A stretch of DNA of 64,000 bases from an uncultured Veillonellaceae bacterium (GTDB lineage Bacteria > Bacillota > Negativicutes > Selenomonadales > Selenomonadaceae), in assembly GCA_902785705.1 (NCBI GenBank), contig CACZZN010000005.1:124001-188000 (forward strand), in the 5' to 3' direction. This document shows positions 1 to 64,000 of this stretch, in pieces. The notes below the pieces were generated by a model, which did no database searches, was not told the DNA's origin, and worked only from the letters and a program-made list of their open reading frames with translations. Within the stretch, counting starts at the first letter, position 1. The number at the start of each line of letters is the position of its first letter. The position numbers were made by a program, and so were the translations under genes.

Positions 1-787
1 TGATCTTGTAGATTGGCTCATTGAGCGCCTCGCGGATTTCCCGTGCCTGGATGTTCAATGTCTTCGGCAGTCCGCTCACAAGGTCACGGCCACGGATGTC
101 CATCGAATGATCGGCTTCCGGCGTCACGATTGCCGTTCCGATGCTGATCTTGATTTCCTCTGCGGTGCGCTCGCCGATCATGAGATTATACATCTGCTTG
201 ATATAGCGCACAATGGAATCATCCATCTCATCGCCCCCGATGCGGATGGACCGGCTGGTCACGATACCGCCCAAGGAAATAACCGCAATCTCCGTCGTAC
301 CGCCGCCGATATCCACGACCATGCTGCCCGTCGCTTCCTCCACGGGAAGTCCCGCACCGATCGCAGCTGCCATCGGCTCCTCAATGAGATAGGCCTCCCG
401 TGCGCCTGCCTGCTGTGCCGCATCGATGACGGCACGCTTCTCCACCTCTGTCACGCCGGAGGGCACGCCCACCACGACGCGCGGGCGCACAAAGGACTTC
501 GTGTTCATCGCCTTGCGGATGAAGTATTTCAGCATGGCCTGCGTCACGTCAAAGTCCGCGATGACGCCGTCCTTCATCGGACGAATGGCAACGATATTCC
601 CGGGCGTCCGCCCGATCATCTGCTTTGCTTCCTCACCGACAGCCAGCACATCTCCCGTATCGCTCTTGATGGCCACCACAGAAGGCTCCCGCAGCACAAT
701 GCCGCGCCCCTTCACATGCACCAACGTATTCGCTGTTCCCAAATCGATCCCCATATCATGGGACAAACCGCCAAAAAGACTCCACAT
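1..787 (-). CDS. mreB: Rod shape-determining protein MreB (partial, 3' end outside window)
   Basis: About 262 N-terminal residues of an MreB actin homologue are visible; the rest lies beyond position 1. The protein polymerises ATP-dependently under the inner membrane and positions cell-wall elongation enzymes. The ATPase phosphate-1 motif [16 protein letters not shown] lies near residues 12-27, followed by the family-typical [16 protein letters not shown] and [15 protein letters not shown] segments (phosphate-2 region). The start at 787 (MWSLFGG) has an AGGGAG site about 12 nt upstream. radC lies upstream on the same strand with a terminator hairpin between, so mreB probably has its own promoter. 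Family assignment is secure. Confidence 0.96.
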
Positions 788-854
788 GTAACAAAAATCT
801 CCCTTCACCGTCAAAAAAATATAGCAAGATGAAAGTCTTCCATTTCTTTCCACC

Positions 855-887
855 AAAATGAGCGCTGTATTTTTACAGCACTCATAA
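855..887 (-). terminator. Intrinsic terminator after radC
   Basis: Read on the minus strand, a stem ATGAGTGCTGTA with an A-rich loop pairs with TACAGCGCTCAT and runs into TTTT. It lies between the radC stop and the mreB start and separates the two transcription units. Confidence 0.75.
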
Positions 888-967
888 TTTATCATATTTA
901 CCTGCTCTTTGCAATACGGCTTCCGAATGTATTCATGAAAAAGCAGATGGCAGCATGTTCCACCGTT

Positions 968-1657
968 TCAAGTGAGCAGCCCCTTCTCCTTCATGGACAG
1001 GAATCTCTCATCCCCCAGTATGATGTGGTCCAGCACCGGGATATCCATGATCTTCCCCGCCTTTACCAATCGCTGTGTCACGGCGATATCCTCCCTGCTG
1101 GGGCTTGGATCGCCGCTTGGATGATTGTGCAGCAGGATCATGGAGGCCGCCGCATAGCGCACTGCTGTCTGAAACACCTCCCGAGGATGCACGACGGAAG
1201 CTGTCAAGCTTCCCACAGACACATCCGGCATGGCTAAAATATGATTTTTCGTATTGAGCAGCATGACGGCAAAATGTTCCTTCTGCTCATGCCGGAAACG
1301 CGGCATGGCAAAATGCGCCACATCCTCCGGACCGTGAATGATCTCAACCCTCTCCGCCGCCTTCTGTGAGAGCCGTCTGCCAAGCTCCACCGCCGCAAGG
1401 ATCGCGGCCGCTTTCGTCGGACCCACGCCATGGACCTTCGCAAGCTCCGCAGCAGAGGCATGCATCATGGCCACCAGTCCCATGTCCTTGTAAAACGCCA
1501 GTACCTGCTCTGCAATGTGCAGCACGGATTCGTCCTTTGTACCCGTGCGCAGCAGGATTGCCAGAAGTTCCGCATTGCTGAGGCAGCCTGCCCCGTAGAG
1601 AATCAGTTTTTCCCGCGGCCGTTCATTCGACGGCAGATCCCTTACCATGATTGCCAT
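968..1657 (-). CDS. radC: RadC family JAB-domain DNA repair protein
   Basis: A 229-residue RadC/YeeS-type protein. The N-terminal half carries a helix-hairpin-helix-like segment (AELAKVHGVGPTKAAAI). The C-terminal half is the JAB1/MPN-type metalloprotease-like domain with the signature LHNHPSGDPSPS and a downstream Asp. The molecular role of RadC is still debated: it was first linked to repair, while the domain predicts a Zn-dependent hydrolase. The open frame extends further upstream, but only the ATG at 1657 (or 1648) has a ribosome-binding site (AAGGCAGGA). Starting there, the gene overlaps the end of maf by 35 nt, suggesting translational coupling in a DUF4321-maf-radC unit. Confidence 0.93.
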   Translation of the reverse strand: MAIMVRDLPSNERPREKLILYGAGCLSNAELLAILLRTGTKDESVLHIAEQVLAFYKDMGLVAMMHASAAELAKVHGVGPTKAAAILAAVELGRRLSQKAAERVEIIHGPEDVAHFAMPRFRHEQKEHFAVMLLNTKNHILAMPDVSVGSLTASVVHPREVFQTAVRYAAASMILLHNHPSGDPSPSREDIAVTQRLVKAGKIMDIPVLDHIILGDERFLSMKEKGLLT

Positions 1658-2216
1658 AAAGATCGATTCCTGCCTTTCCGGCAAGCTCGCGGACAGCATA
1701 GAGGGGAAGTCCCACGACATTGGACCAGGAACCTCGGATTCCGCGGATAAAGCACTCTGCGCCGCCCTGGATGGCATAGGCGCCGGCCTTGTCCATCGGC
1801 TCCCCCGTCGCGACATAAGCCGCTATCTCCGCTTCCGTCATCTCCCCAAAGATCACCTCTGTCGTTTCCGTTGATTGGAAAACCTGTCCCTGCCGGACAA
1901 AAGCAATCCCCGTGATGACCTCATGCGTCTTTCCCGCAAAAGAGCGCAGCATGGCCTTTGCATCCTCCGCATCCTTCGGCTTGCCATAGATGTGATGTTC
2001 CAGCGCCACCACCGTATCCGCTCCCAGCACAGGAGACTGCGGGAATTCCCCCGCAACGGCCAGCGCCTTCGCCTTTGCATTCCGCATGGCAAGCTCTGCA
2101 GGCGGGAGATCGTCTCCCATGGTTTCCTCCGCATGGCTCACATGTACCCTGAACTCACATCCCATCGACTGCAGCAGTTCCTGCCGACGAGGGGATGCTG
2201 ACGCCAAAATGAACAT
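1623..2216 (-). CDS. maf: Maf family nucleotide pyrophosphatase
   Basis: A 197-residue Maf/YhdE-type protein, a cytoplasmic pyrophosphatase that hydrolyses non-canonical or pyrimidine nucleoside triphosphates and is associated with septum control. It opens with the diagnostic ILASASPRRQELL. ADTVV and the later GKPKDAEDA and YAIQGG segments match the family substrate pocket. The ATG at 2216 follows GAGAGGAG; the longer frame upstream lacks family sequence. It sits between a DUF4321 gene and radC, close to mreB, a common cell-division/shape neighbourhood in Firmicutes. Confidence 0.95.
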   Translation of the reverse strand: MFILASASPRRQELLQSMGCEFRVHVSHAEETMGDDLPPAELAMRNAKAKALAVAGEFPQSPVLGADTVVALEHHIYGKPKDAEDAKAMLRSFAGKTHEVITGIAFVRQGQVFQSTETTEVIFGEMTEAEIAAYVATGEPMDKAGAYAIQGGAECFIRGIRGSWSNVVGLPLYAVRELAGKAGIDLYGNHGKGSAVE

Positions 2217-2238
2217 ATCCTGCACGCTCCTCTCAATC

Positions 2239-2511
2239 TCAATATCTACGGAACAGGAACAGCGCCAACACAATGCCCAGAATGCTCATGAGATTCGGCG
2301 CAAAGGACAGCCCCATCGTGAACTGGATCACATAGAGATTGACGGTAAACGGCGCGACATCGAATACCGGAAAGGTCCTCGCAAGATAGGGCATCACCCC
2401 CGAAAGGACATCCACATCCCTCAAAAGCTCCCCCAGAAGACCTCCAAGAATCGCACCAATGATTACAAACAGGATACAAAAACCATATCCCCGTCCACCA
2501 AACCTTGCCAA
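2239..2511 (-). CDS. DUF4321 small membrane protein (TTG start)
   Basis: A 90-residue protein with two or three hydrophobic segments (YGFCILFVIIGAILGGLLG near the N-terminus and a C-terminal LGIVLALFLFRRY). It matches the pattern of the DUF4321 family often found next to maf/radC/mreB; its function is unknown. An ATG exists five codons upstream (2526), but GGGAGG lies inside that extension, seven nt before an in-frame TTG at 2511, so TTG is the more likely start (MARFGGRGYG). It ends 22 nt before maf and is likely co-transcribed with maf and radC. Confidence 0.8.
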   Translation of the reverse strand: MARFGGRGYGFCILFVIIGAILGGLLGELLRDVDVLSGVMPYLARTFPVFDVAPFTVNLYVIQFTMGLSFAPNLMSILGIVLALFLFRRY

Positions 2512-2587
2512 ATGAATGCCTCCCATCTGATATACGGAATCGAAACAACTCCCAGTATATCAGATTTCAAGAAACATTTCTCCCCCC

Positions 2588-2632
2588 GACAAAAAAATTC
2601 CTGCCGATTTTTCATCCGTCGGCAGGAAAATT
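2588..2632 (-). terminator. Intrinsic terminator after the ArsB/NhaD-type permease
   Basis: On the minus strand TTCCTGCCGA pairs with TCGGCAGGAA across a short loop, followed by seven T. It directly follows the permease stop and separates it from the DUF4321 unit. Confidence 0.88.
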
Positions 2633-2647
2633 TACACATTTGTCTAC

Positions 2648-3925
2648 TCAGAGAAGATACCGTACATAAACATAAATCGTAGAAAGGACAATCGTCAAAA
2701 TCATGATGGGGAAACCGACTTTCAGGTAATTGATGAAGGTGATGTGCACCCCTCGTTCCGCCGCAAGCCCCGCCACAATGAGATTCGCAGAGGCTCCGAC
2801 GAGGGTCCCGTTTCCGCCGAGGCACGCGCCAAGCGCAAGGCTCCACCAGATCGGCTCCAGATTCGATACGCCCATGGTTCCCATGTTCTGGATCAGCGGT
2901 ATCATCGTCGCCACAAACGGGATGTTGTCCAGCACCGAGGACACGATGGCGCTGAGCCAGAGCACCAGAAGCGACGTCTGCATCACATCGCCGCCTGTGA
3001 TTTCCACCGCCTTCTCTGCCATCTGTCCGATAATGCCTACCTCAATCAGACCTCCCACCGCGATGAAGAGACCGATGAAGAAGAAGATGGTCGCCCATTC
3101 CACAGACTTCATGGCAGATTCCACTAGATGATGGCTGCCGCCCGCAAGCAGCAAAAGCAGGAATGCGCCTGCCAGAGCGACCATGGAGGATTCCACATGG
3201 AACAGCTGATGGGTGAAGAAGCCGGTAATGGTAAGGGCCAGCACAAAAAGCGCCTTGGAAAGGAGTTTCCTGTCCTTCAAGGCAGCGCTCGCATCCATCT
3301 GCATGAGCTCCGCCTGCAGCTCCGGCTTCGTCTGCAAACTCTTGCGGTACAGGACCTCAATGATGAAGAGCACAACAATCATATCAATGATGGCAATGGG
3401 CGCAAGGTTCTGGATAAAAGCCATGAAAGTCAGTTCCTTTACCGCGCTTCCGATCATGATGTTCGGCGGATCCCCGATGAGCGTCGCCGTGCCGCCGATA
3501 TTCGACGCAATGATCTGTGCAAGCAAAAACGGAATCGGCTTCAGGTGCAATTTCTGCGTAATGCTGAACGTGACAGGCACCATGAGCAAAACCGTCGTCA
3601 CATTGTCCAAAAATGCGGAGAACACCGCCGTGATCATCGCCAGATACAGCAGAATCTTCTTCGGCTCCGCATTCGCCTTCTTTGCCGCCATGATCGCCAC
3701 GTAGTCAAAAAGCCCCGTATGGCTCGTGACGCCAACCAGCAGCATCATGCCGACCAGCAGCCCCAGGGTATTGAAATCCACATGATGCAGCGCCGTCTCC
3801 TGCGACAATATCCCCAGAAGCACCATGCTCACAGCACCCAGCATCGCCGCCACCGTGCGATGTATCTTTTCCGACACGATCACAGCATACATCAAAACAA
3901 AAATCGATGCCGCCAAAACCTCCAT
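2648..3925 (-). CDS. ArsB/NhaD-type (IT superfamily) anion/proton permease
   Basis: A 425-residue polytopic inner-membrane protein with roughly 10-12 hydrophobic segments. The two re-entrant-loop signatures of the ion-transporter superfamily are visible: GGTATLIGDPPNIMIG in the first half and GGNGTLVGASANLI in the second. This fits the ArsB/NhaD/P-protein branch. The substrate cannot be told from sequence alone (Na+/H+ antiport, arsenite and dicarboxylates are all known in relatives). The start at 3925 has a near-perfect AAGGAGG. It lies 12 nt after folD on the same strand, so co-transcription is likely, though no functional link is evident. Confidence 0.88.
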   Translation of the reverse strand: MEVLAASIFVLMYAVIVSEKIHRTVAAMLGAVSMVLLGILSQETALHHVDFNTLGLLVGMMLLVGVTSHTGLFDYVAIMAAKKANAEPKKILLYLAMITAVFSAFLDNVTTVLLMVPVTFSITQKLHLKPIPFLLAQIIASNIGGTATLIGDPPNIMIGSAVKELTFMAFIQNLAPIAIIDMIVVLFIIEVLYRKSLQTKPELQAELMQMDASAALKDRKLLSKALFVLALTITGFFTHQLFHVESSMVALAGAFLLLLLAGGSHHLVESAMKSVEWATIFFFIGLFIAVGGLIEVGIIGQMAEKAVEITGGDVMQTSLLVLWLSAIVSSVLDNIPFVATMIPLIQNMGTMGVSNLEPIWWSLALGACLGGNGTLVGASANLIVAGLAAERGVHITFINYLKVGFPIMILTIVLSTIYVYVRYLL

Positions 3926-3937
3926 AAATACGCCTCC

Positions 3938-4801
3938 TTATGTCTCCATCTGCCTCTCCGCCGCCTCTACGACATTCTGCATCAGCATCGCCACCGTAAG
4001 CAGTCCTACACCTCCCGGCACGGGCGTAATCGCCCCCGCGACCTCCTTCACGGCCTCGAAATCCACATCCCCGACGAGCTTCTTCGGTGCAATGCGGTTG
4101 ATGCCCACATCAATGACCGTCGCCCCGGGCTTCACCATATCCGCTGTCACGAATTTCGGCTTGCCGATGGCGGCCACAAGAATATCCGCTTCCCGCGTGA
4201 TTTCCGGAAGGTTTTGGGTGTGGGAATGGCAGACCGTGACCGTCGCATGCTTCGCCATCAAAAGGTGCAGCATGGGCTTTCCCACGATATTGCTCCGCCC
4301 GATGATGACAGCCCGCTTGCCGTCCATAGGAATATCCGCGAGTTCCAGCATACGGATGCAGCCCGCAGGTGTGCACGGCACCAGTCCCGGCGATCCCGTC
4401 ACGAGCCGACCTACATTCACGGGATGGAACCCATCCACATCCTTTGCGGGATCGATGCGGTTCAAGATTTCCTCTTCCTGCGCATGGATCGCATCCGGCA
4501 AGGGGAGCTGCACCAGAATCCCATGGATGGCACGATCGGCATTCAGTTCATCAATCTTTGCCAAGAGCTCCTCCTTGGTCGCGTGCTCCGGCATGCGGAT
4601 CACATCCGAGCGGATCCCCAACTCCTCGCAGGACTTGTGCTTGTTCCGCACATAGACCTGGGAGGCCGGATTCTCTCCCACGATAATGACCGCCAGCCCC
4701 GGAGCCGTGCCATATTTCTGCCGGAACGCCTCCGCACGCTTTCCCGCAGCTTCCTTGAACTGCTGGGCAAACACTTTCCCTTCCAAAATTCTTGCTGACA
4801 T
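3938..4801 (-). CDS. folD: Bifunctional methylene-THF dehydrogenase/methenyl-THF cyclohydrolase FolD
   Basis: A 287-residue FolD that interconverts 5,10-methylene-, 5,10-methenyl- and 10-formyl-tetrahydrofolate in one-carbon metabolism, using NADP. Visible signatures are VGENPASQVYVRNKHKSCEE (with the catalytic YxxxK lysine), LPLPDAI, the Rossmann segment VIIGRSNIVGKP and the C-terminal PVPGGVG(L)LT. The ATG at 4801 (MSARILEGK) follows GAGGTGAAG; the 37-codon extension upstream is unrelated to the family and overlaps a palindrome. Length is normal for the family. Confidence 0.97.
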   Translation of the reverse strand: MSARILEGKVFAQQFKEAAGKRAEAFRQKYGTAPGLAVIIVGENPASQVYVRNKHKSCEELGIRSDVIRMPEHATKEELLAKIDELNADRAIHGILVQLPLPDAIHAQEEEILNRIDPAKDVDGFHPVNVGRLVTGSPGLVPCTPAGCIRMLELADIPMDGKRAVIIGRSNIVGKPMLHLLMAKHATVTVCHSHTQNLPEITREADILVAAIGKPKFVTADMVKPGATVIDVGINRIAPKKLVGDVDFEAVKEVAGAITPVPGGVGLLTVAMLMQNVVEAAERQMET

Positions 4802-4826
4802 AATCTTCACCTCAATCATCCAAGGA

Positions 4827-4890
4827 ACTGTCTTAGACCCTGCTGCGTATCCAAGCCGCAGCGGGACTGGATACCAAACAGGTCCTAAAC
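4827..4890. repeat. Short family-A-like palindrome over the ubiA stop
   Basis: An imperfect inverted repeat whose arms (TTAGGACCTG..GGTATCC and GGATACGCAG..GGGTCTAA) resemble the outer arms of the large element at 16296-16484. It lacks the conserved core. One arm contains the ubiA stop codon, so it probably serves as the ubiA 3' hairpin. Confidence 0.6.
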
Positions 4891-5733
4891 CATATAATTC
4901 AGCCACGCACACAGGCAGATCGCCATGGATACAATGCCGTTGCGCATAAAATATCCCTGCGTGAGCCGACTGAAATCATCGTATTTCAAAATCCGGTGCT
5001 GATAGATGAGCACGCCGCCCGCAATGCCTACTCCGAAAAAATACAGCGAGCCCAGGTGCAAAAGGATTCCCACCAGAAAGAAGCACACAATGCAAACAAT
5101 GTGCAAGGCTCCGGCAATCCAAAACGCACGCTTCGCGCCAAATTCCGTGGCAAGGGAGTGAAGTCCCTGGCTCTTGTCAAATTCCTCATCCTGTGCGCCG
5201 TACATCGCATCAAAGGCCCCGATCCAGAGCGCCACCGCCGTGCATAGGAGCAGCATCGGCGGATCGATCCGGCCCCCCGCCGCCACCCATCCGCCTGCGG
5301 GCGCCATGCCGATGGCAAGCCCCAGGAACAAATGGCACCAGCCCGTGAAACGCTTCGTAAAAGGATAGATCACAAAAGGAATTGCCGCTATGGGCAGCAG
5401 CTGCAGGCAAATCGGGCGAAGCTGCGCCACAGAGAAAACGAGCAGTACAAAGCACAGCAGTATGAACACCAGCGCCTCCCGCTTGGATATCCTGCCCTGC
5501 ACCATTGCGCGATAGGCCATCCTCGGCTGCTGGCTGTCGTATTTGAGATCCGCCCAGTTGTCAATGGCCAGCGCCGCAGCCCGTCCGCTGGTAATCGCCA
5601 CCGCAATCCAGAAGAGATCCCAGATCCTCGGACTGCCGTTTGCTGCCAAAAGCGCTCCCATGAAGGCAAAGGGCAGGTCGAAAATCGTATGGTGCAGCGC
5701 AATATTATTCAAATGCGCCCTGATGCTTATCAA
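4885..5733 (-). CDS. ubiA: UbiA-family 4-hydroxybenzoate/menaquinone polyprenyltransferase (TTG start)
   Basis: A 282-residue integral membrane prenyltransferase with about eight or nine hydrophobic segments. It would attach a polyprenyl tail to an aromatic quinone precursor. The two Asp-rich Mg-diphosphate motifs are seen as DNWADLKYD in the first half and DAMYGAQDEEFDKSQG in the second. A GTG at 5760 opens the frame, but AAGGAG lies inside that extension nine nt before an in-frame TTG at 5733, giving MISIRAHLNN, the usual family N-terminus. The adjacent upstream gene is ubiD, so both probably act in quinone biosynthesis. Confidence 0.92.
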   Translation of the reverse strand: MISIRAHLNNIALHHTIFDLPFAFMGALLAANGSPRIWDLFWIAVAITSGRAAALAIDNWADLKYDSQQPRMAYRAMVQGRISKREALVFILLCFVLLVFSVAQLRPICLQLLPIAAIPFVIYPFTKRFTGWCHLFLGLAIGMAPAGGWVAAGGRIDPPMLLLCTAVALWIGAFDAMYGAQDEEFDKSQGLHSLATEFGAKRAFWIAGALHIVCIVCFFLVGILLHLGSLYFFGVGIAGGVLIYQHRILKYDDFSRLTQGYFMRNGIVSMAICLCAWLNYMV

Positions 5734-5768
5734 AGAATTCCACTCCTTGTTCCGGCCCACTTTTCAAT

Positions 5769-5902
5769 CTAGTATAACACATTTTAAATAGCTTGCTGTT
5801 TCACGCAGGATAAATTTTCATGAACAAGGATGAGGAGCGCAGTCGTAGCAGAGCTACGTCAAGCGATTCAAACAGCAAGTTATTTGGAATGGGTTATACT
5901 AG
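5769..5902. repeat. Family A palindromic element A1 (short core)
   Basis: Outer arms CTAGTATAACACATTTTAAA and a matching arm on the far side pair over about 33 bp with few mismatches. The 19-nt core (5842-5860) is identical to the cores at 21866-21884 and 22108-22126. The right arm includes the ubiD stop codon (5894-5896). The inner stems are less regular than in the other four copies. Confidence 0.82.
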
Positions 5903-7351
5903 GCCCAGACTGCTCCACTTCGCGTCCACCAGACGCTTGATGTCCTCGCTCATCTCGATCTCATCGGGCCATTCCCGCGCATGCCCTTCCTCCGGCCATT
6001 TGCGCGTGGCATCAATGCCGAGCTTCGTGCCCCATTTCGGCATAGGCGAGGAATGGTCCAGCACATCCAGGGGCCCCGTCACCATTTCGAAGTCCTGCTT
6101 CGCATCGATGTTATTGAACACCCGCCACGAAACCTCACGCATATCCTGCACATCCACATGGGCGTCCACCACGATGATCATCTTCACATTCATCATCTGC
6201 CCCATGCCCCAGAGCGCATGCATGACCTTGCGCGCCTGCATGGGATAGGACTTCTTGATGGAGACGATGACACAGTTGTGGAACACGCCTTCAAAGGGCA
6301 TATGGAGATCCACGATCTCCGGCATCATCTGCTGCAAGAGCGGAAGGAAGATGCGCTCGGAAGCCTTGGCGAGATAGCAGTCCTCCATGGGAGGCTTCCC
6401 TACCACCGTCGCGAAATAGATGGGATCCTTCCGATGGGTGATGCAGGTGATATGAAAGACCGGATAATCATCGGCAAGGGAATAGTAGCCCGTATGGTCG
6501 CCAAAGGGCCCCTCCCATCGCTTTTCCTCCGTATCCACATACCCTTCCAGAATGATCTCCGCATGGGCGGGAACCTCCAGATCCACCGTCCTGCACTTCA
6601 CCAGCTCCACGGATTTATGGCGCAGGAATCCCGCAAACACCATCTCATCAATATCCCTGGGAAGCGGCGCGGTCGCCGCATAGGTCAGCGCGGGATCCGT
6701 GCCGATGGCGACCGCCGCCTCGATGCGCTGCCCGCCTGCCGCCTTCACATCGCGGTAATTTTCCGCGCCATTCTTGTGGATATGCCAGTGCATGCCCGTG
6801 GTCTGCGCATCATATTTCTGCAGACGGTACATGCCCACGTTGCGCTTGCCCGTCTTCGGATTCTTCGTAAAGACCAGCGGCAGGGTCACGAAGGGGCCGC
6901 CATCCTTCGGCCAGCAGGTCAGGATCGGGATCTTGTCCAAGGAGGGATGCTCCTCCACGACCTCCTGACAGGGCGCGCTTTTCACGTATTTCGGAAAGTT
7001 GATTGCCCTTTTCGCCATCGGGATCAGCGACACCAGATTCATCTTATTCTGCAGGGAAATATACGGAAGCTTCAATATCTCCCGTATCTCATCCGCAATA
7101 TCATCGAGTTTTTCTACCCCCAGCGCCATCGCCATGCGCTCATCGCTTCCATAGGCATTCATGAGCACAGGCATATCATAGCCCTTCACGTTTTCAAAGA
7201 GCAGGGCAACATTCCCCGCCCCCTTCATTTTCGAAACGCGATCCGTGATTTCCGTGATTTCAAGGTGCGCATCCACTTCCTGCGTAATGCGCTTCAGCAT
7301 CCCATGGGACTCCAAATCTGAGATGAACTCCCGCAAATCCTTATATGCCAA
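5894..7351 (-). CDS. ubiD: UbiD-family prenylated-FMN decarboxylase (TTG start)
   Basis: A 485-residue UbiD homologue, the prFMN-dependent non-oxidative decarboxylase acting on 4-hydroxy-3-polyprenylbenzoate or an equivalent menaquinone intermediate. Family segments seen include KDGGPFVTLPLVFTKNP, GMHWHIHKNGA and the C-terminal-half WEGPFGDHTGYYS. An ATG exists at 7369, overlapping the tatC end. AGGAGG lies seven nt before an in-frame TTG at 7351, giving MAYKDLREFI, so TTG is preferred. The final codons and stop fall inside repeat A1. The UbiX partner that makes prFMN is not in the window. Confidence 0.94.
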   Translation of the reverse strand: MAYKDLREFISDLESHGMLKRITQEVDAHLEITEITDRVSKMKGAGNVALLFENVKGYDMPVLMNAYGSDERMAMALGVEKLDDIADEIREILKLPYISLQNKMNLVSLIPMAKRAINFPKYVKSAPCQEVVEEHPSLDKIPILTCWPKDGGPFVTLPLVFTKNPKTGKRNVGMYRLQKYDAQTTGMHWHIHKNGAENYRDVKAAGGQRIEAAVAIGTDPALTYAATAPLPRDIDEMVFAGFLRHKSVELVKCRTVDLEVPAHAEIILEGYVDTEEKRWEGPFGDHTGYYSLADDYPVFHITCITHRKDPIYFATVVGKPPMEDCYLAKASERIFLPLLQQMMPEIVDLHMPFEGVFHNCVIVSIKKSYPMQARKVMHALWGMGQMMNVKMIIVVDAHVDVQDMREVSWRVFNNIDAKQDFEMVTGPLDVLDHSSPMPKWGTKLGIDATRKWPEEGHAREWPDEIEMSEDIKRLVDAKWSSLGLV

Positions 7352-7365
7352 AACAGTTCCTCCTG

Positions 7366-8124
7366 TCATTTCCTCAAAATATACTTCACCACGAAATACC
7401 CCACCTCATAGAGCGCAATCATCGGCACGGCGAGCATGCACTGCGAAATGACATCCGGCGGGGTCACGACAGCTCCGATGACAAAGGTGGAAAAAATCAC
7501 GATCCCCTGATACTTTTTCAGAAACTCCGATGTCACGATGCCCATCTTGCCCAGAATCGTAATGATCAGCGGCAGCTCGAAGACAAAGCCGAAGGGCAGG
7601 ACAAAGGTAATCAGGAAATCAAAGTATTTCTCAATGGAAAACAGCGCCTGTAAATTGTCCGTCGTGAATCCGATAAAGAATTTGATCCCGATGGGCAGCA
7701 CGAGATAAAAGGAAAACGCCAACCCCAAAAAGAACAACAGTACCGAAATCGGCACAAGGATCGCCAGGACCGCGCGTTCCTTCCGCGTGAGCGCGGGCAA
7801 AAAAAAGCGCCAGACATGATAAAAAACCACGGGAAGCGCCAAAAGAAAGCCTGACAGGATGGCGACTTTCAGATAGGTAAAAAAAGCCTCCGCAGGCTGC
7901 ATATAGTAAAGCTTTCCCGCAGGCTTCGTAAGATATTCAATGATCTGCTCGATGTAGAAATACGAAATGGCGCTGCCGACAGCTATGGCCTGCAGGCTGC
8001 GGATGATGCGGGTGCGAAGTTCCTCCAGATGCTTCGTCAGCGACATGCTGCCATCATCCACAGGCTCTTCCTGCAAGGGTTCCGTTTCGGCCGCTGCTGC
8101 ATTCGCCGAATGTTCTTCTGCCAT
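7366..8124 (-). CDS. tatC: Sec-independent translocase subunit TatC
   Basis: A 252-residue TatC with six hydrophobic segments, the receptor for twin-arginine signal peptides in the inner membrane. The conserved N-terminal MSLTKHLEELRTRI and the periplasmic-loop AEAFFTYLKVAI are clear. A 27-residue Ala/Glu-rich N-terminal extension precedes the usual start. AAGGAG five nt upstream of the ATG at 8124 supports the longer form. It follows tatA by nine nt, so the pair forms a minimal TatAC system; no tatB is present, as is usual in Firmicutes. Confidence 0.97.
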   Translation of the reverse strand: MAEEHSANAAAAETEPLQEEPVDDGSMSLTKHLEELRTRIIRSLQAIAVGSAISYFYIEQIIEYLTKPAGKLYYMQPAEAFFTYLKVAILSGFLLALPVVFYHVWRFFLPALTRKERAVLAILVPISVLLFFLGLAFSFYLVLPIGIKFFIGFTTDNLQALFSIEKYFDFLITFVLPFGFVFELPLIITILGKMGIVTSEFLKKYQGIVIFSTFVIGAVVTPPDVISQCMLAVPMIALYEVGYFVVKYILRK

Positions 8125-8133
8125 GCCGACTCC

Positions 8134-8349
8134 TTATTTCTTCTCCGGATCTGTCTTTTCCGCAAGCTGCTGCGGCTGCTGCGTCACATTGACCATCGTG
8201 TCCTTCGCGTCCTCTTCTTTATTGGCATCCTTGAACTCCCTGATGCTCTGCCCCAGCGCCTTTCCGACGCCCGGCAGCTTCCCCGGGCCGAAGATCACCA
8301 ATCCGATCACCAGTATCAAGACAAGCTCCGGCACACCCAATCCAAACAT
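8134..8349 (-). CDS. tatA: Twin-arginine translocase pore subunit TatA
   Basis: A 71-residue TatA: a single N-terminal membrane helix (VPELVLILVIGLVIFG), the invariant FGPGKLPG hinge, an amphipathic helix (VGKALGQSIREFKDA) and a short charged tail. It oligomerises around TatC to form the transport pore for folded proteins. The ATG at 8349 follows GAAGGAGG. It is the first gene of tatA-tatC. Confidence 0.97.
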   Translation of the reverse strand: MFGLGVPELVLILVIGLVIFGPGKLPGVGKALGQSIREFKDANKEEDAKDTMVNVTQQPQQLAEKTDPEKK

Positions 8350-8472
8350 AGAAAGTCCTCCTTCAATATAGTGCATACAGGGTTTATTATAACGCCACAC
8401 CCCAAATTTTTCCACAGAAATTTTCAGCGGCAGGAAGGCTCGAACATCCGGCCCATGCCTCACGTGGCAATG

Positions 8473-9780
8473 CTATTCTACCGCTGCGATTTTTTCCATT
8501 TCCAAGGAGATCGTTCCGTCGGCTGAGGCAGAAAAATCTTTCCAGTTTGCTTGGAGACGCGCTGCAATACTTTCTTTGTCCTCAGTTTTTGCATCCAGCA
8601 AAAGCATGAGAAACTGCCCCTTGCCATGCCGGGTGACGCAGTCGCTTCTGCGCAGGGAGCGGATAAGCATTTCCTGAAGCTGCTGCAATGCCATGTCCTC
8701 ATCCGCCCGCTCCTGCAAATGCAGACTGACCTGCACGATCTGGATGCTCCTTTGCTCCCTGCCTGCAAAGCGGACCAGAAATCGGTAGATGCCTTGGAAG
8801 CGCTCAAAATCCACATAGTAAGCCCCCGCGTCGACGTTCCGTTCACCGAGGATCTGCTGTATCTGCGAAATGCTTTTCGGGGCAGCATGCTCGGGGGCAA
8901 GATGCGATGTGCCGTAGGCAGCGAAACCATGCTTTCCGTGCTGCTTCACCGTATAGAGCGCTTGATCCGCCTTTTCGCACAGCTCCGAGAACGCCGTCCC
9001 CTCCTCCGGGACAAAAACCGCCCCCACAGAGGCCCCCAGCGGAATGGCCATATCCTCGCCCATGAACTCCTTTGCCGAACGCTGCAGTTCTTTATTGAGA
9101 TAATTTGCCTTGTCGCGGATGATGGCTTCATCCTTCAGATGCTGCAAATAGACGATGAACTCATCGCCGCCGATGCGCCCGACGGGGTCGGCGGCACGGA
9201 TGATATGCCGCAGCAGATCGGCAAACCGGATCAGGATGCGATCCCCCATGCCGTGCCCATAGATATCGTTGATGAGCTTGAAACTGTCGAGGTCGATCAT
9301 CAGCAGCGTACCCGGCACCCTGACGCAAAGCTCGGCGATTTCCCGCTGGGCCGCCCCCTTGTTGAGAAGGCCGGTCAACGCATCCAAAGAGGCTTTCTTC
9401 TTCAGTCCATGGATCCGATCCAGATTCTGGATGATATTCCCGATCCTGCGAAGCAAAACATCCGCCTTCACTGGCTTATGGATATAGTCCGCCGCGCCCG
9501 CCTCGAAGACCTTGCTTTCGCTGGTATCCCTTTCGTCCGCCGTCATAAAGATGACCGGAACCGGCTCATCGCCATATTCCTGCAGCAGCCGATGAAGCTC
9601 GTAACCGTCCATTTCCGGCATCAACAGGTCGGAAAGCACCAGATCCGGCCTCTCCTTGACAAAAAGCTGCAGCGCTTCGGCGCCTGAGGAGGCGCACACC
9701 GTCTCATACTCCTTGGAAAGGATGCGGGATGCCAGATTCAGCATGACCGGCTCATCATCCACAATCATTATTTTTCTCAT
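8473..9780 (-). CDS. Response regulator with active GGDEF and a second degenerate GGDEF-like domain
   Basis: A 435-residue cytoplasmic signalling protein. Residues 1-120 are a receiver domain with acidic pocket DD8-9 and phospho-acceptor D51 (LVLSDLLMP). Residues ~125-290 are a diguanylate cyclase domain with intact GGDEF (204-208) and an inhibitory RxxD site (RAAD, 195-198) five residues before it. Residues ~310-430 look like a second copy in which the motif is GKGQF (386-390), again preceded by RxxD (RRSD, 377-380). The second copy should be catalytically dead but could still bind c-di-GMP. Start 9780 has GAGGG upstream. No cognate kinase is adjacent; the hybrid kinase at 43 kb is one candidate only by presence. 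Confidence 0.9.
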   Translation of the reverse strand: MRKIMIVDDEPVMLNLASRILSKEYETVCASSGAEALQLFVKERPDLVLSDLLMPEMDGYELHRLLQEYGDEPVPVIFMTADERDTSESKVFEAGAADYIHKPVKADVLLRRIGNIIQNLDRIHGLKKKASLDALTGLLNKGAAQREIAELCVRVPGTLLMIDLDSFKLINDIYGHGMGDRILIRFADLLRHIIRAADPVGRIGGDEFIVYLQHLKDEAIIRDKANYLNKELQRSAKEFMGEDMAIPLGASVGAVFVPEEGTAFSELCEKADQALYTVKQHGKHGFAAYGTSHLAPEHAAPKSISQIQQILGERNVDAGAYYVDFERFQGIYRFLVRFAGREQRSIQIVQVSLHLQERADEDMALQQLQEMLIRSLRRSDCVTRHGKGQFLMLLLDAKTEDKESIAARLQANWKDFSASADGTISLEMEKIAAVE

Positions 9781-9804
9781 GGTTTTTCCCTCATTTGTTG
9801 ACAG

Positions 9805-11250
9805 TCACAACTCTCCGATCCGGCGCAGGGTTTCCATGATGAGCTCCACCTGAGGCCGCACGGTCTTCAATACCAGACGCTCCTTCGGGCTATGGATATC
9901 CAGCGTCGTAACGCCGATGGATACGATATCAAGCTCCGGATTCTTCTTGAAATGCCAGCCGCATTCCAGTCCTGCATGAATGACCTCGATGGTCATGGGA
10001 CGTCCGTTCTGCTGCTCGAAGATACTGCTCATAAGTTTTGCGAGCTTGCTGTCCTTGCGCTCTTTCCATCCGGGGGACTGTGCTCCGATCTGCAGCTCAA
10101 ATCCTGTCAAGGCTGCCATATCCTCCGCCATGAGCCGGAATTCATCCACCTGCTCATCCACGGCGGAGCGGGGAAAGAACTGCACCTCCACGCGGTCCTC
10201 TGTCATGGCGATCACGCCAAGGTTCGCGGAGGTTTCCACCAGTCCCGGAACGACCTGCGACATGGTGTAGACGCCGGTATGCAAAAGTGTCAAAAGCTGC
10301 AGAAGCCGCTCCTTATCGTCTGCGGCCAGTACCGACACCGGATGCTGATGCGGCTTGCAGGTGATGGTGATTCCCTCTTCCGCTGCCCCATAGATTGCCA
10401 TGAAGCGCCGTTTCGCATCTTCCACGCAGCTTTCTGTCACAGACTCTTCCAAATCCGTTGCAATGATAGCCTTCGCCGTGCACGGAATCGCATTGCGTGC
10501 CGTTCCTCCGCTGAAATCCGCAAGCTCTGCCATGCCTTTCGCCGAAATCTCCTTCAGCAGCATGGCCATGGTCCGGATCGCATTGCCGCGGCCGTCACCG
10601 ATGCGCTCGCCGGAATGACCTCCCCTCAGCCCGCCAAGTTCCAGACAAAAAGCTCTCCCTGCCGTTGGCGCCACACGTTTCAGCCGACGCGAAAAATCCA
10701 GATTCACGCTGCCCGCGCTTCCGATGGTCAAGACATCCCAATTCTCCGAATCACAGTTGATCAGGAAAGATGCGCCTTTCAGATATTCCTCCGAAAGTGC
10801 GATTGCCCCGCTCATGCCCTGTTCCTCATCCACGGTAAAAATAACGCGGATCGGGCCGTGCTCTTTCAGATGCTTCAAAATATAGAGGATTTCCGCGATT
10901 CCCGTGCCGTCATCCGAGCCAAGGCTCGTCCCTTCCGCCTGCAAATACTCTTCCGTCCGAACCGTTTGGATGCCGTCAGTCAACGGATTGTAGGCAACTC
11001 CCTCAGCCGCAACGCAAACCATATCCATATGGCTTTGCAGAATGGTCAGGGGCGCCTGTTCCCTTCCCTTGGCTGCCGGCATGTCTGCAATGAGATTGAA
11101 TGCCTTGTCCTGCACCACGTTCAGGCCCAGCCCCGTCAGCTCATCGCGCAAAAAATTGCTCACAGTTTCCTCATGCCCGGATTTTCTCGGAATCTTCGCA
11201 AGCTTGCCGAATTCTTCCAACACCTGCTCCAAAATTTCATCCTTGGCCAT
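9805..11250 (-). CDS. pepD: Xaa-His dipeptidase PepD (aminoacyl-histidine dipeptidase, M20 family)
   Basis: A 481-residue M20C metallopeptidase that hydrolyses dipeptides such as carnosine and Xaa-His in the cytoplasm. Zn-binding and catalytic segments visible are SHMDMV (H74, D76), SDDGTGIA, the Glu pair in TVDEEQGMSGA, INCDSEN and the late HAGLECGW. The lid domain includes the GGLRGGHSGERI signature. The ATG at 11250 follows AAAGGAGAGG. Length matches the family. It stands between sepF and the GGDEF regulator, apparently without functional relation. Confidence 0.96.
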   Translation of the reverse strand: MAKDEILEQVLEEFGKLAKIPRKSGHEETVSNFLRDELTGLGLNVVQDKAFNLIADMPAAKGREQAPLTILQSHMDMVCVAAEGVAYNPLTDGIQTVRTEEYLQAEGTSLGSDDGTGIAEILYILKHLKEHGPIRVIFTVDEEQGMSGAIALSEEYLKGASFLINCDSENWDVLTIGSAGSVNLDFSRRLKRVAPTAGRAFCLELGGLRGGHSGERIGDGRGNAIRTMAMLLKEISAKGMAELADFSGGTARNAIPCTAKAIIATDLEESVTESCVEDAKRRFMAIYGAAEEGITITCKPHQHPVSVLAADDKERLLQLLTLLHTGVYTMSQVVPGLVETSANLGVIAMTEDRVEVQFFPRSAVDEQVDEFRLMAEDMAALTGFELQIGAQSPGWKERKDSKLAKLMSSIFEQQNGRPMTIEVIHAGLECGWHFKKNPELDIVSIGVTTLDIHSPKERLVLKTVRPQVELIMETLRRIGEL

Positions 11251-11270
11251 CCTTACCTCTCCTTTGATAC

Positions 11271-11312
11271 AGCTTATCTGCGCCTTTACGGGCTTGATTT
11301 GCTAATTTTATC
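11271..11312 (-). repeat. Short fragment related to family B repeats
   Basis: Read on the minus strand it resembles the 5' half of the element at 14105-14190 (TTAG..AATCAAG..C..GGCGCAGAT). The 3' hairpin module is missing. It lies just upstream of pepD. Confidence 0.5.
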
Positions 11313-11317
11313 ATCAT

Positions 11318-11356
11318 AAAAAAAAGAAAGCAACCCCACAATCAGGGCTGCTTTCT
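11318..11356 (-). terminator. Intrinsic terminator after sepF
   Basis: On the minus strand GAAAGCAGCCC pairs with GGGGTTGCTTTC, followed by a run of eight T. It lies 27 nt after the sepF stop. Confidence 0.9.
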
Positions 11357-11382
11357 CCCCTTTCAAACGAACGCACAGGAAA

Positions 11383-11916
11383 TCAGTCCGTCAAGGTGCT
11401 GATCATGGCCTCTTCCGCATCCACACCGTCCGGCACATAGAGCACGATATTGCTCGAAATGCGCTTCGCATCGCCATTCGTGACATAGCACACGCCGTTC
11501 ACAAAGTCACAGATACGGCGCTGCTCTGCCAGATCCACCTTCTCATAGTTGATCACGACGGCACGCTTGCTCTTGATATCATCAGCAACAGCCGTCACCT
11601 GCTCGAAATCCGTCGGCACATAGAGCTTGATCATAAGCTCCTGCGGCTTCGTCGTATGAACCGTCAACTGCGGACGCGACGTCTGCGGTGCAGAAACCTC
11701 CTTCAAAGGAGATGCTGCGCTGCTCACACCGCCATAGGACACAGCCCCTGTCTGATAGGAAACCGTGCCGCCGTTTGCCACCTTGCGCTCCTCGATTATG
11801 GGGTGCACAGATGCCTGTGCTGTCTGACGAGATTCTTCCACGACCGTCTGCTCCTCCACGAGCTCTTCTGATTCGATCGGCATGATAAAATCTGTCAACT
11901 TCCTCAAGAATTCCAT
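11383..11916 (-). CDS. sepF: Cell division protein SepF
   Basis: A 176-residue SepF. It has an N-terminal amphipathic membrane-targeting helix (MEFLRKLTDFIMPIE), a low-complexity linker of about 75 residues, and the C-terminal SepF domain with MIKLYVPTDFEQ, AVVINYEKVDL, RRICDFVNGVCY and ISSNIVLYVPDGV. SepF tethers FtsZ to the membrane and bundles its filaments. A GTG seven codons upstream could be used, but GAGGTAGG directly precedes the ATG at 11916. It is the gene after typA, separated by a terminator and a family B repeat. Confidence 0.95.
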   Translation of the reverse strand: MEFLRKLTDFIMPIESEELVEEQTVVEESRQTAQASVHPIIEERKVANGGTVSYQTGAVSYGGVSSAASPLKEVSAPQTSRPQLTVHTTKPQELMIKLYVPTDFEQVTAVADDIKSKRAVVINYEKVDLAEQRRICDFVNGVCYVTNGDAKRISSNIVLYVPDGVDAEEAMISTLTD

Positions 11917-11960
11917 CCTACCTCGCCCTTCCCACAAGACTCAATCATCCAATAACAAGA

Positions 11961-12052
11961 ACAACTCCATGCGAAACAGTGTTTCGCATCACGCCCTACA
12001 CGAAAACTTCAAGATAAGTGCACACGCTCCAACGAGTTTTCTTTATCTTATC
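11961..12052 (-). repeat. Family B repeat B1
   Basis: On the minus strand the 3' module reads TTTTCGTGTAGGGCGTG, then a hairpin ATGCGAAAC-act-GTTTCGCAT and GGAGTTGTT. This layout is shared with copies at 14105, 15911 and 55210. The 5' half is divergent. Confidence 0.65.
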
Positions 12053-12065
12053 ACCGACACGAAAA

Positions 12066-12145
12066 AAAAGCAAGCATCTTTTTCATCTTTTTTTCACGAA
12101 AAATTCATCTTATTTTCAGAAAAAATGAAAAGATGCCTGCTTTTC
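12066..12145 (-). terminator. Terminator-like hairpin after typA
   Basis: On the minus strand GCAGGCATCTTTTCATTTT pairs with a GAAAAAGATGCTTGC arm across a long AT-rich loop and then enters eight T. It is 41 nt after the typA stop. The large loop is unusual. Confidence 0.65.
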
Positions 12146-12185
12146 TCAAGGCTGAACCGAAAGAACCGGAATGAGCAAGATGCGC

Positions 12186-14003
12186 TTATTTGCGGGCATT
12201 CTTGGCTGCGCGACCGCGTACCGTGCGATCCAGAATCGCCTTGCGAAGACGGATGTTTTCCGGCGTGACCTCCACCAGCTCGTCCTCATTGATGTACTCC
12301 AACGCCTGTTCCAGACTCAGGATACGGGGCGGCACGAGACGGATCGCTTCATCCGACGAGGACGTCCGCATATTGGAGACATTCTTCTTCTTGCAGGGAT
12401 TGATGTCAATATCCATCTCGCGGGAGTTCTCGCCCACGATCATGCCCTCATAGACCTGCTGGCCGGGCGAAATGAACATCGTACCGCGATCCTGCAGGGT
12501 GAAGATGCCATAGCCCGTCGTCTCACCCTGCTCAAATGCCACAAGGGAGCCGCGGGAGCGTCCCGGGATATCCCCCTTGTAGGGCACATAGCCATGAAAA
12601 ACGTGGTTCATGATGCCATTTCCCTTCGTGCTGGTCAAAAGCTCCGAACGGAAGCCAATCAGCCCGCGCGCCGGGATCACGAACTCCATACGCATATAGC
12701 CGGAGACCTCCGTCATGTTGGAAAGCTCCGCTTTCCGCTGCCCCAGGGACTCCATGACCGTGCCCATGTATTCCTGCGGAACTTCGACGGTAAGGTTCTC
12801 AATCGGCTCGCAGCGCTGTCCGTTGATGGTCTTGTAGACGACCTCCGGCTTCCCCACCTGCAATTCATAGCCCTCGCGGCGCATGGTCTCGATGAGAATG
12901 GAAAGATGGAGTTCTCCGCGCCCGGACACCTTGAACACATCCGCAGAATCCGTTTCCTCTACGCGGAGACTCACATTCGTCTCCACTTCCTTAAACAGGC
13001 GGTCACGGATATGGCGGGAGGTCACGAACTGTCCCTCGCGGCCTGCAAAGGGACTGGTATTGACGCCAAAGGTCATGGAAAGCGTCGGCTCATCGATATT
13101 GATGGTCGGGAGCGCTTCCGGCTTCTCGGCATCTGCCACCGTATAGCCGATACTGACCTCTCCCAGCCCTGTCAGCGCCACGATTTCGCCCATACCGGCT
13201 TCCGGCGTTTCGACACGGCTCAGCCCCTCATAGGTAAACACCTTGCCAACCTTGGCCTTTGTCTCCTGATCGCCGTTGATGAGCACAACGGTCTGGTTTT
13301 CCTTCACCTTGCCGCGAATGATGCGCCCGACTGCTACACGCCCCACATATTCATCGGCTTCCAGCGTCGTGACCATCATCTGGAGCGGCCCGTCGGGATC
13401 GCCCTGAGGCGCAGGGATTTTCTCCACAATGGTTTCCATCAGGGGAGTAAGATTGTCGCTTTCATCATCCATCTCATATTTTGCAATGCCATCACGCGCT
13501 GTGGCATAGATGACAGGAAAATCCAGCTGATCGTCATCTGCATCCAGTTCCATGAAAAGCTCCAGCACTTCATCATATACATCATCCACACGCTGGTCGG
13601 GACGATCGATCTTATTGATGACCACAACGGGCTTCAGCTTCTGCTCCAAGGCCTTGCGAAGCACGTATTTCGTCTGGGGCATCGGCCCTTCAAAGGCATC
13701 TACCAGCAGCAGCACGCCATCCACCATGTTCAGCACGCGCTCCACCTCGCCGCCGAAATCCGCATGGCCCGGCGTATCCACAATATTGATCTTGATGCCA
13801 TTGTACATGACGGCCGTATTTTTCGACAGGATCGTGATGCCGCGCTCACGCTCCAGATCCCCGGAGTCCATGACGCGCTCCTCCACCTGCTCGTTCGACC
13901 GGAAAATATGGCTCTGACGCAGCATCGCATCCACCAACGTTGTCTTGCCATGATCGACGTGGGCAATGATCGCGATATTCCGCAGTTTTTCATTCGTACT
14001 CAT
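12186..14003 (-). CDS. typA: Translational GTPase TypA/BipA
   Basis: A 605-residue ribosome-associated GTPase related to EF-G that assists 50S assembly and stress or cold growth. The G motifs are clear near the N-terminus: AHVDHGKTT (G1), RERGITI (G2), DTPGHADF (G3) and NKIDRP (G4). Domains II, III and V follow with the TypA-typical [18 protein letters not shown] and the C-terminal segment that ends in charged [11 protein letters not shown]. The ATG at 14003 follows AGAGGAAG. The gene is single and complete. Confidence 0.97.
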
Positions 14004-14104
14004 TCTTCAGATACTTCCTCTCATTAAAAAAGATACATCAAAATGTATCCTGAACACAACAATCCCATAGTATTACAGCAACGTTTTCTTGTCAATCTTT
14101 TGCG

Positions 14105-14190
14105 CAAAAAACTCCGCGAAAAACGGTGTTTTTCACTACGCCCTAACCTCATCTGCGCCCTAATGGACTTGATTCACTAAGATTTCGCAG
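14105..14190 (-). repeat. Family B repeat B2
   Basis: Reading the minus strand: GCGAAATCTTAGTGAATCAA, TTAGGGCG, a second TTAGGGCGTAG, a GTGAAAAAC-acc-GTTTTTCGC hairpin, then GGAGTTTTTT. It occupies the divergent region between typA and the DUF389 gene. The remaining 14191-14436 holds a small GC hairpin (CTGATGCA..TGCATCAG near 14200) and no gene I can support. Confidence 0.68.
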
Positions 14191-14436
14191 CAAAAAGCTG
14201 ATGCAGCGCCTGCGGCGTGCATCAGCCCGATGTGCAACATATTTCGCGACATTGCATCTCCGATGTCAAGAAAAAGTTAGATGCCGAATTTTTATTGCTT
14301 GTGCAGATAAAAACTGATACGATATGAAAAAAAGACTGCATGGGAAATACATGGACCGACTCTTTGCCGCCTTGCAAAATGCGCTTGGCGAAAAGAACGA
14401 GAAACATGGGGAAATCACGGAAATGAAAGGAAACTT

Positions 14437-15822
14437 ATGATGGATAACATGCTCAAAACAATTCTGGCAGACTTGTTTGATCTGCAAAAAGACCGGGCAT
14501 CCCTTGAGGAAATTGCGGAGCGCATCCGTTCCGGGGGCACCCTCAAGGGTACCAATATGTGCATTTTGATTCTGGCCATTTTCATCGCTTCCATCGGACT
14601 GAACATGAACAGCACCGCCGTCATCATCGGTGCCATGCTCATCTCTCCCCTGATGGGGGTCATCATGTCCATCGGCTACGGTATGGCAGCCTATGACAGC
14701 GGATATGTCAAAGAGTCATTCCTGAAGCTTCTTTTTCAGGTCACTCTCTCGGTGCTGACCTCTGCCCTGTATTTTGCTTTTTCTCCCATCGACACGGCAT
14801 CCTCGGAGCTTCTGGCGCGAACGGAACCCACCATTTGGGATGTCCTGATTGCCATTTTCGGCGGACTGGCAGGGATTATCGGCAGCACGCGCATCGAGAA
14901 AAGCAACGTGATTCCCGGCGTAGCCATTGCCACAGCTCTCATGCCGCCCCTTTGCACGGCGGGATTCGGCATCGCCACCCATTCGCCGAAATTTTTCTTC
15001 GGGGCGCTGTACCTCTTTTTCATCAACAGCTTTTTCATTTGCCTCACCACCTTCCTTGTGCTGAAGCTCTTCAAGATCCCGGCCAAGGCATACGTATCCG
15101 AGGAAGTCTTCCGGCGGCAGCGGTGGGGGCTTTCCGTTCTCGGAATCCTCGTCATCCTGCCCAGCCTGTACATGGCCTATCAAAGTGTATCTGCCAATCT
15201 GGAACAGGTGCAGGCCAAGGCGTATATCGAAAAAAATTTTCTTGCGAAGGATTTGCATGTTGTATCCTACCAAGTCTTGCCGGAGGAGGAACAGTTGGAA
15301 CTGACACTGGTCGGACGAAGCGTCACGCCGGAAGAACAGGAGGAACTTGCGAAGGGACTTCGTTCCTACCCTCGCTTGTCCGGCTTGAAGCTGCATATCA
15401 TCCAGAATGATCTGTCCGGCACCGTCCGTACGGAAGACTTGCAGAATCTCATTGACACCCAATGGGCAAATGTGGGCGGTGCTACCTTGGCGGAAACCCA
15501 GGAAGAACTGAAGAAATACAAGGAGCGCAGCCTTCTCTACGCTCCCGCGTACCAAAGGGAAAGGAAGGACAGACAGATATTGTCGGCAATCCGCGAAAAA
15601 GCTCCCTTGCTCTTTCCCCAGTTTGATAGCATCGAAGCTGCATCCGTTGCCTCCGAGGATGAAAAAGGGAACACGGTCTATAAAAAAATGTTGGCTCTTG
15701 TTTCCTTGAAGAATGACATGCCGCCGGAAGAAACAACTCGCTTCCAAGGATGGCTGAACGCTGAAGCCGGTATGTCCGTGGTTGTCGTGTACCAAATTGT
15801 GCCAACACAAACAACAAATTAA
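14437..15822 (+). CDS. DUF389 (TIGR00341-type) membrane protein
   Basis: A 461-residue protein of unknown function. The N-terminal half (about residues 40-240) has six or so hydrophobic segments with family-typical small-residue motifs NMNSTAVIIGAMLISPLMG and GVAIATALMPPLCTAGFG. The C-terminal 220 residues are soluble, charged and probably cytoplasmic. Two ATGs are adjacent; the first (14437) is preceded by AAAGGAAA. It is the only plus-strand gene in this part of the window, with a strong terminator after it, so it is monocistronic. DUF389 proteins have been discussed as possible transporters, but no substrate can be inferred. Confidence 0.87.
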   Translation: MMDNMLKTILADLFDLQKDRASLEEIAERIRSGGTLKGTNMCILILAIFIASIGLNMNSTAVIIGAMLISPLMGVIMSIGYGMAAYDSGYVKESFLKLLFQVTLSVLTSALYFAFSPIDTASSELLARTEPTIWDVLIAIFGGLAGIIGSTRIEKSNVIPGVAIATALMPPLCTAGFGIATHSPKFFFGALYLFFINSFFICLTTFLVLKLFKIPAKAYVSEEVFRRQRWGLSVLGILVILPSLYMAYQSVSANLEQVQAKAYIEKNFLAKDLHVVSYQVLPEEEQLELTLVGRSVTPEEQEELAKGLRSYPRLSGLKLHIIQNDLSGTVRTEDLQNLIDTQWANVGGATLAETQEELKKYKERSLLYAPAYQRERKDRQILSAIREKAPLLFPQFDSIEAASVASEDEKGNTVYKKMLALVSLKNDMPPEETTRFQGWLNAEAGMSVVVVYQIVPTQTTN

Positions 15823-15840
15823 AAACGGGCGAAGAAATCA

Positions 15841-15893
15841 AAAAAATCTCCTTGATGCTACGGCAAAGCCTACAGCAACAAGGAGATTTTTTT
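15841..15893 (+). terminator. Intrinsic terminator after the DUF389 gene
   Basis: AAAAATCTCCTTG pairs with CAAGGAGATTTTTTT across a 22-nt loop, 18 nt after the stop codon. A on the left and T on the right make it usable on both strands. Confidence 0.92.
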
Positions 15894-15910
15894 GAAACCC
15901 CATCTATTTA

Positions 15911-16033
15911 CCACGAAATCTTAGCGAGCACAAGTCGTAGACGCGGCGGGAGCTTAGATTTCGTGTAAGGGCGTAGCGACACGGAGTCAGTCCCGTTAGG
16001 GATGCAAAACATCGTTTCGCACGGAGTTTTTTC
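15911..16033 (+). repeat. Family B repeat B3
   Basis: A 5' inverted repeat CACGAAATCTTAGC / GCTTAGATTTCGTG is followed by TAAGGGCGTAGCGACACGG, a GTTAGGGATG segment, a ATGCAAAAC-atc-GTTTCGCAC hairpin and GGAGTTTTTT. The copy at 55210-55327 is nearly identical in layout. The GTAGCGAC..GTTAGGG part resembles the long core of family A. Confidence 0.75.
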
Positions 16034-16051
16034 AGCAGATCCGGAAAATAT

Positions 16052-16207
16052 TTACCTATTGTTTTTCTCCTGCATCATACGCAGCCGCTCCAGCTCCTCT
16101 GCAATTTTCGTCAGCTGAAACTCAACCAGCGTCACCCCGCTGCCCTCGCAAGCCCTGCGAAGCTCTGCTACACGGCGGATTTCTCTTTTATCTTCATCTG
16201 ATACCAT
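16052..16207 (-). CDS. Small hypothetical protein, 51 aa
   Basis: A short minus-strand frame starting MVSDEDKREIRRVAELRRAC and ending MQEKNNR. GGAGGT lies seven nt before the ATG, an almost ideal ribosome-binding site, and the frame sits alone between two repeat elements. The composition is charged and helical (EELERLRMMQEKNN), resembling small regulatory or coiled-coil peptides. I do not recognise a family. The clean Shine-Dalgarno and sensible amino-acid use argue that it is real. Confidence 0.6.
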   Translation of the reverse strand: MVSDEDKREIRRVAELRRACEGSGVTLVEFQLTKIAEELERLRMMQEKNNR

Positions 16208-16295
16208 GACTAAGACCTCCGTTTCATTACATTACCACCATTGAGACCATTATACCATTGCATTTTTTTCGGTTCATGAAAAAAATCTGAATATT

Positions 16296-16484
16296 AGAAC
16301 CTGTTTAGTATCACGCCCCAGTACCACTGCCGGGTCTTTTTCCGGCTGCCTGCGTCAGATAAAACTTGACGTAGCTCTGCCCTAAAGGACTAGCTTCGCG
16401 TCGCTACGACGGCGTTTTATCTTCCTTGTCAGACGAAAAAATCCCTCGGCATTGTCACTGGTGCTTAGATACTAAACAGGTTCT
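16296..16484. repeat. Family A palindromic element A2 (long core)
   Basis: Outer arms AGAACCTGTTTAGTATC and its complement border a 43-nt core (16368-16410), which read on the minus strand matches the core at 49845-49887 at 42 of 43 positions. The stem next to the core is AGATAAAAC / GTTTTATCT. CTGACGCAG follows on the 3' side, minus strand. Candidate TTA duplications flank GAACCTG..CAGGTTC. One end touches the ftsK stop codon. Confidence 0.85.
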
Positions 16485-19093
16485 TAGGCTCCGCTTACCG
16501 CGTGTTCCACGGTTGCCATGGCCTGTTCGCTGGTCATCAGGATCTCCCGTGGCTTGCTTCCGAGACTCGGCCCCACGATCTGAAGCTCCTCCATCGTATC
16601 GAGAAGCCTTGCGGCCCGCGTATAGCCAATGCGGAACCGTCGCTGCACGCCGGAGGCGGATGCGATGCCCGTGCTCATCACAAGCGCCACCGCATCCCCC
16701 AGAAGTTCATCCACCTTGGGGGCATTGTCCTTTTTCCCATTGCCCTTGGCGTCTGCCTCCTCCAGCGCTGCCTGTTCCGTGAAATTGATGATCTCCTCGT
16801 TCGGCTCAGCTTCCTGCCCTTGGGCGCGGATGAAGTCCAGCAGGTGCTCCACTTCCTCATCGCTGACAAAGGCGCCCTGCACGCGGCGCGGCTTGGAGGC
16901 GCCGATGGGGAAAAAGAGCATATCGCCCTTGCCCAAAAGCTTTTCCGCCCCGCTCATATCGAGAATGGTTCTGGAATCGATCTGGGAGGAAACCGCAAAG
17001 GAAATGCGGGAAGGGATGTTCGCCTTGATGATGCCCGTAATGACATCCACGGAAGGACGCTGGGTGGCAAGCACGAGATGGATTCCCGCTGCACGAGCCT
17101 TCTGTGCCAGACGGCAGATGGCGTCCTCCACATCATGAGGAGCCACCATCATAAGGTCCGCAAGCTCGTCGATGATAATGACGATGGCAGGCATTTTGTC
17201 CTCGGGAAAGTGCTCATTATAGGTCGCCATGTTGCGCACGACTTTCTCCGCGAATTTCGCGTAGCGCTTCTCCATCTCCTGCACCGCCCAGTTCAGGACG
17301 GAAGCAGCCTTCTTGGCATCGATGACCACCGGCACCATGAGATGCGGAATCCCGTTGTAGCCGGAAAGCTCCACCATCTTCGGATCGATGAGAATGAACT
17401 TCACCTCATCGGGCTTTGCCTTGAAGAGGATGCTGGTGATCAAGGTATTGATGCAGACGGATTTGCCCGAACCTGTCGCGCCGGCGACCAGAAGGTGGGG
17501 CATTTTGCCAAGATCCGCAAAGATGGCCTGTCCTCCGATATCCTTTCCCAGTCCCACGGTGAGCTTGGAAGCCGCCGCCTCGAATTCCGGCGCCTCCAAT
17601 ACCTCCCGCAGCTGGACGCCCTCCAGTTCGCGGTTCGGCACCTCGATGCCGATCGCCGCTTTGCCCGGGATCGGCTCGATGCGGATGGAAAATGCCGCGA
17701 GGCTCAGGGCAAGATCCTCAGCAAGATTCGTGATCTTGCTGACCTTGACACCGGGCGCAGGCTCCAGCTCGTAGCGTGTGACCGCAGGCCCGTGACAGGC
17801 ATTGATGATGCGCGCCTTGACCTTGAAGTCCTCCAGTGTCTGCTGCAGCTTGACCGCATTTTCCTGGATCTCCATCTCCACTGCCGCGTTTTTTTTCTTC
17901 ACACGCTTGGAAAGGAGATATTCCACCTTGGGCAGTTCATAGGGTTTCACGACAGGCTGCGGAGGCTCTTTCCCTGCGCCCGCGTCTGCCGCGGCTGGCG
18001 CGGGCACAGGAACAGCCGTTGGGGGCGGCGATATCGTCTCGTGGGATGTTGGAGGCTCCGCCGATGCTTCGGACGCCTCGTCCCATGTTTCATCCGCTCC
18101 ATATTCGATGGTAAAGTCAGGAACATCCAAGTCTAATTCCTGTGTGTCTTCATCCGTATATGCCGCCTGCAAACTTGCTGCCGGCGCCTCGACTGCCTGT
18201 CTTTCCCCCGTGATCGGTGCCTCCTCCGGTTCTTCCTGCGGTTCAGCGGAAGCGGGAATTTCATCCATCAAGGTATCCGCCGACATGCGCGGCTGCGGGA
18301 TCTCCTCAGCAACAAATGCCGTCATGGAAGGCGTGAATTGCGCTGTTTCCATTTCCTCATTGGAATGGGGAATCTGCATTTCTTCCTGCGCCATGGGCTG
18401 CACGGATGCAGCCTCTTCCTCCCGATCATCAAACGCGCTGATGACACGCTCCTTGACAGGTGCTACTACGTGCTCTTCCATCATCTCCCCGACTTCGGCC
18501 ACATGCCCGTAGGTCGCGGCGATTGCCGTCCCGGCCGCGCTTGCCCCCTGCACCGCCTTGTCCTTCGTCTTCAAAAGGCCATTGCCAAGGGACCACTTGG
18601 TAAAGAGCAGGACGGAACTCACCACCCCTGCACCAAGCACGATAATACCGCCATCCACGCCAAAGAACTTGCGGAGCAAAAGCAGCGCTCCACCGCCCAG
18701 AAGCCCGCCCCCCTGCGGCAGACTCTCCGGCAAAATCTCCGCGCCGGGCGCGACGGTAAAGTGATGGTAAATGGCAAGCAGGGAGACAAAGAATGTCGTC
18801 ATGCCAAAAAAACGCAAAGAATATACGATGCCATGATGCTTTGTAATATATTGCAGCCCGATGAGCAGAATCACAAAAATGACAGGAATCGTCCCAACGC
18901 CAAAGAAATAGTGCAGGAATTTCGAGAAATGCCCCCCTACAAAGCCGGCATTCCAACCGAAACTCCCTGCCAAGGCAAGGAGTCCCGCAACGAAAATTCC
19001 GATGCCAAACAGCTCATATCGCCGCTCGGTATTCGCGGAGGCGAGCTTGGGCTCCTTTTTCCGCGCCTTTCGTCCGGCTGATTTTCTTTTCAA
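16484..19093 (-). CDS. ftsK: DNA translocase FtsK/SpoIIIE
   Basis: An 869-residue septal DNA pump that clears chromosome DNA from the closing septum. The N-terminal ~180 residues hold four hydrophobic segments. A Pro/Glu-rich linker runs to about residue 390. The RecA-like motor carries the Walker [11 protein letters not shown] near residue 536 and a Walker [14 protein letters not shown]. The C-terminal gamma winged helix includes [23 protein letters not shown], which reads KOPS/SRS-type DNA sequences. The start is TTG at 19093 ([10 protein letters not shown]) after GGTGA. The stop codon lies at the very edge of repeat A2. Confidence 0.96.
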
Positions 19094-19112
19094 AATGATT
19101 CACCACGTTTCA

Positions 19113-19144
19113 ACAGAAAAGACTGCCGCCAAATGCGGCAGCCC
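19113..19144 (-). terminator. Intrinsic terminator after mtaD
   Basis: On the minus strand GGGCTGCCGC-atttg-GCGGCAGTC followed by TTTT lies 13 nt after the mtaD stop. Confidence 0.8.
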
Positions 19145-19156
19145 GTCTCATATGTT

Positions 19157-20443
19157 TTACTTGCCTGTCAGTCGCTTGGCGCAGCGGTTTGCCTCATAGA
19201 TGATCTTTTCCTCATCCAGGGTTTTAAGCTCGCGATGCTCCATGAGCACTTTTCCCGCGACCATCACGGTATCCACGGAAGACGAATTCGCCGAATACAC
19301 CAGAAGCGAAATCGGGTTGTAGTTCGGCGTCCATGCGGCTCCCTTCATATTCAGCAGCACGATATCCGCCTGACAGCCCGCTTCAATGCGGCCACAGTCC
19401 TCGAATCCCAATGCCTCGGCACCGTACTCCGTCCCCATCTGAAGCGCCTTGAAGGCAGGCACCGCCAAGGGGTCCAGCGTATCTACCTTGTGCAGGAGCG
19501 CCGCGAGATTCACTTCCTCCAGCATATCCAGATTGTTGTTGCTGGATGCGCCGTCCGTGCCGATTGCTACATGGATGCCCTTTTCCAGCATACGCGCCAC
19601 AGGCGAAATGCCGCTTGCCAGCTTCATATTGCTGGTGGGATTATGCGCCGGATACAGCTTGTACTGCTTCATGATATCCATATCCTCGTCATCCACATAG
19701 ACCGAGTGCGCCGCGATGCCGCCATTGTTGAAATACCCGGTCTCAGCGATGGCCTGGAACGGACTCTTCCCGTACTCTTTCTTCGCGTTTTCCACTTCGC
19801 CCTTGGTCTCCGACATATGGATATGGATCCGCGCACCAAGCTTTGCCACGGAATCCGCCATCCGATGCAGGAAATCCGGCGGACAGGTGTAGATGGCATG
19901 GGCTCCGATCAAAACAATCACACGTCCGTCCGAGCTTCCGTTATAATTCTCATAGAGCCAGATATTCTCCTGCCATGTCTTTTCCGCGCCTTCCAAAGAA
20001 GCCGTGACAATCGGCGCACGGCAGATCGCGCCGCGAAGCCCCGACTCATCGATAATCTTCGCAACCTCCACCATCCAAGGGCCATACATATCCGCGAAGG
20101 CCGTTGTGCCCGACTGGATCATCTCTACCGCGGCAAGCGCCGCCCCCCAATAGATATCCTCCCGCTGCATCTTTGCCTCAATGGGCCAGATTTCCTGGCT
20201 CAGCCAGTCCATCAATGCCATATCATCCGCATAGCTTCTGAGCAGCGTCATGCTCGCATGGGTATGCGCGTTGACAAAGCCGGGGATGGCCAGCTTGTTC
20301 CTGCCATCGATCTCGCGATCGTAGACAACGCCTTCCGGCGACTTGCCCACAGACGCTATTTTATTCTGTTCGATCACGATATCCGTTTCCTGCACTTTAC
20401 CGGATGGAAGGACAACTGACGCATTTCTGATGATCGTTTTCAT
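19157..20443 (-). CDS. mtaD: 5-methylthioadenosine/S-adenosylhomocysteine deaminase MtaD-type amidohydrolase
   Basis: A 428-residue TRZ/ATZ-type amidohydrolase. Metal ligands are visible as PGFVNAHTHASM (HxH), HIHMSE, GIAAHSVYV and the late Asp in AIGTDGASSNNNLDM. Family members deaminate 5'-methylthioadenosine or S-adenosylhomocysteine to the inosyl form. The neighbour 14 nt away is S-adenosylhomocysteine hydrolase, which supports a role in recycling the products of SAM-dependent methylation. It is the second gene of an ahcY-mtaD operon closed by a terminator. Confidence 0.9.
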   Translation of the reverse strand: MKTIIRNASVVLPSGKVQETDIVIEQNKIASVGKSPEGVVYDREIDGRNKLAIPGFVNAHTHASMTLLRSYADDMALMDWLSQEIWPIEAKMQREDIYWGAALAAVEMIQSGTTAFADMYGPWMVEVAKIIDESGLRGAICRAPIVTASLEGAEKTWQENIWLYENYNGSSDGRVIVLIGAHAIYTCPPDFLHRMADSVAKLGARIHIHMSETKGEVENAKKEYGKSPFQAIAETGYFNNGGIAAHSVYVDDEDMDIMKQYKLYPAHNPTSNMKLASGISPVARMLEKGIHVAIGTDGASSNNNLDMLEEVNLAALLHKVDTLDPLAVPAFKALQMGTEYGAEALGFEDCGRIEAGCQADIVLLNMKGAAWTPNYNPISLLVYSANSSSVDTVMVAGKVLMEHRELKTLDEEKIIYEANRCAKRLTGK

Positions 20444-20457
20444 AGGATCCGCTCCTC

Positions 20458-21699
20458 CTATTCTATGCCAAGATATGCCTTTTGCTCGTCAGAAAGTTCG
20501 TCAATCTTGACGCCAAGCGCCTCCAACTTGATTTCCGCAATCTGCTGATTGATCTTGTCTGGCATCAAATGCACATCCTTGGCCAGCTTTTCGTGATTCT
20601 GCAGGACATGCGCCAGGGAGAAGAACTGCACCGCAAAGGAAAGATCCATGATTTCCGCCGGATGCCCGTCACCAGACGCCAGATTCACAAGGCGTCCCTC
20701 CGCCAAAAGATACAGTTTGCGACCGTCCTTCTGCACGAATTCCTCAATATTATTGCGCACCCTGCGGCGGGAAACCGAACCTGCCTCCAGCTCCGGAATA
20801 TTGATTTCCACATCGAAATGCCCCGCATTTGCCATCATTGCCCCGTTCTTCATGACCTCGAAATGCTGCTTGCGGATCACATCCTTATCGCCTGTCAGCG
20901 TCAGGAAGATATCCCCGTATTTCGCCGCCTCATCCATGGGCATCACCCGGAACCCATCAAACACCGCCTCGATGGCCTTGATGGGATCCACCTCCGTGAC
21001 AATGACATCCGCGCCAAGTCCCTTTGCGCGCATTGCGCCTCCCTTGCCGCACCAGCCATAGCCCGCGATGACCACTGTCTTGCCCGCGATCACCAGATTC
21101 GTCGTGCGCATGATGCCGTCCCATGTGGACTGGCCGGTGCCATAGCGATTGTCGAAAAGGTACTTGCAATAAGCATCGTTCGCCGCAATCATCGGGAACT
21201 CCAGCTTGCCAGCGCGAGCCAGCTGGCGCAGGCGATGCACGCCCGTCGTCGTCTCCTCCGAGCCGCCCAGCACCTTCGGCAGCAGTTCGCGGCGCTTCGT
21301 GTGCAGCAGATGCACCAGATCGCCGCCATCGTCCATGATGATATCCGGCTCGATGTCCAGCGCACGATTCAGATACATCTCGTATTCCTCATCAGAGCAG
21401 CCATGGGTCGCGAACACGTTGACACCGTCCTCCACCAGCGCCGCAGCCACATCATCCTGCGTCGAAAGCGGATTGCTTCCCGTCAGCGCCACCTCTGCGC
21501 CCGCGTGCATAAAGACCTCCGCCATATAAGCTGTCTTGGCTTCCAAATGAATGGTAAGCACCATCTTTTTCCCCGCAAAGGGCTTGGACTTGGAGAACTC
21601 CGCATCGATCGCTGAAAGCACCGGCATGAAATTCTTCACCCATTCGATCTTGTCATGCCCCGACGGAGCCAGCTTGATATCGCGAATCATAGATTCCAT
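20458..21699 (-). CDS. ahcY: Adenosylhomocysteinase (S-adenosylhomocysteine hydrolase)
   Basis: A 413-residue NAD-dependent SAH hydrolase producing adenosine and homocysteine. The NAD motif VVIAGYGWCGKGGA and the preceding VTGDKDVI/DVEINIPELE segments are characteristic. The C-terminal DLSFAVQFFSLAHVL also fits. It is the shorter bacterial/archaeal form lacking the ~40-residue insertion of eukaryotic enzymes. A GTG at 21702 is possible, but GGGAGG spaces better with the ATG at 21699. It is the first gene of the pair with mtaD. No SAM or SAH riboswitch could be seen upstream, where repeats begin. Confidence 0.96.
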   Translation of the reverse strand: MESMIRDIKLAPSGHDKIEWVKNFMPVLSAIDAEFSKSKPFAGKKMVLTIHLEAKTAYMAEVFMHAGAEVALTGSNPLSTQDDVAAALVEDGVNVFATHGCSDEEYEMYLNRALDIEPDIIMDDGGDLVHLLHTKRRELLPKVLGGSEETTTGVHRLRQLARAGKLEFPMIAANDAYCKYLFDNRYGTGQSTWDGIMRTTNLVIAGKTVVIAGYGWCGKGGAMRAKGLGADVIVTEVDPIKAIEAVFDGFRVMPMDEAAKYGDIFLTLTGDKDVIRKQHFEVMKNGAMMANAGHFDVEINIPELEAGSVSRRRVRNNIEEFVQKDGRKLYLLAEGRLVNLASGDGHPAEIMDLSFAVQFFSLAHVLQNHEKLAKDVHLMPDKINQQIAEIKLEALGVKIDELSDEQKAYLGIE

Positions 21700-21750
21700 C
21701 ACAACAACCTCCCAAATTCTTCTTCATTGCCACGCATGCGCCTATTGTAC

Positions 21751-21990
21751 TATGAAATCTTAGCAAGTGCAAGCCAAAGGCGAAGCAGGAGCTTAGGGAA
21801 CCACTGATTAATTCCCTTTTGTCCTTGCCGAGTCTTTTCCTGTCATGCTGCGTCAGATGCCGTTCGACGTAGCTCTGCTACGACTTCACGGCATCCCTGA
21901 CAGAAAAATCCTTCGCCAACGACAAAAGCTCATTTAATCAGTGGTTCCTTAGATTTCGTGTAAGGGCGTGTGGACACCGCAGGTGTCCGG
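21751..21990 (+). repeat. Family B repeat B4, split by element A3
   Basis: The left part (to ..GAGCTTAG at 21796) and the right part (from TTAGATTTCGTGTAAGGGCG at 21949) together reproduce the contiguous layout of copies at 15911 and 55210. They are separated by element A3. The 3' hairpin here is GGACACC-gca-GGTGTCC, different from the other B copies but also paired. It lies between ahcY and surE in a 456-bp gap that holds only repeats. Confidence 0.75.
21797..21948. repeat. Family A palindromic element A3, inserted in B4 (short core)
   Basis: GGAACCACTGATTAA and TTAATCAGTGGTTCC form the ends (with one small mismatch zone). The core is at 21866-21884; read on the minus strand it equals the A1 and A4 cores. 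The stem beside it is GATGCCGT / ACGGCATC and CTGACGCAG is present. TTAG occurs immediately on both sides (21793-21796 and 21949-21952), whereas intact B copies have TTAG once, consistent with a target-site duplication. Confidence 0.88.
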
Positions 21991-22037
21991 TAAGCTTACC
22001 AGGAAAGCCGCCCTGATTTCCAGTTTTTCTTGCTTAA

Positions 22038-22195
22038 GGAACTGGACCGAAATAAATTGCAATTGATGCGCAGGATAAATTTCGACTGTCAAGAAAGGAA
22101 AAACGAAGTCGTAGCAGAGCTACGTCGAGTTTTTCCTGACGCAGACAGACGGAATTTAGACAAGCAGAAAATGTAATTTATTTCGGGATAGTTCC
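22038..22195. repeat. Family A palindromic element A4 (short core), overlapping surE 3' end
   Basis: GGAACTGGACCGAAATAAATT pairs with an arm ending ATAGTTCC. The core is at 22108-22126; the stem beside it is AGGAAAAAC / GTTTTTCCT; CTGACGCAG follows. The right arm from 22156 on is read as surE coding sequence on the minus strand and supplies the stop codon. Confidence 0.86.
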
Positions 22196-22890
22196 GCCAC
22201 ATATCCCGACTCCACCGCATAGATATCCGTAGCCTCGCTGCAATCCGTGTCATAGATATCTCCGCCGACCGTATAATACGTCCGCCCTTGTTTATCCGTA
22301 TGCTGCGTGAACGCATTGATATAATCCCGTTTTCCCAATTTCGTGAACACGAATTCCGCTCGTCCCCTGCGGAGCCTTCTGGGAAAATTGATATTGAAGA
22401 AAATCTGCTCGTTTGCCTCCCGGATCAGTTTCTCCGCATAGTCCACCGTAAGCTCCGCCGTCTGCTCATAGCTGAGCTCCGAATTGCGGTCCAGGGATAC
22501 GGCCAAGGAATGTATCTCATGCAGACTTCCCTCCATGGCCGCCCCTACCGTACCGGAATACAATACATCCGTCGCCAGATTCGCCCCATGATTGATGCCT
22601 GAAACCACGATATCCGGCTGCTGCTCCTCCCCGGCGATCGCCTCCAGATAAATCTTCACGCAGTCCGTCGGCGTGCCATCCAGCGCCCATGCCTTGGCAT
22701 GATACAATCGCTCCAAATCCTTCCGGCGCACAATCTCCATCGGACGGTGCACAGTCAACGCATGCGACATCCCGCTCTGCTCACGCATCGGCGCACATAT
22801 CACCACCTGATGCCGCACAGAAAACGCCGCCGCCAAAGCATGCAGCCCTTCTGCCGCAATCCCGTCATCATTTGAAAGAAGAACCTTCAA
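22156..22890 (-). CDS. surE: 5'/3'-nucleotidase SurE (TTG start, altered C-terminus)
   Basis: A 244-residue SurE, a metal-dependent nucleoside monophosphatase and exopolyphosphatase of the cytoplasm. The N-terminal LKVLLSNDDGIAAEGL contains the DD metal ligands, and VVSGINHGANLATDVLYSGTVGAA is the family fingerprint. AAGGAGG lies eight nt before a TTG at 22890; the ATG further upstream (22938) lacks family sequence. The last ~12 residues (ELSRNKLHFLLV) are encoded inside repeat A4, so the native C-terminal tail seems to have been replaced by the insertion. A tRNA and terminator lie upstream. Confidence 0.93.
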   Translation of the reverse strand: MKVLLSNDDGIAAEGLHALAAAFSVRHQVVICAPMREQSGMSHALTVHRPMEIVRRKDLERLYHAKAWALDGTPTDCVKIYLEAIAGEEQQPDIVVSGINHGANLATDVLYSGTVGAAMEGSLHEIHSLAVSLDRNSELSYEQTAELTVDYAEKLIREANEQIFFNINFPRRLRRGRAEFVFTKLGKRDYINAFTQHTDKQGRTYYTVGGDIYDTDCSEATDIYAVESGYVAELSRNKLHFLLV

Positions 22891-22941
22891 ACCCTTATCC
22901 TCCCTTTCCCTGCATCGCCCGCTAACATGTCTATACACCCC

Positions 22942-22974
22942 AAAAGGCAGGTCGGAATCATCCGATCTGCCTTT
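22942..22974 (-). terminator. Intrinsic terminator after tRNA-Lys
   Basis: On the minus strand AAAGGCAGATCGG and CCGACCTGCCTTTT form a stem with T tail, 28 nt after the tRNA 3' end and before surE. Confidence 0.85.
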
Positions 22975-23001
22975 ATCCGAACCGCTTTCGCAGCCATTTG
23001 C

Positions 23002-23077
<76 letters not shown>

Positions 23078-23126
23078 AGATTCAATTTTCATCGGCACCC
23101 CGTGCCATCCTTCAACAACAGGTACT

Positions 23127-23155
23127 ATCTTAGCACGTCGATCAGCGCCTGTCAA
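23127..23155 (-). promoter_or_regulatory. Sigma-70 type promoter of tRNA-Lys
   Basis: On the minus strand TTGACA, a 17-nt spacer and TAAGAT lie about 50 nt upstream of the mature tRNA 5' end. Consensus match and position make this a convincing promoter. Confidence 0.82.
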
Positions 23156-23194
23156 TACCTTTCAAAGAGATTCTACAAATTCATGCCGCCTGTG

Positions 23195-24001
23195 CTACAT
23201 GCTTCTCTGCCGCAGGGCCTCGTAGGCAATGACAGAAGCAGAAACTGCCACGTTCAAGGACTCCGCATGTCCCTGCATAGGAATATAGAGCTTCTTGGAT
23301 ACTGCAAGCAGTTCCCCTGAGATACCGTTCGCCTCATTCCCGAAGATGATGGCCGCCGCCTCGCGGAAATCCTGCCGGAAATACGGTTTTGCGGTATCAT
23401 CCACATCTGCGGCAAACAGGGGGATTCCCCATTCTTCGATTGCATTCATCAACTCTTCGTTCGTTACGTGCGAAATGACCGGCACATGGAAGATCGACCC
23501 CATGCTGGCTCGCACGGTCTTGGCGGAAAACGCATCCACCGAGCCTTCCATGAGGATCACGCCGTCCAATCCCGCCGCATCCGCTGTCCGCAAGATCGTC
23601 CCGGCATTCCCCGGGTCCTGCACCCCATCCAAGATCAGAAGCAGCGGTTGTTTCCGCCGGAACAGCGACTCCGTATCCACCGGATTCTCCTGTATCTTCA
23701 TGACCAGCATGATGCCCTGAGGCGTCTGCGTATCGCTGATGCGCGAAAAAAGCGGAAGCGGCACCTCATACATCATGCACTGTTTCTCCAGCTCCGCAAG
23801 CAGCGCTGCCCCCCGCTCGTCCTTCGCCGCTTCCATCGTGTAGAAACCATGGACGATCTCCCATCCGGAGGCTGCCGCCATTTCCACAAGGCGGACACCC
23901 TCAGCAAGGAACAATCCCTCCGTTTCGCGATTTTTCCGCTGATGCAGGCTGATGGCCTGCTTGACCTTCGGATTGACCGAACTCTTTATGATTGCCCTCA
24001 T
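23195..24001 (-). CDS. TrmH/SpoU-family RNA 2'-O-methyltransferase
   Basis: A 268-residue SAM-dependent RNA ribose methyltransferase of the SPOUT class. The N-terminal substrate-binding subdomain includes GLFLAEGVRLVEMA. The C-terminal knotted domain shows motif 1 LDGVQDPGNAGTILRTADAAG, motif 2 AAAIIFGNEANGIS and motif 3 IPMQGHAESLNVAVSASVIAYE. The target (23S rRNA or tRNA) cannot be assigned. Start at 24001 (MRAIIKSS) follows AAGGGGGTG. It lies downstream of rplT behind a terminator, a position this family often occupies in Firmicutes. Confidence 0.93.
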   Translation of the reverse strand: MRAIIKSSVNPKVKQAISLHQRKNRETEGLFLAEGVRLVEMAAASGWEIVHGFYTMEAAKDERGAALLAELEKQCMMYEVPLPLFSRISDTQTPQGIMLVMKIQENPVDTESLFRRKQPLLLILDGVQDPGNAGTILRTADAAGLDGVILMEGSVDAFSAKTVRASMGSIFHVPVISHVTNEELMNAIEEWGIPLFAADVDDTAKPYFRQDFREAAAIIFGNEANGISGELLAVSKKLYIPMQGHAESLNVAVSASVIAYEALRQRSM

Positions 24002-24024
24002 GCGGTCACCCCCTTTCTGATTCA

Positions 24025-24055
24025 CAAAACGGGAGACTGAAAAACAGTCTCCCGC
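24025..24055 (-). terminator. Intrinsic terminator of rpmI-rplT
   Basis: On the minus strand GGGAGACTG-ttttt-CAGTCTCCC followed by GTTTTG, 10 nt after the rplT stop. Confidence 0.87.
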
Positions 24056-24064
24056 ACGACAGGA

Positions 24065-24418
24065 TTACAGATTCTCCTTCGCAACAGCAACAAGCTGTGC
24101 AAAAGCCGCAGCATCATTCACTGCGATATCCGCAAGCATCTTGCGGTTGACTTCCACGCCGGCCTTTGAAAGACCGCAGACCAAGCGGCTGTAGGAGATG
24201 CCGTTCATACGCGCTGCCGCATTGATGCGCGCGATCCAAAGACGGCGAAACGTCCCCTTCTTGGCACGACGGTCACGGCGCGCATAGTAAAGCGCTTTCA
24301 TGACGGTCTCGTTGGCTTTCTTGAACTGCTTACTCTTCGCCCCGCGGTAGCCCTTTGCGAGTTTCAAAATCTTTTTATGGCGTCTATGTGCTGTCACACC
24401 GGTTTTTACTCTTGGCAT
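24065..24418 (-). CDS. rplT: 50S ribosomal protein L20
   Basis: A 117-residue L20 binding 23S rRNA early in 50S assembly. It begins [20 protein letters not shown] and contains [30 protein letters not shown] and [16 protein letters not shown]. In Firmicutes L20 represses its own operon by binding the leader. The ATG at 24418 is 26 nt from the rpmI stop and is preceded by a strong GGAGGAAA-type site. Confidence 0.98.
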
Positions 24419-24444
24419 ATTGTTTCCTCCTGTTCCATCAGTTG

Positions 24445-24642
24445 TCACGCATACGGAAGCATTCTCTTGACACGGCCGTAATCCGCATTGGATGCAAGAG
24501 CTGCCTTGCGCAGATTACGCTTGCGCTTCGGGGACTTCTTCTCCAGAATATGGCTCTTAAACGCTTTATTGCGTCTGAACTCCCCGCTTCCGGTCTTTGT
24601 AAAGCGCTTTGCCGCAGCTCTGCGCGTCTTGATTTTTGGCAT
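24445..24642 (-). CDS. rpmI: 50S ribosomal protein L35
   Basis: A 65-residue basic ribosomal protein ([20 protein letters not shown], then [23 protein letters not shown]), normal length. The ATG has GAGGGAGG upstream. It is first in a two-gene unit with rplT; infC, normally just upstream, is absent here. Confidence 0.98.
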
Positions 24643-24659
24643 TGCGATTCCTCCCTCAA

Positions 24660-24786
24660 ATATTACCGATTCTCAACCAAAAAGGGATGGCATACGCCAC
24701 CCCTTTGAAGATCAGAACGTTTGACGAACCCGACCGGCTTCTTGCCGGCAGGTGAGAAGCGGTGGCTCCTTCTTGCGAACAGAACT
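24660..24786 (-). promoter_or_regulatory. Leader of rpmI-rplT with attenuator-type terminator
   Basis: The untranslated leader contains a GCCGGC-aagaa-GCCGGT hairpin and, just before rpmI (24677-24708), a terminator-shaped stem AAAGGGGTGGC-gtat-GCCATCCCTTTTT. A terminator in front of the structural genes indicates transcription attenuation, as known for the L20 leader of Bacillus. Matching to that specific Rfam family is inference. Confidence 0.68.
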
Positions 24787-24815
24787 ACTATACTATACAC
24801 CATTCTGCTTGTCAA
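24787..24815 (-). promoter_or_regulatory. Promoter of rpmI-rplT
   Basis: TTGACA, a 17-nt spacer and TATAGT on the minus strand. The -35 box overlaps the thrS stop codon, so the ribosomal genes can be transcribed independently of thrS. Confidence 0.82.
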
Positions 24816-26731
24816 TACTTTTCTTCCTTGCTTTCGATTTTTCCCTGCACATACGCAATGAATGCGTCCACATCCATGACCTCGCTGTCCTTTTCACCGT
24901 ATTTCCGGACAGCAGCCGTGTGGTTCTCCATCTCCTGATCGCCGACGACCAGCGTATATGGCGTCTTCTTGACCTGGCTCTCGCGGATCTTGTAGCCCGT
25001 CTTTTCGTTCCGGTCATCCACCTCGACGCGCAGGCCGAGATCAAACATCTTCCGCTTCAGCTCATAGGCATAGTCCATATGCTTGTCCGTGATCGGCAGG
25101 ATGCGGATCTGGACTGGCGCAAGCCATACGGGGAAGGCACCGGCGTAGTTCTCGATCAGAATGCCGATGAAGCGCTCGATACTGCCATAGACCACACGAT
25201 GCACCATGACCGGACGGTGCTTGGCGCCATCCTCGCCCACATAGGTGAGATCGAACTTCTCCGGCAGCAACATATCCAACTGGATCGTACCGCACTGCCA
25301 AGTGCGCCCGATGGAATCCCTCAGATGGAAGTCGATCTTCGGCCCGTAGAACGCACCGTCTCCCTCATTGACCACGTAATTCAGACCGCGGTGTTCCAAG
25401 GCGTTCCGCAGAGCGTTCGTCGCCATCTCCCAGATTTCATCGGAGCCCATGGAATTCTCCGGACGAGTGCTGAGTTCCGCAGTATAAGTCAGTCCGAAGG
25501 TCTTGTAGACTTCATCGAAAAGATCGATGGTCTTCTGAATTTCACCCTCCACCTGCGACGGCATCATAAAGATATGCGCATCATCCTGCGTGAAGTTGCG
25601 CACGCGGAAGAGTCCGTGCAAGGCACCGGAAAGCTCATGGCGATGCACAAGGCCCAGTTCGCCGAGCCGCAGGGGAAGGTCGCGGTAGCTATGGGGATGG
25701 GAATTGTAGACCAGCATGCCGCCGGGACAGTTCATGGGCTTTACCGCATAGTCTTCCTCGTCGATTTGGGTAAAGTACATATTCTCCTTGTAATGATCCC
25801 AATGCCCCGACTGTTCCCAAAGCTTGCGGTTCATGATCAATGGCGTCTTGATTTCCTGATACCCATAGCGGCGATGCACTTCACGCCAGTAATTGATCAG
25901 CTCGTTGCGGATGACCATGCCGTTCGGGTGGAAAAAAGGGAAACCCGGCCCTTCCTCATGCAGGCTGAAAATGTCCAGCTCCTTGCCGAGCTTGCGGTGA
26001 TCGCGCTTTGCGGCTTCCTCCAGCATGTGCAGATACTCATTGAGTTCTTCCTGTTTCTCGAAGGCCGTTCCATAGATGCGCTGCAGCATCTTGTTTTTCT
26101 CGCTGCCGCGCCAGTAAGCGCCTGCCACACTCTGCAGCTTGAAGGCCTTAACCTTGCCCGTAGAGAGAACATGGGGGCCTGCGCAGAGATCCGTGAACTC
26201 CCCCTGCGTATAGAGAGAAATCACTGCGTCCTCCGGCAGGTCGTTGATGAGTTCCACCTTGTAGCCCTCGCCCTTTTCCTCGAAGAACTTCAAAGCCTCC
26301 GCGCGCAGCATCTCACTGCGTTCCAGCTTCAGATTCTCCTTGACGATTTTCTTCATTTCCTTCTCGATATCCGCCAAGTCCTGCTCCGTCAGCTGTTTGT
26401 CCATATCGATATCGTAGTAAAAGCCGTTCTCAATGGCAGGCCCGATGGCAAGCTGCACATTCTGCTCCTTGTAAAGGCGCTTGACCGCCTGTGCGAGGAT
26501 ATGGGAGGCCGTATGACGGAGCGCCCAGCGCCCATCCGCGTCCTCAAAGGTCAGGAATTCCACGGCAGCGTCCTCCCGGAGCACCGTCGTGAGATCCTTG
26601 GTCTCGCCGTTCACCTTGGCTGCCAATACCTTCTTCGCCAAGCTGTTGCTCACCTGCTTCACAAAATCCAGAATACTCGTCCCCTGCTCCACCTCGCGGA
26701 CGCTCCCGTCCTTCATCGTGATCTTCAACAT
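24812..26731 (-). CDS. thrS: Threonyl-tRNA synthetase
   Basis: A 639-residue class II synthetase. It has an N-terminal TGS domain (~1-62), an editing domain with HTASHILAQAV (HxxxH), the catalytic core with PMNCPGGMLVYN (Zn-binding Cys), RDLPLRLGELG and VHRHELSGALHGLFRVRNFTQDDAH, and the C-terminal anticodon domain (VWLAPVQIRILPI). The ATG at 26731 follows CAGGAGG; the upstream extension belongs to the T-box leader. Expression is controlled by the T-box at 26745-26985. Downstream lie rpmI and rplT. Confidence 0.98.
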   Translation of the reverse strand: MLKITMKDGSVREVEQGTSILDFVKQVSNSLAKKVLAAKVNGETKDLTTVLREDAAVEFLTFEDADGRWALRHTASHILAQAVKRLYKEQNVQLAIGPAIENGFYYDIDMDKQLTEQDLADIEKEMKKIVKENLKLERSEMLRAEALKFFEEKGEGYKVELINDLPEDAVISLYTQGEFTDLCAGPHVLSTGKVKAFKLQSVAGAYWRGSEKNKMLQRIYGTAFEKQEELNEYLHMLEEAAKRDHRKLGKELDIFSLHEEGPGFPFFHPNGMVIRNELINYWREVHRRYGYQEIKTPLIMNRKLWEQSGHWDHYKENMYFTQIDEEDYAVKPMNCPGGMLVYNSHPHSYRDLPLRLGELGLVHRHELSGALHGLFRVRNFTQDDAHIFMMPSQVEGEIQKTIDLFDEVYKTFGLTYTAELSTRPENSMGSDEIWEMATNALRNALEHRGLNYVVNEGDGAFYGPKIDFHLRDSIGRTWQCGTIQLDMLLPEKFDLTYVGEDGAKHRPVMVHRVVYGSIERFIGILIENYAGAFPVWLAPVQIRILPITDKHMDYAYELKRKMFDLGLRVEVDDRNEKTGYKIRESQVKKTPYTLVVGDQEMENHTAAVRKYGEKDSEVMDVDAFIAYVQGKIESKEEKY

Positions 26732-26744
26732 TTTAAAAACCTCC

Positions 26745-26985
26745 TGAAAAAGAAAAACAGCCTCGTCCCATGAAGGGACGAGGCATCTGCTCGCGGTTCC
26801 ACCCTGCTTGCTGTTCTCACACAGCACTCAAGCCTTGATAACGGAGAGTTCTCCGGCATGGCATTTCCTCCATGCGCCAGAAGAAACTTCTGTGAGGCGG
26901 TAACATCTGCTGCCCGCCCAGGATCTCGCACCGGCCGATCCCTCTCTGAGAGCTTCCCGCAAACATCATGTCCTCAAATTTACTT
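26745..26985 (-). promoter_or_regulatory. T-box riboswitch of thrS
   Basis: The leader contains the T-box consensus GGGTGGAACCGCGAGC (26789-26804), followed by a terminator GCCTCGTCCC-ttca-GGGACGAGGC (26760-26784) with T tail. Uncharged tRNA-Thr would stabilise the antiterminator. An ACC triplet in the GATGTTACCGCC segment is a plausible threonine specifier, but I could not fold stem I with certainty. The gap between thrS and the next gene holds nothing else. Confidence 0.9.
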
Positions 26986-27047
26986 TTCTTTTTATGGTCA
27001 TCATTATAATCTGAAAATCATTCTCTGTCAACAGCCGCACGAAAAAA

Positions 27048-28127
27048 TCATTTTACTCGTGTTACATTCTCACCGTAAATGGTTTTGAAATCGTCCCGCA
27101 TAGAGACGGGCACCCAGCCGTTTTTCTCGGCGAGCTGACGGCATTTGTCTGCTTTTGCGGCATCCCCCAATTCGCGCTCCAAGTCATCGCACAAGAGGAA
27201 AAAGGCCGCACTCTTGTGCTTGTTCCCGTTCACGGTGTAATTGAGCATGCTGGTATCGCCGCTGGAATTCCCAAAGGCCAGCACCGGCTGTTTGCCGATT
27301 TCCCTGGCAATCGCCGAAACTTTGTTCATCTGCAGGTTTTTGATGACAAATTTGCCACGCACCAAAGAATCGTCCTTTGTGTAGGCATAATCCAGCCCGT
27401 CTTTTTCGCCCTGATGCGATGCATGGATTTCTATGTCGGTGCCGATGATATGATTCTCGGGGATATGCAGCATATCGCAAACCATAATCCGCACCAGCTG
27501 CCGTTCCGACCCCGATACCACGTATACCTCAAAATCATTGCTCTGCAAATACTGGATGACCTCTGCCATCGGAAGGTAAACCGCCTCGCCCCATTTCAGG
27601 TTGGAAAGCCCCTCCACCGGAGTTTTCATGAAATTTTTGACATAATCCGTGTATTCGGGATAGCCAAGCCCTTCAAATACCGCAGCCTGATAGGGTGCGC
27701 TGCTGCCAAGCTTATCACCGGGATCATGGCTCCTGATAAACCGCTCCAGTCCCAGCGCAAACTCCCGGGTGGATGGAGATGCTTGATAGCTGCTGTCGTG
27801 AAGCGCCCGGTCAAGGAACAACATTCCGTCAAAATAATAGGGCGCAGTCTCGCAAAGGAAGGTTCCGTCCATATCAAATACGGCAACACGATCCTCCACC
27901 GGAATAAAGTTCTTGCTCCCTTTATTTGTGACGTCCTTTACATAGTTTATAAGTGCCTGATAAGAGACTGCATCCTTGTTCCAATACTTGAAATTGCTTC
28001 CCTTTTGATTGACGGAAATCTGTGCAATTTCCGCGCGTGACATCGCTTCGGTATCCGTCATCCATGCGGCAGTTCCAAGACCGATCACAGCTGCCAAAAC
28101 GGCGGCACAAAACTTGCTTCTTTTCAT
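27048..28127 (-). CDS. Secreted HAD-superfamily phosphatase
   Basis: A 359-residue protein with an N-terminal signal peptide (MKRSKFCAAVLAAVIGLGTA..). HAD motifs are complete: FDMDGT (motif I nucleophile), VVSGSE (II), a Lys in the VIKNLQMNK region (III) and FGNSSGDTSM (IV). An inserted helical cap lies between motifs I and II. It therefore should be a periplasmic or surface phosphatase, of the type annotated as phosphoserine- or phosphocholine-phosphatase-like; the substrate is unknown. The start at 28127 follows GGGGGAG. It is monocistronic, between the thrS T-box and an AT-rich hairpin. Confidence 0.86.
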   Translation of the reverse strand: MKRSKFCAAVLAAVIGLGTAAWMTDTEAMSRAEIAQISVNQKGSNFKYWNKDAVSYQALINYVKDVTNKGSKNFIPVEDRVAVFDMDGTFLCETAPYYFDGMLFLDRALHDSSYQASPSTREFALGLERFIRSHDPGDKLGSSAPYQAAVFEGLGYPEYTDYVKNFMKTPVEGLSNLKWGEAVYLPMAEVIQYLQSNDFEVYVVSGSERQLVRIMVCDMLHIPENHIIGTDIEIHASHQGEKDGLDYAYTKDDSLVRGKFVIKNLQMNKVSAIAREIGKQPVLAFGNSSGDTSMLNYTVNGNKHKSAAFFLLCDDLERELGDAAKADKCRQLAEKNGWVPVSMRDDFKTIYGENVTRVK

Positions 28128-28247
28128 GTTCACATCTCCCCCACAATGACCGTGATGCCCACATTATCTTCTCATACTACTCTCAGTTAGAAATTTTATT
28201 TCTTACTGAGGGTGCATAAGACTTCAGGCGTGCGTATGCACGACTGG

Positions 28248-28292
28248 CTTTGATAAAAATTCCTTATCCTTCATTTAAAATTTTTATCAAAG
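28248..28292. terminator. AT-rich perfect hairpin
   Basis: CTTTGATAAAAATT and AATTTTTATCAAAG are exact complements with a 17-nt loop. It lies between a small coiled-coil gene and the HAD phosphatase and may terminate the former; GC content is low for a terminator stem. Confidence 0.5.
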
Positions 28293-28364
28293 ATAAGTAT
28301 CAGAAATAAAAACAGGCAATATCCTTAATCCATGATTGTGGATGCAGAATACTGCCCTTCATTT

Positions 28365-28580
28365 TCAGCCTGGGAACCTTTCATTCAGAACATTGATTGC
28401 ATCTTGCGCCGAAATATTCCTCTCGTCCAATATCCTGAGCAATTCTCTGTTCTTCTCAGCGGATTGTTCCTCGCGAAGTTCTTTCAGCTGAGCCTCCAAC
28501 TTCTTGACTTGTTCTTTTCGATCAGCAATTTTCTGTTCGATCGTAGAGATAAGTTCCTCATAATTTTTCTTCTTTGCCAT
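28365..28580 (-). CDS. Small coiled-coil protein, 71 aa
   Basis: Starts MAKKKNYEELISTIEQKIAD after an AGGCAGGTG site; an in-frame ATG seven codons upstream is less well placed. About residues 8-45 form a heptad-like, highly charged helix (KEQVKKLEAQLKELREEQ), followed by LLRILDERNISAQDAINVLN. This layout resembles DUF4315-type proteins of conjugative elements, but the match is a visual impression only. It is isolated from its neighbours by hairpins on both sides. Confidence 0.6.
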   Translation of the reverse strand: MAKKKNYEELISTIEQKIADRKEQVKKLEAQLKELREEQSAEKNRELLRILDERNISAQDAINVLNERFPG

Positions 28581-28707
28581 GGAATTCACCTGCCTTTTCA
28601 CGGATTAATATTCGATACATACAACGGTTATTCCTGCTAAATATTTTATTAAAATATAAATTTTTATAAAAAATTTTTACCGTAAATTTTAACGAGCAAT
28701 GTACATG

Positions 28708-28758
28708 AATAAATCCCGGCAAGCTACTAAAATTTTTCAATAGATTGCCGGGATTTAT
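28708..28758 (-). terminator. Intrinsic terminator of the propionate operon
   Basis: ATAAATCCCGGCAA pairs exactly with TTGCCGGGATTTAT across a 23-nt AT-rich loop, 20 nt after the biotin-carrier stop. T-rich on the minus strand. Confidence 0.85.
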
Positions 28759-28777
28759 GTTATGGAAATCCTGTCAT

Positions 28778-29164
28778 TTATCCAAGAATTACCAGCGACT
28801 CGTGCGCCTTGACGCTCTGTCCTGCTGCCACGTTGAAGCTCTTGACCGTGCCGTCCGTGTCCGCTGTGATCTCGTTCTGCATCTTCATCGCCTCAAGAAT
28901 CAGCAGCACATCGCCGGCTTTCACAGCCTGCCCTTCAGCAGCAACCAGTTTCACGACCTTGCCCGGCATCGGAGCATCGATGGAATGTTCGCCCGCGCCT
29001 GCGGCAACCGCGGCCTTCTTCGGAGCTGCCGGAGCCGCCGGAGCTGCGGCAGGAGCCGGTGCTGCCTTCGGCGCAGCTTTCGGAGCTGCTGCTCCCGCTG
29101 CCTTGACCTCTTCTACCTCAACCTCATAGGACGTACCGTTTACCGTAATGTTGAACTTTTTCAT
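28778..29164 (-). CDS. mmdC: Biotin carboxyl carrier subunit (methylmalonyl-CoA decarboxylase gamma-type)
   Basis: A 128-residue biotin carrier. The N-terminal MKKFNITVNGTSYEVEVEEV is followed by an Ala/Pro-rich flexible linker (~20-55) and a biotinyl domain with EAMKMQNE, where Lys carries biotin. It shuttles CO2 from methylmalonyl-CoA taken by the carboxyltransferase. Start 29164 follows a GGAGGAA site; the longer frame upstream is out of family and overlaps the epsilon-like gene. It is the last gene of the operon. Confidence 0.93.
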   Translation of the reverse strand: MKKFNITVNGTSYEVEVEEVKAAGAAAPKAAPKAAPAPAAAPAAPAAPKKAAVAAGAGEHSIDAPMPGKVVKLVAAEGQAVKAGDVLLILEAMKMQNEITADTDGTVKSFNVAAGQSVKAHESLVILG

Positions 29165-29195
29165 TGAAATTCCTCCACTGTCTAAAAATATGCAA

Positions 29196-29339
29196 TCAAC
29201 GGCGTCCGCCACGCGCGGCCTGCGCCCAGACGTCACTGCGCTTGATGCGCACTGCGATTACCTTGTCCCCCATCATCTGCTGGACCGCAGCCGTAATGGC
29301 CGCGACCACTTCAGGGCTGACTTCTTTTGCGTTTGCCAT
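29196..29339 (-). CDS. mmdE: Epsilon-like small subunit of methylmalonyl-CoA decarboxylase, 47 aa
   Basis: A short frame between the carboxyltransferase and biotin-carrier genes, with GGGGGA before the ATG. It encodes MANAKEVSPEVVAAITAAVQ, then GDKVIAVRIKRSDVWAQAAR. This matches what is known of the Veillonella epsilon subunit and the C-terminal tail of OadG/delta subunits, which bind the carboxyltransferase. There is no membrane helix, unlike a full delta subunit. Spacing is 15 nt from mmdA and 31 nt to the biotin carrier, consistent with one operon. Confidence 0.8.
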   Translation of the reverse strand: MANAKEVSPEVVAAITAAVQQMMGDKVIAVRIKRSDVWAQAARGGRR

Positions 29340-29354
29340 ATCCAAATCCCCCAA

Positions 29355-30884
29355 TTAAAGCGGAATATTGCCATGCTTCTTGGACGGCCCTACCTCACGC
29401 TTGCTCGCAAGTGCATTGAGCGCCGTAATGATATACGGACGGGATTCCTTCGGCTCGATGACCATGTCCGCATAGCCGCGCTCAGCAGCCTTGTATGGTG
29501 TCGCGAACTCATCCACATACTCCGCCGTCTTCTGATCCTTGTCCGGATCCTTGCGGAAGATGATATTCGCCGCGCCTGCAGGTCCCATGACCGCAATCTC
29601 GGCAGAGGGCCACGCCATGACCTGATCCGCGCCCAATTCACGGCAGCACATCGCGATATAGGAACCGCCATATGCCTTGCGCGTGATGAGCGTGACCTTC
29701 GGAACCGTCGCTTCGCTGTATGCGTAAAGCATCTTCGCGCCGTGACGGATGATGCCGTTGTGCTCCTGATCCACGCCCGGCAGGAAGCCCGGAACATCCA
29801 CCAGATTCACCAATGGAAGATTGAACGCATCACAGAAGCGAATGAAACGTGCGGATTTATCCGAAGCATCCACATCCAAGCAGCCTGCCATGACACTCGG
29901 CTGGTTCGCGATGATGCCTACGCTGCGCCCGTCAAAGCGTGCAAAGCAGGTGATGATATTCGTCGCGAAATGCTCATGCACTTCATAGAACTCGCCGTTG
30001 TCCACGATGGAACGGATCACGTCCTTCATGTCGTACGGAGCATTTGGGTTATCCGGAACAACCGTATTCAGGCTTTCGTCCTGACGGTTCGGATCGTCGC
30101 CTGTCTCCACAATAGGAGCATCCTCCATGTTGTTGGAAGGCAGGAAAGACAGAAGATAGCGGATCTGCTGGATGCAGTCCTCCTCATTTTCTGCCGCGAA
30201 ATGCGCAACGCCGGAACGTGTGTTGTGCGTCATCGCGCCGCCCAATTCTTCCGCCGTCACTTCCTCTGCCGTAACAGACTTGATGACGGCCGGTCCTGTG
30301 ATGAACATCTGGCTCGTGTTCTTCACCATATAGATGAAGTCCGTGATGGCCGGGGAATACACCGCACCGCCCGCGCAAGGTCCCATGATAACGGAAATCT
30401 GGGGAATCACGCCCGATGCCGCCGTGTTGCGGAAGAAAATGCCCGCATAGCCGGAGAGTGCGTCCACAGCCTCCTGGATGCGCGCACCGCCGGAGTCATT
30501 GATGCCGATGACCGGAGCGCCCATCTTCATGGCAAGATCCATGACTTTCCAGATCTTATGCGCATGTTTCTCGCCCAGCGAACCGCCCTCGACCGTAAAG
30601 TCCTGCGCATAGGCATAGACAAGACGACCGTCCACCGTGCCATATCCGGTGACAACACCCTCGCCCGGCAGATCCTTCTTGTCCTGTCCAAAGTTCGTGC
30701 AGCGATGCTTCATGAACATATCCAGTTCCACGAAGGTACCCTCATCAAAGAACATCTCGATGCGCTCGCGGGCCGTCATCTTGCCCTTCGCATGCTGCTT
30801 CTCGATGCGGGACTCACCGCCTCCGAGACGGATCTTCTCCTTTTTGGCCTTCATTAATTCAATTTTTTCCTGAACAGTAGCCAC
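29355..30884 (-). CDS. mmdA: Methylmalonyl-CoA carboxyltransferase (alpha/12S-type subunit)
   Basis: A 509-residue carboxyltransferase of the propionyl-CoA carboxylase beta/MmdA/12S family, with tandem crotonase-like domains. Oxyanion-hole glycines are visible in GINDSGGARIQEAVDAL, MGPCAGGAVYSPA and RKAYGGSYIAMCC. It transfers the carboxyl of methylmalonyl-CoA to biotin, forming propionyl-CoA. Start is GTG at 30884 after AGGAGG. No beta (membrane decarboxylase) subunit is in the operon, so the enzyme could be a Na+-pumping decarboxylase with a distant beta gene, or a transcarboxylase component. Confidence 0.95.
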   Translation of the reverse strand: MATVQEKIELMKAKKEKIRLGGGESRIEKQHAKGKMTARERIEMFFDEGTFVELDMFMKHRCTNFGQDKKDLPGEGVVTGYGTVDGRLVYAYAQDFTVEGGSLGEKHAHKIWKVMDLAMKMGAPVIGINDSGGARIQEAVDALSGYAGIFFRNTAASGVIPQISVIMGPCAGGAVYSPAITDFIYMVKNTSQMFITGPAVIKSVTAEEVTAEELGGAMTHNTRSGVAHFAAENEEDCIQQIRYLLSFLPSNNMEDAPIVETGDDPNRQDESLNTVVPDNPNAPYDMKDVIRSIVDNGEFYEVHEHFATNIITCFARFDGRSVGIIANQPSVMAGCLDVDASDKSARFIRFCDAFNLPLVNLVDVPGFLPGVDQEHNGIIRHGAKMLYAYSEATVPKVTLITRKAYGGSYIAMCCRELGADQVMAWPSAEIAVMGPAGAANIIFRKDPDKDQKTAEYVDEFATPYKAAERGYADMVIEPKESRPYIITALNALASKREVGPSKKHGNIPL

Positions 30885-30957
30885 TCTTTTACCTCCTACT
30901 CAGCCATCACAAAAGCTGCGCTTGCAATGGCTGTAAAATAACACGCTTATAAAACTA

Positions 30958-31374
30958 TCAATCACGCTGGCACAGCTCCAGCAGGACACCATGAGTAGCT
31001 TTCGGGTGGAGGAAGGCAATCATCGCACCGCCGGCACCTTTGCGGGGCTTTTCGTCAATCAGGCGGACACCCTTTTCCTTCAAATCGGCCAACGCTGCTT
31101 CCAGATTGTCGACACGCAGGGCAATATGCTGGATACCGCCGCGGCCGCCATTCTTTTCAATGAATTTCGCAATCGGAGAATCCGGCTCTGTTGCGGCCAA
31201 AAGCTCAATCTCGCTGCCGTTCGGCGTCGGATAGAATCCCGTCGTCACCTTCTGATCCGCCACCGTCTCCTCGCCGGTGGAAGGAAGCCCCAGAGACTCG
31301 CTCCAGAACGCACCGACCTCCTTGAGATCGGATACCGCGATACCAATGTGATCCACACCTAAAATCTTGAACAT
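30958..31374 (-). CDS. mce: Methylmalonyl-CoA epimerase
   Basis: A 138-residue VOC-fold epimerase interconverting (2R)- and (2S)-methylmalonyl-CoA. The N-terminal ILGVDHIGIAVSDL gives the metal His, GGIQHIALRVDN the second, and the C-terminal GVLLELCQ the Glu. It lies between meaB and the carboxyltransferase, linking the mutase product to decarboxylation. Confidence 0.96.
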   Translation of the reverse strand: MFKILGVDHIGIAVSDLKEVGAFWSESLGLPSTGEETVADQKVTTGFYPTPNGSEIELLAATEPDSPIAKFIEKNGGRGGIQHIALRVDNLEAALADLKEKGVRLIDEKPRKGAGGAMIAFLHPKATHGVLLELCQRD

Positions 31375-31411
31375 TCCGATTACCTCCTAAAATGTCTTTT
31401 CCCCGGAGCTG

Positions 31412-32350
31412 CTATTTCAGCATCTCCTTCATAATATCTCCAACCACCGTGTAGGGGTCAGTTTCATGTTTCCGGATGCTCTCCACATAGCCGTCCAATC
31501 GTCCGCTGTCCACGATCTTGCCCTTGATATAGCGCCCGATATTGCTGGACAGGATATCCAACATTTCATCGCGGATACGCTTCGTGCGGCGTTCGGCAAG
31601 CAGGCCGTTGCCCTGAATATACGCATAGTGCTTCTCGATATACCCGATCAGCTCCTCAATGCCCTCGCCCTGACTGGCTATGACCTTCTGGATGGGCGGC
31701 CGCCAATCCGACATATTGCTGTCAAGATCCAGCATCATATTGAGCTCGCGCACGAGCTTGTCCGCGCCATCGTGATCCGCCTTGTTGATGCAGAACAGAT
31801 CGCCGATCTCCAAGATACCGGCCTTGATGGCCTGAATATCATCTCCCATACCCGGAATGAGGACTACCATTGTGGTATCCGCAGCTTTTACGATATCCAC
31901 CTCGGACTGTCCGACACCCACGGTTTCCACAAAGATGACATCCTTGCCAAAGGCATCCATCGCTTTGACCGCATCTGCGGTTTTATGGGAAAGCCCCCCA
32001 AGACTGCCGCGCGTCCCCATGCTTCGGATGAACACGCCCTCGTCCAAGGTCAGCCCGTTCATGCGGATGCGGTCTCCCAGAATCGCACCGCCCGTGAAGG
32101 GACTGGTGGGATCCACTGCCACGATGCCAACGGTCTTGCCCTGCTCGCGATATGCCCTAGCCAGTCTGTCGGTCAACGTGCTTTTCCCCGCTCCCGGCGG
32201 CCCCGTGATGCCGAGCACAAAGGCATGTCCGGTATGGGGATAAAGCTTTTTCATGATCTCTGTCGCTTCATCGTATTCATTTTCAATCGCCGTGATGGCG
32301 CGGGAAAGCGCCAGACGATTCCCCTGCAGGAGTTCTTCCGCAATATCCAT
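31412..32350 (-). CDS. meaB: Methylmalonyl-CoA mutase chaperone GTPase MeaB
   Basis: A 312-residue G3E-type GTPase that guards and reloads the B12 cofactor of methylmalonyl-CoA mutase. The P-loop is GITGPPGAGKSTL, followed by VAVDPTSPFTGGAILGDRIRM, the Mg-binding VETVGVGQSE and the NKAD base motif. Start at 32350 (MDIAEELLQG) follows GAAAGGGAA; the 50-codon extension upstream does not match the family. About 190 nt separate it from the B12 subunit gene; that gap contains a GAGAGTC..GACTCTC hairpin. Confidence 0.95.
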   Translation of the reverse strand: MDIAEELLQGNRLALSRAITAIENEYDEATEIMKKLYPHTGHAFVLGITGPPGAGKSTLTDRLARAYREQGKTVGIVAVDPTSPFTGGAILGDRIRMNGLTLDEGVFIRSMGTRGSLGGLSHKTADAVKAMDAFGKDVIFVETVGVGQSEVDIVKAADTTMVVLIPGMGDDIQAIKAGILEIGDLFCINKADHDGADKLVRELNMMLDLDSNMSDWRPPIQKVIASQGEGIEELIGYIEKHYAYIQGNGLLAERRTKRIRDEMLDILSSNIGRYIKGKIVDSGRLDGYVESIRKHETDPYTVVGDIMKEMLK

Positions 32351-32541
32351 CCTATATTCCCTTTCATAACAGCACGGTAAACACGAACCCGGTATTAGCA
32401 CTTGCGAATCGAGAGTCTGCCAGCCGGTCTGACTCTCAACTCCCAACTCCCAATACGCCATTCGGAATAGTTTCTTGCATGAAACTGCAGGAAACAGCAC
32501 GGAGCAAAATGCCCCATGCTGTCCCCAGCTTCGTACTTGTG

Positions 32542-32940
32542 TTATGCCTTTACATTCGCCTTGATGAAATCGACCACATCCGAGGTCGGCGTGCCCGGCG
32601 TGAACACCTCAGCGATTCCCGCCTCCTTGAGTGCGGGAATATCCCCCTCCGGAATAACACCGCCGCCGATGATCAGCACATCCTTCATTCCGTTCTTATT
32701 GCGGACAAGATCCACCACCTTCGGGAAAAGATGGGGATGCGCACCGGAAAGGATGGACATTGCGACCACATTGACATCCTCCTGCAGCGCTGCCTCGGCA
32801 ATCTGCTCCGGTGTCTGGCGGAGTCCTGTATAGATAACCTCAAAGCCAGCATCACGCAGTGCGCGCGCAACGACCTTCGCGCCACGGTCATGACCGTCCA
32901 GACCCGGCTTTGCAACTAATACTCTGATCTTTTTTTCCAT
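32542..32940 (-). CDS. Methylmalonyl-CoA mutase, separate cobalamin-binding subunit
   Basis: A 132-residue B12-binding domain protein, [20 protein letters not shown]. The DGHDRG stretch contains the DxHxxG motif that ligates cobalt. It supplies the cofactor domain for the catalytic chain encoded just upstream. Split catalytic/B12 chains are known from archaea and some bacteria; many bacteria instead have both domains fused. GGAGGG precedes the ATG. Confidence 0.94.
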
Positions 32941-32991
32941 TTCAAAATCCCTCCAAAAGATATTCTGTTCCCATCCATGCATCTGAAAGCA

Positions 32992-34638
32992 TCAGAGATT
33001 CACATGAGCCTCGTACTCGCCGAAGACCTCACGCATCACGCCGCAAATCTCTCCCAGCGTAGCGTAAGTCTTGACAGCAGCAAGGATATGCGGCATGAGG
33101 TTCTCGTTCTCATCCTGGCAAGCAGTCTTGAGATCCGCAAGCGCAGCCTTGACAGCATCGTTGTCGCGCTTTGCCTTCATTGCCTCGACCTTAGCCTTCT
33201 GCTTCTCGCCAACGGATGCATCGACACGCAGCAGATTCTTTGGAGCTTCTTCTTCAATCTGGAACTTATTGACACCGACGATGGTGCGGGCACCGGACTC
33301 GACATCCATCTGCCACTTGTAAGCGCTGTCCTGGATTTCCTTCTGGATATAGCCCTTCTCAATCGCAGCAACCGCGCCGCCCATTTCGTCGATCTTCTTG
33401 ATGTAATCCCAAGCCTCGGCCTCGATCTTATTGGTCATAGCCTCTACGTAATAGGAGCCTGCCAGCGGATCGATGACATCCGCAAGACCGCTCTCATAGG
33501 CAACGATCTGCTGCGTACGGAGCGCGATCATAACGGATTCTTCCGTCGGAAGAGCCAACGCCTCATCGCGGGAATTCGTATGGAGGGACTGCGTTCCGCC
33601 CATGACAGCAGCTGCCGTCTGCAAAGCGACACGCACGATATTGTTGTTCGGCTGCTGGGCCGTAAGCATGGAGCCTGCGGTCTGCGTATGGACACGCAGC
33701 ATCATGGACTTCGGCTTCTCTGCCTTGAAGCGCTCCTTCATGACCTTTGCCCAAACGCGGCGGGATGCACGGAACTTCGCGACCTCTTCCAGCACATTGT
33801 TATGCGCATTCCAGAAGAAGGAAAGACGTCCCGCGAAATCATCAACGTTCAGGCCGGCCTTGATCGCCGCCTCCACATACGCAATGCCGTCAGCAATCGT
33901 GAAGGCAATTTCCTGGGCTGCCGTGGAGCCTGCCTCGCGGATATGGTAGCCGGAAATGGAGATTGTGTTCCACTTCGGCACGTTCTTGGAGCAATATTCA
34001 AAGATATTCGTAATGAGCCGCATGGAAGGACGCGGTGGGAAAATATAAGTTCCGCGGGCCGCATACTCCTTCAGGATATCATTTTGGATCGTGCCCTTGA
34101 GCTGGTCAGCGGAAACGCCCTGCTTCTCAGCAACGGCAATGTACATGGCAAGCAGCACGGATGCTGGAGCATTGATGGTCATGGAGGTGGAAACCTTGCC
34201 CAAATCGATCTGGTCGAACAGGATTTCCATATCAGCCAGGGAGTCAATGGCAACGCCCACCTTGCCGACCTCGCCCTCGGAAATCGGATCGGTGGAATCA
34301 TAGCCGATCTGCGTCGGAAGGTCAAATGCGCAGGAAAGCCCCGTCGCGCCGGACTCGATCAGATAGCGATAGCGCTTGTTGGATTCCTCCGCCGTAGAGA
34401 AGCCCGCATACATGCGCATCGTCCAGAAACGGCCGCGGTACATGGTCGGCTGCACGCCGCGCGTGTAGGGATACACGCCCGGGAAGCTGATCTCATCCGC
34501 ATAGTCCGTATCCTTGATGTCCAGCGGCGTGTAAAGGCGCTGTTCCGGCAGATGCTCACGCTCCGGAAAACGCGCAATTGCCTTCTCGACGCTTGCCTGA
34601 TACTTGGCAAGCTCTTCCTGGATTTTTTCATTGCTCAT
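32992..34638 (-). CDS. Methylmalonyl-CoA mutase, catalytic subunit (split type)
   Basis: A 548-residue TIM-barrel catalytic chain that rearranges succinyl-CoA and methylmalonyl-CoA. The characteristic [42 protein letters not shown] and [19 protein letters not shown] segments (the substrate-binding Tyr and Arg region) are present. The chain ends before any B12 domain, which is the separate 132-aa gene downstream. Start 34638 follows AGGAGG. It is second in the propionate operon. Confidence 0.96.
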
Positions 34639-34708
34639 AACGAATCCTCCTGTTTCATTCAGTTTTTATCCGCTGCTTTTGCAGCCTCTCACATGATGTT
34701 CCGACACA

Positions 34709-34745
34709 GGAGCTGAAGGAAAATAAGTTATTTTCCTTCAGTTCC
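34709..34745. repeat. Minimal family-A-type hairpin
   Basis: GGAGCTGAAGGAAAATAA and TTATTTTCCTTCAGTTCC form an almost perfect stem with a single-base loop. The arms match the outer ends of element A5 (49775-49956), but the core and inner stems are gone. It lies between the CoA-transferase and mutase genes. Confidence 0.75.
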
Positions 34746-34771
34746 CGGTTCAGCCTCATGCTTTCTACAAG

Positions 34772-36271
34772 TTATTTCATAGAACCGGTCTTGAGGAACT
34801 TCGCGTGGAAGGAAAGTGCCTCCTCCATGAGATGCGGCGTGTTCGCGTGATGCGTTGCCTCAAGGGCACGGTTATAATAATCAAGCAGCAGCGGCTTATA
34901 GTCCGGATGCACGCAGTGATTGATGATTTCCAGTGCCTTTTCGCGAGGCGCCTTGCCGCGGAGATCCGCAACGCCCTGCTCGGAAATGATGAGGTCCACA
35001 TCGTTCGCGCCGTGATCCACATGGGAGCACATCGGAACAATCGAGGAAATCGCGCCGCCCTTCGCAACAGAAGGCGTATAGAAAATGGTGAGGAACGCAT
35101 TGCGCGCAAAATCACCGCTGCCGCCGATACCGTTCATCATCTTGGAGCCTGCCACGTGGGTGGAATTCACATTGCCATAGATATCAACCTCAAGCGCCGT
35201 ATTCATCGCGATGACGCCCAGACGATGCACAACTTCCGGCGAATTGGAGATTTCCTCCGGGCGCAGCAGCAGGTACTTCTTGTATTTCGCGACATCTTTG
35301 TAGAAGCGCTCCATGCCCGCCGGAGACGGCGAAAAGGCCGTGCCGGATGCAAAGTTCAGCTTGCCCGCATCAATGAGATCCAGCATGGCATCCTGGATGA
35401 CTTCGGTATAAACCGTGAGATCCGTCATATCGGAATCAACAAAGCCTGCCAGCACGGCATTGGCCACGTTGCCCACACCGGACTGCAAAGGCAGCAGGTT
35501 CTTCGGCATGCGGCCCGCCTTGATCTCGGCATTCAGCACCTCCAGCGTGAATGCCGCCATCTTCTTCGAGTTCTCGTCGATGGGGGAAAGGTCGCGCGTA
35601 TGATCCTTGATATCGCAGGGAACAATGAACTTGATCTTTTCCGGCGTACAGGGAATATAAGTGGTACCGATGCGGTCATTTGCCTTCACGATCGGAATCG
35701 GCAAACGATTGGGAGGATCCATCGGGATGTAGACGTCATGCATGCCCTCAAGCTCCAAAGGCTGTGTCGTATTGACCTCTACGATAACCGTATCTGCCGT
35801 TTGCACATAAGAAGCCGCATTTCCAAGGGAAGTGGTCGGGATAATGTTCCCCTCTTCCGTGATCGCGCACGCTTCCACGATTGCTACATCGATCTTGCCA
35901 AGATACCCCACGCGGCTCAGCTGCGCAGATTCAGAAAGGTGCAGGTCCAGGTAATTGACATGCCCGTCATTGATGTCATCGCGAAGCGCCTTGTCCGTCT
36001 GGTATGGCAAGCGCTGCTTGATGCCATGCACGGAAGCCAGCACATCATCCAGTTCAGGGCCCGTGGATGCACCTGTCCAGAGATTGACCGTAAACGGGTC
36101 CTTCTTCATCCGCTCCGCCAATGCCATCGGCACGGCCTTCGGATAGGCGGAAGCCGTGAACCCGCTGGTAGCAAGCGTCATGCCCGGTTTGATGAAAGCA
36201 GCTGCTTCCTCGGCCGACACAATTTTTTCCTGCAGCGATTTGTTGCGTACGCGATCGAGAATGTCAATCAT
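34772..36271 (-). CDS. Succinyl/propionyl-CoA : carboxylate CoA-transferase (acetyl-CoA hydrolase family)
   Basis: A 499-residue class I CoA-transferase of the acetyl-CoA hydrolase/transferase family (Cat1/ScpC type). The Gly-rich NGIGGSGDFARNAFLTIF region near the C-terminal third and the catalytic-Glu area VYGNVNSTHVAG-like (DIYGNVNSTH) are visible. Given the downstream genes, propionyl-CoA:succinate CoA transfer is the likely reaction, regenerating succinyl-CoA and releasing propionate. Start 36271 (MIDILDRVRN) follows GAGGGAGG. It is the first gene of the operon; the 36272-36487 leader holds an ACCAGTTC..GAACTGGT hairpin and no B12 box I could recognise. Confidence 0.9.
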   Translation of the reverse strand: MIDILDRVRNKSLQEKIVSAEEAAAFIKPGMTLATSGFTASAYPKAVPMALAERMKKDPFTVNLWTGASTGPELDDVLASVHGIKQRLPYQTDKALRDDINDGHVNYLDLHLSESAQLSRVGYLGKIDVAIVEACAITEEGNIIPTTSLGNAASYVQTADTVIVEVNTTQPLELEGMHDVYIPMDPPNRLPIPIVKANDRIGTTYIPCTPEKIKFIVPCDIKDHTRDLSPIDENSKKMAAFTLEVLNAEIKAGRMPKNLLPLQSGVGNVANAVLAGFVDSDMTDLTVYTEVIQDAMLDLIDAGKLNFASGTAFSPSPAGMERFYKDVAKYKKYLLLRPEEISNSPEVVHRLGVIAMNTALEVDIYGNVNSTHVAGSKMMNGIGGSGDFARNAFLTIFYTPSVAKGGAISSIVPMCSHVDHGANDVDLIISEQGVADLRGKAPREKALEIINHCVHPDYKPLLLDYYNRALEATHHANTPHLMEEALSFHAKFLKTGSMK

Positions 36272-36489
36272 GAATAATCCTCCCTCATCGTCCAAAATGC
36301 ATTGTTGGAACCACTCAAATTTGCACGTCACACAGTCCCGAACCCAAGGAGCCGATACCAGTTCCGTTCCCCGCAGAACTGGTGTTCCGGCAACTATAAC
36401 CATTCGATATTGCTTCTATGAATTATAATCATGGATTATCGTACGACCATGTGTGAATTATATCCCATAGACTAGAATATCACGATAAA

Positions 36490-36522
36490 GAAACGCCGTC
36501 AAGATAAACTCGACGGCATTTG
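36490..36522 (-). terminator. Terminator after the O-antigen ligase-like gene
   Basis: On the minus strand GCCGTCGAG pairs with CTTGACGGC, followed by GTTTCTTTAT. It separates the valS-folC-ligase operon from the propionate operon. Confidence 0.7.
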
Positions 36523-36563
36523 CACATATTTTTGAAATGGTTTTGAAATTTCAGTCTGCGTTT

Positions 36564-38651
36564 TTATCGGAACAGTTTACCCTCATCCGGATCATCTTCC
36601 ATGGGCAGTTCCGGCAGGCACGCAGCAAGCGCTGCAAGCATCCAAAGCAGCATGGACGTCGGTAGGTTGAACAAAAGATCATCGGTCAGTCCGTTGAGGG
36701 CGACGGAAACAAATGCCAGTCCGATGCCAAAGCCCACGCCCTCGCAAAAGAGATGCGGCTCCCAAGTCCTGAGTTCCTTGATATGGTCCACAGGCTCCGG
36801 CGCTTCCTGTTCCGGTTCGTCCGGTTTTTCCCGCACAACGTCCCCTGTCGGTTCCGCTTCCGTTTTCGGTGCATCCTTCTCTTCCGGTTCCTCTGTCCCG
36901 GTCAGCCTGTCCTCTTCCATGGATGCGGGCTCCTCGGTGATGCCATCCTGCACGGCCGGTTCATGTGCCCCTGCAGTGGACGTATTCTCCTCTTCCCTGC
37001 CCTCTTGTTCACCCGGCTCATCCGGTTCTCCTGTCCCTTGGCTGTCCGCTTCCGCACTGGTTTCATTCTCCTCGTCCACGGATGTTTCCTGCAGTTTTTC
37101 GGCTTCCGGTTCGGGCACAGCATCCTTCTGCCGGTCTTCCCCTGCAGCCGGTGCCTCTGTTTCCGTTTTTTGTTCTATGTTATCTTCCGGCGCTGTTTCC
37201 TCTGCTTTCCCCGCTTCTTTCGTTTCCCCTGTTTCCGTGGGTTCCGTTTCCGCCTGCGTTCCAAGTTTGTTTTCCTTCTGCGCAATGGCTTGGAGGCAGA
37301 GCTTCACGAACTTCTCCCTGAGTTCCTGCTTTTTTTTGTGGATGGCTTCCGCCGCCTGGCGGCGTTCTTCTTCCTCCCGCCGCAGCCTTTCCTCTTCGGC
37401 TTTCTTCCTTTGTTCCTCGGCTTTGCGTTTTTCCTCTTCGGCCCTGCGGCGTTCTTCCTCGGCCTTTCGACGCTCTTCCTCGGCTTTTTCCCGTGCCAGG
37501 CGCTCCGCTTCGATGGCTGCCAGCCTTGCCTTTTCCTCCGCTTCACGCGCCAGCCGCCATTCTTCCAGCAGTTTCGGGTCCTTATATGTCAGTGCAACGT
37601 CCATGGTACCAAAGAAATACCAGAAAAAGGACAGCGCGCCTGCAATCCCGATCTCCGCAATGTAATTCAGGTACATATTATGCGCATGCACCAGCTTCAC
37701 ATCCGCGCCCTGCAAATAGAAATCATATGCCGGATATACCATCCAGAAAGCGCCCCAGCCAACGCCGAAGAAGGGATGATCCTCGATCATCGCTATCGTG
37801 CTTTCCCAAATGGCAAGACGCATCTGGGAGGACGTATCCGTCTCGAATTTCGTATAGGTGGAGACAATCCTTTCATACAGCGCGGAATCCACGGCCAACA
37901 GGACAATGCCTGCCGCAATGCATCCCAGAAGAATGCGCCTGTCCTTGAAAAGCCCGTAAACACCAAGGATCACTGCCATCGTAAGGCAAGCGCCGCGGGC
38001 ATAGGTCATAGCAAGGCAGGCGGCCAAGGACACCATGCCGACAACAAGTGCGATTCGGCGCGTCCTGCCTTTGATTTTCGTAAAGATACCCAGGATGACA
38101 CAAATGGCCGCATCCAGATATCCGGCCAGAATGTTCGGATTCTCCCATGTGGAAAAAACCCGTTTCCGAAGCTCCGGAAATGCTTCACCGTCCACCCAGC
38201 GCATCTCGCTCGTATCGATCCCGACAAAGTACTGGTAGAATCCATAGAGCACCACCAGCACGGCAGAAGCCCCAAGCGCGGCAACCAGCCGCTTGACCTG
38301 CCGCCGCGTGCGGATATTCTGTCCGATCAGCAAATAGGTGAGCCCATAGACTCCGACCAAATTGTAGAAATTGTAAAAACTGAATCCAAGATCCGGCGAC
38401 ACCAGAACGGACACGGCGCTCAGGAGCACAAATACGCCAATCGGCACGTCGAAGGGAAGATGACGGAAATGGAAGTCATCATCGATTCTCAGCCGTATCA
38501 GCCAGAGCAAGATGCCGAACATCAATGCCATGGTCGCGCCTGTCGGCCAAAGAGCAATCAAAAATGCCTCTGCCATCACCGCACGCATGATCCATGTTTC
38601 TAATTGCAGCACACGCCGCCGCTGTACAAACACATTGATGGTCTGATCCAA
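36564..38651 (-). CDS. O-antigen ligase-like (Wzy_C) membrane protein with ~280-residue charged insertion
   Basis: A 695-residue protein, far longer than the usual ~400. Residues ~20-350 contain about nine to ten hydrophobic segments with the Wzy_C/WaaL-type FSTWENPNILAGYL, ARGACLT, GVGWGAFW and VHAHNMYLNYIAEIG segments. Residues ~357-460 are a continuous charged coiled coil (repeated EEERRKAEEERRRAEEE). Residues ~465-635 are acidic and Pro/Thr/Glu-rich. Two further hydrophobic segments (GFGIGLAFVSVALNGL, PTSMLLWMLAALAACL) end the protein. Start is TTG at 38651 after GGGGGTG. It lies 18 nt after folC. Role in polymerising or ligating surface glycan is inferred from the family only. Confidence 0.82.
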   Translation of the reverse strand: MDQTINVFVQRRRVLQLETWIMRAVMAEAFLIALWPTGATMALMFGILLWLIRLRIDDDFHFRHLPFDVPIGVFVLLSAVSVLVSPDLGFSFYNFYNLVGVYGLTYLLIGQNIRTRRQVKRLVAALGASAVLVVLYGFYQYFVGIDTSEMRWVDGEAFPELRKRVFSTWENPNILAGYLDAAICVILGIFTKIKGRTRRIALVVGMVSLAACLAMTYARGACLTMAVILGVYGLFKDRRILLGCIAAGIVLLAVDSALYERIVSTYTKFETDTSSQMRLAIWESTIAMIEDHPFFGVGWGAFWMVYPAYDFYLQGADVKLVHAHNMYLNYIAEIGIAGALSFFWYFFGTMDVALTYKDPKLLEEWRLAREAEEKARLAAIEAERLAREKAEEERRKAEEERRRAEEEKRKAEEQRKKAEEERLRREEEERRQAAEAIHKKKQELREKFVKLCLQAIAQKENKLGTQAETEPTETGETKEAGKAEETAPEDNIEQKTETEAPAAGEDRQKDAVPEPEAEKLQETSVDEENETSAEADSQGTGEPDEPGEQEGREEENTSTAGAHEPAVQDGITEEPASMEEDRLTGTEEPEEKDAPKTEAEPTGDVVREKPDEPEQEAPEPVDHIKELRTWEPHLFCEGVGFGIGLAFVSVALNGLTDDLLFNLPTSMLLWMLAALAACLPELPMEDDPDEGKLFR

Positions 38652-38669
38652 ACCATATCACCCCCAGAT

Positions 38670-39974
38670 TCACATTTTCAAAAGAATCCTCCGAAGCTCT
38701 CCGATCAGATACAACGATCCTGCCGCGACGAGAAGATGCTCCCCGTTCGCAAGTTCCAACGCCCTCCGCAATGCCTGTTCCTGGTCTGCGACAGCCTCCG
38801 CGTGCCGAACGATCCGCCCTGCTTCCCTTGCGACCATCTCGGGCGCTGCCGCCCGTTCGGAAGCCGGCGTCGAGACGATCACCACATCATCCGGTCGAAG
38901 CAGTGTCTCCAGCATCACATCAATTTCTTTGTCCTTCAAGATTCCAAGCAGGAAAATCCTCTGCTCCGACGGGAAATATGCATCAAGGCTTGCGCGAAGT
39001 GCCTGCATTCCTGCGGGATTATGCGCGCCGTCAAGAAGAATTTTCTGCGTCCCCAGATCCATGCGCTCGAACCGTCCCGGCCAATCCACCAGTTTCAGGG
39101 CATGCACGATATGCTCCCTGGTCACGCGTTCATCTGCATTCACATTGTGCAAAAGCGTTGCTGTCATAATGGCCAGCGCACTGTTCTCGATCTGGTAGCT
39201 GCCCAAAAGATGAAGCTCATATGCCAGCCGATCGACACCAAGCAGTTCGGAACGGAACTCCAGCCTCTGCACATGCTCATCCGTTGAGATCAGCTGCGCT
39301 GAAAAATCCTCGCCATCCACAAAGATATCCGAGTTTTTTGCTTCTGCTTCCGTGCGGATGATGTCCAAGGCTTCCCCGCGCGCCGCCGTTACGACCGGTA
39401 TCCCTTCCTTGATGATGCCCGCCTTGTGATGAGCGATTCCTTCCAACGTTCCGCCGCACCGATCCGCGTGCTCCATCGTCACATTCGTGATGACAGCAGC
39501 CTCCGGCACGATGACATTCGTCGAATCCAGAAGCCCCCCCAGTCCTGCCTCGATCACGGCGTACTCCACATGGCGTATCGCAAAATAGAAAAATGCCGTT
39601 GCGGTCAGCACCTCGAACTGTGTCGGCGATTCCCCATCCTCATCCGCCATCTGTTCCGCATATACCCTTACCACGCTGAGACACGAAGCAAAATCGGACT
39701 CGCTGATGGGCTGCCCGTCGATCTGGATGCGCTCCGTGTAACTCACAAGATGCGGAGAGGTAAACAGTCCCACATGGATATCGGAGGAGCGCAGGATACG
39801 CGCCAGCATGGAGGATACCGAGCCTTTTCCATTCGTTCCTGTCACATGGATGCTGCGATAGCGCTCCTGGGGCTGGTCCAAAAGCTCCAGCAGGCGCCGG
39901 ATTCTCTGAAGTCCGGGTTTCATTCCGAATGCGGCCAGCTCATCCAGATAGGACAAGCTTTCCTGATAGTCCAT
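38670..39974 (-). CDS. folC: Folylpolyglutamate synthase/dihydrofolate synthase FolC
   Basis: A 434-residue Mur-ligase-fold enzyme adding glutamate to (dihydro)folate. The P-loop HVTGTNGKGSVSSML, the omega-loop TSPHLVSYTERIQIDG and ITNVTMEHADR are clear, as is LLDGAHNPAGMQALR in the C-terminal domain. Start 39974 (MDYQESLSYLD) follows a GAGGA site. It is 16 nt from valS. folC after valS is the common order in Firmicutes. Confidence 0.96.
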   Translation of the reverse strand: MDYQESLSYLDELAAFGMKPGLQRIRRLLELLDQPQERYRSIHVTGTNGKGSVSSMLARILRSSDIHVGLFTSPHLVSYTERIQIDGQPISESDFASCLSVVRVYAEQMADEDGESPTQFEVLTATAFFYFAIRHVEYAVIEAGLGGLLDSTNVIVPEAAVITNVTMEHADRCGGTLEGIAHHKAGIIKEGIPVVTAARGEALDIIRTEAEAKNSDIFVDGEDFSAQLISTDEHVQRLEFRSELLGVDRLAYELHLLGSYQIENSALAIMTATLLHNVNADERVTREHIVHALKLVDWPGRFERMDLGTQKILLDGAHNPAGMQALRASLDAYFPSEQRIFLLGILKDKEIDVMLETLLRPDDVVIVSTPASERAAAPEMVAREAGRIVRHAEAVADQEQALRRALELANGEHLLVAAGSLYLIGELRRILLKM

Positions 39975-39990
39975 AGCGAAGATTTCCTCC

Positions 39991-42660
39991 TCAGAGTCTC
40001 GCCAAATCGGCAATACGAGCCTCTATCGATTTTTTCTTTTCCTCATAGCCCGCCAGTTTCTCCCGCTCCGCCGCAACAACCTGTTCCGGCGCTTTTTTCA
40101 GGAAGCCCTCATTGCCGAGTTTTCCGGCAAGCCTTGAAAGTTCCTTTTCCAGCTTATCCAGCTCTTTCTGCATGCGTGCCGTTTCCTTCTCCACATCAAT
40201 GAGCCCCTTGAGCGGCAGATAGACCTCCACCCCGTTGACTACGCCTGTCATCGCATTCTCCGGCTTGTCCGCGCCGACCGAAAGGAATGTCACGGGATCT
40301 GCAGCCGCCAAAGCCTTCAGATAGCCCTCATGCGACTCGAAGACCGGACGCAATCCTTCATCCGTGAACCGCAGCATGAGCTCACTGTGCTTGCCCGGGG
40401 CGACCCCCACCTCAGCGCGCAGATTGCGGACGATCTTGATGGTTTCCATGATGGCGGTCATATGTTTTTCTGCGGCATCATCCAAGAAGGGAGCCCCGTC
40501 CCCCGGCCACTGAGAAACCATGATGCTCTTGCCCTCATGGGGCAGTTTCTGCCAGATTTCCTCCGTGAGGAACGGCATGAAGGGATGCAGCAAGCGAAGC
40601 GTGCGCTCCAGCACATGGCTCAGAACATAGAGTGCCGTCATGCGCGGACGCTCCTGTTCCTTGTCATAAAGACGCGCTTTGGTCAGCTCGATATACCAAT
40701 CACAGAACTCATTCCAGATGAATTCATAGATCATGCGCCCTGCTTCGCCCAGCTCGAACTTGTCCAGATTCTCCGTCACACCCTGCGCCGTACGCGCATA
40801 GCGGGAAAGGATCCAACGATCCGCAAGCGTATAGTCCTCCTCCGACGGCTTGAAACTGCGGTCGAAACCTTCCAGATTCATCAGCATATAGCGCGAGGCA
40901 TTCCAGATCTTGTTCGCAAAATTGCGCGCGGACTCCACGCGCTCCCAGTAAAAGCGCATGTCATTGCCCGGCGTATTGCCCGTGATGAGCATGAAGCGCA
41001 AGGTGTCCGCACCGTATTTGTCAATGACTTCCACGGGATCGATGCCATTCCCCAGCGATTTGGACATCTTCCTCCCCTGGCTGTCGCGCACCAGGCCATG
41101 AATGAACACATGACGGAAGGGAATATCCTTTCCGAACTCCATCCCCATCATGACCATGCGGGCCACCCAGAAAAAGATAATATCATAGCCCGTGACCAAA
41201 ACGCTCGTCGGATAGAAATGTTCCAATTCCTCGGTTGCTTCCGGCCACCCCATCGTCTCAAAGGGCCAGAGGCCTGAGCTGAACCAGGTATCCAGCACAT
41301 CCTCGTCCTGATGAAGATGCGTCCCGCCGCAATGACTGCAGACCTTCACGTCCTCGCGGGAGACCGTGGTCTTTCCGCAGTCATCACAGTACCATGCAGG
41401 AATGCGATGTCCCCACCAGAGCTGGCGGGAAATGCACCAGTCACGGATATTCTCCAGCCAGTTCTCATAAATTTTCGTAAAGCGTTCCGGCACGAATTGG
41501 ATACGCCCGTCCCGTACTGCCTCAATCGCCGGTTTTGCGAGGCTCTCCATCTTCACGAACCACTGCTTTGAAACCAGCGGCTCCACCGTCGTATGGCAGC
41601 GCGAGCAATGCCCCACCGCATGCTCATGCTCCTCGACGCCCACGAGCACGCCCTTTTCCTCCAGTTCCTTCACCAGAAGCTTGCGGCACTCATAGCGGTC
41701 AAGCCCGGAATACCTGCCGAGGCCTTCGGACATCGTGCCATCATTCTCAATGACCTTGATCTGCTCCAGATCGTGGCGAAGCCCCATCTCAAAGTCATTC
41801 GGGTCATGGGCAGGCGTTACCTTCACGGCACCCGTACCAAAGGCGGGATCGACATATTCGTCCGCAAAGAGCGGGATCCTGCGCTCCACGATGGGCAGGA
41901 TCAGCGTCTTGCCGACCAGCTCCCGATACCTTTCATCCTCCGGATGCACTGCCACGCCCGTATCGCCGAACATGGTCTCAGGGCGCGTCGTCGCGATTTC
42001 CACATACCGATCCGTTCCCTCGACCTGATAACGCAAATGCCAAAGGTGTCCCTTTTCATCCTCATGCTCCACCTCGATGTCCGAGAGCGCCGTATTGCAG
42101 CATGGGCACCAGTTCGTGATTCGTGTCCCCTGATAGATAAGCCCTTTCTCATACAAGCTCACGAATACTTCGCGCACCGCCTTGGAACAGCCTTCGTCCA
42201 TCGTGAAGCGCTGGCGCGCCCAGTCGCAGGAAGACCCCAGCATACGCAGCTGATACATGATGCGATTGCCGTATTCTTCCTTCCACTGCCAGACGCGCTC
42301 CAGGAATTTCTCGCGTCCCAGCGCATAGCGATCCGTTCCCTCCTCACGAAGCACGCCTTCCACCTTGGCCTGCGTCGCGATGCCCGCATGATCGCAGCCG
42401 GGCATCCAAAGGGTATTGTCCCCCCTCATGCGATGATAGCGGATCAGGATATCCTGCAGGGTATTGTCCAGAGCATGCCCCATATGGAGCTGTCCTGTCA
42501 CATTCGGCGGCGGGATCACGATGCTGTACGGCTTCTTGCCCTTCTCCACCTCCGCATGAAAGAAATCATTTTCCTCCCAGTACTGATACCATTTTCTTTC
42601 AAAGGACTGCGGATCGTAGACCTTCGGGATGTTGTTTTCCTGTTCCTGCATCTCTGACAT
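39991..42660 (-). CDS. valS: Valyl-tRNA synthetase
   Basis: An 889-residue class Ia synthetase. The HIGH motif appears as [22 protein letters not shown] as [13 protein letters not shown], and a CSHCGG zinc knuckle is present in the connective region. The editing domain contains [17 protein letters not shown]. The C-terminal tail is the usual coiled coil ([21 protein letters not shown]). Start 42660 follows AAGGAG; an ATG two codons upstream is too close to it. Controlled by the T-box at 42690-42950. Confidence 0.98.
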
Positions 42661-42679
42661 TCTCATTCTCTCCTTACCT

Positions 42680-42701
42680 AAGGAACCGTCGAAAAATAAA
42701 G
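42680..42701. repeat. Solo end of a family A element inside the valS leader
   Basis: AAGGAACCGTCGAAAAATAA matches the terminal arm of A5 (AGTTCC..CGAAAAATAA, read from the right). It overlaps the T tail of the valS attenuator; no core is present. Confidence 0.5.
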
Positions 42702-42950
42702 CGCCTCCGTCCAAAAGGACGAAAGCGCCTGCTCTCGTGGTACCACCTAAATTCTCCCCCGCAGTCTCCCACAGAGGACTCAAAGCCTTAACGCGGTCCA
42801 ACGTCTGAAGCTGCCGGCAGTGCCTTCCCCTCAGAAACTCAGAAGCGACCTTCCCTGCCCTCACACAGAAGCTTTCACCGACCGCTTCCTCTCTGCAGCC
42901 CTCCGGCAGGTACTCCTCTTCCTCATCGTCGATTGTCGAAAGCTATCATA
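42690..42950 (-). promoter_or_regulatory. T-box riboswitch of valS
   Basis: T-box consensus AGGTGGTACCACGAG at 42737-42751, then a terminator GCGCTTTCGTCC-tttt-GGACGGAGGCGC (42700-42729) with TTTATTTTT. A GTC triplet in GAAGGTCGCTTC is a plausible valine specifier. The T tail runs into TCGACGGTTCC, which matches the end of family A repeats. Confidence 0.9.
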
Positions 42951-42992
42951 ACACATCAAACATCAAATTGCAACACGGAACTGCCCAAAATG

Positions 42993-45422
42993 TCATTCCA
43001 GATAGCTTTGCAGCACGACTTTCAGCTTCGCGGGTTCCATGGGTTTTGTCAAATGCGCGTCCATACCGGACTTGCGCGCATTTTCCATGGCATCATCAAA
43101 GGAATCCGCCGTCATTGCGATGATGGGAATCTTCCCCGCATCCGGCCGACGCAGCTCACGGATGTACTTGGTCGCCTGATATCCGTCCATGATCGGCATC
43201 TGCAGATCCATGAGAATCAGATCATACGTTCCTACCTCGGAGTCCTGGAACATCTTGAGCGCCACGGCCCCGTTATTTGCCCAGACAGATTCCAGCCCCA
43301 GATATTCCAAGATGCGCATGCCCAGCTCCGCATTGATTTCGTTGTCTTCCACCAGAAGGACCTTCCCATGAAGGAGAGCTGCGGGCTCGGTCTTCTTCCT
43401 CTGAGGCTCCTGATCCGGCTTTTCCTTCGCAGGCTCCGCCTCAAAGACGAACTGAATCGTCGTCCCCTGCCCGAGCTCGCTTTCCACCTCAAGTGCCCCC
43501 TGCATGAGCTCCGCAAGGTTCTTCACAATGGGAAGCCCCAGGCCCGTGCTTTCCACCCCCTTCTCCCGATAGGGGTTCTCGTGCTCCTGCGTAAAAGGCA
43601 TGAACATTTTCTTCTGAAACTCCTGACTCATGCCAATGCCCGTGTCCGTCACGGCAATACCGACCCGCTTCCTGCCACGGGCAGCAGGCTCCACATTGAC
43701 CTGAAGCGTCACGCTTCCGCCTTTCGGCGTATATTTCACGGCATTGGACACCACATTCAACAGCAGCTGGCGCATGCGCACGCGATCCAGCATGAGCATC
43801 CCGAAGTCCTGAGCGCCGTTCCCCGTAATGCGGAAGGTCTGCCGCTTCTGCCTGCAAAGCGGCTCAAAGACATTCCGGATGTCCGAAACAATGCTCTCAT
43901 AGCTGCATGGCTCTGTATGAAGCTCGATCTTGCCGCTGTCCATGCGCGCAATATCCAGCACATCATTCACCAAACTCAGCAGCATCGTTCCTGCAGAACG
44001 GATTTTCTCCAGATCATCCATGAGCTTCTGCCTGTCATCGATATCCTCGAAGGCAAAGCCTACCATGCTGTTGACCAGGCCGATCGGCGTGCGGATATCA
44101 TGGCTCACCCGCGCAACGAACTCGCTTTTTGCTTTCGTCGCTTTTTCCACTGCCTTCAACGCGCGCTGCGTGCGGCGGATCTGGCGCTTCTCATGGTCAT
44201 AGACCGCCGTCACATCCGAATGCAGCACCAGGACATCCCCTTCCGGCTCATCCAGCCAGAAATAGCGAAGCAGCCGCCTGCTGGTAATGCCGTTTTCCAC
44301 GCATACGTAGGGATAGGAAAAACTGCCGTATTTCCGCAGGCATTGCAGGACATGCTCCGCCCGGGTCACCTCAAGCCACCGTTTCGCGTCCTTCAGCGTG
44401 ACAACAGCTTCCTGCATGAGCTTCCGATCCTTGTCATAGTCATCGACGCGCTGCATTTCACTGTAGACCGTCCCGCTCTTCCGGTAGTAGAACTCAAAGC
44501 TAGCATCACGCGGATTGAGCACGCCGACAAAGTCGAACTCATCCTGCGCCACCTTTTCCATCACCTTTTCACGCCGCTTCTGCCAATCGATGTCAATGTT
44601 GCATGCCATCGCCTCCACATCGCCCGTGACCGGATTCTGCAGCATCGTGATGACCCCGTCGCGCCAGCAATGTTCTCCATTCTCCAGTAAGAAGGGATAC
44701 TCCAGCCTGAATTCCGTCCGTCCATGGAAAAATGCCTCGATCAGATTCTTGCGCGTCAGCTTTTCCTTCAGATCATGGCGGGTATCGGCATCCGCCACGA
44801 CATCGGACAACTTCTCGAAGAAATCGTCCGCCGTGCGGACATCCTGCATCCGTTTGCCGAAATCCTGTCCTTCCACATTGCGGCAGACGTTATCGGTCAG
44901 ATTCAGCTGCACGGTTCCGCTGGTAGAGGGATAAAGCTGCATCAGGTGCTGGAAAGCATTCCGATACTGATGCTCAGCCACCTTGCGCTGTGTCACATCC
45001 AGCCCGACACCGCATATCCCGCTGAACTTGCCCGATTCATCGTAGAGCCTCAGCAACACGACATGCGTATAATAATCCTTGCCCTGCTGCACATCGACGT
45101 GGCAGCGGATATCATCCTCGACTTTTTCCGCCCCGGCATCGATCTGCCGATAGAGACTTACATATCGTTTTTTGGACTCATCTGCGACCAATGGAAGCAT
45201 ATCCTCCGGCGAGTCCAGGTCCTCCGGTATGCCCTTTGCCATCCGATACATGCGCATTTGCGGAGCCTCGACCAAAAACTCCACCCGATGCGTGACCGGA
45301 TCATAGATCCAGATCGTCATCTGTCCGGCATTTGCCGCAGCCTGGTATATTTGCTGAAGCTGATTCCTATCCTGATGCGCCGCAGACTGAATCCGAGGAG
45401 CATCTGCTTGTTTTCTTTCCAT
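42993..45422 (-). CDS. Cytoplasmic hybrid sensor histidine kinase (PAS repeats, HisKA, HATPase, receiver)
   Basis: About 809 residues with no membrane segment. Two or three PAS-like sensor units occupy roughly the first 430 residues (the first ends in GICGVGLDVTQRK). Then HisKA with the phospho-acceptor VSHDIRTPIG, HATPase_c with NVVSNAVKYTPKGG, VTDTGIGM and STGLGLPIVKNL, and a C-terminal receiver (LLVEDNEINAELG, phospho-Asp in LILMDLQMPIMDG). The start is uncertain: ATG 45422 has GGGG nearby, while an ATG at 45518 lies within a small hairpin (GCCGA-agg-TCGGC) that looks like a terminator. No response regulator gene adjoins; output could pass to another protein. Confidence 0.88.
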   Translation of the reverse strand: MERKQADAPRIQSAAHQDRNQLQQIYQAAANAGQMTIWIYDPVTHRVEFLVEAPQMRMYRMAKGIPEDLDSPEDMLPLVADESKKRYVSLYRQIDAGAEKVEDDIRCHVDVQQGKDYYTHVVLLRLYDESGKFSGICGVGLDVTQRKVAEHQYRNAFQHLMQLYPSTSGTVQLNLTDNVCRNVEGQDFGKRMQDVRTADDFFEKLSDVVADADTRHDLKEKLTRKNLIEAFFHGRTEFRLEYPFLLENGEHCWRDGVITMLQNPVTGDVEAMACNIDIDWQKRREKVMEKVAQDEFDFVGVLNPRDASFEFYYRKSGTVYSEMQRVDDYDKDRKLMQEAVVTLKDAKRWLEVTRAEHVLQCLRKYGSFSYPYVCVENGITSRRLLRYFWLDEPEGDVLVLHSDVTAVYDHEKRQIRRTQRALKAVEKATKAKSEFVARVSHDIRTPIGLVNSMVGFAFEDIDDRQKLMDDLEKIRSAGTMLLSLVNDVLDIARMDSGKIELHTEPCSYESIVSDIRNVFEPLCRQKRQTFRITGNGAQDFGMLMLDRVRMRQLLLNVVSNAVKYTPKGGSVTLQVNVEPAARGRKRVGIAVTDTGIGMSQEFQKKMFMPFTQEHENPYREKGVESTGLGLPIVKNLAELMQGALEVESELGQGTTIQFVFEAEPAKEKPDQEPQRKKTEPAALLHGKVLLVEDNEINAELGMRILEYLGLESVWANNGAVALKMFQDSEVGTYDLILMDLQMPIMDGYQATKYIRELRRPDAGKIPIIAMTADSFDDAMENARKSGMDAHLTKPMEPAKLKVVLQSYLE

Positions 45423-45563
45423 ATTATCCCCGTCCACTCCTAGTGCAGAGGCCCGAACTTCCACAGGCCCATCCTGCCTTTCATCTTGCAAGCTCAGAAA
45501 AATGCCGACCTTCGGCATCTCTCCGGCCCTCCCGAAAACATCCTATTTCCCATCCTTCTGATA

Positions 45564-45598
45564 CAAAGAGAGCTGACACTCGTCCATGTCAGCTCATC
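45564..45598 (-). terminator. Intrinsic terminator after the ribbon-helix-helix gene
   Basis: On the minus strand AGCTGACA pairs with TGTCAGCT, followed by CTCTTTG, 22 nt after the stop. Confidence 0.65.
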
Positions 45599-45619
45599 TC
45601 GCCAGTCTGTAACGAAGAT

Positions 45620-45802
45620 TTATTTCTTGGTCAAATTTCCCGCTACTTGATTCGGACCCACGCCACCTCCAAAATTCTGGCCCCGTAAAAATTCCCGAAC
45701 AGCCATCTTGATGACCTGATTCTTGCTGAAATCATTCTCCTTTGCATAATCAGCGACTTGTTGGTAGAGAGACTCGGGAAATCTTACCGTTGTTGTTACC
45801 AC
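45620..45802 (-). CDS. Ribbon-helix-helix (CopG/Arc-type) DNA-binding protein, 60 aa
   Basis: MVTTTVRFPESLYQQVADYA is the beta strand plus first helix of an RHH fold, and NDFSKNQVIKMAVREFL the second helix. A Gly-rich tail follows. Start is GTG at 45802 with GGGGGG upstream. Such proteins dimerise and act as repressors or antitoxins; no toxin gene is adjacent, so a stand-alone regulator is more likely. Confidence 0.82.
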   Translation of the reverse strand: MVTTTVRFPESLYQQVADYAKENDFSKNQVIKMAVREFLRGQNFGGGVGPNQVAGNLTKK

Positions 45803-45947
45803 ACGCAGTTCCCCCCTTTATGAATATTGCTTGTACAGATTCAATATACTACAAAAGGCCTACTTTTTCAAGATTTATACTCGCAAAAGAAAAAATAATC
45901 CTATGGAACAATGCCATCCGCAGGATAAGAGTAAAATGACATTATTC

Positions 45948-48900
45948 TTATTGGTAATACCTCACTCCCGCCTCAAAGAGCTGCTGGTCCTTGCTGCCGG
46001 GCACATTCATGCCGATATTCCGCCCGATGCGCTCAGAATGCCCCATCTTGCCCAGCACGCGCCCATTGGGGCTCGTGATTCCCTCGATGGCATGGGATGA
46101 GCCATTGGGATTGAAGGGGGCTGCCATGGTCGGATTCCCCTTGTCATCCACATACTGCGTCGCAATCTGTCCGCGGATGCGCAGCTTTGCAATGATTTCC
46201 TTGTCCGCCACAAACCGGCCTTCCCCATGGGACACAGCGATCGTATGCACATCGCCCACCTCCACATTGTTGAACCAAGGAGACAGATTGGATGCCACCT
46301 TGGTATGAACCATGCAGGACACATGCCGCCCGATCTGGTTGTGGGTGAGCGTCGGCGAGTCATCGGACAAATCGCGGATCTCTCCATAGGGAACCAGCCC
46401 CAGCTTGATCAATGCCTGGAAACCGTTGCAAATGCCGAGCATGAGCCCGTCCCTGCGCTCCAAAAGTTTCATGATTTCCTCCGCAATGCGCGGATTGCGG
46501 AACATGGCCGCTATGAACTTGCCGGAGCCATCCGGCTCATCACCGCCGCTGAAGCCGCCCGGAAGCATCACGATCTTCGCCTTGCGGATTCCCTGCACGA
46601 TTGCCTCTACCGTCTCCTCGACAGCCGACGGCGTGAGATTCCGGATGACCAGCGTCTCCACCTCCGCACCTGCCCGCATCCATGAGCGCGCAGAGTCATA
46701 TTCGCAGTTCGTCCCCGGAAACACGGGGATGAAAACCTTTGGGCATGCCTGCGGGGCTGCCGCAGTGATCCGGTTCCCCTTGCGATAGGGCACCATGATG
46801 GCTTTTTCCTTCCCGGTCTGCTTCGCCTGTGTCGGGAAAATCTTCTCCAGTGGCCTCGTATAGGCACGTTCCACTTCGGCCAGGCTCACCGCCGCCGTGC
46901 CGCACACAATGCTGCCCACAGAGGTCGTCATGCCCAGTTCATAGAAGCCTGTGCCGGAAAGGGCCTCACTGAGATCCGCCGTTGCCACGACCTCAATGAG
47001 AATCGTTCCATAATCCGGCAGGAACAGCGCATCCCGCGAACTGATTCCGTCCATCGCAAAGGTAAATCCGATGCCGTTCCCGAGGCACATCTTCGAGACA
47101 GCGGCCGCCACACCGCCAAGCCCCACGCTTTGCGCCGAAAGCACGCGCTTCTCCTGCATGAGTCCGTACAGTTTCGCATAATTCCGCTTCAGCAGCGCGA
47201 ACTTCGGCAGATCCTGATCGTCCTTCGGGCAGGGAATCGCATAGACTTTGCTGCCCGCATATTTGAATTCCGGGGAGACCGCATGATCCGCCTCCATCAC
47301 ATTGACGGCAAAGGAGGCCAATGTCGGCGGTACATGGATGTCCTCGAACGTCCCCGACATGGAATCCTTTCCTCCGATGGCAGGGATGCCGAGCCCGTGC
47401 TGTGCCATGAGAGCGCCCAGAAGAGATGCAAATGGCTTTCCCCACTTTGCCTCATCCTTGCCAAGCCGCTCGAAGTATTCCTGAAAGGTCAGCCGTATAT
47501 TGTCCGTCCTTGCCCCCAAAGCCGCCATCTTCGCCACGGATTCCACCACTGCGTAGACAGCGCCGTGGAATGGGCTCCAGCTGCTGAGATCCGGATTCAG
47601 GCCGAAGGTCATGGCGGTTGCCGTATTCGTTTCCCCATCCTGCACGGGGAGCTTTGCCACCATGCCCTCCGCAGGCGTCAGCTGATTCCTGCCTCCGAAG
47701 GGCATCAGGACGGTATTCCCGCCAATCGTGGAATCGAACCGCTCCGCCAGTCCCTTCTGGCTGCACACATTGAGATCCTTGAGATTCTCCAGCCATGCCT
47801 TTTCGAGATCGCGCCCGCATGCCCTGACCTGTGCAGGCACCTCACGCAGATAGCGGCGCGTCTCATCCGGCATCGTGATGCACGCCGTCACATGCTGGCG
47901 CACACCATTCGTATCGAGGAAAGATCGGTTCATCTGCACAATCGGCTTTCCGCGCCACTTCATCACCAGCCGCGGCTCTTCCGTCACGACCGCGACCTCC
48001 GTTGCCTCTAGATTCTCCTCGTCCGCCAGCTTGACAAACGCATCCAGATCCTTTGCATCGATCACAACCGCCATGCGTTCCTGGGATTCGGAAATCGCAA
48101 GCTCCGTTCCGTCCAGCCCTTCATATTTCTTTTTGACCGCATCCAGATCGACCACAAGCCCATCAGCAAGCTCCCCGATCGCCACAGCCACGCCGCCCGC
48201 GCCGAAGTCATTGCAGCGCTTGATCATGCGGCTTGCGGAGGGATTGCGGAAAAGGCGCTGTATCTTTCGCTCCGTCGGGGGATTGCCCTTCTGCACCTCT
48301 GCGCCGCAGCTCGTAAGGGACTCCTCCGTATGTTCCTTGGATGAGCCTGTGGCGCCGCCACAGCCGTCTCGTCCCGTGCGGCCTCCGACCAGCACAACGA
48401 GATCCCCTGCCGCAGGACGCTCACGCACAACATTCTCCTTCGGCGCCGCCGCAATAACCGCGCCGATCTCCATGCGCTTTGCCAGATATCCGTCATGATA
48501 GAGCTCGCGCACCTGTCCTGTCGCAAGTCCAATCTGATTGCCATAAGAACTGTAGCCCGCAGCCGCGCCGAGCGTAATCTTCTTCTGCGGCAGCTTCCCC
48601 GGCAGTGTCTCAGAAAGCGGCTTTCTCGGATCCGCCGCGCCGGTCACGCGCATCGCCTGATAGACATAGGAGCGTCCCGAAAGGGGATCGCGGATGGCAC
48701 CCCCCAGACAGGTGGCGGCTCCGCCGAAGGGCTCGATCTCCGTCGGATGATTGTGGGTCTCGTTCTTGAACATCACGAGCCAGTCTTCCATCACGCCGTC
48801 CACATCCGCCTGCACCACGATGCTGCAGGCATTGATTTCTTCCGACTGGTCCAGATCCTCCAGCAGCCCTTCCTTGCGCAGCGCCTTCATGCCGATGACC

Positions 48901-49733
48901 GCGATGTCCATGAGCGTCACATCACGCAGCTCCCCGCCATACAGGTGATCCCGGTCTTCTCGGTACAGATCATACGCCTTGCTGATGGCCGGCTGGAAAT
49001 AGCCGTCCTCGATATCCACCATATCGATGGCGGTCGTGAAGGTCGTATGGCGGCAATGATCCGACCAGTAGGTATCGATCACACGAAGCTCCGTGATCGT
49101 AGGCGGACGCTTCTCCTTCGTGCGGAAATATTTTTGGCAGAATTTCAAATCCTCGAAGCTCATAGCAAATCCCCGATCCGCCATGAATGCTCGCAGACCT
49201 GCATCATCCAGACCGTTGAACTGCTCCAGGACCTCGACATCGGCAGGCGGTTCCGCCTTCATATCCAATGTCTCCGGTTTTTCCATCGAAGCTTCACGGC
49301 TCTCCACCGCATTGATGCAATAATCCTTGATCCTTGCAAAGGTTTCATCATCGACATTCCCCACCAGTACGATGATGCGCGCTGTCCGGATCACGGGGCG
49401 TTCCTTCTGCGTCACAAGCTGAACGCACTGCGCAGCGGAATCCGCCCGCTGGTCAAACTGTCCCGGCAGGTATTCCATCGCAAACATACGGGAGTTCGGG
49501 AATTTCGGCAGCCGTTCCTCATAAATGACATCCACGGGCGGCTCCGAAAACACCACGGACTTCACCTGGGCATATTCCGCATCGCTGAGCCCCTCGATAT
49601 CATAGCGCTGAATCACGCGGACCGCTTTCAGCCCTACCAGTCGGAATGTCTCAATCAGATCATCACAGAGCTGCTGCGCGGGAATATCGAAAAAGCCCTG
49701 TCTTTTTTCCACAAAAATTCTCTTTACCGCCAT
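45948..49733 (-). CDS. purL: Phosphoribosylformylglycinamidine synthase, single-chain PurL
   Basis: A 1260-residue FGAM synthase, step four of purine synthesis, converting FGAR plus glutamine and ATP to FGAM. The N-terminal PurS-like region (~1-160) is followed by two PurL ATP-grasp-like halves (TYWSDHCRHTTF, NETHNHPTEIEPFGGAATCLGG). The C-terminal class I glutaminase has the nucleophile Cys in PVFPGTNCEYDSARSW and GICNGFQALIKLGLVP. Firmicutes often have split purS/purQ/purL; this is the long clostridial-type fusion. Start 49733 follows GGGGGAAGG. Other pur genes are not adjacent. Confidence 0.97.
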   Translation of the reverse strand: MAVKRIFVEKRQGFFDIPAQQLCDDLIETFRLVGLKAVRVIQRYDIEGLSDAEYAQVKSVVFSEPPVDVIYEERLPKFPNSRMFAMEYLPGQFDQRADSAAQCVQLVTQKERPVIRTARIIVLVGNVDDETFARIKDYCINAVESREASMEKPETLDMKAEPPADVEVLEQFNGLDDAGLRAFMADRGFAMSFEDLKFCQKYFRTKEKRPPTITELRVIDTYWSDHCRHTTFTTAIDMVDIEDGYFQPAISKAYDLYREDRDHLYGGELRDVTLMDIAVIGMKALRKEGLLEDLDQSEEINACSIVVQADVDGVMEDWLVMFKNETHNHPTEIEPFGGAATCLGGAIRDPLSGRSYVYQAMRVTGAADPRKPLSETLPGKLPQKKITLGAAAGYSSYGNQIGLATGQVRELYHDGYLAKRMEIGAVIAAAPKENVVRERPAAGDLVVLVGGRTGRDGCGGATGSSKEHTEESLTSCGAEVQKGNPPTERKIQRLFRNPSASRMIKRCNDFGAGGVAVAIGELADGLVVDLDAVKKKYEGLDGTELAISESQERMAVVIDAKDLDAFVKLADEENLEATEVAVVTEEPRLVMKWRGKPIVQMNRSFLDTNGVRQHVTACITMPDETRRYLREVPAQVRACGRDLEKAWLENLKDLNVCSQKGLAERFDSTIGGNTVLMPFGGRNQLTPAEGMVAKLPVQDGETNTATAMTFGLNPDLSSWSPFHGAVYAVVESVAKMAALGARTDNIRLTFQEYFERLGKDEAKWGKPFASLLGALMAQHGLGIPAIGGKDSMSGTFEDIHVPPTLASFAVNVMEADHAVSPEFKYAGSKVYAIPCPKDDQDLPKFALLKRNYAKLYGLMQEKRVLSAQSVGLGGVAAAVSKMCLGNGIGFTFAMDGISSRDALFLPDYGTILIEVVATADLSEALSGTGFYELGMTTSVGSIVCGTAAVSLAEVERAYTRPLEKIFPTQAKQTGKEKAIMVPYRKGNRITAAAPQACPKVFIPVFPGTNCEYDSARSWMRAGAEVETLVIRNLTPSAVEETVEAIVQGIRKAKIVMLPGGFSGGDEPDGSGKFIAAMFRNPRIAEEIMKLLERRDGLMLGICNGFQALIKLGLVPYGEIRDLSDDSPTLTHNQIGRHVSCMVHTKVASNLSPWFNNVEVGDVHTIAVSHGEGRFVADKEIIAKLRIRGQIATQYVDDKGNPTMAAPFNPNGSSHAIEGITSPNGRVLGKMGHSERIGRNIGMNVPGSKDQQLFEAGVRYYQ

Positions 49734-49774
49734 GATTCTGCCTTCCCCCAAACTACGGAACTTTCACATGATAA

Positions 49775-49956
49775 GGAACTGGAGGAAAATAAGTTAGTCA
49801 TATGGCGTAGAACAAATTTTGTCTGGCAAGGAAGCGGAAACGCAATCGTAGCGACGCGCAGCTAGTCCTTTAGGGCAGAGCTACGTCAAGTTTTCGCTGA
49901 CGCAGTCAGGCAGAATTTGGGCAAGCCAAATGGCTAAGTTATTTTTCGACAGTTCC
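49775..49956. repeat. Family A palindromic element A5 (long core)
   Basis: GGAACTGGAGGAAAATAAG and its partner ending TCGACAGTTCC form the outer arms. The long 43-nt core is at 49845-49887. The stem beside it is AGCGGAAAC / GTTTTCGCT (one G-U pair) and CTGACGCAG follows. TAA flanks both ends (49772-49774, 49957-49959). It fills the gap between purL and a terminator. Confidence 0.88.
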
Positions 49957-49964
49957 TAACTACA

Positions 49965-50003
49965 GAAAAAAGGCATAGCGGCACATGCCGCATATGCCTC
50001 GAT
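49965..50003 (-). terminator. Intrinsic terminator after the YhcH-family gene
   Basis: On the minus strand GAGGCATATGCGGCA pairs with TGCCGCTATGCC, then TTTTTT. Confidence 0.88.
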
Positions 50004-50007
50004 TACA

Positions 50008-50484
50008 TCATAACAGGATGTCCACCGGGATCTTCACCACGACCTTTGTCACAGGCCCCGGTCCGTCCTCCAGCGCAATGCAGGGACGATGCACGTCCAC
50101 AGGATAGAGCACGGCATAGCTCCCGGGGAACAGCATCACGCTGCTGTCCGGGATGAGCGATTGATAAAACATCACGTCCCGCTCCGCATCATAATCCTCC
50201 GTCACGATCAGATCCGGGCTCAGCGGACACCATCCAAGATACTCCTCGCCCTCGACAACGTACTGGATATCCACGAATTCCTGATGCGACTCCGGCTTGC
50301 AGTCCTTTTCGGGACGCGTCTGATACCGCTGCAGATTCGCCACGATCCCATGTTCCCCGATTGGATACTTCCCGTCCTCCATCTTCGTAAAATCATGCTC
50401 CGCAAGATAGTGCAAAGCCTCTGCGATGGCAGGATGATACGCTGCCTGCTCAGCTTCGATCAGATCAATAGTACCTATCATCAT
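50008..50484 (-). CDS. YhcH/YjgK/YiaL family beta-barrel protein
   Basis: A 158-residue DUF386-type cupin-like protein. Family traits are the early MIGTIDLIE, the ESHQEFVDIQYVVEGEEYLGW block and the late DVHRPCIAL with metal-binding His/Glu. Relatives accompany sialic acid or other sugar catabolism operons (anomerase-type role proposed). Here no sugar genes adjoin. Start 50484 follows GATGGGAG; the 21-codon extension is not conserved in the family as I know it. It has its own promoter at 50577-50605. Confidence 0.88.
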   Translation of the reverse strand: MMIGTIDLIEAEQAAYHPAIAEALHYLAEHDFTKMEDGKYPIGEHGIVANLQRYQTRPEKDCKPESHQEFVDIQYVVEGEEYLGWCPLSPDLIVTEDYDAERDVMFYQSLIPDSSVMLFPGSYAVLYPVDVHRPCIALEDGPGPVTKVVVKIPVDILL

Positions 50485-50576
50485 TTTGTATGCTCCCATC
50501 TTCATCGGCAAGAAATGCAGTCCATTCTTCAGCAAATCCAAGCACAATCATCATAATAGATCTCATTTCTGTTTCT

Positions 50577-50605
50577 ATTGTATACAAAACCTTCGCCTTA
50601 TGCAA
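50577..50605 (-). promoter_or_regulatory. Promoter of the YhcH-family gene
   Basis: TTGCAT, 17-nt spacer, TACAAT on the minus strand, about 85 nt upstream of the chosen start and divergent from the Lrp gene. Confidence 0.6.
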
Positions 50606-50741
50606 GAATTCCGCCCAAAATTTACATCGTTTCCAAAAATATGTCGCATACTCCCATTCCCCAAAGATTTCCCTTGCGGCTGCCCGCTGTCCTATGATAG
50701 GATATACAGGTTAGAAATTTTTATTTTAAGGAGTCCTGCTT

Positions 50742-51221
50742 ATGCGTGAACTACTGGAGCTTCTGGAGCACGATGCCCGCCGCCCCGTGAACGAGCTGGC
50801 ATCCATGCTGCACCGCAGCGAATATCAGGTGGAAAAGGAAATCGCCGATCTGGAAAAGAATAAGATCATCCTTTCCTACAATACACTGATCAACTGGGAA
50901 AAATTCGGCGCTGACACAGTCACCGCCATCATCGAGATCAACCTCACTCCCCAGCGCGAAGTCGGCTTCGACGCAATCGCGGAGCGCATCTATCGCTTTG
51001 ATGAGGTGCGCACGGTCTATCTCATGAGCGGCAGCTTCGACCTGCTGGTGATCATCGAGGGCAAATCCCTCAATGACGTGGCGAACTTCGTCGCGACGCG
51101 GCTTTCCACCATCGAGGGCGTGACAGCGACGCGCAGCCATTTCATGCTGAAGCCATACAAGAAGGACGGCATCATCATGAATGACGAAGAACGCGACCGC
51201 AGACTGGTGGTGTCGCCATGA
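50742..51221 (+). CDS. Lrp/AsnC family transcriptional regulator
   Basis: A 159-residue regulator with an N-terminal winged HTH (LLELLEHDARRPVNELASML..) and a C-terminal RAM/AsnC ligand-binding domain (VRTVYLMSGSFDLLVIIEGK). It probably senses an amino acid. AAGGAG precedes the ATG. Its stop overlaps the start of the aminotransferase (ATGA), implying translational coupling and control of, or by, amino-acid metabolism. Confidence 0.94.
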   Translation: MRELLELLEHDARRPVNELASMLHRSEYQVEKEIADLEKNKIILSYNTLINWEKFGADTVTAIIEINLTPQREVGFDAIAERIYRFDEVRTVYLMSGSFDLLVIIEGKSLNDVANFVATRLSTIEGVTATRSHFMLKPYKKDGIIMNDEERDRRLVVSP

Positions 51222-52402
51222 CCGCTCAGGAAACCGAATGGAAGAGCCGCCTTTCCCCTGCCGTCAACTCCATCGCCCCATCGGGCATCCGCAAATTCTT
51301 CGATATCGCGGCCAAGATGGAAGATGTCATCTCCCTTGGCGTGGGCGAACCGGACTTCGTGACGCCCTGGTCCATCCGTGAGAGCTGTGTCTACGGGCTG
51401 GAGCGCGGCTATACCTCGTACACGGCGAACCGCGGCATGCCGGAGCTGCGCATGGAGATTGCGCGCCACTTCGCGGAGAAATTCGACACGCATTACAACA
51501 GCGATACAGATGTCCTCGTGACCGTCGGCGTCAGCGAGGCGTTGGATCTCGCCATGCGGGCCATCCTCGCGCCGGGCGACGAGGTGCTGATCCCCGAGCC
51601 GTGCTATGTATCCTATCAGGCATGCACCATCCTCGCGGGCGGCATCCCCGTTGCCGTTCCCGCAAAGATCGAAAACGAGTTCCGCATCACGCCATCCGAG
51701 CTGGAGGAGCATCTTTCACCTAAGACAAAGGCCATCCTGATCGGTTATCCGAACAACCCGACCGGCGCCATCATGGACAGAGAAAATCTGCTTGCCATCG
51801 CGGATTTTGCGAAACAGCTCGACCTCATCGTGATTTCCGACGAGATCTACGGCGATCTCACCTATGGCGGCGAGCATACCTGCTTTGCCTCCCTGCCCGG
51901 CATGAGGGATCGCACGATCCTGCTCAACGGTTTTTCCAAGGCCTATGCCATGACCGGCTGGCGCATCGGCTACGCCCTCGGCAACGCCGACATCATTGCG
52001 GCCATGACAAAAATCCATCAATACACCATGCTCTGCGCCCCCATCACGGCGCAGACCGCCGCCATCGAGGCACTCCGCCGCGGCGAGAAATACATGAAGA
52101 AGATGGTAGCGGAATATGACCGACGGCGCCATCTTATCTACGACGGATTCACAAAGATGGGGCTTCCCTGCTTCGAGCCGAAAGGCGCGTTCTACATCTT
52201 CCCGAGCATCAGCCCCACAGGCTACACCTCTGATGAATTCGCGGAAAAGCTGTTGCAGGCGGAGCATGTGGCGCTCGTCCCGGGCAGCGCCTTCGGCAAG
52301 TGCGGCGAAGGCCATATCCGCTGCTCCTACGCCACCTCCATCGACAAGATTTCCGAAGCCCTTGCCCGCATCGAAAACTTTGTCAAGAAACACAAAAAAT
52401 GA
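51218..52402 (+). CDS. PLP-dependent class I/II aminotransferase
   Basis: A 394-residue fold-type I aminotransferase. The PLP lysine is in LLNGFSKAYAMTGWRIGYALG, the Asp contacting the pyridine N is in LIVISDEIYGDL, and NNPTGA and the C-terminal HIRCSYA (substrate-carboxylate Arg) are present. Substrate is probably an aromatic or branched amino acid or aspartate; sequence alone does not decide. It overlaps the Lrp gene by four bases and is followed by a strong terminator. Confidence 0.94.
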   Translation: MTAQETEWKSRLSPAVNSIAPSGIRKFFDIAAKMEDVISLGVGEPDFVTPWSIRESCVYGLERGYTSYTANRGMPELRMEIARHFAEKFDTHYNSDTDVLVTVGVSEALDLAMRAILAPGDEVLIPEPCYVSYQACTILAGGIPVAVPAKIENEFRITPSELEEHLSPKTKAILIGYPNNPTGAIMDRENLLAIADFAKQLDLIVISDEIYGDLTYGGEHTCFASLPGMRDRTILLNGFSKAYAMTGWRIGYALGNADIIAAMTKIHQYTMLCAPITAQTAAIEALRRGEKYMKKMVAEYDRRRHLIYDGFTKMGLPCFEPKGAFYIFPSISPTGYTSDEFAEKLLQAEHVALVPGSAFGKCGEGHIRCSYATSIDKISEALARIENFVKKHKK

Positions 52403-52412
52403 AAGCAGACAC

Positions 52413-52459
52413 CAAAAGAGTCCCTGCGCCGTATCCACATCGACGCAGGGACTTTTTGT
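52413..52459. terminator. Bidirectional intrinsic terminator
   Basis: AAAAGAGTCCCTGCG pairs with CGCAGGGACTTTTT, between the converging aminotransferase and comFB genes. Confidence 0.92.
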
Positions 52460-52480
52460 CCCCCATGGCAGAACAAGCCC

Positions 52481-52756
52481 CTATTCCTGCTTCGGATGCC
52501 TCGGATGTGCCTGCACAATGGCAATCGCATCCGCCAGCTGCTTGATGGTCTCCACCTCATACTGGCTTCCCATGCTCTCCACCCGCGCAAAAATCTGCCC
52601 TTTTTCCGTCGAGACATACTTCGGCGGCAAATGGTTGAGCGCAAGAATCGCAATATCCCGCTTGCACTGCTCGCAATGGCAGCAGTCCGGGTACTGTGCC
52701 AATACCTCATCCAGCTTCGCTACCACATAATCTTCCATAAAGTTCTTCAAATCCAC
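52481..52756 (-). CDS. ComFB-family protein
   Basis: A 91-residue protein with CCHCEQCKRDIAILALNHLP followed by PKYVSTEKGQIFARVE, the ComFB signature, including a four-ligand Cys/His cluster probably binding zinc. ComFB was named in a late competence operon; recent work links some members to cyclic nucleotides, but its role here is unknown. Start is GTG at 52756 with AAGGAG ten nt upstream. Confidence 0.85.
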   Translation of the reverse strand: MDLKNFMEDYVVAKLDEVLAQYPDCCHCEQCKRDIAILALNHLPPKYVSTEKGQIFARVESMGSQYEVETIKQLADAIAIVQAHPRHPKQE

Positions 52757-52908
52757 CGAGACCCCACTCCTTCCAAGCTAGCCCTTCCACAGTGATAATT
52801 ATACAAAAAAAGTGAAAATCCTGCTTGCTTGAAAAATTTTTCAACCGAAACTACGATATCAAATTTCCTTTGACGAATGTTGTACTCTATCTTTCTTTTG
52901 ATGAAAAA

Positions 52909-52935
52909 TGGGTTAGCCATTTTTCGTCAGTTCCT
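52909..52935. repeat. Family-A-like end fragment / hairpin
   Basis: TGAAAAATGG-gttag-CCATTTTTCGTCA followed by GTTCCTAA, similar to the right end of A5 (TTTTTCGACAGTTCCTAA). It lies just after the aldo/keto reductase stop and may terminate it. The rest of 52757-52908 shows nothing I can identify. Confidence 0.55.
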
Positions 52936-52940
52936 AAACG

Positions 52941-54089
52941 TCAGTAGCCGAAAACTTCCTTTGCCCGCCGCATATTAGCCCTCACATCTACCCCAAAGGG
53001 GCAGCGTGTTTCGCAGACACCGCATTGGATACATTCTCCCGCATGATGGGAAAGTGCGGCGTAATGCTCCCGCACGGTTTCAGGAACGCCCTGCTGGGCA
53101 ACGGTCAAATTCAAAAACTTCGTGACATAGGCGATGTCGATTTGCTTGGGGCAGGGTGCACAATGACTGCAATACATACAATGCCCCGACCAACTGATGC
53201 GTGGGAAAGAAGCAAAGGCCAGGGCATAATCCCGCTCCTCGTCGGTCGCATCCTCATAGGCAATGCTCTTTTCCAGCTGCTCGACGGAATGGGCACCCGC
53301 CAAGACGGTCGCCACTGCCGGACGTGTCAGGGCATAGTGGATGCACTGGTTGACCGTAAGCGCTGCTCCTGCCGGAGACAGCTTGGCGTCCAAAAGGTCA
53401 CCGCCGCCAAAGCATTTCATGACGGTGATGCCCACACCCAACCGCTGGCAGGTTTCATAAAGCCGCTGCCGCTCGGGATCCATATTGCTCAAACGGCCCT
53501 CGTAATTCTTGGCCGCCCAAATCTCCTCCACATCCTCCGAGGCAGGCTGCAGGTCATAGCAAGGATTCACGCTGAACATCAGCACCTCGACAGCACCGCT
53601 CTCCACGGCACGCTGCGCCACTTGGGGATTATGGCTCGATAAGCCGATATGCCGGATACGCCCCTCCCGTTTGAGTTCCTTCGCGTACGCCAATACGCCG
53701 CCCTGCTCGATTTCCTCCCAGTCGGACAAGGCATCGCAGTAATGGATCATACCTACGTCCAGATAGTCCGTTTGCAGGAGCTGCATCATTTCCTCGAACC
53801 CGGCTTTTGCCTCCGCCACATTCCGGGTACGCTTATACTGTCCGTTCTGCCATACGGAGCAAATATGCGACTGGATGTAAAACTTTTCCCGCCGCCCGAT
53901 CAGTGCCTCGCCCACGGCTTTCCTTACGGCGGGATTCGAAGCGTAAAGATCAAAATAATTCACGCTGTGCCGCTCGGCCGCATCGAAAAGCTCCTTTGCC
54001 ATCGCGCAGTCCTTTTCGGCAAATCCCTCACAGCCCATGCCGATTTCACTGACGTTCAGCCCGGTATTTCCAAGCATACGATAATTCAT
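52941..54089 (-). CDS. Aldo/keto reductase with C-terminal [4Fe-4S] domain
   Basis: A 382-residue protein. Residues 1-~290 are an aldo/keto reductase TIM barrel (MNYRMLGNTGLNVSEIGMGC, the Tyr-bearing VNYFDLYASNP, SQSH-type IQSHIC). The C-terminal ~90 residues carry CMYCSHCAPCP and CIQCGVCETRCPFGV, two ferredoxin-like clusters. Such fusions are common in anaerobes; the electron partner and substrate are unknown. GGGAGGAA precedes the ATG. Confidence 0.92.
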   Translation of the reverse strand: MNYRMLGNTGLNVSEIGMGCEGFAEKDCAMAKELFDAAERHSVNYFDLYASNPAVRKAVGEALIGRREKFYIQSHICSVWQNGQYKRTRNVAEAKAGFEEMMQLLQTDYLDVGMIHYCDALSDWEEIEQGGVLAYAKELKREGRIRHIGLSSHNPQVAQRAVESGAVEVLMFSVNPCYDLQPASEDVEEIWAAKNYEGRLSNMDPERQRLYETCQRLGVGITVMKCFGGGDLLDAKLSPAGAALTVNQCIHYALTRPAVATVLAGAHSVEQLEKSIAYEDATDEERDYALAFASFPRISWSGHCMYCSHCAPCPKQIDIAYVTKFLNLTVAQQGVPETVREHYAALSHHAGECIQCGVCETRCPFGVDVRANMRRAKEVFGY

Positions 54090-54200
54090 GTCCGATTCCT
54101 CCCGGCTATTGCAAAATGGTGCTCCATCCAGATACTATACTCGCGTTCAAAGAAATGTACCAAAACGAAACTGCTTCCTGCTTCCGAACGCTGTATATGC

Positions 54201-54252
54201 AGAAGCCGTAAACATCTACCTTCGCTGCGCTTGGTAAATATTAACGGCTTCT
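54201..54252. terminator. Hairpin overlapping the nudC stop
   Basis: AGAAGCCGTAAACATCTACC pairs imperfectly with GGTAAATATTAACGGCTTCT. The arm includes the nudC stop region, so it likely ends that transcript. Confidence 0.6.
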
Positions 54253-55092
54253 AGTATACCTCGGTTCTTGTCCTTCCTTGAAAGTCATCATCATATGGTG
54301 CGTCAGGCTCCAATCATCAAGCTGGCCTTGGATGTCTTCGCGCTTCACCCATACGGCTTCCTTGAGTTCCGTGCTGTCCATCCGTATGGTGGGATCTCCG
54401 TCCAAATCGCAGTAAAATCCCATAAGGATATCCTGCACATTTCCCCAAGGCTGAGATTTATAGTAGCGGATATTTTTGACACGAAGCCCCGTTTCCTCCA
54501 TGACCTCCCTTGCCACACATTCCTCCAAAGTCTCGCCGATTTCCGTAAATCCCGCAACAAGGGCATAAAAGGGAGTGTCACGATTGGCATACTTCGTCAT
54601 CAGGATTTCATCCCCATTGGTTACTCCCACAATGACGGCAGGCACCATGCGAGGATATATGGTATTTCCGCATTGCGGACAAACCATTGCCCGCTCCTTC
54701 GCAGAATGGCGGGTGCTATGGCCGCATCTGCCACAAAACCGACTGTCCCGATACCAAGCGGCCAAATGCCATGCCGTATAAGCCACATACATATAGGCAA
54801 GCGGCGTCTTCATCTTTTGCCGTATCTCTTTGAGCGTCATATAGCAAAAACCGGGCAACGGGTCGATTCCATCCCGGTTGGCAAGGAAGATCCTCTCCTC
54901 ATCCAAAGAAAACAAATAGTGGCACACCAAATCATCCGAAAAATTCTTCCGCTTGGGAAATTCCATTTCTCCGGGACTTCCCCCGACCATCATGGCATCG
55001 TTATGTACGCAAATGACAAGATCCTGCGCTTCGGCTTGAGCCTTGGCCCGATATTCGTTGAATATCCGATGGGGGAATATGTCCTGTATCAT
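54241..55092 (-). CDS. nudC: NADH pyrophosphatase NudC (NUDIX)
   Basis: A 283-residue Nudix hydrolase cleaving NAD(H) to NMN and AMP, and able to remove NAD caps from RNA in studied relatives. It has a Zn ribbon (CGRCGHSTRHSAKERAMVCPQCG, four Cys) and the Nudix box GFTEIGETLEECVAREVMEE. The downstream SQPW motif specific to NudC is present. Of two in-frame ATGs (55098, 55092), the second spaces better from GGAG. The extension further upstream overlaps repeat B5 and is not coding. Confidence 0.93.
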   Translation of the reverse strand: MIQDIFPHRIFNEYRAKAQAEAQDLVICVHNDAMMVGGSPGEMEFPKRKNFSDDLVCHYLFSLDEERIFLANRDGIDPLPGFCYMTLKEIRQKMKTPLAYMYVAYTAWHLAAWYRDSRFCGRCGHSTRHSAKERAMVCPQCGNTIYPRMVPAVIVGVTNGDEILMTKYANRDTPFYALVAGFTEIGETLEECVAREVMEETGLRVKNIRYYKSQPWGNVQDILMGFYCDLDGDPTIRMDSTELKEAVWVKREDIQGQLDDWSLTHHMMMTFKEGQEPRYTRSR

Positions 55093-55209
55093 AAGCATCA
55101 CTCCAAAAAGCAAACGGTCACGTTCCGGTTGGCAAAATACATGCTGTGCATAAAAACCTACGATGCAAAAGGATGGACAGCTATTGGGGCGGTAAGCCTC
55201 CTTTTTACT

Positions 55210-55327
55210 GTGAAATCTTAGCGAATACAAGCCAAAGGCGCAGTATGAGCTTAGACTTCGTGTAAGGGCGTAGCGACACGGAGTTAGTCCCGTCAGGGAT
55301 GCGAAACCTCGTTTCGCACGGAGTTTA
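55210..55327 (+). repeat. Family B repeat B5
   Basis: TGAAATCTTAGCG..GAGCTTAGACTTCGTGTAAGGGCGTAG, then ATGCGAAAC-ctc-GTTTCGCAC and GGAGTTT. Nearly the same as B3. The last bases include the stop codon of the minus-strand HAD gene. Confidence 0.75.
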
Positions 55328-55933
55328 TTCCTGCTGCAGCATTTCCATGATAGCCGGGTAGGTCTTTTCGTATCCCTCGAACAAAATCGCATGGTAACCA
55401 CACTCTTTTGCTGCTTGGATATTCTCCGGCATATCGTCGGTAAAAAGGCATTCCACCGGATCGAGGTGATATTTCTCGCACAGATGTCGATAGATGGCAT
55501 GATCGGGTTTTGCCATTTTCACATAGCAGGAGAAAATCCCCCCGTCCATCAAGGGCAGGAAATCCAATACCCCCCAATTGGCCTCCATGGCAAACTCCGA
55601 GTAATTGGAAAGATAATACACGTCCTTTCCCATATCCTTCAGTTCACGCAGCCACGGAATCGCATACGAATGCTTATGCATGGCGTTTCCTGCCTGGGCA
55701 AGCGTCTGTCGGATGTCCTGCCCATATTCCGGCGCAACAGCTGCCACTCGATCGACTGCCTCCTGCCCGGAAATCTCGCCCCGATCCATGGCTTGCCAAT
55801 AACCGTGCGACCAAATGGCGTCGTTGATGATCCGAATCTTTTCTTCATCTTCTCCATAGCGAGAACGCATATATTTCATCCAGTCGAAATCCATCAACAC
55901 ATTGCCGATATCAAAAATGACATTCCTTATCAA
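55325..55933 (-). CDS. HAD-superfamily (subfamily IA) hydrolase
   Basis: A 202-residue cytoplasmic HAD phosphatase, YihX-like in length. FDIGNV is motif I with the second Asp replaced by Asn-type context (DxGNV is usual for this subgroup), YYLSNY motif II, KPDHAIY motif III and FTDDMPENIQAA motif IV. Start is TTG at 55933 after GGAGGG. The stop codon lies within the tip of repeat B5. Substrate unknown. Confidence 0.87.
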   Translation of the reverse strand: MIRNVIFDIGNVLMDFDWMKYMRSRYGEDEEKIRIINDAIWSHGYWQAMDRGEISGQEAVDRVAAVAPEYGQDIRQTLAQAGNAMHKHSYAIPWLRELKDMGKDVYYLSNYSEFAMEANWGVLDFLPLMDGGIFSCYVKMAKPDHAIYRHLCEKYHLDPVECLFTDDMPENIQAAKECGYHAILFEGYEKTYPAIMEMLQQE

Positions 55934-56019
55934 TGCTCATCCCTCCGTTGATCGCATGTCGGATCAGCTGTGCTGTAAATTCGGTACAAAAATCTGTTTG
56001 GTTCGAGATTGCCCTCGCT

Positions 56020-56376
56020 TCAAGGCAGGATTTCCAGCCAATATCCGTCCGGATCATTGATGAAATAGATGCCCATGCCGGGATTCTCGTAGCAAATGCA
56101 CCCCATCTGCTTATGCTTCTCGTGGGCCGCGTCGAAATCATCTGCCGTGAAAGCCAGATGAAACTCGTTGTCTCCCAAGTTGTACGGCTCCTTGCGATCC
56201 TTGAGCCATGTCAGCTCCAATAGGTGCTGGCTCTGGTGCGGGTCGCCCAAATAGACAAGCGTAAAATCACCGCCATCGATACGGCGCACCTCTTTGAGTC
56301 CCAATGCCTCCTCATAGAAGGACAGGCTGCGTTTTAGGTCAAGCACATTGATGTTGTTGTGGGCAAATCGAAACAT
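56020..56376 (-). CDS. VOC-family (glyoxalase I-like) protein
   Basis: A 118-residue single VOC domain: FRFAHNNINVLDLKRSLSFY, LLELTW, FHLAFTADDF and the final DPDGYWLEI give the usual His/Glu metal ligands. It resembles lactoylglutathione lyase in order of motifs, so methylglyoxal detoxification is plausible. AAGGAG lies upstream of the ATG. It is the last conserved housekeeping-type gene before the accessory strip. Confidence 0.88.
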   Translation of the reverse strand: MFRFAHNNINVLDLKRSLSFYEEALGLKEVRRIDGGDFTLVYLGDPHQSQHLLELTWLKDRKEPYNLGDNEFHLAFTADDFDAAHEKHKQMGCICYENPGMGIYFINDPDGYWLEILP

Positions 56377-56877
56377 GATTCTCCGTCGCTCCTTTTTTGC
56401 TTATGGTATCAGCAGGAGAGTTCGCCCGGCAAGGCAAGCTCCTCCTTGATTACGGTTTCATTGTACAGCAATCAAAATCAAATAACAAGTATGTACTTTG
56501 GAGCAACATAGTATCTTAAGGATGCCGGAAAGAAGTGCTTTGCCATTTCATTGCTATCGGGTGAGGCATTTGTGCGGGAGTTGTTGGGGAGATTGTGACA
56601 AAAGGGGCTGTGAAAAAAGTCCACCTAGAAAAAAAGAGACTCCCGTCCAGAGCATAATGCTTCGAACGGGAGTCTCTTTTTGGCTCCGGAGCGGAAAGAA
56701 ACGGACTTATTGGCTCGTGAGGAAAATTTCTTAAAAAAATACCTCACGAGCAATGAAAATACATTTTTTTAGGGGGATTTTTAGCACTTGCGATCCGATA
56801 TAATTTTTGAAGATGCCATGTGGGAGGCTAGCACTGGAATCGGCATCGAGATAGTGATATTAGAGAGGAGAATTATC
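56377..56877. other. Gene-poor junction with tandem hairpins
   Basis: No credible gene. It holds a GGGGCTGTGAAAAAAGTCC motif (56604-56622), a strong terminator (AAAAAGAGACTCCCGT..ACGGGAGTCTCTTTTT, 56629-56683) and a second hairpin GCTCGTGAGG..CCTCACGAGC (56713-56751). A TATAAT-like box occurs near 56800. It marks the change to AT-richer accessory DNA. Confidence 0.6.
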
Positions 56878-57192
56878 ATGACAAAAGCAGAATTACTGCA
56901 TGAGGTAGAGCAGGCCATACTCCTTGCACGTATGGATGAGGATTTTTTGATCTATATCAATCTGGAAACTGGAGAATTGGTGATAGATACGAACTCACCT
57001 TATGCGGATGATCCGGCAATGTGCGATAATCCGGAAGGATTACGTAAAAATTTAGAAGAAAATACAGGAAAATATCTAGATTTACCTTATGCGGTAGGAC
57101 GGTGGCGGATGCGTCACGGAGATCCTAAAGATCTGGCGAATGAATGGTGCGAGGAACACTCCCACGAATTAGCGCCCTTGTTCGAAAAATAA
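56878..57192 (+). CDS. Small acidic protein, UPF0158-like, 104 aa
   Basis: Begins MTKAELLHEVEQAILLARMD with AGAGAGGAG upstream. The YINLETGELVIDTNS and ENTGKYLDLPY stretches resemble UPF0158-type proteins, whose function is unknown; this is a visual match. A terminator follows. It sits beside mobilisation gene remnants and may be cargo of an old element. Confidence 0.68.
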   Translation: MTKAELLHEVEQAILLARMDEDFLIYINLETGELVIDTNSPYADDPAMCDNPEGLRKNLEENTGKYLDLPYAVGRWRMRHGDPKDLANEWCEEHSHELAPLFEK

Positions 57193-57275
57193 GATAGGGA
57201 CACATGGCAATGTAGGATTGATGCCGAGATTGGAACGAACATCTGAGTCATCAATGATGACATGCGACTCATGTG

Positions 57276-57316
57276 CAGGGGGACAGCAACTTCGGGCTGG
57301 TTGTTGTCCCCCTGTT
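57276..57316 (+). terminator. Intrinsic terminator after the 104-aa gene
   Basis: GGGGGACAGCAAC pairs with GTTGTTGTCCCCC, then TG-rich sequence; compact GC stem. Confidence 0.75.
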
Positions 57317-57353
57317 CATCGCGCCAAACATCCCATGTTCATCGGTCATCCTT

Positions 57354-57905
57354 CTACGATTCATTCCTAACACCCTGATAGAGGTGATTCGTTCTCTGTT
57401 TTAACCGGAATCCCGGAAGCAGTCCAGAGAATCCGTGTTTCTTCAATATACCATCAATTCCGTCAAGGATAGCACAAAAATCAACCTGAGAAGGGGTGAA
57501 CCTTGCTCCTGTCAGAAAATCGATATTGTTCTCGATGATATGCGCATGAAGGTTGTCCGTATTAAGATGGATGCAGCTCAGCACTTGATGATGCCCGCCC
57601 TGCCAGTGAGCCAGAAGGCTGACGACTTCCCTCATACAGTCAGAAAAGCTTCCCAGCTGGCAGGATTCTTCTTCCGGCAGAGAAACGATGAACTCAAAGA
57701 ACTGCCGTCCCCACAGGGTATTGTTTCCTTTTGCGACATGGCAGCGCTTTACCAACATCATTTCCTCATAGGGGTAACGCGGGGAAACGTATGCGGTGCA
57801 CTAGAGATTGGGACTCGTTGCCAGTGGATCACGGATGTAGTTGAGCCGCTCAAACAACTTGAGGTGATCCTCGACGGAATGCCGTTGAAGCTTGAAGATG
57901 CTCAC
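57354..57905 (-). pseudogene. mobA: mobA relaxase remnant with in-frame amber stop
   Basis: Starting at a GTG overlapping the mobC stop (GTGA), the frame encodes MSIFKLQRHSVEDHLKLFER..LNYIRD..SPNL, then TAG (57801-57803), and continues in the same frame with PRYPYEEMMLVKR..FFEFIVSLPE and the relaxase metal motif HLNTDNLHAHIIENN. Both parts belong to MobA/VirD2-type relaxases, so one stop codon breaks the gene. It also ends after ~184 codons, well short of typical relaxases. The downstream half could restart at the ATG at 57761 (MMLVKR) but would lack the N-terminal catalytic Tyr region. Confidence 0.85.
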
Positions 57906-58360
57906 GGTTTGTCACCTGCCCCAATTTGGGCGAGGATTTCGTGTGCTGCTTCCTCTATCTCCTGATCGCTTGCGGCATAGGCAGTCATCAGCACACCTGC
58001 CACTGCATTGATATGCTCTTTTTGTGCGGTTAGTGTGTTGCATACGTCATGAGAATCAAAATTTTGCACATTGGATAGTAATGCCATATTGGCGCGGACG
58101 GCATCCTGCAATTGCTCGACCCGCTTTGCCATGTCCTGATGATAGAGCAGTTTCTTTTCGTGAAGCCTGGCCAACTGCTCTGCAATCCTCTTCCCGTCAT
58201 AGATATGCTGAATCGGCTGTCCCAGACTGGAAGAACGGGCAAATTCGCTGACAGAGAGTCCGGCTTCTTGGGCTTTCTGCTTGATGCTTTCCAGTTCGTC
58301 TATTGTCAGGCGTATCGTGATGGTCTTGCTTCGCTGCCCCGTTTTTTCCTTTTTCGGCAT
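57902..58360 (-). CDS. mobC: MobC-type mobilisation accessory protein
   Basis: A 152-residue protein with an N-terminal RHH-like segment (KTITIRLTIDELESIKQKAQ, SVSEFARSSSLG) and a helical C-terminal half, the layout of MobC proteins that help nick oriT. GGGAGGG precedes the ATG. Its stop overlaps the mobA start, the normal mobC-mobA arrangement. Since mobA is broken the module is presumably inactive. Confidence 0.86.
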   Translation of the reverse strand: MPKKEKTGQRSKTITIRLTIDELESIKQKAQEAGLSVSEFARSSSLGQPIQHIYDGKRIAEQLARLHEKKLLYHQDMAKRVEQLQDAVRANMALLSNVQNFDSHDVCNTLTAQKEHINAVAGVLMTAYAASDQEIEEAAHEILAQIGAGDKP

Positions 58361-58734
58361 AGAACGTCCCTCCCATAAGTAAATGTGTTACAAAGCCATA
58401 CTGGATAATAAAAACAGCCCTACAAAATAGAGCTGCTAGCTTCAATATCAATATAAAGACTGCCTTTGTGAAGTATATCATCCCCCACAGATACTGGATA
58501 TCATTTATCATAATTATTGTTCATTACATATCCATATTATTTATCATTGATTATATTATAGTTATTTGATATTAAGTTTTAAACAATAATTCATGATTAT
58601 TATGGTTATTTTCATCAAGCGACTTTATTGTGTATGATCTGTGTATGCTATACGAGCCACTCAGGATGCATATCCACACATCCATGCAAGAAAACATTAC
58701 AAAAGAGACATATATCTAATGGAGGTGAATATTG
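58361..58734. other. AT-rich region between mobC and an AlpA-like gene (possible oriT)
   Basis: Divergent intergenic DNA. 58385-58445 contains an AGCCCTAC..GTAGGGCT-like weak inverted repeat near AACAGCCCTACAAAATAGAGCTG, where an oriT could lie upstream of mobC. 58500-58620 is strongly AT-rich with repeated ATAATTATTGTT/AACAATAATTCAT. No gene is visible. Confidence 0.4.
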
Positions 58735-58953
58735 ATGACAGAATTTTTAACTGCAAAGCAAGTAGCTCACGAGTACCTGAATGACGTTTGTAGCTATCAT
58801 AAAGTGTTGCGACTCACACGGGATGGGAAAATACCGGCAACACGATTGGGGAAATCTTATCTTTACAAGCGTTCACAGCTTGACGTATGGGCAGAGAATC
58901 AGTTCTGCAGGTCTGCGGCAACAAATGACGAAAATGCGGGTACTCAATTGTGA
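58735..58953 (+). CDS. AlpA/excisionase-type helix-turn-helix protein, 72 aa
   Basis: MTEFLTAKQVAHEYLNDVCS with LRLTRDGKIPATRLGKSYLYKRSQLDVW is a MerR-like winged HTH of the excisionase/AlpA type. GGAGGT is eight nt before the ATG at 58735. Such proteins control excision or mobilisation genes of integrative elements. No integrase is in the window. Confidence 0.8.
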   Translation: MTEFLTAKQVAHEYLNDVCSYHKVLRLTRDGKIPATRLGKSYLYKRSQLDVWAENQFCRSAATNDENAGTQL

Positions 58954-59010
58954 AAGTGGCATTCAAGGATTTCGCTGAGGATTTCCAAGCCCAGGAATTT
59001 TCCCGATAAA

Positions 59011-59062
59011 GCAAAACGCCATCATCCTCGCACTACATCTGCGATAAACGATGGCGTTTTGT
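59011..59062 (+). terminator. Intrinsic terminator after the AlpA-like gene
   Basis: GCAAAACGCCATC and GATGGCGTTTTGT form the stem; it also faces the antitoxin gene end and may serve both strands. Confidence 0.88.
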
Positions 59063-59115
59063 TCACCAAAATGCATTCCAGCGAATCATGGGAATTTCCG
59101 TAAAGGTTACCCAGC

Positions 59116-59331
59116 TCATTCCGCTGCCATTGCCTCCAATTCTTCCATTGTTTTGCGTATTACCCTTCCTTGGTGAAACTGTTCGTCACTTTTGTCCAAC
59201 ATTGAAAGATATTCAGCATTATGAGCAGCCTTTAGGGATACGCTTCGGACATAGTCCTCTGCACTAACATTGACAGCTGCGGCTTGTTTCTCTATCAGTT
59301 GCACATCCGCAGGAGTGAAGTCTATCATCAT
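59116..59331 (-). CDS. Orphan type II antitoxin-like protein, 71 aa
   Basis: MMIDFTPADVQLIEKQAAAV, SAEDYVRSVSLKAAHNAEY, and the C-terminal FHQGRVIRKTMEELEAM. The N-terminal half looks like an RHH antitoxin, and the GRVIxKTMEELEAM tail is typical of toxin-wrapping antitoxin ends (RelB/YefM-like neighbours of RelE/YoeB toxins). GGAGGTG precedes the start. No toxin frame follows on either side. Confidence 0.72.
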   Translation of the reverse strand: MMIDFTPADVQLIEKQAAAVNVSAEDYVRSVSLKAAHNAEYLSMLDKSDEQFHQGRVIRKTMEELEAMAAE

Positions 59332-59594
59332 GGTCTGCACCTCCAATCGGTTTTTTGAAATCATGACGTTGTTGCTCAAACTTTCCCATAGGAAAGTTTT
59401 TCACTGGTTTCTCTTTTACCTGTCTAAATCATCAATATACCGTAAAGTTTGCCTGTTTCAGCAATCTTCTCCTTCCGGCACTTTTTCCCGTTGCATCTTT
59501 CTCGTTCAAGAAGCCTCGCTTCCAATCATTTGATTCTGGATATATTATACTACCATATTGTCAAACAATTCTACACAGAACAGGCAATCGTAAG
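59332..59594. other. Spacer with no identifiable gene
   Basis: AT-rich sequence between the antitoxin and the IS21 remnant. On the minus strand TTGACA and TATAAT boxes occur near 59550, but only 9 nt apart, so no convincing promoter is called. Nothing else is recognised. Confidence 0.4.
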
Positions 59595-59635
59595 AGCCTG
59601 ATTATCACATTAGACTTCTGCTGATTATTTCACGC

Positions 59636-59712
59636 CGTGGAAACCGGCGGTTCATGAGAAGGAAACCACCGGTTCACGGCAAGGAAACCACTAATTCACG
59701 GAAGGAAACCGG
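59636..59712. repeat. Four short direct repeats at the IS21 end
   Basis: GGAAACC recurs at 59639, 59661, 59683 and 59704, spaced 22, 22 and 21 nt, within units like GTTCACGGCAAGGAAACCAC. Multiple terminal repeats that bind IstA are a known property of IS21-type elements. Confidence 0.75.
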
Positions 59713-59886
59713 TTAGGGTGTATCTTCGGGACGGAGGGGATGCGGGCTGAGGAGCTGTCTCATGTTTGTCTCCCCAGTGTAGACCTGGATGGCATTCTGC
59801 ACCAAACGATCCATGATGGAATCGGCGTTGGCATCTCCACCGAGCAGAACGTGCGATCCAGTTCCGAGCCTATCCGCCAGCTGTTT
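59713..59886 (-). pseudogene. istB: istB C-terminal fragment
   Basis: Encodes LLGGDANADSIMDRLVQNAI..ETNMRQL, resembling the tail of IstB transposition helper ATPases (..ADAILDRLVHNA..), then a stop just before the terminal repeats. The AAA+ core is absent. Upstream, the frame runs into thiM sequence on the other strand. Confidence 0.7.
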
Positions 59887-59888
59887 TA

Positions 59889-60353
59889 AGGGGAAACGCA
59901 TCGGAGATCCTCGCTGTGGCAAAGCTGTGGGAACTTGCGAAGGATGATGGGAGAACCGGTGTTCGCGGGGTAGATTCCACGGAAGAAGTGGAATCGACTC
60001 GCGGGGCAGCCGTTGCGATCGCCCGTTATACCAAGGGAGCCGTGGCGGTTTCGGGGCCGACGGATCTCGTTACGGACGGGGAGACGGTGGCGTATGTCAA
60101 AGGCGGTTCCCATTTTCTTTCCAAGATCACGGGAGCAGGGTGTTCTCTGGGGGGAGTCATGGCGATCTATGCAAGCCAGACAAGTCCTTTTCTGGCGGCG
60201 CTGACAGGCGCGGCGATCTATAACCTTGCGGGGGCAAGAGCAGAAACGAAGGCGCAGGGGCCGGGGAGTTTCCAGGTACGGTTCCTCGACGAACTCTACT
60301 CAGCGGCGCCGGAAGAAATCGCGGCGTGTCCGATGGATCTGGAAATGGCATAA
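59889..60353 (+). pseudogene. thiM: Hydroxyethylthiazole kinase ThiM, 5'-truncated
   Basis: About 155 C-terminal residues of ThiM: LRGNASEILAVAKLWELAKD, AVSGPTDLVTDGETVAYVKG and SKITGAGCSLGGVMAIYAS (the catalytic Cys/anion-hole region). The N-terminal ~110 residues are absent, replaced by IS21 remnant. A GTG at 59916 could restart translation but the product would lack substrate-binding residues. It precedes a thiamine-binding-type gene and thiE, so the salvage operon is broken at its head. Confidence 0.85.
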
Positions 60354-60367
60354 GGAAGGTGTATGAT

Positions 60368-60673
60368 ATGAATACGTTGATCGCGGTTGCGATTGCGCCC
60401 TGCGGTACGGGAGAAGAACTTTCCGGGAAAGTGGCGGAGGTGATCCGCGTCATTCGGGAATCCGGGCTGCCCAATCGCACGAATTCCATGTTTACGGAAA
60501 TCGAGGGCGAATGGGACGAAGTCATGGAAGTCGTGAAAAAAGCGACGTTTGTATTGGCGGAACGGGGCATCCGGACGGAAGTCGTACTGAAAGCGGATAT
60601 TCGCCCCGGATTCACCCATATGATGCAGTCGAAAACAGAAAAAGTCGACGCGATTCTGGGGGCGGAAAGATGA
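60368..60673 (+). CDS. MTH1187/YkoF-type thiamine-binding protein (UPF0045)
   Basis: A 101-residue protein with the ferredoxin-like UPF0045 fold: MNTLIAVAIAPCGTGEELSG, NRTNSMFTEIEGEWDEVM and IRTEVVLKADIRPG. Relatives bind thiamine or HMP and accompany thiamine genes. AAGGAAGG precedes the ATG. Its stop overlaps the thiE start (ATGA), which places it in the same operon. Confidence 0.9.
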   Translation: MNTLIAVAIAPCGTGEELSGKVAEVIRVIRESGLPNRTNSMFTEIEGEWDEVMEVVKKATFVLAERGIRTEVVLKADIRPGFTHMMQSKTEKVDAILGAER

Positions 60674-61383
60674 GCATGAGAGAAAATCTGGACATTTCCG
60701 CTTATCTGGTACTGGGACCGGAAAACACCTTGGGGCGGCCGGTGGAGGATATTGTACGGGCAGCGGTACGGGGAGGATTTACCTGCGTGCAGATCCGTTC
60801 GAAGGAGGCTTCCGCCCGGGAACTCATCGAATGCACCGGCAGAGCTGCGGAAGCCATTGCTTCGGAGCACCGAGCGGAACGGGTGGCACTTCTGGTGGAT
60901 GACCGTCTGGATGTGGTTTTGGCGGCCAGGATGCAAGGTGTCAAGGTGGACGGCATTCATGTGGGGCAGACGGATATTCCCGTGGATGTCTGCCGGAGGC
61001 TTCTGGGAGAGGATGCCATTGTGGGACTTTCCGCCCGGACAGAGGAACTTCTGGACTATGTGAGGACTGTGAACACGGAGGAGATCGATTACTTCGGCGC
61101 AGGGCCGTTGCATGAAACGGCCACCAAGCCGGACTGCGGCATGGACAGCGCGGGACATGTCATTACAAGGAGCTTTGAGGAACTGAGAGAGCTGGCGAAG
61201 CTCAGTCCGATCCCCGTTGTGGTCGGCGGCGGCGTAAAACTTGCGGATATCCCGGAACTGGCGCAGACCGGTGTGGACGGTTTTTTTTTGGTCTCCGCCG
61301 TAGCCGGCGCGGAACATCCCGAACAGGCGGCGAGAGAATTGGTCAGCGCATGGAAGAAACAAAAGCAAAATGACAGTCGTTAG
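60670..61383 (+). CDS. thiE: Thiamine-phosphate synthase ThiE
   Basis: A 237-residue TIM-barrel enzyme joining HMP-PP and thiazole phosphate. VQIRSKEASARELIE, LLVDDRLDVVLAA, GIHVGQTD, VGLSARTEE, DYFGAGPLHETATKPD and VVVGGGVK give the Mg-diphosphate and thiazole sites. Start overlaps the upstream gene by four bases. With thiM truncated, thiazole must come from other sources or the pathway may be compromised. Confidence 0.95.
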   Translation: MSMRENLDISAYLVLGPENTLGRPVEDIVRAAVRGGFTCVQIRSKEASARELIECTGRAAEAIASEHRAERVALLVDDRLDVVLAARMQGVKVDGIHVGQTDIPVDVCRRLLGEDAIVGLSARTEELLDYVRTVNTEEIDYFGAGPLHETATKPDCGMDSAGHVITRSFEELRELAKLSPIPVVVGGGVKLADIPELAQTGVDGFFLVSAVAGAEHPEQAARELVSAWKKQKQNDSR

Positions 61384-61433
61384 CAAAAAAGGGCTGTGAA
61401 AAAACTCCCTAAAAGTGTTGCTGAGGCAATATA

Positions 61434-61500
61434 ACAAAAAGCGTTCAATCTCCGAAAATCCTTAATTTATAAGGCTTTTGATGATTTGAACGCTTTTGTT
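61434..61500 (+). terminator. Intrinsic terminator after thiE
   Basis: ACAAAAAGCGTTCAA pairs with TTTGAACGCTTTTGT around a 36-nt AT-rich loop, then TTTTTT. A GGGCTGTGAAAAAA motif (61391 on) precedes it, as also seen before the terminator at 56629. Confidence 0.8.
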
Positions 61501-61555
61501 TTTTAGGGGCTGTATCGATTTTTTTCGCACTCCCTGTGGGCATGCAGGATCCTCA

Positions 61556-62533
61556 TCATTTTGTGACAATTTCTAACGGATAATGACAGGCAATCGAATG
61601 GTTCGGAGCTAGCTCGCGCAGCGCCGGCTTTTTCTTTTCGCACATGTCACGGCAGTGTTCGCACCGGTTTCGGAAAGGACAGCCCGAGGGAATGTCAAGC
61701 GGACTGGGGATATCCCCGGCAAGGATGGATATTTTTTGATTTTTTTCCTGATCGGTGGAAAAGACAGCCTTCAAAAGCGCCTGGGTATAGGGATGGCGCG
61801 CTTCTTCCAGACGATCGCCGTCCAGTTTCTCCATGATGCTGCCGAGGTACATCACCGCAATGCGGTGGCTGAACAGGGACACCAGCGCCAGATCATGGCA
61901 GATGAAGAGATAGGTGATTCCCTTTTCTCTCTGCAGTCTGACCAAAAGTCTGATGATGGTATCCTGCACGGACACATCCAGCGCGCTGGTCGCTTCATCG
62001 CAGGCGATGATCTCCGGTTCCAGAGCCAGGGCGCGGGCAACGGCAACGCGCTGACGCTGGCCGCCGCTCATATTGTGCGGATAGCGTTCCGCGAAATCCG
62101 CCGGCAGATCGACCTGCGCCAGAAGTTCCCGCGCTTTTGCCGCCATATCCTTTCTCTTCAGGAGACCGAAATTCAGCAGCGGTTCGCAGACAATGTCCCG
62201 GATGCGCATTTTCGGGTTGAATGCGGAGGTCGGATCCTGAAATACCATTTGGATATGACGGCAGTTTTCCCGCCTGGCTTCTCCCGTGAGGTTCGTGATG
62301 TCTTTTTCGTGCAGCAGGATGCGCCCGGAGGTCGGCGGCTGCATATTCATGATCGTTTTGAGAAGCGTTGTCTTGCCGCAGCCGGACTCGCCCACAATGG
62401 CGACCGTTTCGCCCTTCCTCACACGGAGGGACACATCATCGCAGGCGGTGAGCGTTCTTCCCCCCGACAGGGGGAATTTTTTTGTCATATGTTCCACACG
62501 CAGGATGACGTCGGATTCTTTCGGATCAGGCAT
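61556..62533 (-). CDS. Peptide/nickel-type ABC transporter ATP-binding protein (DppF/OppF-like)
   Basis: A 325-residue ABC ATPase: Walker A GESGCGKTTL, Q-loop MVFQDPTSAF, signature MSGGQRQRVAVARAL, Walker B EIIACDEATSALD and the switch His in FICHDL. The C-terminal oligopeptide_HPY-type extension with CPFRNRCEHCRDMC may bind an Fe-S cluster or zinc, as in OppD/DppF. It overlaps the start of nothing and ends near a spacer; it overlaps the 3' end of the companion ATPase by 8 nt. Substrate (dipeptide, nickel, other) undecided. Confidence 0.93.
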   Translation of the reverse strand: MPDPKESDVILRVEHMTKKFPLSGGRTLTACDDVSLRVRKGETVAIVGESGCGKTTLLKTIMNMQPPTSGRILLHEKDITNLTGEARRENCRHIQMVFQDPTSAFNPKMRIRDIVCEPLLNFGLLKRKDMAAKARELLAQVDLPADFAERYPHNMSGGQRQRVAVARALALEPEIIACDEATSALDVSVQDTIIRLLVRLQREKGITYLFICHDLALVSLFSHRIAVMYLGSIMEKLDGDRLEEARHPYTQALLKAVFSTDQEKNQKISILAGDIPSPLDIPSGCPFRNRCEHCRDMCEKKKPALRELAPNHSIACHYPLEIVTK

Positions 62534-63317
62534 ACCGTTTTCCTCCTATTTCCGGCACGGAGGCCAGCAGCGTTTTTGTATAATCTGCCTGGGGATGCTC
62601 TATGACATCCTTTGTCTTTCCGCATTCCACCGTTTTTCCCTGACGCATGACCAGCAACCGGTCGGACAGGTAAGAGGCTACGCCGATGTTATGGGTGACG
62701 ATGATCATGGAGGCACCGGAGCCGCGCGTGATGAACATGAGCTCTCCGACGATCTGCGCCTGTGTGGTGACATCCAGCGCCGAGGTCGGTTCGTCGGCCA
62801 GGAGCAGCTTCGGCTGGAAGGTGATGGCCATGGCAATGCCGACCCGTTGACGCATGCCCCCCGAGAGTTCAAAGGTATAGGAGGACATGATATTCTCCGG
62901 ATTCGGCAGGTTCATGAGGGTTAATTTCTCGATGGCCAGATCATAGGCCTCTTGTCTGTTCACATCGCTGTGTGTCTGAATGTATTCGATATATTGCTTT
63001 CCGATGGTATGTACGGGGTTCATCATGTTGCCGCTGTCCTGAAAGATCATGGAGATTTCACTGCCGCGGAGAGACCGCCATTCGCCCGGAGAAAGGCTCA
63101 AAAGATCTTTTCCCTCGAAGCTCATTTTCCCTCCCGATATTCCGGCGCCTCTCGGCAGACAGTTCAACACGGCGCGGATGACGGTGGTCTTCCCGCTGCC
63201 GGATTCGCCGACGATGGCAAGGATCTGTCCGCGTTCCAGTTCAAAACTTACATCATGGACCGTCGGTTCCGCTTTTCCGTGATAGGTTACGTCCAGATGG
63301 GATACTTGAAGCAGCAA
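62526..63317 (-). CDS. Peptide/nickel-type ABC transporter ATP-binding protein (DppD/OppD-like, TTG start)
   Basis: A 263-residue ABC ATPase with Walker A GESGSGKTTVIR, signature LSGGMRQRVGIAMAI, Walker B KLLLADEPTSALD and switch VTHNIGV. AAGGAGG lies seven nt before TTG at 63317 (MLLQVSHLDV); the further upstream frame lies in repeat D and is not family sequence. It pairs with the downstream ATPase to energise the permeases, which are presumably beyond 64000 with the substrate-binding protein. Confidence 0.92.
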   Translation of the reverse strand: MLLQVSHLDVTYHGKAEPTVHDVSFELERGQILAIVGESGSGKTTVIRAVLNCLPRGAGISGGKMSFEGKDLLSLSPGEWRSLRGSEISMIFQDSGNMMNPVHTIGKQYIEYIQTHSDVNRQEAYDLAIEKLTLMNLPNPENIMSSYTFELSGGMRQRVGIAMAITFQPKLLLADEPTSALDVTTQAQIVGELMFITRGSGASMIIVTHNIGVASYLSDRLLVMRQGKTVECGKTKDVIEHPQADYTKTLLASVPEIGGKRYA

Positions 63318-63368
63318 GGCCGTTCCTCCTTCCAATGGTAGAAATTTAGCGAAGTGGCATTGAGGCAC

Positions 63369-63500
63369 GAACGAAAGCCCCCCCCTGAAAGGGGAGGTGC
63401 CCCGTAGGGGCGGAGGGGTGGCGTCCACTTCATTCTCCTTCGTCACCCCTCTACCGCTGCGCGGTCAGCCTCCCCTTTCAGGGGAGGCTGACATTCGTTC
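63369..63500. repeat. Element D: GC-rich multi-hairpin palindrome
   Basis: Bounded by GAACGAA and TTCGTTC. Inside are CCCCTGAAAGGGG, GCCCCGTAGGGGC and CCTCCCCTTTCAGGGGAGG. Several nested stems make a REP-like intergenic palindrome between the substrate-binding protein and the first ATPase gene; it could attenuate the downstream genes. No second copy in the window. Confidence 0.7.
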
Positions 63501-63505
63501 AATTC

Positions 63506-64000
63506 CTACTTTGTCGGCTTGATAAGATTGGTGATCCAGTAGTAATCCGAAGGATACATCTTCACTCCGCTTATCGAAACAGAATTGATGATATTGGTCT
63601 GGGGATAGCCGAAGAAAAGGGCTGCTCCGTCATCCAAAAGTATCTGCTGCAGGTCAATAATCAGCTGACGGCGCTTATCCTTGTCGAATTCGGAGGAAAG
63701 CTGCTCCAGTTTGCTGTCATAGGCAGGGTTGCTGTAACCGGAACCATTCTGGGGATTGCTGCCGTTTACATTCGTCTTCCAGTACCAGGTCAGGAAAATC
63801 TCTGGGTCCCCCGTATTGGCCGTGGTAATGTTTGAGATAAGCAGGTCATACTCTCCCTTGATGCCCATGCCATCGACCAGATTGTAATCCACCGTGTTGA
63901 TCTTTATGTCAAAACCGAGTTTCTTAAGGTCGGACTGCACCGCCTCAGCATAAAGGGGAAGCTCTGCACGGCTGTTGTAAACTACGAAATCCAGTTGCAG
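63506..64000 (-). CDS. ABC transporter substrate-binding protein, family 5 (partial C-terminus)
   Basis: The last ~164 residues of a peptide/nickel-binding extracytoplasmic protein: LQSDLKKLGFDIKINTVDYN-like end of lobe II (YAEAVQSDLKKLGFDI), GEYDLLISNITTANTGDPE, WYWKTNVNGSNPQNGSGYSN and a C-terminal YYWITNLIKPTK. The start is beyond position 64000. It is cotranscribed with the two ATPases below. Confidence 0.9.
   Translation of the reverse strand: MQLDFVVYNSRAELPLYAEAVQSDLKKLGFDIKINTVDYNLVDGMGIKGEYDLLISNITTANTGDPEIFLTWYWKTNVNGSNPQNGSGYSNPAYDSKLEQLSSEFDKDKRRQLIIDLQQILLDDGAALFFGYPQTNIINSVSISGVKMYPSDYYWITNLIKPTK

Follow-up and report, generated by a model that had tools for sequence, protein, structure and literature searches.

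An IS5-type miniature element interrupting an intergenic repeat between surE and ahcY in a Selenomonadaceae genome

Described elements of this kind and the anatomy of A3

Correia elements, MITEAba12 and TIMEs are short, non-coding elements with inverted ends and a target duplication that occur in many copies, features that they have in common with the element described here (A3), from which they differ in their ends and in their source transposases. REP sequences and REPINs resemble A3 as short intergenic hairpins present in many copies; A3, however, combines terminal repeats with a target duplication, which is not expected of REPs. Full-length relatives of the ends of A3 are known from Burkholderia multivorans, where ISBmu2 and ISBmu23 have been described (PMC3091744) as IS5-like elements that are 1210 bp long, have 16-bp ends, and prefer CTAA. 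The ISBmu2 record has the ends GGAAACGCTGATTTAT and GGAAACGCTGATCAAT, with CTAG on both sides. The ends of ISBmu2 and ISBmu23 (GGAAACGCTGAT..) match A-family copies over the first 12 bases, their target is likewise of 4 bp (CTAG/CTAA), and their transposase is about 50% identical to the Selenomonadaceae one described below; in contrast to these complete insertion sequences, which carry a transposase gene, A3 has no gene and a different interior. A search of open-access papers with a few term combinations returned no literature on such elements in rumen Selenomonadaceae.

The stretch of DNA analyzed (the window, 64 kb) belongs to a 2.0-Mb draft genome in 38 contigs, 82% complete, whose AhcY protein has its closest relatives mostly in rumen Selenomonadaceae. 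Read directly from the sequence, A3 occupies exactly positions 21797-21948, a 152-bp non-coding MITE that forms a hairpin throughout. Its ends are perfect 15-bp inverted repeats (GGAACCACTGATTAA), the left one at 21797-21811 (plus strand) and the right one, its exact reverse complement, at 21934-21948 (minus strand). The junctions read ...GCAGGAGC TTAG (21793-21796) / GGAACCACTGATTAATTCCC ... CATTTAATCAGTGGTTCC (21797-21948) / TTAG (21949-21952) ATTTCGTGTAAGG, that is, GAGC-TTAG, the element, and TTAG-ATTTCGTG, and the two flanks are identical over these 4 bp only. The element folds into a single end-to-end hairpin (-64 kcal/mol; z = -9.9 against shuffles), and its apex GACGTAGCTCTGCTACGA (21866-21883, plus strand) is common to other MITE families and has 34 copies in the genome. 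No ORF of at least 100 amino acids covers A3, which at 152 bp is too short to encode a transposase, in keeping with the small size (under about 300 bp) and lack of a transposase gene expected of an IS5-family MITE; searches of Rfam returned no named family at A3 or at the repeat that it interrupts (family B).

By the gene calls used here, about 95 bp separate A3 from the ahcY start codon downstream of it, and the surE-ahcY gap in which it lies measures 453 bp and contains the B repeat, A3 and most of a further element (family C). Relatives mostly have a gap of about 110-160 bp at this place. A scan predicted a terminator-like stem inside A3 on the ahcY strand (21910-21928), which by itself is no evidence of function.

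A-family copies, target duplication and source transposase

Matches to the 15-bp end of A3 with at most one mismatch number 63 in its own genome, against 0 for the reversed control pattern, and the end sequence is therefore not a product of chance. These ends represent roughly 40 dispersed elements at unrelated sites, the majority of them outside B repeats; within the window, A3 is the only element with this end sequence. At least two interior types occur in this genome, A1 (A3 and its relatives) and A2 (interior GTCGTCCAGATTGGCG...). A3-like elements also occur in several other genera of the same family and in a single genome from a different family, being abundant in two; among viral contigs, the left end of the A1 elements had no exact match. 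In addition, there are 27-bp palindromes made of two A-type ends placed back to back with no interior (L043:686-712, L045:761-787, L048:687-713, L050:693-719, L053:1101-1127, and L054:643-669). Some of these carry a 4-bp duplication (TTAA, TTAT), and they are possibly minimal or collapsed MITEs.

The earlier note on this DNA had allowed either a 4-bp TTAG or a 3-bp TTA duplication at A3, and the copy counts uphold the former and dismiss the latter. Among copies with both ends, a 4-bp duplication was present in 14 of 26 in the own genome (shuffle mean 4.0, maximum 10) and in 30 of 47 in relatives (shuffle mean 13.8, maximum 23), both counts lying above every value obtained when the right flanks were shuffled 2000 times, while duplications of 2, 3, 5, or 6 bp were seen in three copies or fewer each. 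At least three of the four duplication bases match in 20/26 own copies and 42/47 copies of relatives. The duplication length of the end-family of A3 is thus settled at 4 bp. The commonest target is TTAA, with TTAG second in relatives, and the two dominate, in agreement with the earlier expectation of a TA-containing target. The TA-containing 4-bp target of the IS5 group is YTAR, and some A-family copies lie off its strict form (TAAA, ATAA, TAAG, and TATA).

A source of mobility was sought among genomes carrying these ends by means of the DDE_Tnp_1 and DUF772 domains. This search identified an intact autonomous insertion sequence of 1263 bp in a genome of another genus of the same family (L071:1292-2554), with the ends GGAAACACTGATTAAG / GGAAATACTGATTAAT, TTAA on both sides, and a single gene encoding a 333 amino acid transposase. 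The protein is assigned to the IS5 family by NF033581 (NCBIfam; 318 bits, cut-off 140), also matches PF01609 and PF05598, and is about 50% identical to its best plasmid matches, which include ISBmu2. On the left side, 14 of the 15 end bases are the same as in A3, and similarity between the 1263-bp element and A3 ends at about 15 bp. Since the interior of A3 is unlike that of this insertion sequence except for the ends, A3 did not arise from it by a simple internal deletion; an interior not visibly derived from the source element is common for MITEs. Its ends match those of an IS5-family element, so A3 can be placed among the miniature passenger transposons, a well-known kind of element. No transposase of this IS5 type was found in the draft genome of A3 itself (82% complete, 38 contigs), and the incompleteness of that genome may account for the absence; a MITE usually, though not necessarily, shares its genome with the source element.

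The transposase types proposed earlier (IS630, ISL3, or IS200) thus give way to IS5 on duplication length, ends, and the L071 element. An IS630/Tc1-type MITE would be expected to have a 2-bp TA duplication, and 2-bp duplications occur in only 1/26 own and 3/47 related copies. An ISL3-type MITE would be expected to have an 8-bp duplication, and the flanks of A3 agree over 4 bp only. Finally, inverted ends and a duplication are not expected of an IS200/IS605 derivative, and A3 has both. All three were rejected.

Neighboring elements and a shared hairpin-tip module

What had been described as one family A proved to lump together three or more end-families with core sequence in common. MITE-like elements at 16297-16483, 22038-22195, and 49775-49956 have ends of the type GAACCTGTTTAGTATC or GGAACTG..AATAA. 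The last of these, apparently the element earlier named A5 and counted as kin of A3 (with a TAA duplication), begins with GGAACTG.. and belongs to another end-family. Likewise, the 3-bp TAA and TTA cases cited alongside A3 are C elements and the D element at 16297-16483, which fall in other end-families. The D element has the ends GAACCTGTTTAGTATC and a TTA duplication. C elements have the ends GGAACTG...AATAA, and copies show 3-bp TAA/TTA duplications; a 3-bp match was present in 7/20 copies and a 4-bp match in 0/20, the 3-bp excess over shuffles being modest. The C element at 22038-22195 overlaps the 3' end of surE, so that the predicted SurE apparently takes its stop codon and final residues from the element.

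An apex GACGTAGCTCTGC..TACGAC is common to A3 and the elements at 16297-16483, 22038-22195, and 49775-49956, whose stem arms differ in a paired manner. A 24-bp module, CGACGCGAAGCTAGTCCTTTAGGG, is located in the window at 49852-49875 (plus strand) and 16380-16403 (minus strand), and elsewhere in L306, L309, L317, L304, L308, and L120. Counting exact copies and those with a single mismatch (A or C being allowed at one position), the own genome contains it 13 times, in addition to one truncated copy; the reversed control gives 0, and in other genera the module recurs with up to three changes. In most instances it comes immediately after TAG, at the hairpin tips of MITE families that are otherwise unrelated (A1, A2, C, D, and families of another genus), a diverged form is present in B-repeat tails, and empty versions of the module-bearing tips also exist. 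A tentative and rather doubtful explanation is that it is exchanged independently, as a micro-module entering hairpin loops through template switching or an unknown recombinase, rather than a sequence inherited from one ancestor. A different kind of repetition was seen at L131:1440-1716 (G000:C11), where several copies of TTTTCTAAACCGCCTATGCGGCGGATAAC alternate with unique stretches of about 30 bp in a CRISPR-like arrangement.

Insertion into the B repeat and alternative explanations

The central claim of the earlier note, that A3 interrupts a family B repeat with TTAG on both sides, was confirmed to the base. The left part of the host B repeat covers 21748-21796 and the right part 21949-21994 (both plus strand), the latter with a GTGTGGACACC..GGTGTCC tail. 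The intact B repeats reported near 15911 and 55210 were located at 15904-16033 and 55201-55330 (plus strand) and represent paralogous empty sites. B repeats are hairpins themselves, with paired changes in their inner arms (for example TAC/GTA, CAC/GTG, TGC/GCA, and CGC/GCG), and have about 60 matches genome-wide, often in tandem at about 90 bp and with alternative tails.

Four B copies are filled at the identical right-arm TTAG, by A3, two further A1 copies (L009 and L016), and one A2 copy (L032). YTAR sites are few in the window (122), so that B copies make up a fair share of the available targets; four hits on the B TTAG exceed expectation at most weakly, and we make no strong claim of a B hotspot. 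A second before/after record comes from genome G034, in which one MITE is inserted at a TTAA in the end of another: once the inner 160 bp and one of the TTAA copies are removed, what remains is a 160-bp outer MITE that is identical to an intact copy at 158/160 positions. Together with the 4-bp duplication and the many empty B repeats, the four filled copies and the G034 pair bear out the view that elements of this kind insert as discrete units. Across 80 ahcY loci of relatives, no A element was found at the surE-ahcY locus. An orthologous uninterrupted B repeat without A3 was not found, since no genome of the own genus was among the relatives recovered, and the search for an orthologous empty site in the genus of G006 and in that of G002 yielded none either. 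At the insertion site in G002, gene order is kept in G031, where the MITE is absent and the intergenic flanks are too diverged to define an exact empty site.

It could be argued that A entered B only once and that the pair then spread as a composite through whatever agent spreads B, as the three A1 copies share the same B TTAG and the same orientation. This scenario is largely refuted by the B sequences, and we consider it very improbable: the three A1-filled B repeats, including the host of A3, are 2-4 changes from their nearest empty B and 7-9 from one another. Each is thus closer to an empty repeat than to another filled one, and the insertions are therefore independent. Furthermore, the three carry different A sequences, the B tails differ between the two copies whose right flanks are intact, another A sub-family uses the same B site in L032, and A copies lie mostly outside B. 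The best reading of these comparisons is that A3, L009, and L016 entered the same target in separate events. Even less credible, to the point of being nearly negligible, is the idea that no transposition took place and that replication or recombination between repeats, driven by the hairpin, left TTAG on both sides by happenstance. A3 is indeed a strong hairpin, and short modules are common to the A, B, C, and D elements, but the 4-bp duplication is consistent at the exact ends of copies across the genome and of those in other genera, and the L071 insertion sequence has the same ends and the same duplication length.

We therefore favor, with high confidence, the interpretation that A3 is an IS5-type MITE that inserted into a pre-existing B repeat with a 4-bp duplication and was presumably mobilized in trans by an ISBmu2-like IS5 transposase, which would once have been present in the lineage of the A3 host. 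Under this model, a full-length IS5-type element would produce a DDE transposase that recognizes the 15-bp ends of A3 and cuts out or copies the element, which would then be inserted at a short TA-containing target, preferably TTAA or TTAG, giving rise to the 4-bp duplication; here, A3 would have entered the TTAG in the right arm of a B repeat that lay between surE and ahcY beforehand.

In practice, these results serve mainly to annotate such elements correctly and to supply a substrate that is ready for use in an IS5 transposition assay. For a MITE family of rumen Selenomonadaceae, they provide a clean record of insertion and name the likely transposase type, and they show that IS5-type MITEs in these bacteria repeatedly use one site of a common intergenic repeat.
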